Source of the DNA: Nitrospina sp.
GTDB lineage: Bacteria > Nitrospinota > Nitrospinia > Nitrospinales > VA-1
NCBI GenBank assembly: GCA_018702695.1
Contig: JABIYR010000096.1
Location: forward strand, 1 to 33,474
Direction of reading: 5' to 3'
DNA: 33,474 nt
Both the position numbers and the translations under genes were made by a program. This document shows, in pieces, positions 1-33,474 of the stretch (position 1 is the first letter of the stretch; each line of letters opens with the position of its first letter). The notes beneath the pieces are model-generated. The model ran no database searches. It was not told where the DNA came from and was given only the letters and a program-made list of their open reading frames with translations.

Positions 1-759
1 AAAGAGTTTGATAAGGGTGCCGCGGTGATCATCAAGCATACGAATCCTTGCGGTGTTGCCTTGGGTGAGGATCAGTTAAAAACATTCATGGTGGCGCGCG
101 AGGTAGATCCCACGTCAGCATTTGGAGGGATTCTTGGCTTTAACCGACCGGTGACAGCTGAGACGGCAGAAGAAATTGTCAAAAACTTTGTGGAAGCCGT
201 TGTGGCACCGGGTTTTGAACCGGAAGCGTTGAAACTGTTCGCCACGAAAAAAAATGTCCGCTTGATGTTGATGCCAGAGTGGAACCCAGCTGAAAATACT
301 GCCAAGTTAGATTTAAAACGCATAGGGGGTGGGCTGTTGGTTCAAAGCCCGGATACCTTGACCTATGTTGAGGATCAGCTCAAAGTGGCGAGCGAAAGAA
401 ACCCTGATAGCCGGGAAATTGAAGACATGAAGTTTGCTTGGATTGTGGCGAAGCATGTCAAATCAAATGCCATTGTTTATGCTAAAGATCAGGAAATTCT
501 TGGTATCGGTGCTGGGCAAATGAGCCGTGTCGATTCAGCCCGCGTGGCTGTTGAGAAAGCGTGCAAACCTTTACAAGGCGCGGTTATGGCGTCAGACGCA
601 TTTTTCCCTTTCCGGGACTCGGTGGATGAAGCTGCAAAACATGGGATCACTGCCATCATTTCCCCCGGTGGCTCGATTCGAGATGAAGAGGTTTTGCAAG
701 CAGCCAATGAGAATAAGATAGCCATGTTATTTACTGGCACCCGCCATTTTAAACATTAA
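1..759 (+). CDS. purH: Bifunctional AICAR transformylase/IMP cyclohydrolase, C-terminal part (5' truncated by window edge)
   Basis: Frame 1 is open from the window start (KEFDKGAAVIIKHTNPCGVA...). The KHTNPCGVA motif and the C-terminal ...SPGGSIRDEEVLQAANENKIAMLFTGTRHFKH are typical of PurH. Confidence 0.95.
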   Translation, partial: KEFDKGAAVIIKHTNPCGVALGEDQLKTFMVAREVDPTSAFGGILGFNRPVTAETAEEIVKNFVEAVVAPGFEPEALKLFATKKNVRLMLMPEWNPAENTAKLDLKRIGGGLLVQSPDTLTYVEDQLKVASERNPDSREIEDMKFAWIVAKHVKSNAIVYAKDQEILGIGAGQMSRVDSARVAVEKACKPLQGAVMASDAFFPFRDSVDEAAKHGITAIISPGGSIRDEEVLQAANENKIAMLFTGTRHFKH

Positions 760-1026
760 GCCTCCCCAATAACTATACTGGTTTCGCCTCTTTAACTTAA
801 GAGCTGGCAAAAGTTTCTTCCTTGTTTCTGCATTGCTGTGACGCTGAAATGCAAAAACTGTCCCTCAGCACAGCCACGTTCGCATTATATCAATCAATGC
901 CTCCCGTTAAGGGTTAAACAGATCCTGTAAAAAGCCGATAAGTAATGAGGTCTTATTCCACTGAGAAAATGGGCCTGAGGTAGTAGCGGTGAGCAAGAAT
1001 AATGATGTCTTCAGGACGAAAAAAGC

Positions 1027-1788
1027 ATGGGAAAATTGATAAAATTGATGATTTTTGCGGGGCTGGTTTTTGCCGGATGGCAGGGTAACCTGCGCTGGGA
1101 AGCATTTAAACCTGTTTTGGCTGAGTTAGAAGCAAAACATCCAGAAAAATACCTCACAATGATTGATGAGGCTAAATCTTTTCATATTGGTGAAACCAAA
1201 CGGCTGTTTCATGAAATTGACACCATGAGCCGAGAAGCTGTGATCACTCTTAGACATGAAAAATGGCGAGAAAAAAGAAAGCAGGACAAAAAATTTCACG
1301 AAAAATATTATGATGATGAGTTGCTGAACCGGGTAGAGGTGCGTAAAAATTATCGTAAAGAATATCAGGCTCGTGCCGACGCAATCCGTAAAATGGGTGA
1401 ACATAAACCCATTAAAGCTCGATTTGAAAAATGGAAAAAAATGGATCCGTGGCAGCAAAGACTCATCCTGCACGAAAAATGTGTGAAGTATATAAAAATG
1501 GAACTTGGCGAGCGGAAGGTGTTTCGTAGTGATTTGGAGATCTCTAAAGTCTCAACTCTTGTTGCTCAGCTTTCCAATGAACCCATGCCCGTGGAATTGC
1601 TTTGCAATAATCTGGTGCCGGGTACGCAGTCACCTGAAGAAATTCAGGCCATGGTTCTGCGTTTGAAAGGAATTTTGACCTTTCGGTATTACACTCAGCT
1701 TTTGCAGGAGGTGGGAATTCCCAAAAGGGAGACCATTCCTTTTAAAGATGAGTTGAGCGGACGAATCAGAGACTATAACGATTTCTGA
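1027..1788 (+). CDS. Hypothetical protein, Lys/Glu-rich, with N-terminal hydrophobic segment
   Basis: 253 aa ORF; N-terminal signal/TM-like MGKLIKLMIFAGLVFAGW; no recognised family. Confidence 0.7.
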   Translation: MGKLIKLMIFAGLVFAGWQGNLRWEAFKPVLAELEAKHPEKYLTMIDEAKSFHIGETKRLFHEIDTMSREAVITLRHEKWREKRKQDKKFHEKYYDDELLNRVEVRKNYRKEYQARADAIRKMGEHKPIKARFEKWKKMDPWQQRLILHEKCVKYIKMELGERKVFRSDLEISKVSTLVAQLSNEPMPVELLCNNLVPGTQSPEEIQAMVLRLKGILTFRYYTQLLQEVGIPKRETIPFKDELSGRIRDYNDF

Positions 1789-1816
1789 AAAAGGTCTGCC
1801 CTCTGAATCAGGGTGA

Positions 1817-2290
1817 CTATGAAGCCGGCTCTTTTTTAGAAGGACTTTGTTCTAGGCTTTCCGTTAACAGCGTGATTGCGGTTGCCAATTGTTTGATTTC
1901 AGTATTGGATTTAATTTCTGGAAGTTCAGCCTGCCCGCGTTTTTCTGCAAAGAGCACCAGTTTTTTTAATGGCCGAATGATCATGCTAATAGTGTAAAGC
2001 CCGCCGATCACGGCAACCAGACTCCCGACAATAGCCATGCCGATCATTTCATTTTTCAATTGCACGGCACTGCGTACGACGCGTTCTTTGAGCAATTCCA
2101 TCTGCTCGGGTGTTAACGTCTGGGGGTTCATGGTTCCGACAATTCTTTCTACTTGCCCAAGTTGAACATAGAGGAAAAAGGCAGCATAACCCAAGCAGGA
2201 AATCACAACGATGTAGCCAGTCATTAATAAATTGATAATACTTTTCTTTTCACCGGGAAGTTCATCCCGAAAAATGGTGTTTCGTTTCAT
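1817..2290 (-). CDS. Two-TM membrane protein with HAMP-like segment, no output domain
   Basis: 157 aa ORF with two hydrophobic segments, followed by IIRPLKKLVLFAEKRGQAELPEIKSNTEIKQLATAITLLTESL (HAMP-like). Confidence 0.7.
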   Translation of the reverse strand: MKRNTIFRDELPGEKKSIINLLMTGYIVVISCLGYAAFFLYVQLGQVERIVGTMNPQTLTPEQMELLKERVVRSAVQLKNEMIGMAIVGSLVAVIGGLYTISMIIRPLKKLVLFAEKRGQAELPEIKSNTEIKQLATAITLLTESLEQSPSKKEPAS

Positions 2291-2293
2291 TAG

Positions 2294-3310
2294 TTACTGA
2301 ACCTTTTTAATGCTGGATAGGAATCTTTTTCCCAGTATGGGATAGAGGGATGCTTTTTCGTACCGACTCATACTTTTTTTCAATCGATTAAAACGCTCGC
2401 CCGTTGAGGGGTGGGTGCTCATGAAGATGGAGCTTTCCCCTTCCTTGCTTTTGCCGAGTTGATGGATAAAGTTTTGCAACCCTTCTGGGTAATAACCCAT
2501 GCGATAAGCAAACTCTCGTCCATATCGGTCTGCCTCGAACTCAAGGTCTTTGTCTAGACCTCGGGTGAAAAGGACTTCAGACACTTCATCGATCAGCTTG
2601 TCAAACAGCCCCGGGTTTTCATCCATAACGGTGAGTGTTAGAGCGCTGATGCCTTGTAAACTTCGACTGCGCCCTAAAGTTTGCAGGGCATGTTTCTGGC
2701 TAATATGAGCGACTTCGTGCGCCAGCACCCCCGCTAACTGTGCCTCGTTCTGGATCAGTTTTAATAATCCGATGCTTACAAAAACATAACCGCCGGGGGT
2801 AGCAAACGCGTTAGGGTTCTCGGTATTCAAAACTGCAAAATGATAATCAATATCTGGGCGGCTGGAAACATCTGCCACGGCTTGCCCAACGAGATTGATG
2901 TAACGTAACAACTCTGGGTCTTTATAAGCGCCTCCATATCGGTTGAACACTTCTACTGCGAGTCTGCCCCCGATTGCCTTTTCTTCTTTATAGGCGATGG
3001 GTTGCAGGGCTTGCAGGGTGTTCACGCTTTGTTGCAGAATTTTAGAGGTTTTTTTATCAAAGATACCCAGTGATTGACCCAGACCAATCATGCCACCGTC
3101 ATTTTGTTGGGTCTTTGCTGGGGCTGGTTCCTCACCCGTAAGGTCGTGTTCTTTTTTTTTCGGTTTAGGCTGACTAGATTTTTCCACCTCTTGAAGAAAA
3201 CGGTCGAGGTTGAAGGCGTAAGATGGCGTAGCGCCGATCAAAATGATGGCGATCCCCAAGCTCAGGCAGAAGAAAGACGGCCCGAAAATTTTAAAATATT
3301 TTTTTTGCAT
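2294..3310 (-). CDS. M48 family (BepA/Oma1-like) periplasmic metalloprotease
   Basis: HEVAHISQKHALQTLGR (HEXXH), ...DLEFEADRYGREFAYRMGY, STHPSTGERFNRL. The ORF track extends to 3355, but the internal Met at 3310 (MQKKYFKIFGPSFFCLSLG) gives a signal-like N-terminus and avoids overlap with the upstream gene. Confidence 0.88.
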   Translation of the reverse strand: MQKKYFKIFGPSFFCLSLGIAIILIGATPSYAFNLDRFLQEVEKSSQPKPKKKEHDLTGEEPAPAKTQQNDGGMIGLGQSLGIFDKKTSKILQQSVNTLQALQPIAYKEEKAIGGRLAVEVFNRYGGAYKDPELLRYINLVGQAVADVSSRPDIDYHFAVLNTENPNAFATPGGYVFVSIGLLKLIQNEAQLAGVLAHEVAHISQKHALQTLGRSRSLQGISALTLTVMDENPGLFDKLIDEVSEVLFTRGLDKDLEFEADRYGREFAYRMGYYPEGLQNFIHQLGKSKEGESSIFMSTHPSTGERFNRLKKSMSRYEKASLYPILGKRFLSSIKKVQ

Positions 3311-3320
3311 GATGGATTTT

Positions 3321-3854
3321 TTACTGGGAATATTCACCCAGTTTTCCTTTTTCAAGAAAACGGTCCAGTTCTTCGGGCCGAATTTTAAAGTTCTCCATAT
3401 CTTTAACGGCTTGAATGCTCTCGGGGGTCGCTCCTTTTTTTCGAGCGTGTTGCTCTGAAACAGGGCTCAAACCCCTTATGCTGGAACCCGATGTGGATTC
3501 ACGAGCGGTCATCTTTTGTCTGCCTCCCAAAGCACCGAGCACGTCTTCATCGTTTTGGCTATCGGCTGGAGCTTTTTTAGAAAGCTTGAATCGGAAAATC
3601 CAACCTGTTTTTCCTTTAGCCAAGACCTGAAAAAATTTGCCAGATTTTTTCTTCACTTCCACAGCCGTTCCTTGTTTTAGCTTGGTCAAAACTTTAGAAC
3701 GTGCAGACGCTTCGGCTTGCATTTTAGTGGCCGATTTTTTTACATACCAAGTTTCGGCGGCGACCCAATGCGGAAGCAAAAAGAACACAACTGCGGAAAG
3801 AGTCATTGCAGATCGAATGAAAAAGGAGTGATACATAACAAGGGTTTGTAGCAA
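3321..3854 (-). CDS. Secreted bacterial SH3-domain protein
   Basis: Signal peptide (LSAVVFFLLPHWVAAE), then TWYVKKSATKMQAEASARSKVLTKLKQGTAVEVKKKSGKFFQVLAKGKTGWIFRFKLS (SH3b-like). Exact start uncertain. Confidence 0.78.
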   Translation of the reverse strand: MLQTLVMYHSFFIRSAMTLSAVVFFLLPHWVAAETWYVKKSATKMQAEASARSKVLTKLKQGTAVEVKKKSGKFFQVLAKGKTGWIFRFKLSKKAPADSQNDEDVLGALGGRQKMTARESTSGSSIRGLSPVSEQHARKKGATPESIQAVKDMENFKIRPEELDRFLEKGKLGEYSQ

Positions 3855-3982
3855 AGTTTATGGAATCAATCAAGCTTCTCCCAAACTGAGCGAAACGTCA
3901 ACCTAAAACTCTCGCACACAATCGATCGCTTAAACTGTAGTGCGAAAATTCAATCTAAGTAGGTAGAGGTGGGTTTTTCGAC

Positions 3983-4882
3983 TCAGCTTTTTTTAGCTTG
4001 CTGTTCTAATGCTTTCTTGAGCCGAGGCCAGTTGAAGGCCGAGCCGGGGTCGTATTTGCAGGTCACTTCCTTTTCACCTTTTTGCACGTGCGCATGACCC
4101 AGAATGCCAGCAAATTTGGCATAATTTTTTAATCTGTCGAGTGGGTGGCGGCCAGATTTTTTGTCGAATGGCACTTGCGGTTTAATACCGGGCAAAAGGC
4201 GATTGACCCCAATACATAGGTGAATCAAAGCTTGATATTGTGGCTCTGTAAAATCCCACATACGGATCATGCGCCCATTGATCTTTTTACTGAAATAACC
4301 CCTTTCCCCATAGGTGCGTGATGGGGTGGGCTTAAACCCGGCAGTGAGAATTTTTTTTTGAAAGCGATCGGGGAGGTCGAGAACCCATTGCCCATTTCTC
4401 TTACGATACTTATCGTGGTCGGATGGGAGCCATTCTGACTCGCAAGCCAATGCTTCGGAGGCAAGGTTTGCCATTTCAACATGAATCGCTCTTTCGTTTC
4501 CTTGTCGGTCATCAGCGGGCGCGGTATTGGTTTTCCAGTACAAGTCACAGGTTTGGTAAAGGGTTCCATCGAGATCGAGATAGAAATGACTGCCCTTGAA
4601 GGTGCTTTCCTCCATCAATTGGTGACAATGGTGGGAGCTATAACAGGCATCGTAATGCAGAACGAGTTGGTGGACACGTTGCGTCAGCTCTTGGTAGGCT
4701 AACGCCGGGTTCAGGATTTTGTAGGCCGAATCTTTTTGGGATGGCGCGTCATTGAGCTTGGGGTCATGCTGAGAGCAGGTAGACCGGCCTCTTTTATTTG
4801 GGCAGGCAAAGCCTTCGTCCCATAAAACAACGCGGGTTCCAATCTCTATTTTTTTGCCACAGGCAACGATTTTTTGATTCAT
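3983..4882 (-). CDS. N-acetylmuramoyl-L-alanine amidase / AmpD-PGRP-like protein
   Basis: VLHYDACYSSHHCHQLM...GSHFYLDLDGTLYQTCDL...HVEMAN...GHAHVQKGEKEVTCKYDPGSAFNWPRL, matching the Amidase_2 layout (early His, later H and K-DPG-x-F-x-W). Confidence 0.72.
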   Translation of the reverse strand: MNQKIVACGKKIEIGTRVVLWDEGFACPNKRGRSTCSQHDPKLNDAPSQKDSAYKILNPALAYQELTQRVHQLVLHYDACYSSHHCHQLMEESTFKGSHFYLDLDGTLYQTCDLYWKTNTAPADDRQGNERAIHVEMANLASEALACESEWLPSDHDKYRKRNGQWVLDLPDRFQKKILTAGFKPTPSRTYGERGYFSKKINGRMIRMWDFTEPQYQALIHLCIGVNRLLPGIKPQVPFDKKSGRHPLDRLKNYAKFAGILGHAHVQKGEKEVTCKYDPGSAFNWPRLKKALEQQAKKS

Positions 4883-4951
4883 GACTTAAGCAGAGAGCCT
4901 CTGCCGATTTTTAGCAATGATTAGCGTTATTTGCCTTACAGGCTAAGCGGT

Positions 4952-5827
4952 TTAGCTTTTATTTTCTGCTGTGCTACCCCAATGTAATTTGTTGCGCAGG
5001 GTGTGGTAATAGTTTTTCCCTGGGGCCTGCACCAGTTTTACTGAGACACTGGCTTTCTTTGCTTCTAGGATGTCACCAGATTCCATGTTGTACCCTAATT
5101 TTCCGTCGAGGGTGATTCGGACATCTTCGTCATCATGGCGTTTACTCAATTTTACTTTGATCTGAGACGTATCGGGGACGACAATGGGTCGGTTTGTCAG
5201 AGCAAAAGCGCAAATGGGGCTCAACACCAAAGCATGCATACTAGGGTGGATGATGGGGCCGCCTGCCGAAAGCGAGTACGCGGTAGAGCCTGTAGGCGTA
5301 GCGATTATCAACCCGTCAGCGCGGTATGATGTCATGGGCTGGTCGTTGACCAATACGGTGAGGTTAACGATTTGAGCTAACGCGCCCTTATTGATTACAA
5401 TTTCGTTCAATACATTAAAATCGCAGAGTTTGGTTTCATTGCGCCACAAAGAAGCGTTTAGTAACATACGGTGTTCGATTTCACATTCTCCATTCAAAAC
5501 GCTTTGCAGGGTTGAGTAGAGATCGTCTTGAGTTGTCTCGGTTAAAAAGCCCAGGCTACCGAGGTTGACGCCGAGAATGGGTACGCCGTGTGGGTGCGTG
5601 ATATGTGCAACATTTAACAGCGTTCCGTCTCCACCCAGCACAATGATCAAGTCAGAACGGGTGGGAATTTCTTCCTGAGAATAGGCATTGGTTTCGCCAA
5701 TGAGTTCTGCAGTACCTTTATCTGTGAAAAGAGTGCAACCACGTTCGCGCAACCATTGGGCCAGATGGCGCACTATTTTAGGGTCGACGGTGGAATGTTG
5801 CTTGCAAAATAACCCTATGTTTTTCAC
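4952..5827 (-). CDS. nadK: NAD kinase
   Basis: LGGDGTLLNVAH (GGDG), NEIVINKG, TPTGSTAYSLSAGGPIIHP. Confidence 0.95.
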   Translation of the reverse strand: MKNIGLFCKQHSTVDPKIVRHLAQWLRERGCTLFTDKGTAELIGETNAYSQEEIPTRSDLIIVLGGDGTLLNVAHITHPHGVPILGVNLGSLGFLTETTQDDLYSTLQSVLNGECEIEHRMLLNASLWRNETKLCDFNVLNEIVINKGALAQIVNLTVLVNDQPMTSYRADGLIIATPTGSTAYSLSAGGPIIHPSMHALVLSPICAFALTNRPIVVPDTSQIKVKLSKRHDDEDVRITLDGKLGYNMESGDILEAKKASVSVKLVQAPGKNYYHTLRNKLHWGSTAENKS

Positions 5828-5962
5828 TGAACCCTCTGCATAAAGATGATGCGTTCAATTTGAATTGCGGGAATAAACCCTATTATTAACATTATGAGGG
5901 GAAAAGCGATAAAATTAGGTAAAAAGTTGGCATGGGCAGGATATTTGGGAACCTTGTTTAGA

Positions 5963-6451
5963 TTAAAGCTTGCCGAAGTCTTCTGGGGTTATATTGTCGA
6001 GCCAGTCTTTCCATTGTTTGTCATCATCGGTTTTCATTTTTGCCGGGTCGGGGAGGTCCAGGCTTTTAGCCGCCTCAATGACCTGTTCTTCCACAAAAAT
6101 AGATGACTTGGTTCTCAATGCCAAGGCAATGGCATCAGAAGGGCGCGAGTCGATAGAGAGAGTCTGGTCTCCACATACTAGAGAAATGATGGCGTAAAAA
6201 GTATTGTCTTTCAATTCATTGATAAGAATATGGTTGACCTCAGCCTTCATATTTTCAATCAGGTTTCTGAGCAAATCATGGGTCATCGGGCGCGGTGTGG
6301 ATATTTTTTCTATTTCCAGAGCGATGGCATTGGCTTCAAAATAACCCACCCAGATGGGAAGTGCCTTGGAACCGGTTGAATCCTTTAAAATAATGATGGG
6401 CATATTGGTGAGAGGGTCCAACGTGAGCCCCTCAACTTTCATTTCAACCAT
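5963..6451 (-). CDS. Bifunctional nuclease family (DUF151) protein
   Basis: VEGLTLDPLTNMPIIILKDSTGSKALPIWVGYFEANAIALEIE...RPMTHDLL...SIDSRPSDAIALALR. Confidence 0.92.
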   Translation of the reverse strand: MVEMKVEGLTLDPLTNMPIIILKDSTGSKALPIWVGYFEANAIALEIEKISTPRPMTHDLLRNLIENMKAEVNHILINELKDNTFYAIISLVCGDQTLSIDSRPSDAIALALRTKSSIFVEEQVIEAAKSLDLPDPAKMKTDDDKQWKDWLDNITPEDFGKL

Positions 6452-6597
6452 TTCCTATACCTCAAAATTGTAACAAAATAATAATTCGGATTTAGGCGCG
6501 AAACCTGAAGCTACCTAAAAAATATAGATAAACGTATGGGGTTTGTCAATCACCAGTATGGGTAAAAAAATACGTCAACGAATAGCAGGGAAGAGGG

Positions 6598-6846
6598 CTA
6601 TTTCTTTTCTTGTTGTTTTTTTTGTTCTTTTAGAAAGCTTTGTAGGGTGTGACGCACTTCGTCGGGAATTTCAATTTCGTTCAAGGTGTCTCGGCATAAA
6701 GTGCGGGTCGACTTATAGGTGTTGAAAAAAGCGATGCAAGGGGGGCATTCTTGAAAATGCTCTTCAAGGGATTTTGTGGTGCCCGAGTCTAGAGACCCTT
6801 CAATATATTCGTACAACAGGTCAACGCACTCTTTACAGCAGATCAT
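6598..6846 (-). CDS. zf-HC2 putative anti-sigma factor
   Basis: CCKECVDLLYEYIEGSLDSGTTKSLEEHFQECPPCIAFFNTYKST (HxxxCxxC). Start overlaps the sigma gene stop by 4 nt (6843-6846). Confidence 0.85.
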   Translation of the reverse strand: MICCKECVDLLYEYIEGSLDSGTTKSLEEHFQECPPCIAFFNTYKSTRTLCRDTLNEIEIPDEVRHTLQSFLKEQKKQQEKK

Positions 6847-7472
6847 GCTTCCCCCTTTTTGGAACGGTATTCCTCAAAATAGCCAGAAAGTTTTTTTCTC
6901 AAAAACAACCGAGCCCGGTGCAGTCTCGACTTGACCGCAGGAACAGTCAGGTCTAATATTTCGCTGACTTTTTCAGTTGAAAGCCCTTCTACATCGCGTA
7001 GTAAAAAAACCACCTTTTCCTTTTCAGGTAACAGGTCTACGGCTTTTTTGATGACATCTTTTGTTTCATTGGAAAACAATAGAGATTCTGTATTTTCCGA
7101 CCAGTCCTGTATTTTTTCTTGCTGGAACCCTGCTCCGTTGAAAGAGGGCAACAACTCATCAATGGAGACATTGGGTTCTTTTTTCTTACTCCGCAGTTTC
7201 ATGTAACTGGCATTTAATGTGATGCGATAAACCCAGCTTGAAAATGCTGATTTGCCCTGAAACGTATTGATCTTCCTGAATAATGTCAGCAGAACCTCCT
7301 GGGTTACATCCTGAGCATCCATTTGGTTGCGCATCAGGTTGAAACTGAGGCCGTATATTTTTTTTTGATAGGATTCCGCTATCTTGTCGTAAGCCTCAAG
7401 GTTTCCTGCTTGTAGGTCTTTGACAAGAGCTTCTTCTATCTCTCTTTCTTCTTTTTGCTGAGTGAAGGACAT
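6843..7472 (-). CDS. RNA polymerase sigma factor, sigma-70 family (ECF/RpoE-like)
   Basis: NQMDAQDVTQEVLLTLFRKINTFQGKSAFSSWVYRITLNASYMKLR (region 2) and LPEKEKVVFLLRDVEGLSTEKVSEILDLTVPAVKSRLHRARLFLRKKL (region 4). Confidence 0.95.
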   Translation of the reverse strand: MSFTQQKEEREIEEALVKDLQAGNLEAYDKIAESYQKKIYGLSFNLMRNQMDAQDVTQEVLLTLFRKINTFQGKSAFSSWVYRITLNASYMKLRSKKKEPNVSIDELLPSFNGAGFQQEKIQDWSENTESLLFSNETKDVIKKAVDLLPEKEKVVFLLRDVEGLSTEKVSEILDLTVPAVKSRLHRARLFLRKKLSGYFEEYRSKKGEA

Positions 7473-7680
7473 ATGAAGAGCAAATCCAGTTTTGTTTGAA
7501 GTCAGGAAAAGGCAGAGGGTTCTTTTATATTAGAACCTTGCCGGGATTTGCAGTTTCCTCCTTATTTAGCCTCATTACATTTGGATGCACACAACCGCAA
7601 AGCGATTCGTCAAATGAGGACGAAACATTGCAAAAATACCCCTTAAATGGGGAAGGCAGGAAACAAGGTGGCTGGGTGAC

Positions 7681-7962
7681 TTATTTGTCACCTGTCTCAG
7701 GGGTTGAAGCGACCGTTTCTTCGGCTTGCGGTGTCTCACTGGTTCCTTCAGACACCTCTTTCGTCTCATCCGTAGCTTCTGCAGTTTCCGCAGAGGCTTC
7801 ATCAAGCTCCTCTGTTCCTTCTTCAGCTTCTTTCATCGATTTCTTGAAGTTCCGAATGCTATTACCAAAAGCGCTACCAATTTCTGGAAGCTTACCAGCC
7901 CCGAAGATAATCATGATAATGACCAAAATGATCATTAACTCTGGAAAACCTATTCCCATCAT
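7681..7962 (-). CDS. tatA: Twin-arginine translocase TatA/TatE subunit
   Basis: [48 protein letters not shown]: short TM, FGxxKLPEIG, amphipathic helix. Confidence 0.95.
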
Positions 7963-7997
7963 AGCGAAAATCCCTTTATTTGTTTGAGAAAAGGGGA

Positions 7998-8025
7998 ATT
8001 ATAGCACAAACCCGAATGAAGACAA
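7998..8025 (-). promoter_or_regulatory. Putative sigma-70 promoter for tatA
   Basis: On the minus strand: TTGTCT (8025-8020), 16 nt spacer, TATAAT (8003-7998), about 36 nt upstream of the tatA start. Confidence 0.5.
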
Positions 8026-8148
8026 ATGCAAATAATTGCCTAGAATTATAGCGATTGTATGCTACAATTTAGCCTTTAAAAATTAAGGTTGAGCGATTTT
8101 AAAACAAGTAGAGCATAAATAAATCTTACTCAGGGAACATACTGGATT

Positions 8149-8754
8149 ATGAAAACTGTATTGCGCATCGCGCTTTTTATGGCTGTTTTTTTGATGTTGA
8201 CCACGATCAGCGTAGGGGCGGAGACTTTTTCAAAAAGGTTTGAAAAAGGGAGCTCTGATTTTGGTGCTCAGTTGGGGTGGGGCTGGACAGCCGATATTCC
8301 TCCGGGGCCAAATCGTACCGACCTGGGTTTTTTATATTTCTTCCCCAACTGGCAACATAATATAACGGGTTTGATCGGGGGCGATTCTTGGTACAAAGGG
8401 TCTCTGTTTTATCATATGGAAGCCGGAGTGGCCTTTGCAGACCGAGATGATAAATTCCTCCTCGGGTGGTCGCCGTTGATGGTTCAATACAAGTTTTTGA
8501 GCCCCAAAAGAAGATGGGCGCCGAATGTTTTATTGGGTACAGGTTTTTCAATGACGAACTGGAAAGATGTTGCCGAGCGCGAATTGGGTAGCGAGTTCCA
8601 GTTCCTGCTTCATGCCGGGGCTGGATTAGAATATTTCAAGAAAGATGGAGCCTACTCCATCAATTACCGATTGTTCCATGTTTCCAATGCCGGAATGCAA
8701 TTTCCAAATATCGGGCTCAACGCTCATATGTTCACTCTGGGGATGCGCTTCTAA
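8149..8754 (+). CDS. PagL-like lipid A 3-O-deacylase / acyloxyacyl hydrolase family outer-membrane protein
   Basis: Signal peptide; beta-barrel-like sequence; C-terminal FHVSNAGMQFPNIGLNAHMFTLGMRF (H-x-S-N motif, terminal aromatic F). Confidence 0.82.
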   Translation: MKTVLRIALFMAVFLMLTTISVGAETFSKRFEKGSSDFGAQLGWGWTADIPPGPNRTDLGFLYFFPNWQHNITGLIGGDSWYKGSLFYHMEAGVAFADRDDKFLLGWSPLMVQYKFLSPKRRWAPNVLLGTGFSMTNWKDVAERELGSEFQFLLHAGAGLEYFKKDGAYSINYRLFHVSNAGMQFPNIGLNAHMFTLGMRF

Positions 8755-8894
8755 CGAAGCGCTGGCAATGGGCGCAAGCGCATCCGTCAGCCCCTTTCTC
8801 ACCAGCATAAATTATTACCTTTCCGAGACGCGGAATATAAAAAAGATTTTCACGTGCTCATTGCATCCCACGCTTGTGGGTTGAAAGAACTTCC

Positions 8895-11615
8895 ATGCCT
8901 TCTTCACCGGATCGTGGCATCCTCAATCGCTTCTTTTATACCATTGAACATTTTGCTTACCGGCACTCACTGACGGTTATCGCCCTATCCTTGATTTTAG
9001 CGGTTCTTTCGGTTTGGGTGACTGCAGAAAAACTCACCTTTAAAACCGGACGCGGTGATTTGGTAGCCAAGGGCCTGCCTTATGTGGAGCAATATGAAAG
9101 TTATCGCGGTCAATTTGAAGACCTCGAAGGCATGGTGGTCGTGGTGGAAGGGAAAACACCGACAGACATGGCAGGTTTCGCCGAAGTTCTGGCAGAAAAG
9201 CTAAAAGCTCAGTCGCATCTATTTTCTCAAGTCGTTTATAAAATTGATACCCGTTATTTCCGCTCCCGCTTTCTGCTTTATCTTGATCAAAAAGAACTGC
9301 AATCGCTGGCTCAAAAACTCATGGATCACCAAGGGTTTTTGGAGAGGGTGAACAATGCGCCCGGTCTGCACACGCTGTTGTCTCATATCAATGCTGAAAT
9401 CAGCTCAGGAATGGTTGATTCCTTGATGAGCGATTTTCTCGGTGCGGACGACGACGAAGAGACTGATGCAGGAGACCTCAGCTTGCTCATTCGTCTGTTG
9501 GAAGAAATGACCCTGCATTTAAATGGAGACACTCATTATCGTTCACCGTGGAAGGCGTTGTTTGCAGGCGGTTCAGACTCTCTACAAGAAAAAGGTTATA
9601 TGGTCTCAGAAAATGAAGACCTGCTTTTCCTGCTGATAGTGCCCAACGACGACGAAACCAGCTTCACGGGTTATAAAGATGCGGTGGACTTGGCCCGTAA
9701 GGTCATCGCCGAAACCCGGCAAGACTTCCCCGGTGTCACGGTGGGGCTGACGGGGGAAGACGTGATATCCAGCGATGAAATGTTGACCACTCAGGCAGAT
9801 GTTGAAACCGCATCGAAAATTGCTTTAATCGGTGTGGCGTTACTGTTCAGCATCGCTTTCCGAGGCGTTGTCAAACCGCTGTTGGCGGTGTTCTGCCTCC
9901 TGCTGGCATTGTGCTGGACGATGGGTTTCACCACCTTGACCGTGGGTCATCTGAATATTCTTTCGGTGGTGTTCACGACGATTTTGATCGGGTTGGGCAT
10001 TGATTTTGGCATCCATATTCTCGAACGCTATAAAGAAGAGCGACAAAGCGGCAATGAAATTTTGCCCGCATTGCAAAAAACCGTTCAGGGAACAGGGCGA
10101 GGCAATTTTTCCGGTGCTATCACCACCGCGATGGCATTCGGAGCGATGGTGCTGACCGACTTCATCGGTATCGTGGAATTAGGGTGGATCGCCGGATGGG
10201 GAATTCTCTTTTGCATGGTCGCCATGCTGTTAGTGCTTCCAGCTCTGATTACGCTGGAAGAAAAATGGCGTAAGCCTCAATACGCAGCGGAAAAAACTGC
10301 TAGCACCCAGCAAAGAGGGTGGGTGGATAAACTGTTTGACCATTATTACCTCATCATAGGATTGTGTACTGTTCTCGTTCTCATCGCCTCCCTGTCATTA
10401 AAAGACCTGCGTTTTGACTATAACCTGCTCAACCTGCAAGCCAAAGGCACTGAGGCGGTTCAATATGAAATGAAAATTTTAACAAGTGCCGGACGTTCTG
10501 CCTGGTCTGCGGCGATGCTGGCCGATTCTCTGGAAGCGGTGCATGAAAAAGAACTTCAATTGAAGGCTTTGCCAACAGTTGCCAAGCTAGAAAGCATCGC
10601 TAGGGTGATTCCAGAACACCAGACTGAAAAGCTTGAAATGATTAAAGAAGACCTCGCGCCCATTTTAAGCGAGTTAGAGGTAGAGCCGGAGGATGTTGCA
10701 TTTTCTTGGCAAAATTTAAACAAAACTCTCAAACGCATTCAGTTCAAACTTCAGGGTCGCGCTGAAGAGGGGGATGAACTCGATCAGGTGCAAATCGCTG
10801 GCAAACGTCTGCGAGAATTTCAGCAACAAAATAAAAAGGTAGAACCCGAGCTAGCCGAAAAAAGATTGCGTGATTTTTCTGAATTATTGTTCACCGATTA
10901 TCGTAACCTCATGGAGGAACTCAAAGCCAATGCCGAGCCTCAGCCTGTGCGGCTCGATGAGATTCCACAAAGTTTGAGAAAACGATACATCTCGCAAAAA
11001 GGGAACTATGTCATCAATATCTTTCCCAGTATTGATATCTGGGATCAGGACGAACGCCAGAAATATTTAAACGATCTGCGTTCGGTGGACCCGCAGGTTA
11101 CTGGCACAGCCGTGCATATGTTTGAGTCCACCCGACTGATGACAGAGGGGTATGTCAACGGCGGGCTTTACGCTATGACTGCGATTATCATTTATATATT
11201 TTTCCTGTTCCGCAATCCGCTGACGGTTTTTTTCGTTCTGCTTCCGGTGCTGGCGGGGTCAATCTGGACGGTGGGAGTGATGGAACTGATTGGGCTGAAA
11301 CTGAATATGGCGAATTTGGTCATCCTGCCACTCATTTTAGGAGTTGGTGTGGTCAACGGCATTCATATCACTCACCGCTACCGCGAGGAAGAAGACAAAC
11401 ACTCCAGCGTTCTAGGTAAAAGCACCGGTCAAGCTGTCCTGCTCAGTTCGCTGACTACCATGATTGGTTTCGGCAGTCTGATGGTTGCCGACCACAGCGG
11501 AGTTTACAGCCTAGGCATGGTGCTCACTCTTGGCGTGTTCAATTGCCTCATCGCTTCAATCACCTTCCTGCCCGCCCTACTAAAACTCAGCGCTGATAAA
11601 GGTTGGAAAGTCTAA
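8895..11615 (+). CDS. MMPL/RND-family exporter (HpnN-like), two 6-TM halves
   Basis: About 906 aa; repeated RND core: LIGLGIDFGIHILERYKEER and LILGVGVVNGIHITHRYREEE. Met at 8895 preferred over the upstream start at 8874. Confidence 0.88.
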   Translation: MPSSPDRGILNRFFYTIEHFAYRHSLTVIALSLILAVLSVWVTAEKLTFKTGRGDLVAKGLPYVEQYESYRGQFEDLEGMVVVVEGKTPTDMAGFAEVLAEKLKAQSHLFSQVVYKIDTRYFRSRFLLYLDQKELQSLAQKLMDHQGFLERVNNAPGLHTLLSHINAEISSGMVDSLMSDFLGADDDEETDAGDLSLLIRLLEEMTLHLNGDTHYRSPWKALFAGGSDSLQEKGYMVSENEDLLFLLIVPNDDETSFTGYKDAVDLARKVIAETRQDFPGVTVGLTGEDVISSDEMLTTQADVETASKIALIGVALLFSIAFRGVVKPLLAVFCLLLALCWTMGFTTLTVGHLNILSVVFTTILIGLGIDFGIHILERYKEERQSGNEILPALQKTVQGTGRGNFSGAITTAMAFGAMVLTDFIGIVELGWIAGWGILFCMVAMLLVLPALITLEEKWRKPQYAAEKTASTQQRGWVDKLFDHYYLIIGLCTVLVLIASLSLKDLRFDYNLLNLQAKGTEAVQYEMKILTSAGRSAWSAAMLADSLEAVHEKELQLKALPTVAKLESIARVIPEHQTEKLEMIKEDLAPILSELEVEPEDVAFSWQNLNKTLKRIQFKLQGRAEEGDELDQVQIAGKRLREFQQQNKKVEPELAEKRLRDFSELLFTDYRNLMEELKANAEPQPVRLDEIPQSLRKRYISQKGNYVINIFPSIDIWDQDERQKYLNDLRSVDPQVTGTAVHMFESTRLMTEGYVNGGLYAMTAIIIYIFFLFRNPLTVFFVLLPVLAGSIWTVGVMELIGLKLNMANLVILPLILGVGVVNGIHITHRYREEEDKHSSVLGKSTGQAVLLSSLTTMIGFGSLMVADHSGVYSLGMVLTLGVFNCLIASITFLPALLKLSADKGWKV

Positions 11616-11992
11616 ACGGCGAGCCGCCGGGGCCAATAGCCCATCAGTGTATCTGGATGGCAAAGAATTCTCCTGGCTTAAAATTCCCCCTGAAAGGGGA
11701 GCTTATATTGGGTTAAGACTTGTTCTCTCCTTTGCAAAGAGAGTCGGGGTGATTGACATATCGGGTTTTGTTGAGGCTCCCATCACAACTTTAGGGTGGT
11801 AATCTAGCAACCCCTTCTCTATGTCTGGGATTGTTGTGACTAGTCGGAATTCTAACTGTCTTAAAAAAGGTTTTTCAGCAACTTGGGTGTGTTAAAATCG
11901 GGCACTATGTCAGAATGTCGGAGGCTAAAATCTTTCGAGGTTATTTGGCATCTTATAAGGAAATCAATTTTATTGTTAATAAAGGGTTAGGA

Positions 11993-12808
11993 ATGACGAT
12001 TCGGTTTACGAAAATGAGTGGGAGCGGCAACGATTTCATTGTCATTGATAATCGCGTGCCAGTGATGGATGACGATAAAAAGCGCGATTTTGTTCGGCGT
12101 GTTTGTGATCGTAAGATGTCTGTGGGTGCGGATGGAGTGATCTTTGTGGAGAACTCGGAGCGTGCTGACATCAAATGGGATTTTTATAATGACGATGGTT
12201 CCTCAGCCGAAATGTGTGGCAACGGAGGTCGTTGTTTGGCGCGTTATGCGGTGGAAAATAAAATGGCTCCGACCTCGATGACGTTGGAAACGCTGGCGGG
12301 TATCATCGGCGCGGAGGTGAAGGGCGATATTGTGAAAATCAAACTCACAACCCCTGAAAATTTACGTCAGGATATTGCGGTGGACTTGAATGGAGCGTCA
12401 TTTCAAGTAGACAGCCTTAATACGGGTGTGCCGCATGCCATTGTTTATGCGGACAATGTTGAGGATGTGAATGTGAAGGAGGCAGGGAACGGCATTCGTT
12501 TTCACTCAGCCTTCGCTCCAGCCGGAACGAATGTGAATTTTGTGCAAAAAGTTGGTGAGAGTGCGCTGAAAATTCGTACTTATGAACGGGGTGTTGAAGA
12601 CGAAACCCTAGCCTGTGGAACGGGCGTGGTGGCCTCGGCACTATTGTCGACATTGAAAAATAAGGTACAACCTCCGGTTGCGGTTGAGACTCAGGGCGGA
12701 GATATTTTGAAAGTAGATTTTGACTTGAGCTCAGGGCTGGAAAGCGCGGTGGTGTATTTAGAAGGCCCCGCACGCATTGCCTTTGAAGGCACGTTGGTAG
12801 AATATTAA
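11993..12808 (+). CDS. dapF: Diaminopimelate epimerase
   Basis: TKMSGSGNDFIVIDNR, MCGNGGRCLARYA, ERGVEDETLACGTGVVASA. ATG at 11993 preferred over the ORF-track start at 11915. Confidence 0.96.
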   Translation: MTIRFTKMSGSGNDFIVIDNRVPVMDDDKKRDFVRRVCDRKMSVGADGVIFVENSERADIKWDFYNDDGSSAEMCGNGGRCLARYAVENKMAPTSMTLETLAGIIGAEVKGDIVKIKLTTPENLRQDIAVDLNGASFQVDSLNTGVPHAIVYADNVEDVNVKEAGNGIRFHSAFAPAGTNVNFVQKVGESALKIRTYERGVEDETLACGTGVVASALLSTLKNKVQPPVAVETQGGDILKVDFDLSSGLESAVVYLEGPARIAFEGTLVEY

Positions 12809-12832
12809 CCGGTTAATTGGAAAGAAAAACCC

Positions 12833-13705
12833 ATGTTTGAAGGATCGTATGTTGCCATTGTAACTCCGTTTAAAAACGGAAAAGTGGATGCCCCGGCTTT
12901 GCGCCAATTGATCGAGTTTCATATTGAAAATGGAACGGACGGAATTGTTCCCTGTGGGACGACGGGCGAGTCGGCCACTTTGAACCATGCTGAGCATGAA
13001 GAGGTGATTCGCATCGCGGTTGAAACGTGTAAAGGGCGTATTCCTGTTTTAGCGGGCACGGGGTCGAACGCCACACACGAAGCGGTCGAGTTGACTCAGC
13101 GGGCTCAGAAAATTGGTGCCGATGGGGCTTTGTTGATCACCCCTTATTATAACAAGCCGACGCAGGAGGGGTTGTTCCTGCATTTTTCGACGGTGGCGAA
13201 AGAGACCGATTTGCCAATTGTTCTTTATAATGTTCCCAGTCGCACCTCTATCAATATGGAACCGAGTACGGTAGCGCGTTTGAGTGTAGTCAAGAATATT
13301 GTTGGCATTAAAGAGGCTTCGGGTTCTCTGGTGCAGGTCAGTGAAATCATTGCTTCATGTGGGCCAGATTTTTCTGTGATCTCTGGCGAAGATGCCTTGA
13401 CATGGCCGATCCTTGCTATCGGTGGCAAAGGGGCCATCTCGGTGACGGCCAATTTGGTGCCTGATAAATGTGCCAAACTATATCAGGCGGCTCGCGCTGG
13501 AGATGTGCAAACCGCCAAGGCTATACACTATGAGTTGTTGAAACTGAGCGATATCCTATTTGTCGAGACCAACCCGATTCCGGTTAAAGCCGCCTTGGTG
13601 TTGATGGGCCGAATCGAGAATGAATTTCGTCCGCCTTTGTGCCCGCCAACGCAGGAACATTTGGTGCAATTGCAAGCGGTGCTCGAAGCTTATTCGTTGG
13701 TGTGA
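12833..13705 (+). CDS. dapA: 4-hydroxy-tetrahydrodipicolinate synthase
   Basis: GTTGESATLNHAEHEEVI, GADGALLITPYYNKPTQEGLFLHF, LYNVPSRTSINM, GIKEASGSLVQ. Confidence 0.97.
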   Translation: MFEGSYVAIVTPFKNGKVDAPALRQLIEFHIENGTDGIVPCGTTGESATLNHAEHEEVIRIAVETCKGRIPVLAGTGSNATHEAVELTQRAQKIGADGALLITPYYNKPTQEGLFLHFSTVAKETDLPIVLYNVPSRTSINMEPSTVARLSVVKNIVGIKEASGSLVQVSEIIASCGPDFSVISGEDALTWPILAIGGKGAISVTANLVPDKCAKLYQAARAGDVQTAKAIHYELLKLSDILFVETNPIPVKAALVLMGRIENEFRPPLCPPTQEHLVQLQAVLEAYSLV

Positions 13706-13777
13706 TTGGCTCTTTGCCGATCAAAAATAATGATTGTTAATTAATTCCAGCATTGGGCTGATAGAGGAGAGAATACA

Positions 13778-14578
13778 TTGAGCAAGATTCTTGTAATAGG
13801 GATAGCCGGACGCATGGGAAAGACCATTGCCGAGTGCATTGAAGATATGGAAGGCGTGGAACTGGGCGGAGGCACGGAACAGTCTGGAAGCCCGAACTTA
13901 GGGAAAGATATTGGTCATGTTGCAGGGATTGATGAAAAAGGGGTCAAGGTCTCGGATGATCTGGGTACAGCACTTGCGAACTGTGATGTGGTGATCGACT
14001 TCACCACACCTGAGTCGAGCTTGCAAACCTTGCAGGTCTGCGCCGAAAAGGGCAAGGCGGTGGTGGTGGGAACCACAGGATTTTCTCCTGAGCAACGCCA
14101 GCAGATCGATGAAATCAGTAAAAAAATTCCTTGTGTGGTGGCTCCCAATATGAGTATCGGGGTTAATGTATTATTTAAATTGGTTGCCGATGCGGCCCGC
14201 GTGTTGGGCGATGCCTACGATGTAGAAATTGTCGAAGCGCATCACAAGTTTAAAAAAGATGCCCCCAGCGGTACGGCGGTGCGTATCTCAGAAATTGTTG
14301 CCGACTCATTGGGGCGCGACCTTGAAGAGGTTGGGGTCTATGGCAGAAAAGGCATTGCAGTGCGGACTCCGAAAGAAATCGGCATTCACACTGTGCGAGC
14401 CGGGGACATCATCGGCGAGCATCGAGTTTTGTTCGGAGGGATGGGAGAAAACTTTGAAGTTTTTCACCGCGCTCAAAGCCGGGAAACGTTTGCTCGTGGC
14501 TCTATTCGGGCGGCACAATGGATTTTAGGCCAACCCAATGGCATCTATGATATGCAGGATGTTCTGGGTTTGCGCTGA
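13778..14578 (+). CDS. dapB: 4-hydroxy-tetrahydrodipicolinate reductase (TTG start)
   Basis: ILVIGIAGRMGKTIAECI, VVGTTGFSPEQ, APNMSIGVNVLF, EIVEAHHKFKKDAPSGTAVR. Confidence 0.96.
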   Translation: MSKILVIGIAGRMGKTIAECIEDMEGVELGGGTEQSGSPNLGKDIGHVAGIDEKGVKVSDDLGTALANCDVVIDFTTPESSLQTLQVCAEKGKAVVVGTTGFSPEQRQQIDEISKKIPCVVAPNMSIGVNVLFKLVADAARVLGDAYDVEIVEAHHKFKKDAPSGTAVRISEIVADSLGRDLEEVGVYGRKGIAVRTPKEIGIHTVRAGDIIGEHRVLFGGMGENFEVFHRAQSRETFARGSIRAAQWILGQPNGIYDMQDVLGLR

Positions 14579-14591
14579 TTAGAGGGCAGGT

Positions 14592-15362
14592 ATGGACACA
14601 CCATTGAAATCGGATCGTAGAAATTTTCTGAAAATATTTTCTCTGGCGGCCTTATCGGCTTTGGTGCCGAAAAAAGCCGCAAGTGCGGTAGATTTTCGTA
14701 ACGACAAAAACATCCCCAAACAATATATTCAAAACCGAGACAACCCTGACTTTCATATTCGCAGTGCCAATCCATTTATGGGGGTGGATATGCAAAGCTG
14801 GGGGTTGGCAATAGGTGGCAGGGTTAAAAACCCCATTGGTTTGGGTTATGAAGACCTGTTCGGTTTGAAAATGCATTCTCAGGTTTCGCGCCTTAAATGT
14901 GTGGAGTGCTGGTCAGCCAAGGCGAAGTGGGAGGGATTCCGGTTTGAAGAACTGGTTAAGAAGGTTCAGCCCGACCCGTCTGCCAAATTTGTCTATATCC
15001 AGTCGGCCGATTCCTATTACGAAAGTTTTGCCTTGGAGGAGTTGCTCCGACCGAGAGTCCTCTTTGTTTTGCGAATGAATGGCCAGTCCTTAAGCCCAGA
15101 TCATGGCTTCCCCTTGCGGTTGATCGCACCCTTCAAGTATGGCTATAAAAATATTAAATACATCACCAGTATCAAGTTTCTTGATACGCGCAAACGCAAT
15201 TATTGGTCGAACAGTGGGCCGTATTCGGTGGATGGAACCATTCAGCCTGGGGTTGACCACCCTTTAGACTTTAATAAAAAACCCTTGCCCATCAACGGGG
15301 GCGAAGTCTTCCACTATTTTGATGAGCGTCCCGGCAACGTCTCAAAGCCTGAGGATGGCTAA
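14592..15362 (+). CDS. Sulfite-oxidase/YedY-fold molybdopterin-dependent oxidoreductase with Tat signal
   Basis: N-terminal SDRRNFLKIFSLAALSALVP (Tat-type). Mo-ligand Cys context SRLKCVECWSAKAKWEGFRFEELVKKV, plus DHGFPLRLIAPFKYGYKNIKYI. Confidence 0.88.
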   Translation: MDTPLKSDRRNFLKIFSLAALSALVPKKAASAVDFRNDKNIPKQYIQNRDNPDFHIRSANPFMGVDMQSWGLAIGGRVKNPIGLGYEDLFGLKMHSQVSRLKCVECWSAKAKWEGFRFEELVKKVQPDPSAKFVYIQSADSYYESFALEELLRPRVLFVLRMNGQSLSPDHGFPLRLIAPFKYGYKNIKYITSIKFLDTRKRNYWSNSGPYSVDGTIQPGVDHPLDFNKKPLPINGGEVFHYFDERPGNVSKPEDG

Positions 15363-15427
15363 CCCGTATTTTGCATCACGATCAATCAAGCCAATACAGA
15401 AATATTACAAGGGTTGGAGTGTTGTCT

Positions 15428-16132
15428 ATGCTGAACCGCTTTGTGTTATTTCTTTTCTTAAATTTCCTGATCTCTTGCGACTCCTACAGTGTTAAACAGA
15501 TTCCGGTAGAGGTCCCTGCCGGTGTCGTTGTCCCGAAAGAGATGGTCTACGTCCCGGCGGGGGAATTTATTATGGGGAGTGACGAGCAACCAGCAACTCA
15601 AGGGAGAAAACTCATCAAGTCGGGTGCTTATCTTATTGATCGTTATGAAATGAGCCACGAAGCCTATAATAAATTTCATCCCGAACATTCTTTTATAACG
15701 AAAAAAGCATTGTGGCCGATGGCGCATGTGAGTTTTTCAGAAGCCGAAGCCTCTTGTCAGGCGCAGGGCAAGCGTTTGCCTACTGAAGCCGAATGGGAGA
15801 AATCGGCGCGTGGAACAGACGGGCGAAAATGGTCGTGGAAAATTTTTGTCGCGCATCCCAATAACGGGTTTTCAGGTTTCATGCCAGAGCCGGTGGATAA
15901 AAGACCTGAATGGGTCAGCCCTTATGGCGTTCACGGCATGGGCCATAATGTCTGGGAATGGGTTGCGGACGATTATAATTTAGCCGGACAGACGCAGGTT
16001 TTCAAAGTGATTCGTGGTGGGGTGTTGCAGACGCATCTGACCATTCAGTTTTCACCCACTTGGTTCCGCAATTGGATGGCCCCAGACACGAAGCTGAACT
16101 TCATTGGTTTTCGTTGCGCTAAAGATGTATGA
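15428..16132 (+). CDS. SUMF1/FGE-fold lipoprotein, probably non-catalytic
   Basis: Lipobox LNFLISC; MVYVPAGEFIMGSDE, RLPTEAEWEKSARG, GHNVWEWVADDYN, VIRGG...FIGFRCAKD. Met at 15428 preferred over the track start at 15371. Confidence 0.88.
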   Translation: MLNRFVLFLFLNFLISCDSYSVKQIPVEVPAGVVVPKEMVYVPAGEFIMGSDEQPATQGRKLIKSGAYLIDRYEMSHEAYNKFHPEHSFITKKALWPMAHVSFSEAEASCQAQGKRLPTEAEWEKSARGTDGRKWSWKIFVAHPNNGFSGFMPEPVDKRPEWVSPYGVHGMGHNVWEWVADDYNLAGQTQVFKVIRGGVLQTHLTIQFSPTWFRNWMAPDTKLNFIGFRCAKDV

Positions 16133-16170
16133 GGGCTTGAAGCGTTGTGAAGAGAAGCGGTTTGTGGAAA

Positions 16171-16647
16171 TTAAAAATCGCCCCGTAGGTGCTCGGCAAT
16201 TTCTTTTGCCGCTGTATTAAACAGGTCTTGTTCTGAGCCGCCGGTGATTCCTCCCGCAACCCAAGAATCGACTTCCCACGCGCCGACCATCTCATCTTGA
16301 TCATAGAGGGCCACTTTGATTCGCATTGTCCCTTTTGCGGAATCGACCATACCTAGGGTTGCGATTCGTGCCATTCGGTTGCCTTCCTCAAACTCCATCA
16401 CCTTATATTTTAAGTGATAGCGGGCATTTTTCCCGGCCAGAACATACCCCGTATAGTGGAGTTGTTCTTCAATAGCCCCCTGCACTTTAGAACCCGCATC
16501 CATGAGGCGGAAATCCTTGGCTGTCATATCTACTATGGTGATCGTATTTTCGGTGTTGCTCCACCGTTTTTTTGTAATGGAATCCACCCCCGAACAGGCT
16601 GGGAGAGCGATTAACAAAACGACCAGAATTTTAAATACCCGATTCAT
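16171..16647 (-). CDS. Lipoprotein, DUF4410-like
   Basis: Lipobox IALPACS; overall VDMTAKDFR...GSKVQGAIEEQL...AKEIAEHL pattern. Family call tentative. Confidence 0.65.
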   Translation of the reverse strand: MNRVFKILVVLLIALPACSGVDSITKKRWSNTENTITIVDMTAKDFRLMDAGSKVQGAIEEQLHYTGYVLAGKNARYHLKYKVMEFEEGNRMARIATLGMVDSAKGTMRIKVALYDQDEMVGAWEVDSWVAGGITGGSEQDLFNTAAKEIAEHLRGDF

Positions 16648-16773
16648 GCTTGTTCCCCGAATGAAATTAACCTTCCTTCATTCTAGCAAATAAAGTTTCT
16701 AAAGTTCAATGGCTTATCTATCTAGATGGACCTTCCTCAATACTCATTTGAGCCCTAATATGGAAGGGATGGT

Positions 16774-18597
16774 TTACATGAACAAGTGTAAAAAGGATTC
16801 CTCAAACTCACTGAACCAGATCTGAACTTCTATCGGAATGAGGCTATTGATATAGGTCATATAGCCGGTCGCAAGAATGATGCCCAATGCGATCAGCAAA
16901 AAACCACTGAACAGGTTTGTGGTATGCAGGAAAAAAGTTTTTCCAGCCAGAGTTAAATCCCACCCTTTGCCTCGAAGCAGGGTCCAAAACAACCCGTCTT
17001 TCGGTAGGTTGCCGCATATGGTGGCAACGATGATGAGAGGAAGACCCAACCCTACGGCATAGAAAAACAATAGGAGCATTCCTTGTAAAACGGTTTTTTC
17101 TGAGGCCGCGAGCATGAGAATACTGGAAAGAATCGGTCCGACACAGGGTGTCCAGCCCAATGCGAAGGTCGCACCAAACAGGAAGTAGCCCACATAAGTG
17201 GAAGTGGGTTTGCCTTTAAAGGTGGCACCAGAAAAACCTTTTCCGAACAAGGTCATGATCCCAAATATGCCGACAATGAAGCCTCCGGCTTGAGTGATCT
17301 GAAACATATAGTCCCGGAGAATTCGCCCTAAAACACTGGCTGAGGCCCCCATTGCGACAAACAAAGTGGCAAGCCCAAAAAAGAAAGCCAATGACATTCG
17401 ACCCATGCGGGCGCGATCAGATTGAGCTGTCACTGCAAAATATGCTGGCAGAATCGGTAAGGTGCAGGGAGATAAAAAACTGAACACGCCTGCGATGAAT
17501 GCCAATAATGTCAGGGCCACGATTCCCGATTCGGGTAGATTTGGTTTGGGCTGAAAAGGGTTCAAGGGTGCAGATGGAGATGCCTCGGATTTTGATGTCT
17601 TGGCAGAAAGCGTCGAAGTGGGTGTTGAATTCCTCATGCTCTTAGAGAAAGTAGAGGTCGTTGTTTTCATCGACGCAGGTTGAGTTCTACTGGCGCAACG
17701 AAAACCTACGTCTGGGCCGGGTTCATCGGCGTTGGAGTACTGCCGATAGCCACTACGAGAAAACATCTTGATGGCCTGATCGTACAAGGCACCGGGGAAA
17801 TGCCCGATATCACTGGCGGAGTGACCCCGCAGAATTTTTAACTCCGATTGGTAATATTGGCTTTGATGCGTGCTTCCCTTGTAAGGCTGATAATCGTCGG
17901 CGACCCATTCCCATACATTTCCAATCAGGTCATGCACCCCTTCCGGGCTGATGCTTTTGGGGAAAGAACCGACTGCCACAGGCTTGTTCTTGCTTCCAGA
18001 TCGGTTGGACAGGTTAGCCAATCCTGCTTGAAATGCGTTGCCCCAAGGATAGTCGTTGCCAATTTTTCCGCGTGCGGCACGTTCCCATAATTTTTCTGTG
18101 GGTAATTCTTTCTTCGCCCATTGGCAGAAGTTTGCCGCGTCATACCAACTGACGTGAGTGACAGGGACGTTGTCTTTGCCTTCGGGGAAATTGATGCCCT
18201 TCCAGTTCTGCGGTGGCACGGCATCAAGAGCTTCGATATATTTTTTATAACGTTTATGGGTGACTTCATAACGATCAATATAAAATTCTTTTAGAAATAT
18301 TTTCTGCTCGGGGGTTTCGTCTGCATACCAAGGTTTTGGAATGCCGAGAGAAAGTGCTTCGGCGGCTTCATCCTTTTTATTCGTGCCGAATATGAAAGGG
18401 CCGGGGGGAATATAGACCATGTCCCCTTCAAGCGAATAATCGCTTTTTTCTTGCTTTTCTTGCGACCAACTTGCATGAGGAAAGAGCAAAAATATGCCAA
18501 GCAATAATAACGTCGGAAACTGTTTGTTTGTTAAGCGTGAAAATGAATTGTTCTCTAAAGGTAAGGCAGAAAAATATTTCATGGACAACGTGGTCAA
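16774..18597 (-). CDS. Fusion protein: N-terminal SUMF1-fold domain + C-terminal CcdA/DsbD-like transmembrane domain
   Basis: DMVYIPPGPFIFGTNKKDE...NVWEWVADDYQ...VGFRCASR (SUMF1); Ser/Thr/Pro-rich linker; then FLSPCTLPILPAYFAV and GWTPCVGPILSSIL (CcdA Cys-Pro motifs) in a multi-TM region. Confidence 0.92.
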   Translation of the reverse strand: MTTLSMKYFSALPLENNSFSRLTNKQFPTLLLLGIFLLFPHASWSQEKQEKSDYSLEGDMVYIPPGPFIFGTNKKDEAAEALSLGIPKPWYADETPEQKIFLKEFYIDRYEVTHKRYKKYIEALDAVPPQNWKGINFPEGKDNVPVTHVSWYDAANFCQWAKKELPTEKLWERAARGKIGNDYPWGNAFQAGLANLSNRSGSKNKPVAVGSFPKSISPEGVHDLIGNVWEWVADDYQPYKGSTHQSQYYQSELKILRGHSASDIGHFPGALYDQAIKMFSRSGYRQYSNADEPGPDVGFRCASRTQPASMKTTTSTFSKSMRNSTPTSTLSAKTSKSEASPSAPLNPFQPKPNLPESGIVALTLLAFIAGVFSFLSPCTLPILPAYFAVTAQSDRARMGRMSLAFFFGLATLFVAMGASASVLGRILRDYMFQITQAGGFIVGIFGIMTLFGKGFSGATFKGKPTSTYVGYFLFGATFALGWTPCVGPILSSILMLAASEKTVLQGMLLLFFYAVGLGLPLIIVATICGNLPKDGLFWTLLRGKGWDLTLAGKTFFLHTTNLFSGFLLIALGIILATGYMTYINSLIPIEVQIWFSEFEESFLHLFM

Positions 18598-19115
18598 TCC
18601 TTCAACAGGTTTTCAAAATATAGCAGGTTGTCCGGGCTAGCCCAATCTTCTGCCCCTCTCAGCTCGCCGATGATATTTCCTTCTGGGTCGATCATGAATG
18701 TGGTGGGAAGGCTGACCACCCCGAATTTATTGCTGGCTTGCAATTGCTGGTCAAGCAGGATGGGGAAATTAAGACCGTTGGCCTTGATATAAGGTTCCAC
18801 AATCTGGGCTCCAAACATATCGTTGGAGATGGCAAGCAAAGAAAACTTTTTAGACTTATGGCGTTGGTAAAGGGTCTCTAATGAGGGCATTTCCATTTTG
18901 CAGGGGCCGCACCAAGTGGCCCAGAAATTCACCAAAACATATTTCCCTCTGTGCTGATGGAGACTGACCGATTCTCCCTTCAGCGATTTGAGCGTGAAAT
19001 CGGGGGCCGGGATTGTCTCATTGGGCAATGCGAACGCAAGCGACGCAAAAAACAAAATTAGAATCCAAGCTGATGCGAATGAAACCAACCATGTGATTTT
19101 TTTTGAGAAGATCAT
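18594..19115 (-). CDS. TlpA/ResA-like thioredoxin-fold protein, exported
   Basis: Signal/TM N-terminus; APDFTLKSLKGESVSLHQHRGKYVLVNFWATWCGPCKMEMPSLETLY (WCGPC); SLPTTFMIDPEGNIIGELRG. Overlaps the next gene by 4 nt. Confidence 0.94.
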   Translation of the reverse strand: MIFSKKITWLVSFASAWILILFFASLAFALPNETIPAPDFTLKSLKGESVSLHQHRGKYVLVNFWATWCGPCKMEMPSLETLYQRHKSKKFSLLAISNDMFGAQIVEPYIKANGLNFPILLDQQLQASNKFGVVSLPTTFMIDPEGNIIGELRGAEDWASPDNLLYFENLLKD

Positions 19116-19226
19116 AAAGGTCTGTTGCTGTTTGAGAAAAAAGATGCGATTTTAAAGTTTCAGGAACGCAGGCCCCTTTGAAGGGGTAGGTCCAAAACAT
19201 TCGAGCTAAACAGGGGTACGGGAAAA

Positions 19227-19448
19227 CTACTCTACCGCCTCAACACAGCGCACCATGGGTATCGCTTTTTTCAGGGCTTTTTCGATGCCCATCTTGAGTG
19301 TCATGGTAGAGCTTGAGCACGAGACGCAGGCCCCCATAAGCCGAACCTTTACCACGCCGTCTTCGATGTCTACCAGCTCAACATTTCCGCCATCCTGAAT
19401 GAGCATGGGGCGCACACTTTCCAATACTTCTTCGACTTCTTCTCTCAT
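19227..19448 (-). CDS. NifU C-terminal-like (NFU) Fe-S scaffold protein
   Basis: VRPMLIQDGGNVELVDIEDGVVKVRLMGACVSCSSSTMTLKMGIEKAL (CxxC). Confidence 0.94.
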   Translation of the reverse strand: MREEVEEVLESVRPMLIQDGGNVELVDIEDGVVKVRLMGACVSCSSSTMTLKMGIEKALKKAIPMVRCVEAVE

Positions 19449-19502
19449 TGGGTCTCTTGTTTTTAAGGTTTTTCACCATTGCTTGTCCAGCCTTGGTGAA
19501 CA

Positions 19503-19754
19503 TTATCCCCCGTTTACCAGTATTTCTTTTTTCTCAAGGAGCTGTTCTTTTGTTTCGACATGTTCCGGGTCTTTGGGGATGCAGTCCACAGGGCAGACTT
19601 CCACACATTGAGCTTCTTCGTACCACCCGATACATTCTGTACAACGCTCCCATTCGATCACAAAAATATCATCCCCTTCGGAGATGGCTTCATTGGGACA
19701 TTCGGGTTCGCAGACACCACAATTCACACAATCTTCGTTAATGAGCAGAGCCAT
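19503..19754 (-). CDS. YfhL-type 2[4Fe-4S] ferredoxin
   Basis: CVNCGVCEPECPNEAISEGDDIFVIEWERCTECIGWYEEAQCVEVCPVDCI. Confidence 0.95.
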   Translation of the reverse strand: MALLINEDCVNCGVCEPECPNEAISEGDDIFVIEWERCTECIGWYEEAQCVEVCPVDCIPKDPEHVETKEQLLEKKEILVNGG

Positions 19755-19801
19755 AAAAGATTCCCCTTAAATAAAATATGTTGCGATAACGCGCTCCGAA
19801 T

Positions 19802-20257
19802 TTAATTCGACGCCCGCTCGAAAGTTTTAGTTTCCGGGTTCCAGTTGAAAAAAGCCTGATCCCGGATTTTCTTGTCATAAACAGAAACCACCAGATAGCT
19901 GGTATCAGGATAGATGGGGGCTTCCCCATCGAAGAGAGCCATTCTGGTGTCTTCTTCTGAAAAATAAGCATCATGCTCGGGGTGGGAATGATATAAAACC
20001 TTGAAGATCATTCCTTGCGAGTCAGCGGTGCTTAAAAGCTTCTGAAGTTCTAACGCACTTATATTATACGCCGTGCGGGCATCCCGAACATAATTTTCAG
20101 GATCTTTTTCATGCAACTTGTTTTGAATGTTTTTGCAACGGTAGACAATATTGTCCTCGTCATGACCCGGCTTGCCCACAACAATTCCACAACATTCAAA
20201 AGGATACTCCTCCACCGCGTGACGGTGAATCTCATCCAAATGTTCTTTTACAAGCAT
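19802..20257 (-). CDS. M67 (Mov34/MPN/JAMM) family metallopeptidase
   Basis: YPFECCGIVVG ... VLYHSHPEHDAYFSEED matches H-S-H-x7-S-x2-D with an upstream Glu. Confidence 0.93.
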   Translation of the reverse strand: MLVKEHLDEIHRHAVEEYPFECCGIVVGKPGHDEDNIVYRCKNIQNKLHEKDPENYVRDARTAYNISALELQKLLSTADSQGMIFKVLYHSHPEHDAYFSEEDTRMALFDGEAPIYPDTSYLVVSVYDKKIRDQAFFNWNPETKTFERASN

Positions 20258-20319
20258 GGTTTATTCTGTGACTTTAACGGAGGGTTGTCAAATAGTTTTG
20301 ATCGATTGGCTGAACCGCT

Positions 20320-20610
20320 TCAGGGGTGAGTTTTTACTGTCAGGTCATCATTGACGCTGATTTGGCAGGCCATGCGAAAATCAGTAGGCTTCTTAGCCAG
20401 TTTTTCTGTTTCGACTTCATTACGTGGCTCCACTTTTCCTGCAATAATCTGGACAGCACAGGCTGTACAAAGACCCCGACCCCGGCAGTTTAATATTTTA
20501 TGAATATTCGCATAAATGCTGAATTTATTGCGGATAGCCGCTTGCCGTAGGTTTTCTCCCGGCTCGACCAGAATGGTACGATTTTCACTCTCAAAATGAA
20601 CTTTATGCAT
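20320..20610 (-). CDS. 2Fe-2S ferredoxin
   Basis: ILNCRGRGLCTACAVQIIAGK (CxxxxCxxC spacing as read) with later RMACQISV. Confidence 0.92.
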   Translation of the reverse strand: MHKVHFESENRTILVEPGENLRQAAIRNKFSIYANIHKILNCRGRGLCTACAVQIIAGKVEPRNEVETEKLAKKPTDFRMACQISVNDDLTVKTHP

Positions 20611-20706
20611 GACGGATATCCAAAGATTTTAAGTTTATGCGATCATACCGGACTCAATGCCCCCTCCGCAATGATTTTCTGCTGGTCCACGCCGAGTGGC
20701 GAGTGG

Positions 20707-21036
20707 CTAGGAGCAGGCTTCAATTTGCACGAAATCTCGCAACTGGCCTTTGCCCCAGTAACCGTAGAACGCGCTTCCCGCAGTATTGCATGTGGTCGTC
20801 ATATGGATCGTTTGATTGCGCCCAGCATCACCTTTTAGCACGCCGACTTGGGAATAGGGTGGGATGCAACCGCCGCAATTGGCACATTCTGTGGAATGAC
20901 TTTCGCAGAGTTTGTGCAGGCAGAGATTGCATATCACAGGGTCGAAGAGAAAAATTTCTTGCCCTTGATACTCAATGACAGTCGGTAGGCTGTCGACCGA
21001 AGTGCCACATTCCTGACATTTTGAGGATGGGCTCAT
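20707..21036 (-). CDS. Cys-rich hypothetical protein (multiple CxxC; probable metal binding)
   Basis: 109 aa with 10 Cys: CQECG, CNLCLHKLC, CANCGGC and others. Co-directional with neighbours. Confidence 0.7.
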   Translation of the reverse strand: MSPSSKCQECGTSVDSLPTVIEYQGQEIFLFDPVICNLCLHKLCESHSTECANCGGCIPPYSQVGVLKGDAGRNQTIHMTTTCNTAGSAFYGYWGKGQLRDFVQIEACS

Positions 21037-21053
21037 GACATTCCTAAACGGGA

Positions 21054-22088
21054 TCAGTTGATGCAGACTTTTTTCATATTTTCAAAATCATCCAGAACCG
21101 CTCCGGCTCCCTTAACTATGCTGAGCAGAGGGTCTTCGGGGATGAAGACTTTCAGAGTCGTTTTTTCTTCGATCATTTTATCCAGCCCTCTAATGAGTGC
21201 GCCCCCTCCTGTGAGATAGATACCGTTTGAGTGGATGTCTGAGGAAAGTTCAGGTGGGATTTTTTCCAGAGCGCGCATGATGGCCGCGATAATGGTGGTC
21301 AGCGGTTCTTTCAGTGCTTCACGTATTTCTTCATCGCTTATGAGGATGGACATGGGAACGCCGGTTTTTACATTCAGCCCTTTGACTTCAGTTGTCAGAG
21401 TGCTCGGTTGTGGAAAGGCACTGCTGATATTTTTTTTGGCACGCTCTGCTTCAAACACACCGATATTGAGATGGTGCTGAAGCCGCATGTAACGGACGAT
21501 GCATTCATCAATTTCGTCTCCGGCAACGCGTACAGATTCGCCGTAGGCGATAGCGGAAAGAGAGATGACCGCCACGTCAGTGGTGCCACCGCCAATGTCG
21601 ATGACCATGTTTCCTTCCGGACGGTGTACGGGAATACCCACCCCAATGGCGGCGGCCATGGGCTCTTCGACCAGATAGACTTCTCGTATACCGGCCATGA
21701 GCGAGGCATCGATCACGGCTTTTTTTTCTACTTGCGTGATGCAGGTTGGCACGCCGACAACCATACGAGGTTTGAAGAATCGGTATTGGCTCAGCACTTT
21801 TTTAAGGAAATACTGGATCATCCGGTTGGTGATGTCAAAATCGGCTATAACTCCGTCTTTCATTGGGCGGACTGTGTTGACGCGGGCATGAGTTCGTCCG
21901 TACATTTTTTTTGCTTCCAGTCCTACCGCTTCAATGCTGTTGTCGTCCACATTCACCGCGACTACGGAAGGCTCGTTCAGAACGATGCCCTTTTCGGTAA
22001 CATAAATTAGGGTGTTGGCTGTGCCCAGATCCATTGCCAGATCGGTCGAGAACATACTGAAAAACTTGTTGAATAATTGTCTTATCAT
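21054..22088 (-). CDS. mreB: Rod shape-determining protein MreB
   Basis: MFSTDLAMDLGTANTLIYV, NEPSVVAV, VIDIGGGTTDVAVISL, LTGGGALIRGLDKMI. Confidence 0.97.
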   Translation of the reverse strand: MIRQLFNKFFSMFSTDLAMDLGTANTLIYVTEKGIVLNEPSVVAVNVDDNSIEAVGLEAKKMYGRTHARVNTVRPMKDGVIADFDITNRMIQYFLKKVLSQYRFFKPRMVVGVPTCITQVEKKAVIDASLMAGIREVYLVEEPMAAAIGVGIPVHRPEGNMVIDIGGGTTDVAVISLSAIAYGESVRVAGDEIDECIVRYMRLQHHLNIGVFEAERAKKNISSAFPQPSTLTTEVKGLNVKTGVPMSILISDEEIREALKEPLTTIIAAIMRALEKIPPELSSDIHSNGIYLTGGGALIRGLDKMIEEKTTLKVFIPEDPLLSIVKGAGAVLDDFENMKKVCIN

Positions 22089-23509
22089 GCCATCGCTTTC
22101 GTTGTTTGAGCCAATCGGGTGCGTGATTGGTTGATGAGGCTGAACAGTTCTCTTCCGTCATCGGGGTAGGTGGAAACTCCCCATTGAGTGTGGGCTTCCA
22201 TGGAAACTCCGTTGACATTGAGAGGGTTGTGTTCAAGCAGGTGTTTCAACTTAGACTTTAAGTGTTCCGTTTCTTTCTGATCGCGGTCCATAAGCATGAT
22301 CAGGAAACAGGTTTCTGACAAGCGAAAAATAAATTTTTGCGCAGGAATCATTTTTGAGAACAAAGCCATCAATTGTTTGAGATAAGCGTCACCCCGGTCA
22401 ACGCTGTGTGTTTCATAAAGTTCAGCCAGATTGGTGATGTGGAACGTAAGAAAAAATACGCGACGGTCGGGCTTAAATACTTCTTCTGATACGGCAAGAT
22501 GGAATTCTGCTAAAAACCGGTGATTGGGAACTCCCGTGACAGGATCGAGATTTTTATCATAGATCCAGCGGTCTTTTGTGTCGGTGCAATATAATGCGGC
22601 GGCGGCGGTGGAAACGACCAATGCCAGTTTGTCTAGATCGGAGTGGTTCATCCCATCTGCTTCCGAGGTTCCGAGCATGAGGACTCCGTATAGCGTGTCA
22701 TTGAGTTGAATGGGTATCGTGGCGACATATTGCAGGTCTTCAGGTTTTTCGTCTTCAGAAAAGATCACGGTTTTTCTGTCTTCATGGATCTGCATGAGAA
22801 GCGGGGACCTGTTTTTAGCGCAGGAACCTACAAGCCCCTTGCCATAAAGCACTTTGGTTTCGGAAAGGTCATTGGCAAAACCTCGGTGACCGATGATGCG
22901 CCCTTCCTGCTGTTTTTTTTCGAACCAAATGACGGCAATTGCTGTGCAGGGCATTAAGGTAGATGGAATTTGGGTCAATCGATCCACAATTGATGAGCGA
23001 TCTGGCGACTCTATGAGGAGGCGGCAGTAGGCGTTGATTTCCTGCAAAAAAGGTCGCGCTGATGGATTTTCAGGGCTAACTGGTAGATCGGTTTTCAGGT
23101 TCCATGCTATCTGTTGAGCGAAATCAGATAATATTTTTTGTAGCTTGATGGAGAACTGATATCGTTCTTTGGAGTCGACCACTAAAACGGCTACCTGATC
23201 TCCATAAATCACGGGAAGAGCAATAAAACTTTTCAGTTCTTCATTTTTATTGTAGATGCCGAGAAGGCGTGTGTTTTGATCAAAATTTTCGATCAATTGC
23301 GACTTTCGCGTATGCGCTGTCAGGCCGATAGGGCCTTTTCCAAAAGGAATTTTTGCTCCCCGATCGAGGTTGTAGCTGAGGGTGAAATGGTCGCGCATGA
23401 CGAGGGTTTTATCGCCAGGCTCCATGATAAACAGAGCGACGGTGTGAGCATCGGCAACGTTGCCGATCAGTTCAATGAGGTGCCCCAAGGTGGGGTTAGA
23501 TGGCTTCAT
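22085..23509 (-). CDS. GAF-domain protein with C-terminal degenerate GGDEF domain
   Basis: GAF-like N-terminal regions (FGKGPIGLTAHTRKSQLIENF; YGKGLVGSCAKNRSPLLM); NLDPVTGVPNHRFLAEFHLAV starts a GGDEF fold, but the signature position reads FRLSETCFLIML. Confidence 0.85.
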   Translation of the reverse strand: MKPSNPTLGHLIELIGNVADAHTVALFIMEPGDKTLVMRDHFTLSYNLDRGAKIPFGKGPIGLTAHTRKSQLIENFDQNTRLLGIYNKNEELKSFIALPVIYGDQVAVLVVDSKERYQFSIKLQKILSDFAQQIAWNLKTDLPVSPENPSARPFLQEINAYCRLLIESPDRSSIVDRLTQIPSTLMPCTAIAVIWFEKKQQEGRIIGHRGFANDLSETKVLYGKGLVGSCAKNRSPLLMQIHEDRKTVIFSEDEKPEDLQYVATIPIQLNDTLYGVLMLGTSEADGMNHSDLDKLALVVSTAAAALYCTDTKDRWIYDKNLDPVTGVPNHRFLAEFHLAVSEEVFKPDRRVFFLTFHITNLAELYETHSVDRGDAYLKQLMALFSKMIPAQKFIFRLSETCFLIMLMDRDQKETEHLKSKLKHLLEHNPLNVNGVSMEAHTQWGVSTYPDDGRELFSLINQSRTRLAQTTKAMA

Positions 23510-23526
23510 GATTTCTGCGTCAAAGG

Positions 23527-23973
23527 CTATTGACCTCGTTTTCTCAGTATGTCCTTATATTTTTTTACCGCTTCTTTGCCAACTGCCATGGCGACGACTT
23601 CGTATTGGGGAATGGTTCCTGGTTTTACTTCTTTGACTCGTATGGCTTGGCAATCAATAATTTTTTTCTCTCCGGTTGTGGGCACCCTAAAAGAGACACA
23701 TAAAATATCACCGTCAATGACGGTTCCGTTTATAGAAAAAACTAGCCCGTTGACAGACATTTCTTGGATGATAATTTTATGAAACTTATAAAAAAACTCT
23801 TTTTCGCGCTCAATCTCTAAATTACCGGAAATTTTGACCTTAGCTCTTCTGCCTTTTCTTTTCCCCAGATCATCATCATATTTTGACTTGATCAGCTCAT
23901 CAAGATTTGTTCGAATATTGAGAAGATCTTCCGTTGGTAGGCTCTCGAGAGAAGCCATGATTTTATCTATCAT
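23527..23973 (-). CDS. PilZ-domain protein
   Basis: RKGRRAKVKISGNLEI ... IIIQEMSVNGLVF ... GDILCVSFRVP (RxxxR and a variant (D/N)xSxxG box). Confidence 0.75.
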   Translation of the reverse strand: MIDKIMASLESLPTEDLLNIRTNLDELIKSKYDDDLGKRKGRRAKVKISGNLEIEREKEFFYKFHKIIIQEMSVNGLVFSINGTVIDGDILCVSFRVPTTGEKKIIDCQAIRVKEVKPGTIPQYEVVAMAVGKEAVKKYKDILRKRGQ

Positions 23974-24022
23974 GGTGACGTAATTCGGGGCTGGTTCAGA
24001 AAACTGGAAACACCTGAAAAAA

Positions 24023-24046
24023 GGCTGAAAACCCTGTTTCAGCTTG
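24023..24046 (-). terminator. Terminator/attenuator-like hairpin upstream of the PilZ gene (minus strand)
   Basis: Inverted repeat GCTGAAA(24024-24030)-ACCCTG-TTTCAGC(24037-24043). On the minus strand it is followed by CTTTTTTC. Confidence 0.35.
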
Positions 24047-24142
24047 CAAAATCCATCTTATAGTGATGGCAGATGGGAGTCAATCATTTTAAAGTCAACC
24101 CGTTCAATAATTTGAGGGAAATTTTATAGCAAACAAAATCTC

Positions 24143-24171
24143 TTGACAGAGTGGATGCTCATTTATATACT
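24143..24171 (+). promoter_or_regulatory. Near-consensus sigma-70 promoter for the tRNA operon
   Basis: TTGACA (24143-24148), 17 nt spacer, TATACT (24166-24171), 43 nt upstream of tRNA-Val. Confidence 0.88.
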
Positions 24172-24214
24172 CCTCATTCTCGTTAGAGATATGGAGCCCT
24201 TAATTGATTGACAA

Positions 24215-24290
24215 GGGCGGGTAGCTCAGCTGGGAGAGCACCGGCCTTACAAGCCGGGGGTCACAGGTTCGAGCCCTGTTCCGCCTACCA
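24215..24290 (+). tRNA. tRNA-Val (anticodon TAC), CCA encoded
   Basis: Cloverleaf read by eye: D-arm GCTCAGCTGGGAGAGC, anticodon arm CCGGC-CTTACAA-GCCGG, T-arm ACAGG-TTCGAGC-CCTGT, 3' CCA. Confidence 0.97.
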
Positions 24291-24304
24291 TATAAGACGA
24301 CCGC

Positions 24305-24381
<77 letters not shown>

Positions 24382-24388
24382 TAGTTTT

Positions 24389-24421
24389 AGGGCCAACCCT
24401 TTTGGGGTTGGCCCTTTTTTT
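24389..24421 (+). terminator. Rho-independent terminator of the tRNA operon
   Basis: GGGCCAACCC-TTTTG-GGGTTGGCCC followed by TTTTTTT. Confidence 0.93.
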
Positions 24422-24703
24422 GTCGATTTTTTCTCACTGCCAGTGCGAAAAGGGGATTTTGCAAGCGATGCAAGTTCTGAAAAAGATGTGAAATTAAGGG
24501 CAGAACCGTCATGGTCTTTCCTTTTAGAGAGGTCATGGGTGGTGGATTAATAGGCATTGAACTGAGGGGTGAGGGCAGTTATAATTTACCCGGTTTGATG
24601 TTTTTTGTGTTTAGGTCTTGATGGGATGGTTGAGTTAGCCCTTTGAGAATGCCTCTGAAATACTCTGCCACATCTGTCTAACCTTCGCATTGTTTTAAAA
24701 ATC

Positions 24704-26203
24704 ATGACCCCAAAATTAGATGTTCTTCTGGTTACTCCCCCAAGCAGAGATCGAGTTTTTCAGGGGCTTGCCGAAAACCTTACCGGAATAGAACCCCCTG
24801 TCTGGTCGACTTTATTGGCCACATTTCTACAGCAGAAGGGAGTGTCGGTTGAAATTCTGGATGCAGAGGCCGAGTCAATCGGCTTCGATGCCACGGCGGA
24901 TAAGATTGTGGAGGTCGATGCGGTTTTAACGGTTTTTGTTATTTATGGTCATCAACCCTCGGCCTCGACGCAATGTATGCCGGCGGGGCGAGAGGTGTGC
25001 ACGCGCACCCACGAGAGAGCGCCTCAGCTCAACACTATGGTAATGGGCACTCATGCTTCGGCCCTTCCTGCAAGAACTTTGAGTGAAGAACCTTATAAGT
25101 TTGTATGTTGTGGAGAAGGCCCGGAAACGGTGTACCAATTGGTAGAAGTGCTGAAGGCAGGGAGTCAACAATTCAGCCATGTTCCGGGTTTATGGTATTG
25201 GAGCGAAGGAACGGTTTGCTCAAACCCGAATGCAGATAACTTTGAGAACCTTGATCTACATATTCCCGGGCAGGCTTGGGATTTGTTGGATATGAGTCGT
25301 TATCGGGCGCATAATTGGCATTGCTTTGATGATATTGAACACCGACAACCTTATGCTTCATTGCAAACGAGTTTGGGGTGTCCGTACAAATGCTCCTTTT
25401 GTTGTATCAACGCGCCTTTTGGGGGTGCGGGGATCCGTTACTGGTCGCCAAAATTGATCGTGGATCAGATTGATGTGTTGGTGAACAAATACTCGGTGAA
25501 GAATATAAAAATTCCCGATGAAATGTTTGTTCTCAGCGAGCAACATGTTTTAGGTATTTGCGATTTGATCATAGAGCGAGGCTATGATCTTAATATTTGG
25601 GCGTATGCGCGAGTCGATACGGTCAAAGATCGGTATTTGGAAAAATTAAAACGAGCGGGTTTTAACTGGTTGGCTCTTGGGGTCGAGTCGGGCAGTAAGT
25701 ATGTTCGCGATGGGGTTGATAAGGGTCGGTTTGGCGATCTCGATATCGTCAAGGTGACCGACAGAATAAAAGAGCATGATATTTATATTATTGCCAACTA
25801 CATCTTTGGTTTGCCCGATGATACGCATTCAAGTATGCAGGAGACTTTAGATCTGGCTCAAGAGATCAATGCGGAATGGGCTAATTTTTATTGTGCGATG
25901 GCTTACCCCGGCTCTCCTCTCTATGAACGAGCCAAAGCTATGAAATCTCCTCTTCCTGATGATGCGGGAGGTCCAGGATGGATTGGGTATTCTCAGCATG
26001 GTTACGATTCTTTGCCCTTGCCCACGGATACCTTGAGAGGGCAGGATGTGCTTGATTTTCGTGATGAGGCGTTTGAGAAATATTTTAGCAATGCTTCTTT
26101 TTTAAGTATGATCCAGAAAAAATTTGGCCAGCCTGTGGTGGATCATATTCATGAAATGATGGCTGTAAAGCTTAAGAGAAGGCATCGGGATGGAATGAAA
26201 TGA
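24704..26203 (+). CDS. B12-binding-domain-type radical SAM protein
   Basis: N-terminal DVLLVTPPSRD...EPPVWSTLLATFLQQKGVSVEILDAEAE; CPYKCSFCC (CxxxCxxC); NIWAYARVDTVKDRYLEKLKRAGFNWLALGVESGS. Confidence 0.92.
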   Translation: MTPKLDVLLVTPPSRDRVFQGLAENLTGIEPPVWSTLLATFLQQKGVSVEILDAEAESIGFDATADKIVEVDAVLTVFVIYGHQPSASTQCMPAGREVCTRTHERAPQLNTMVMGTHASALPARTLSEEPYKFVCCGEGPETVYQLVEVLKAGSQQFSHVPGLWYWSEGTVCSNPNADNFENLDLHIPGQAWDLLDMSRYRAHNWHCFDDIEHRQPYASLQTSLGCPYKCSFCCINAPFGGAGIRYWSPKLIVDQIDVLVNKYSVKNIKIPDEMFVLSEQHVLGICDLIIERGYDLNIWAYARVDTVKDRYLEKLKRAGFNWLALGVESGSKYVRDGVDKGRFGDLDIVKVTDRIKEHDIYIIANYIFGLPDDTHSSMQETLDLAQEINAEWANFYCAMAYPGSPLYERAKAMKSPLPDDAGGPGWIGYSQHGYDSLPLPTDTLRGQDVLDFRDEAFEKYFSNASFLSMIQKKFGQPVVDHIHEMMAVKLKRRHRDGMK

Positions 26204-26228
26204 ATCAATTTATTGAGGGGTTTTCAAA

Positions 26229-27260
26229 TTGACGATTAAATATAAATATAGCGGCAGGGGATATTCTTCTCGCGAAAACCAAGCTTTGAGCCTTGATAAG
26301 GAATTGTTGGTTGCATTTTATCGCGACATGCTCCGTATTCGAAGAATTGAAGAGGAGATCGAAAGCCGTTATCACGAAGATGAAATGAAATCTCCGATTC
26401 ATCTTGTTATGGGGCATGAGGCGGTTTCGGTTGGCAGTTGTTCGGCATTAAAAAAAGATGATCTGATTTATTGCGGTCATAGGACGCACGGACATTATCT
26501 TGCTAAAGGCGGAAGCCTCAAGGGAATGCTGTCTGAGTTGTATTGCCGGATTAATGGTTGTGCTGGGTCGCGTGGCGGCTCGATGCATCTTTTGGATAAG
26601 AGCGTTGGGATGGCAGGCTCGTCAGCGATTGTTGCCGGGGCCATTCCCATTGCTACGGGGGCGGCGCTGAGTTTTCAGTTGAAAAAACAAGAGCAGGTGG
26701 TCGTCGCCTATCTGGGAGATGCGGCCACGGAAGAAGGTGCTTGTTGGGAGGCGGTTAATTTTGCGGCTCTAAAAAAACTGCCGGTTATTTTCTTTTGTGA
26801 AAATAATTTTTTTTCTGTGTGTTCCTCGTTAGAAGTGCGCCAACCGGCAAATGTTGAAATTTATAAAAAGGCCGAAGGCTTTGGTCTTCCGGGGGTGCAG
26901 ATAGATGGCACTCAAGTTTTGGATGTTTATGAGGCGACCCAGAAAGCCGTTGCTAGAGCAAGAAAAGGCGAGGGGCCAACATTCATTGAGGCTCTGACAT
27001 ATCGATGGCGCGGGCATGGCGGGGCAGGCGATGACAGTGCCTCGGGGTATCGTGATCCAGAAGAAGTTCGCCATTGGGAGCAGTTTTGCCCGATCAATGG
27101 TTTGTATGACTACCTCGTTAAAAAGGGTTTATACAATGCGGCTGAAAAAGATTTGGCTGAAAAAGAAATCACAGCAGAAATTCAAGAGGCCTTTGAGTTT
27201 GCGATTTCCAGCCCCAACCCGGAAGAAAAAGATCTGTACACACATGTTTATAGTCCATAA
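26229..27260 (+). CDS. TPP-dependent 2-oxoacid dehydrogenase E1 alpha-like protein (TTG start)
   Basis: FYRDMLRIRRIEEEI, HRTHGHYLAKGG, GSRGGSMHLLDKSVGMAGSSAIVAGAIPIATGAAL, GDAATEEG...CENNFFSV (TPP motif), RWRGHGGAGDDSASGYRDPEEV. Confidence 0.92.
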   Translation: MTIKYKYSGRGYSSRENQALSLDKELLVAFYRDMLRIRRIEEEIESRYHEDEMKSPIHLVMGHEAVSVGSCSALKKDDLIYCGHRTHGHYLAKGGSLKGMLSELYCRINGCAGSRGGSMHLLDKSVGMAGSSAIVAGAIPIATGAALSFQLKKQEQVVVAYLGDAATEEGACWEAVNFAALKKLPVIFFCENNFFSVCSSLEVRQPANVEIYKKAEGFGLPGVQIDGTQVLDVYEATQKAVARARKGEGPTFIEALTYRWRGHGGAGDDSASGYRDPEEVRHWEQFCPINGLYDYLVKKGLYNAAEKDLAEKEITAEIQEAFEFAISSPNPEEKDLYTHVYSP

Positions 27261-27274
27261 CTCTAAAAATATAG

Positions 27275-28312
27275 GTGCTTATGCCTTGGGCTGAAGCTTT
27301 AATTGCATCAAAATCTGAAGAACTCCCCAGTCCTCAAGAAGGCCGAGTGCTTTCCTATGTCGATGCGCTACACGAAGCATTGGCTTTAGCTTTAGGGTTA
27401 GACCCTAATGTGATCGTTCTGGGGCAGGGAGTGAATGACCCGAAAGGAATGTTTGGGGTCACGACAGGTCTACATAAAAATTTTGGTATAGAACGGGTTT
27501 TCGACACGCCGCTTTCTGAAGAAGGCTTGTTTGGCGTTTGTACGGGTGCGGCGATGAATGGAATTCGGCCTGTCTACTTGCATAACCGCCCCGATTTCCT
27601 GTTGTTGGCCTTTAACCAGATCGTGAGCCATGCGAGCAAGTTTCATTATCTGGATAACGGCGAGACGAGTGTTCCTCTTGTGTCGTGGGCGGCTATTGGG
27701 CGTGGCTGGGGTTCTGGGGCTCAGCATTCTCAGGCGATTCAAGGGCTTCTCTTGGGTGTGCCCGGTCTCAAAATCGTGATGCCAAGTACTCCGTATGATG
27801 CCAAAGGCTTGATGCTCGCGGCCATCGCTGATAATAACCCGGTGCTGATTTTTGAACACCGCTGGTGCATGCGTAACAAGGGTGTGGTTCCTGAAGGGAT
27901 CTACGAAGTTCCCCTGGGTAAAGGGGTTTATCGTCAAACGGGCAACGATCTCACTATTGTCGGAACATCACATTCGATAGAACTTGCAACTCAGGCTATG
28001 GGCGAACTTTCAGATTCTGGCATCACCGCCGATGTGATTGACCTGCGAACGCTAAAACCTCTGGATGAGGATATTATTTTCGAGTCGGTGCGAAAAACGG
28101 GGAAAATTCTTATCGTGGATACGGGCTGGGAAATGGGAGGCGTTTGCGCAGAAATTGGTTGTCTGGTCGCGGAGAAATGTTTTTCTTCTCTCAAGGCTCC
28201 GGTCAGACGCATTGGTTTGCCTGATATACCGACTCCCGCCGGTTATACGCTGGAACAATTGTTGTACCCGGACGTGCAGCGAATTGCCGGTGTGATCAAA
28301 GAAATGGTCTGA
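27275..28312 (+). CDS. TPP-dependent 2-oxoacid dehydrogenase E1 beta-like protein (start GTG 27275 or ATG 27281)
   Basis: SYVDALHEALALALGLDPNVIVLGQGV, RVFDTPLSEEGLFGVCTGAAMNGIRPV, LKIVMPSTPYDAKGLMLAAI, VIDLRTLKPLDEDIIFESVRKTGKILIVD. Confidence 0.93.
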   Translation: MLMPWAEALIASKSEELPSPQEGRVLSYVDALHEALALALGLDPNVIVLGQGVNDPKGMFGVTTGLHKNFGIERVFDTPLSEEGLFGVCTGAAMNGIRPVYLHNRPDFLLLAFNQIVSHASKFHYLDNGETSVPLVSWAAIGRGWGSGAQHSQAIQGLLLGVPGLKIVMPSTPYDAKGLMLAAIADNNPVLIFEHRWCMRNKGVVPEGIYEVPLGKGVYRQTGNDLTIVGTSHSIELATQAMGELSDSGITADVIDLRTLKPLDEDIIFESVRKTGKILIVDTGWEMGGVCAEIGCLVAEKCFSSLKAPVRRIGLPDIPTPAGYTLEQLLYPDVQRIAGVIKEMV

Positions 28313-28406
28313 AAAATTAAGTGTAACTCCTCGGCTTGTAAAGGGTTGTTCTGTCAGGAAAAATGGTTTTTAAGTATTTTATTATTTAAGCATAAAGGAT
28401 TAATCG

Positions 28407-29342
28407 TTGATGAAGATTCTGGTGACAGGTGGAGCGGGGTATATCGGTTCGGTTCTTGTTCCGATGTTGTTGCTCAAAGGCCATGAAGTTACAGTGCTGG
28501 ATAATTTTATGTATAAACAAACGTCCCTTTTGGATTGCTGTCACCATGAAGGCCTCACGATTATCAATGGGGATGTTCGCAATGCAGAGTTGGTGAAAGG
28601 GTTGCTAAAAACCCCAGATGCGATTCTTCCGTTAGCTTGTTTAACCGGGGCTCCATTGTGCTCTAAAGACCCGGTTGGTGCGCGGACCATCAATTTTGAT
28701 GCGATTAAAAATATTGAGGAATCGAGAAGTAAAAAACAGATCATGATTTTCCCGACCACGAATAGTGGCTATGGAGTGGGAGAAAAGGGTATTTTCTGTA
28801 CCGAAGAAACTCCGCTTCGCCCTGTTTCTTTGTATGGAAAATATAAGGTTGAAATTGAAAACCATTTGTTGGCTTCTGAGAATTGTATGACGTTTCGTTT
28901 TGCGACCGTGTTCGGTGTTAGCCCTCGAATGCGCCTAGATTTGCTAGTGAATGATTTTACTTATCGTGCTGTTTACGATCGGTTTTTAATTTTGTTTGAA
29001 GCGCAATTTAAGCGCAACTACCTTCATGTAAGGGATGCCGCGAGAGCTTTTATTCATGGCTTGGAATATTTTGAAAGCATGAAAGGGGAGCCTTATAACG
29101 TTGGGTTGAGCGAGGCAAATATGAGCAAGGCCGAGCTTTGTCAGGAAATTAAAAAACAAGTGCCCGATTTTTATTTTAGCGAAGCTGAGATTGGCGAAGA
29201 TGTCGATAAAAGAGATTATGAAGTCAGCAATGCTAAAATTGAGGCCACTGGTTTTAAAACAGAACACTCTCTGGCTTTTGGGATACAAGAGTTGATAAAA
29301 GGATTTCAGGTTATTAAGAGAAGTGAATATGCAAATATCTGA
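28407..29342 (+). CDS. NAD-dependent epimerase/dehydratase (extended SDR), nucleotide-sugar type
   Basis: MKILVTGGAGYIGSVLVPMLL (TGGAGYIG), LYGKYKVEIE (YxxxK). Confidence 0.9.
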   Translation: MMKILVTGGAGYIGSVLVPMLLLKGHEVTVLDNFMYKQTSLLDCCHHEGLTIINGDVRNAELVKGLLKTPDAILPLACLTGAPLCSKDPVGARTINFDAIKNIEESRSKKQIMIFPTTNSGYGVGEKGIFCTEETPLRPVSLYGKYKVEIENHLLASENCMTFRFATVFGVSPRMRLDLLVNDFTYRAVYDRFLILFEAQFKRNYLHVRDAARAFIHGLEYFESMKGEPYNVGLSEANMSKAELCQEIKKQVPDFYFSEAEIGEDVDKRDYEVSNAKIEATGFKTEHSLAFGIQELIKGFQVIKRSEYANI

Positions 29343-29372
29343 TACTGGTTTCAGCTCAGCTGAGGGTCGGTC

Positions 29373-30380
29373 ATGATTATCAGTCGAACACCATTCAGAA
29401 TGTCATTTTTTGGCGGCGGGACGGATTACCCCGCTTGGTACAATGATAACGGTGGAGCGGTTCTGGCAACCACGATCAATAAATATTGTTATATAAGTTG
29501 TCGATACCTACCGCCTTTTTTTGAACATAAATATCGTATTGTCTATTCTAAAGTCGAGACAGTGAAGGACAAGGGCGAAATCCAACATCCTGTTGTCCGG
29601 GCCGCCATTGAGTTTATGGATATTGACCGAGGGTTGGAAATTCACCATGATGGCGATTTACCAGCGCGAACTGGTCTGGGTTCCAGTTCTTCTTTTACCG
29701 TTGGCATGTTACATGCCCTTTATGCACTGAAGGGAATCATGCCGACAAAAAAACGTCTGGCGTTGGAAGCGATTCATTTAGAGCGCAATCTTCTTAAAGA
29801 GAATGTCGGATCTCAGGATCAAATTCTTGCGGCTATCGGTGGGTTTAACAGAGTTGACTTTGACCCAGGAAATGAAAATGCGTACAGAGAAACTCCAATT
29901 TTGATTGATGCAAAGCGCATTCAGGAGCTTCAAAGTCATATGATGCTGTTTTTTACTGGTATCTCAAGATACGCCTCGAATGTCGCAAAAAAGAAGATTG
30001 ATAATATCCCTAATAACGGCAAGCAATTGACAACGATGTATCAAATGGTTGAGGAAGGGGTTTCAATTTTAACTTCAGGCGGGTGCATCACGGATTTTGG
30101 GAAACTATTGCATGAATCTTGGATGTTGAAGCGGGAATTGAGTGATGGAATAAGCAGTCAATACATTGATGAGATTTATACCGCCGCCAAAGGGGAAGGG
30201 GCTATTGGCGGAAAACTTTTGGGGGCCGGTGGCGGTGGATTCATGCTGGTTTTCGCGCCTCCGCAACAGCATTCTGCTATCGAGCATAAATTGCGAGACC
30301 TTCTCAGAGTGCCTTTTGAGTTTGAATCTCAAGGTAGCCAGATTGTCATGTTTCAGCCTGATATGGCCGACCTCGCTTGA
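29373..30380 (+). CDS. GHMP-family sugar kinase (D-glycero-D-manno-heptose-7-P kinase/HddA-like)
   Basis: IISRTPFRMSFFGGGTDYPAWY; LPARTGLGSSSSFTVGMLHALYA (GLGSSSS); KLLGAGGGGFMLVF. Confidence 0.9.
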   Translation: MIISRTPFRMSFFGGGTDYPAWYNDNGGAVLATTINKYCYISCRYLPPFFEHKYRIVYSKVETVKDKGEIQHPVVRAAIEFMDIDRGLEIHHDGDLPARTGLGSSSSFTVGMLHALYALKGIMPTKKRLALEAIHLERNLLKENVGSQDQILAAIGGFNRVDFDPGNENAYRETPILIDAKRIQELQSHMMLFFTGISRYASNVAKKKIDNIPNNGKQLTTMYQMVEEGVSILTSGGCITDFGKLLHESWMLKRELSDGISSQYIDEIYTAAKGEGAIGGKLLGAGGGGFMLVFAPPQQHSAIEHKLRDLLRVPFEFESQGSQIVMFQPDMADLA

Positions 30381-30381
30381 T

Positions 30382-31116
30382 ATGCCAGAGCCTAAATTAG
30401 CTGGTATCGATACTGTCATCCTTTGTGGTGGATTGGGTACTCGACTCAGAGAAGTGGCAAAAAATCTACCCAAACCGATGGTCGATATCAACGGCCAGCC
30501 TTTCTTGGATTTAATCATTCGCGATGCCTCCGAATTTGGCTTGCAAAAATTTATTTTATGCGCCGGTTATAAATCGGAAGTGATCGGTGATTATTATAAG
30601 CAAAAAAATGATCGGCTCGAATATGTTCTATCTGAAGAGGATGCCCCGTTAGGAACCGGAGGAGCTATTGTCAAAGCCAGGAGACTGATCGCCTCAAAAA
30701 TTTTTCTTGTGCTCAATGGAGATTCGATTTGTCGAATCGATTTGAAACAATTTCTGGCGTTTCACCTTGAGAAGAAAGCCCAAGTCTCCATTGCTCTGAC
30801 TTCTGTTGATGACCCGCAAGATTATGGCTCTGTAAGTTTGAATGAAAACCATGCCATTATGGGATTCAATGAAAAAGCCTCTGTTCCCCCTGGCGCGGGC
30901 TGGGTCAACGCCGGAATTTATATTTTTAATCGCGAAGCACTCAATGCTTTTCCGCAGGGTAAAAATTTATCGTTGGAATATGATGTGTTCCCTTCCTTTG
31001 TAGGTGAGGGGTTGTATGGCTATGCGAGCGCGGCGCGTTTATTCGATATTGGAACTCCACAGCGATTGGACATTTTGAAGGAATATTTTATAACGAAGGA
31101 GAAAGATGAAACTTGA
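30382..31116 (+). CDS. Sugar-1-phosphate nucleotidyltransferase (HddC-like)
   Basis: DTVILCGGLGTRLREVAKNLPKPMVDINGQPFLDLII; LVLNGDSICRID. ATG at 30382 lies just after the kinase stop; the track start at 30166 lies inside the kinase. Confidence 0.92.
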   Translation: MPEPKLAGIDTVILCGGLGTRLREVAKNLPKPMVDINGQPFLDLIIRDASEFGLQKFILCAGYKSEVIGDYYKQKNDRLEYVLSEEDAPLGTGGAIVKARRLIASKIFLVLNGDSICRIDLKQFLAFHLEKKAQVSIALTSVDDPQDYGSVSLNENHAIMGFNEKASVPPGAGWVNAGIYIFNREALNAFPQGKNLSLEYDVFPSFVGEGLYGYASAARLFDIGTPQRLDILKEYFITKEKDET

Positions 31117-32278
31117 TTGGCCTTTGATGGCAAATAATATTCCGCGTGAAGACCTAGACTGTCTGATCGAGTTTTTAAATACCGATTCCATCCTCACTCA
31201 GTCAAAAAATGTTCGTGAGTTTGAACGGGAATGGTCGCAGTGGCTCGGGGTCAAATACAGTGTGTTCTTGAATTCGGGATCTTCTGCCAATGTTCTCACG
31301 ATGGCAGCCATGAAGCATTTGTACGGCAACGGGGAGGTCATTCTTCCTCCTTTGACATGGGTGTCAGATATTTCTTCTGTTTTGTTTGCAGGTTTTACAC
31401 CGGTTTTTGTGGACATTGATCGTAAGACTTTGTGCATGGATGAAGATCAGGTGATCAAGAAATTAAACAAAAATACCAGAGCCGTTTTTATCACTTATGC
31501 ACAAGGGTTTAACGGCTTGTCTGACAGGCTATTACAGACCCTCAAAGAAAAGAATATTGCTCTGATAGAAGATGTCTGTGAATCGCACGGGGCTGAGTTT
31601 AAGGGTAAGAAATTGGGGTCGTATGGATGGGTCTCCAATTTTTCCTTTTATTATGCACATCATATGAGCACCATCGAAGGTGGAATGATATCGACCGACG
31701 ATGAAAAGCTTTATCAAGTCTGTCGCATGCTTCGCTCACATGGCATGGTGAGAGAGTCAACGGATGAAGACTTGACTCAATCTTATGCTAATGAATATCC
31801 AGAATTAAACCCGGAATTTATTTTTGCCTATCCCGGTTATAATATGCGTAACACAGAGATCGGTGCGGTCTTAGGTCGCAATCAACTGAAAAGACTGGAT
31901 GCAAACAATGCGAAGCGGCGTGATCATTTCAAATGTTTTCTGGATAACCTAGATGCCAACAAATATCAAACCGATTTCGCGTTGGAAGGCAGTTGTAACT
32001 ACGCATTTAACCTAGTTATTAAAAAGCCAGACTTTGATTTCTGTGACAGGGTGATGAGCCGCCTCAAGGAAGTGGGGGTTGAGTTTCGCCGGGGCAGTGC
32101 TGGCGGAGGGAACCAACTGCGCCAACCGTATTTGAAAAATATTGTTGGAAAAGATGAATATAAAAAATATCCTGTGGTCGAGCATATTCATTTTTTTGGA
32201 TTTTATATCGGGAACTACCCTGACTTAACAGAAGATCGAATTAAATCCTTATGCGACCTGCTAAATTCGATAGATTGA
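31106..32278 (+). CDS. DegT/DnrJ/EryC1-fold PLP/PMP enzyme, ColD/E1-type NDP-4-keto-sugar 3-dehydratase-like (Lys replaced by His)
   Basis: NSGSSANVLTMAA, EDVCESHGAEFKGKKLGSYG, FSFYYAHHMSTIEGGMIST (His-His where aminotransferases have Lys), GYNMRNTEIGAVLGRNQLKRLD, GNQLRQPYLKN, FGFYIGNYPDLT. Confidence 0.88.
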   Translation: MKLDWPLMANNIPREDLDCLIEFLNTDSILTQSKNVREFEREWSQWLGVKYSVFLNSGSSANVLTMAAMKHLYGNGEVILPPLTWVSDISSVLFAGFTPVFVDIDRKTLCMDEDQVIKKLNKNTRAVFITYAQGFNGLSDRLLQTLKEKNIALIEDVCESHGAEFKGKKLGSYGWVSNFSFYYAHHMSTIEGGMISTDDEKLYQVCRMLRSHGMVRESTDEDLTQSYANEYPELNPEFIFAYPGYNMRNTEIGAVLGRNQLKRLDANNAKRRDHFKCFLDNLDANKYQTDFALEGSCNYAFNLVIKKPDFDFCDRVMSRLKEVGVEFRRGSAGGGNQLRQPYLKNIVGKDEYKKYPVVEHIHFFGFYIGNYPDLTEDRIKSLCDLLNSID

Positions 32279-32311
32279 GTTTTTGTAACCACATAGACCG
32301 ACTTCGTAGAC

Positions 32312-33250
32312 ATGCAAAAAAGAGATAAAATTTATGTGGCAGGGCATACGGGTCTCATAGGCTCTGCCTTGGTTCGGAGGTTGAAGAGCTTGTCTTATGA
32401 CAATGTTGTGACGCGAACACGTAATGCTCTGGATTTAACCGATAGAAAAAAAGTGGAACAATTTTTCCTGCAAGAAAAGCCTGACTGCGTTATTTTAGCG
32501 GCGGCAAAAGTAGGAGGCATCCATGCGAACAATACATATCCTGCCGAATTCATATTTGAGAATCTCTCCATCCAGAATAATGTTATTGACCTGGCTCACA
32601 GGATGGGCGTTAAAAAACTTCTATTCTTAGCCAGCTCCTGCGTCTACCCGAAGCTATGTGCCCAGCCTATGCAAGAGCAAGATCTATTGACAGGTGCTAT
32701 TGAGGCCACCAACGAGCCGTATGCGATTGCAAAACTGGCGGGGATCAAGATGTGCCAAGCTTACCAGCGACAATATGGTGCGAATTTCATCTCTGTCATT
32801 CCTGCGAATGTCTATGGCATGAATGATCATTTTGATGAAAATGGTCATGTTCTGGCGGCGTTGATAGAAAAATTTCACCTAGCTCGGCAACAAAAATTAG
32901 AAGATGTTGTCATTTGGGGGACAGGCAAACCCAAACGCGAATTCTTTTTTGTTAATGATATGGCCGATGCCTGTATATTTTTGCTCAATAATTATGATCA
33001 GCCAGACGTTATAAATCTGGGAACGGGTATAGAGACCTCCATTGCAGAGTTGGCGGGCCAGATAAAAAAAGTCATGAGATTTGATGGCGCGTTGAGGTTT
33101 GATACATCCAAACCCGATGGCAACCCTCGCAGGCTTTTGGATAGTAGTAAAATTAAAGCTCTGGGTTGGGAAGCCAGCACATCTTTAGAAAAAGGTCTGC
33201 AATTAACTTGCGAGTGGTATCAAAAGAATCTCGGAAGAACTCTTCTATAA
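32312..33250 (+). CDS. GDP-L-fucose synthase / ColC-like epimerase-reductase (SDR)
   Basis: IYVAGHTGLIGSALVRRL, ILAAAKVGGIHANNTYPAEFI, LASSCVYPKLCAQPMQEQDLLTGAIEATNEPYAIAKLAGIKMCQAYQRQYG, PANVYGMNDHFDENGHVLAALI. Confidence 0.92.
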   Translation: MQKRDKIYVAGHTGLIGSALVRRLKSLSYDNVVTRTRNALDLTDRKKVEQFFLQEKPDCVILAAAKVGGIHANNTYPAEFIFENLSIQNNVIDLAHRMGVKKLLFLASSCVYPKLCAQPMQEQDLLTGAIEATNEPYAIAKLAGIKMCQAYQRQYGANFISVIPANVYGMNDHFDENGHVLAALIEKFHLARQQKLEDVVIWGTGKPKREFFFVNDMADACIFLLNNYDQPDVINLGTGIETSIAELAGQIKKVMRFDGALRFDTSKPDGNPRRLLDSSKIKALGWEASTSLEKGLQLTCEWYQKNLGRTLL

Positions 33251-33251
33251 A

Positions 33252-33474
33252 CTAATCATCGGTTGGGTTGATCTGTAGTTCACGAGGCAGAATTCGCAGA
33301 GTATGGATATTTGTTTCTAGCGGCCATCCTGGGGTAGGGGTGAGTACGATGTTTGCATCGGTGATTCTGCGAAAGAAGATGCTGGGAATATCTAAAGGCC
33401 CCAGCTTGATGAACTCGACAACCGGTTTTATTCTTTCTCCGGGCGTGAACAATAATTTTATTTTAGCAGACCCC
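33252..33474 (-). CDS. Hypothetical protein, C-terminal fragment running off the window edge
   Basis: Frame stays open to the window end (GSAKIKLLFTPGERIKPVVEFIKLGPLDIPSIFFRRITDANIVLTPTPGW...NPTDD*). No recognised family. Confidence 0.5.
   Translation of the reverse strand, partial: GSAKIKLLFTPGERIKPVVEFIKLGPLDIPSIFFRRITDANIVLTPTPGWPLETNIHTLRILPRELQINPTDD

Follow-up and report, generated by a model that had tools for sequence, protein, structure and literature searches.

Does a gene that profile searches place among the aminotransferases encode an aminotransferase at all, and if it does not, on which sugar would its product act? The question is raised by an open reading frame, here called C3D, on contig JABIYR010000096.1 of a Nitrospina sp. 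genome (GCA_018702695.1); the whole contig, 33,474 nucleotides in length, is the window analysed here. The ATG start of C3D is preceded by a plausible ribosome-binding site (aaggagaaag), and its stop codon lies at 32276-32278. Membership in the DegT/DnrJ/EryC1/StrS family is clear, with a PF01041 score of 224.7 bits against a cut-off of 19.8 and Foldseek matches to DegT-family structures. Searches with Pfam and NCBIfam assign the protein to the aminotransferases, a label that conceals, as set out below, a large subfamily of predicted C3-dehydratases. A previous sequence-only reading had described an aminotransferase-fold DegT protein in which a histidine replaces the Schiff-base lysine, and alignments have since borne this out.

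The translation of C3D includes WVSNFSFYYAHHMSTIEGGMI and the motif FSFYYAHHMSTIEGG, in which the codons CAT CAT at 31658-31663 specify H185 and H186. The motif of Lys-type paralogues is K-x5-EGG (for example, NKIITTGEGG), so that the lysine position in C3D is H185 (codon 31658-31660); the K-x4-EGG register given earlier was off by one, although the range of residues 185-186 that went with it does include the right one. H186 was ruled out as the catalytic residue by this register, which is evident both in PDB alignments and in the lysine rows of a 75-row alignment. In the former, the variable residue of ColD chains carrying H188, H188N, or H188K aligns with H185, ColD being the GDP-4-keto-6-deoxy-D-mannose 3-dehydratase of E. 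coli O55 (PDB 2gms/3b8x). In the latter, the residue is histidine in 73 rows and lysine in the remaining two at exactly the same column, which fits the occurrence of 29%-identical Lys-type paralogues in two of the loci. Where a Lys-type sugar aminotransferase has the lysine of K-x5-EGG, C3D thus has H185, and the alignment proposed earlier as a check for a Schiff-base lysine came out on the side of histidine. Across 38 aligned members of the subfamily, drawn from many phyla, neither H185 nor H186 varies; judged from these alignments, the histidine is a conserved feature of the subfamily and more than the product of chance.

The earlier reading also held that C3D lacks the [2Fe-2S] cysteine segment of E1/RfbH, and this stands. 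In an alignment with five RfbH-type proteins, where four cysteines are invariant, three have no counterpart in C3D; only the first is matched by a cysteine (C158), which has a Cys counterpart in ColD as well. The NCBIfam RfbH model gives C3D 174.8 bits against a cut-off of 423. Moreover, a 100/99 branch of the maximum-likelihood tree separates C3D and ColD from RfbH and the Lys types. On these three grounds, membership of C3D in RfbH/E1 was rejected.

The position beside ColD is supported by sequence, fold, and tree. ColD is the top PDB match by sequence (phmmer E 1.6e-46), at 29% identity, and a Foldseek search with the AlphaFold model of C3D (pLDDT 92.1, pTM 0.91) returned ColD at all of ranks 1-6 (best 6.3e-29; TM 0.82-0.87), so that the structure check suggested earlier, made here with a predicted model, also put ColD first. 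GDP-perosamine synthase and other aminotransferases come close behind in the same ranking, and the fold alone therefore cannot decide the function of C3D. In the tree, the C3D subfamily forms one clade with 100/100 support; as it has no root and includes a long-branched neighbour (L138), the tree does not settle the number of Lys-to-His changes. Considering the 29% identity and the separate 100/100 clade, C3D is not an orthologue of ColD but a subfamily of its own that, to judge by sequence, works in the manner of ColD. The ColD-like part of the earlier ColD/E1-type assignment is retained, with the refinement that C3D is no orthologue of ColD itself. No characterised member of the subfamily was found in open-licence PMC papers.

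The strongest evidence for function comes from related cassettes. In five Nitrospinota (G047, G050, G051, G053, and G054), the slot of C3D is occupied by proteins that share 48-51% identity with E. coli ColD; these true ColDs carry the motif SHHISTMEGG and stand beside E1-beta, HddC, and a Cj1427-like SDR. The occurrence of true ColD where C3D would otherwise stand in the cassette argues that C3D is a C3-dehydratase and, along with phmmer, Foldseek, and the tree, supports the ColD-like, Fe-S-independent subtype put forward earlier. From these comparisons, the description ColD-like C3-dehydratase is well supported, C3 deoxygenation is strongly inferred, and a C3-dehydratase of some kind is what C3D very probably encodes. 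It could be argued, as the profile assignments would have it, that a sugar aminotransferase continues to transaminate despite its histidine, and SpnQ, another His-type enzyme, does transaminate when its reductase is left out (PMC8987622). However, ColD and E1 showed no transamination under comparable conditions (PMC8987622); moreover, the histidine is invariant in the subfamily and true ColD takes the place of C3D in the same cassette, all of which makes transamination a very improbable role.

If C3D is a C3-dehydratase, the genes around it bear on its substrate. C3D lies in a block of eight genes, arranged in the order given in Table 1, and the same gene order, complete or partial, occurs in other Nitrospinota. 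No description of such a cassette was found in open-licence PMC papers. The contig ends 224 bases past the Fcl-like gene (33251-33474), so further cassette genes may lie downstream. Elsewhere in the window, one reverse-strand ORF (16774-18597) appears from its translation to fuse a SUMF1-like (formylglycine-generating-enzyme) half with a DsbD/CcdA-like membrane half, and it is adjoined on the same strand by what reads as a TlpA-like thioredoxin (18594-19115).

Table 1. Genes of the C3D cassette, with positions in the window
Feature	Position	Strand	Evidence
B12-binding radical-SAM protein	24704..26203	+	PF02310 + PF04055
ThDP enzyme alpha subunit, PDH-E1-alpha-like; predicted part of C2-branching ligase	26229..27260	+	PF00676 E 8.5e-73
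ThDP enzyme beta subunit, PDH-E1-beta-like	27275..28312	+	PF02779/PF02780
Cj1427-like SDR, GDP-heptose C4-dehydrogenase-like	28407..29342	+	phmmer to PDB 6vo6/6vo8 E 2.6e-121, 308 aa
GHMP kinase, HddA-like (heptose-phosphate kinase)	29373..30380	+	PDB 3k85 E 2e-32
Sugar-1-phosphate guanylyltransferase, HddC-like	30382..31116	+	PDB 5xhw/6jq8 E 1e-39; ATG at 30382
C3D (DegT-family, predicted His-type C3-dehydratase)	31106..32278	+	390 aa; PF01041 E 2.6e-66
Fcl (GDP-fucose synthase)-like epimerase/reductase	32312..33250	+	PDB 1e6u E 6e-100

Several of these genes point to a heptose. The SDR shares the motif TNSGYG with PDB 6vo6, which we take to be Cj1427, and with 6vo8, and its T-N-S, Y143, and K147 are invariant in 40 aligned SDRs. 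The HddA and HddC models are among the leading NCBIfam matches of the kinase and the nucleotidyltransferase, well under their cut-offs (131 bits for HddA, where the cut-off is 600; 154 bits for HddC, with a mannose-1-phosphate guanylyltransferase model scoring higher), and the best PDB matches are heptose enzymes, 5xhw/6jq8 being a 6-deoxy-D-mannoheptose pathway protein. The HddC-like frame and C3D share 11 bases, at the start of the latter. The genome also has a GmhA-like isomerase, which falls one bit under its cut-off. The Fcl-like protein (450.9 of 500 bits by NCBIfam) keeps C110, Y137, K141, and H179, which are conserved in the cassette Fcls, and the CxxxCxxC cysteines of the radical-SAM protein are invariant in 58 aligned homologues. 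The Cj1427-like, HddA-like, and HddC-like neighbours together suggest a GDP-heptose. Cassette linkage alone is no proof of a substrate; a heptose is nonetheless probable, and GDP-4-keto-heptose would be the likely form. As for the earlier ideas on substrate, the neighbours favour GDP-heptose over GDP-4-keto-6-deoxymannose or a CDP sugar.

The same gene company recurs widely. When one genome per species was scanned, C3D relatives turned up at 242 loci in many phyla, and the subfamily is present in genomes and MAGs of Nitrospinota, Planctomycetota, Verrucomicrobiota, Desulfobacterota, Cyanobacteria, and Proteobacteria. At the best 80 of the 242 loci, which again span many phyla, the relatives are 60-72% identical to C3D, and the genes nearby include HddA (58/80), radical SAM (58/80), HddC (49/80), the Cj1427-type SDR (46/80), and Fcl (39/80). 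These figures also bear on the ordinary colitose pathway, in which GDP-mannose would be converted by Gmd, a C3-dehydratase, and an Fcl-like ColC into GDP-L-colitose. ColD is, after all, the closest solved relative of C3D, the Fcl-like neighbour with its epimerase/reductase residues could serve as ColC, and one C3D locus (L054) does have Gmd. A clear Gmd, however, lies near only one of the best 80 loci, set against the 46 with the SDR; no Gmd above cut-off is found in the genome of C3D itself, an assembly about 94% complete, for which such an absence is not final; and colitose synthesis requires neither an E1 or transketolase enzyme nor a heptose kinase. Gmd was therefore rejected as the main source of the 4-keto group, and colitose is an improbable product. 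By eye, a Gmd/RMD-like SDR is seen between HddA and E1-alpha in one true-ColD cassette (L122 of G051, 3710-4699), at the place taken by Fcl in another cassette.

On the model of ColD (PMC8987622) and the C3-dehydratase of C. jejuni (PMC10440746), C3D would be charged by L-glutamate, which converts PLP to PMP. PMP would then form a ketimine with the C4 ketone of the GDP-4-keto sugar, H185 would remove the C4' proton of PMP, the C3 hydroxyl would depart, and hydrolysis and tautomerisation would free a 3-deoxy-4-keto sugar. Work in vitro has shown that Cj1427, whose function is taken from the same source, and a C. jejuni ColD-type C3-dehydratase make GDP-D-glycero-3-deoxy-4-keto-heptose (PMC10680097), and the proposed combination of enzymes is thus chemically feasible. 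Since C3D sits beside a C4-dehydrogenase, a 6-hydroxy 3-deoxy heptose is predicted. The Fcl-like epimerase/reductase might also act on the 4-keto sugar, and the resulting heptose, 3-deoxy and possibly branched at C4, would go into a surface polysaccharide. Such a branch would come from the ThDP enzyme, an E1 alpha/beta pair here and a split transketolase elsewhere, by addition of two carbons to the 4-keto sugar.

The ThDP-binding residues of E1-alpha (GD...EE and N193) are conserved, and at a very strict threshold this subunit has no match in the PDB. The beta subunit is the only one of its kind in the genome at E<=1e-40, and no 2-oxoacid dehydrogenase E2 (PF00198) is found there, again with the reservation that the assembly is about 94% complete. 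For want of this acyltransferase, a role as the pyruvate dehydrogenase component was rejected; the two subunits form a pair outside a PDH complex, as in the ThDP sugar-branching enzymes (aKADH2). A ThDP enzyme is found near C3D at 61 of the best 80 loci: E1 alpha/beta only at 27, split transketolase only at 32, and both at two (Fisher p 5e-7 for near-exclusivity, with relatedness ignored), where transketolase is a label from the author's reading of the sequences rather than from a family search, and many loci that lack a ThDP enzyme are short contigs, in a set that includes draft MAGs. Mapped on the C3D tree, the E1/transketolase label changes eight times, at least five of them on supported branches. 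By these sequence counts, the two enzyme types are nearly mutually exclusive and have been exchanged at least five times.

Where, then, would the ThDP enzyme act? Transketolase makes sedoheptulose-7-P, a heptose precursor, and it is conceivable that the ThDP enzymes work upstream of the dehydratase, supplying a heptulose or 1-deoxy-ketose phosphate, with no branching of a keto sugar. A cassette in G006 (L118, 7706-13595) lacks C3D, with HddC followed directly by Fcl, and still has E1 alpha/beta; E1 thus does not need a 3-deoxy substrate, and C3 deoxygenation would be an optional part of the pathway rather than its core, which makes this locus a natural control for the contribution of that step. 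However, pyruvate-type E1 enzymes do not produce sedoheptulose-7-P, and the repeated replacement of E1 and transketolase by each other within one cassette is in keeping with a C2-transfer step common to both. The E1-type sugar enzymes already known, moreover, act on keto sugars (PMC12247030), and branching of antibiotic keto sugars has been proposed for both E1-type enzymes and split transketolases (PMC12247030). An upstream role is therefore rather unlikely, if a serious contender, and C2 branching by the ThDP enzyme comes close to an even chance. Against branching, carbon addition at C4 would leave C4 reduction by the Fcl-like protein without an obvious place.

Taken in full, the proposal is that a widespread cassette makes GDP-3-deoxy-heptoses with a two-carbon branch. 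The C4 of a GDP-heptose would be oxidised by the Cj1427-like enzyme, and C3 would then be deoxygenated by the new ColD-like subfamily; carboligation at C4 would add either a pyruvate-derived acetyl group (E1 alpha/beta) or a ketose-derived glycolyl group (split transketolase), with a final modification by the B12 radical-SAM enzyme. With all four steps included, this is tentative, and somewhat doubtful. The reading of C3D as a whole, a PMP/PLP-dependent, Fe-S-independent, ColD-like C3-dehydratase in a route with ThDP branching to a 3-deoxy heptose for surface polysaccharide, is reasonably likely. At two loci (L018 and L020), a pseudaminic-acid-like gene set adjoins the cassette (a PseC-like aminotransferase in L018, a PseB-like SDR, and others), which agrees with a surface-glycan region. 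Four Nitrospinota loci also have, by eye, a NUDIX-like ORF of about 190 aa beside the cassette (L017, 11760-12335; L020, 14152-14733; L119, 15159-15740; L120, 3544-4122).

By its sequence, C3D represents a new subfamily within a known enzyme type, and the undescribed cassette is the more interesting part. If the pathway is true, it would be a natural route to the 3-deoxy-heptoses made in vitro from mixed C. jejuni enzymes and a hitherto undescribed type of envelope-polysaccharide route, and would provide natural examples in which a transketolase uses a ketone sugar. According to a 2025 review, keto-sugar branching by transketolases is still unproven, and the cassettes are ready enzyme sets for asking whether ThDP enzymes of the E1 and split-transketolase types introduce branches into the keto sugars of envelope glycans.

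Among known systems, ColD has the fold of C3D, the histidine at the lysine position followed by a second histidine, the lack of the Fe-S cysteine set, and the same side of the DegT tree. It differs in that a conserved tail, FRRGSAGGGNQLRQPYLK, is peculiar to the C3D clade, and in that C3D is flanked by enzymes of the GDP-heptose type and by a ThDP enzyme rather than by Gmd. The C3-dehydratases of C. jejuni HS:5/HS:11 (PMC10440746) have a proposed reaction in common with C3D, the C3 deoxygenation of a GDP-4-keto-heptose, but they are 62-67% identical to ColD, belong to a different subfamily, and follow a 4,6-dehydratase, their substrate being 6-deoxy, in place of the C4-dehydrogenase found here. 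RfbH/DdhC/AscC (E1, the CDP-4-keto-6-deoxyglucose 3-dehydrases) have the DegT fold and His-His motif in common with C3D, yet possess all four [2Fe-2S] cysteines. As for the ThDP enzyme, its company with a 4-keto sugar pathway is known from yersiniose (YerE), which likewise involves a C3-dehydrase, and from the E1-type pairs of avilamycin, paulomycin, and kosinostatin (AviB1/B2, Pau11/12). YerE, however, is a decarboxylase-family flavoprotein with a CDP-sugar substrate, whereas the enzyme here is an E1-type pair; and while published E1-type pairs and split transketolases come mostly from antibiotic clusters, those seen here belong to GDP-heptose-type cassettes of Gram-negative bacteria.
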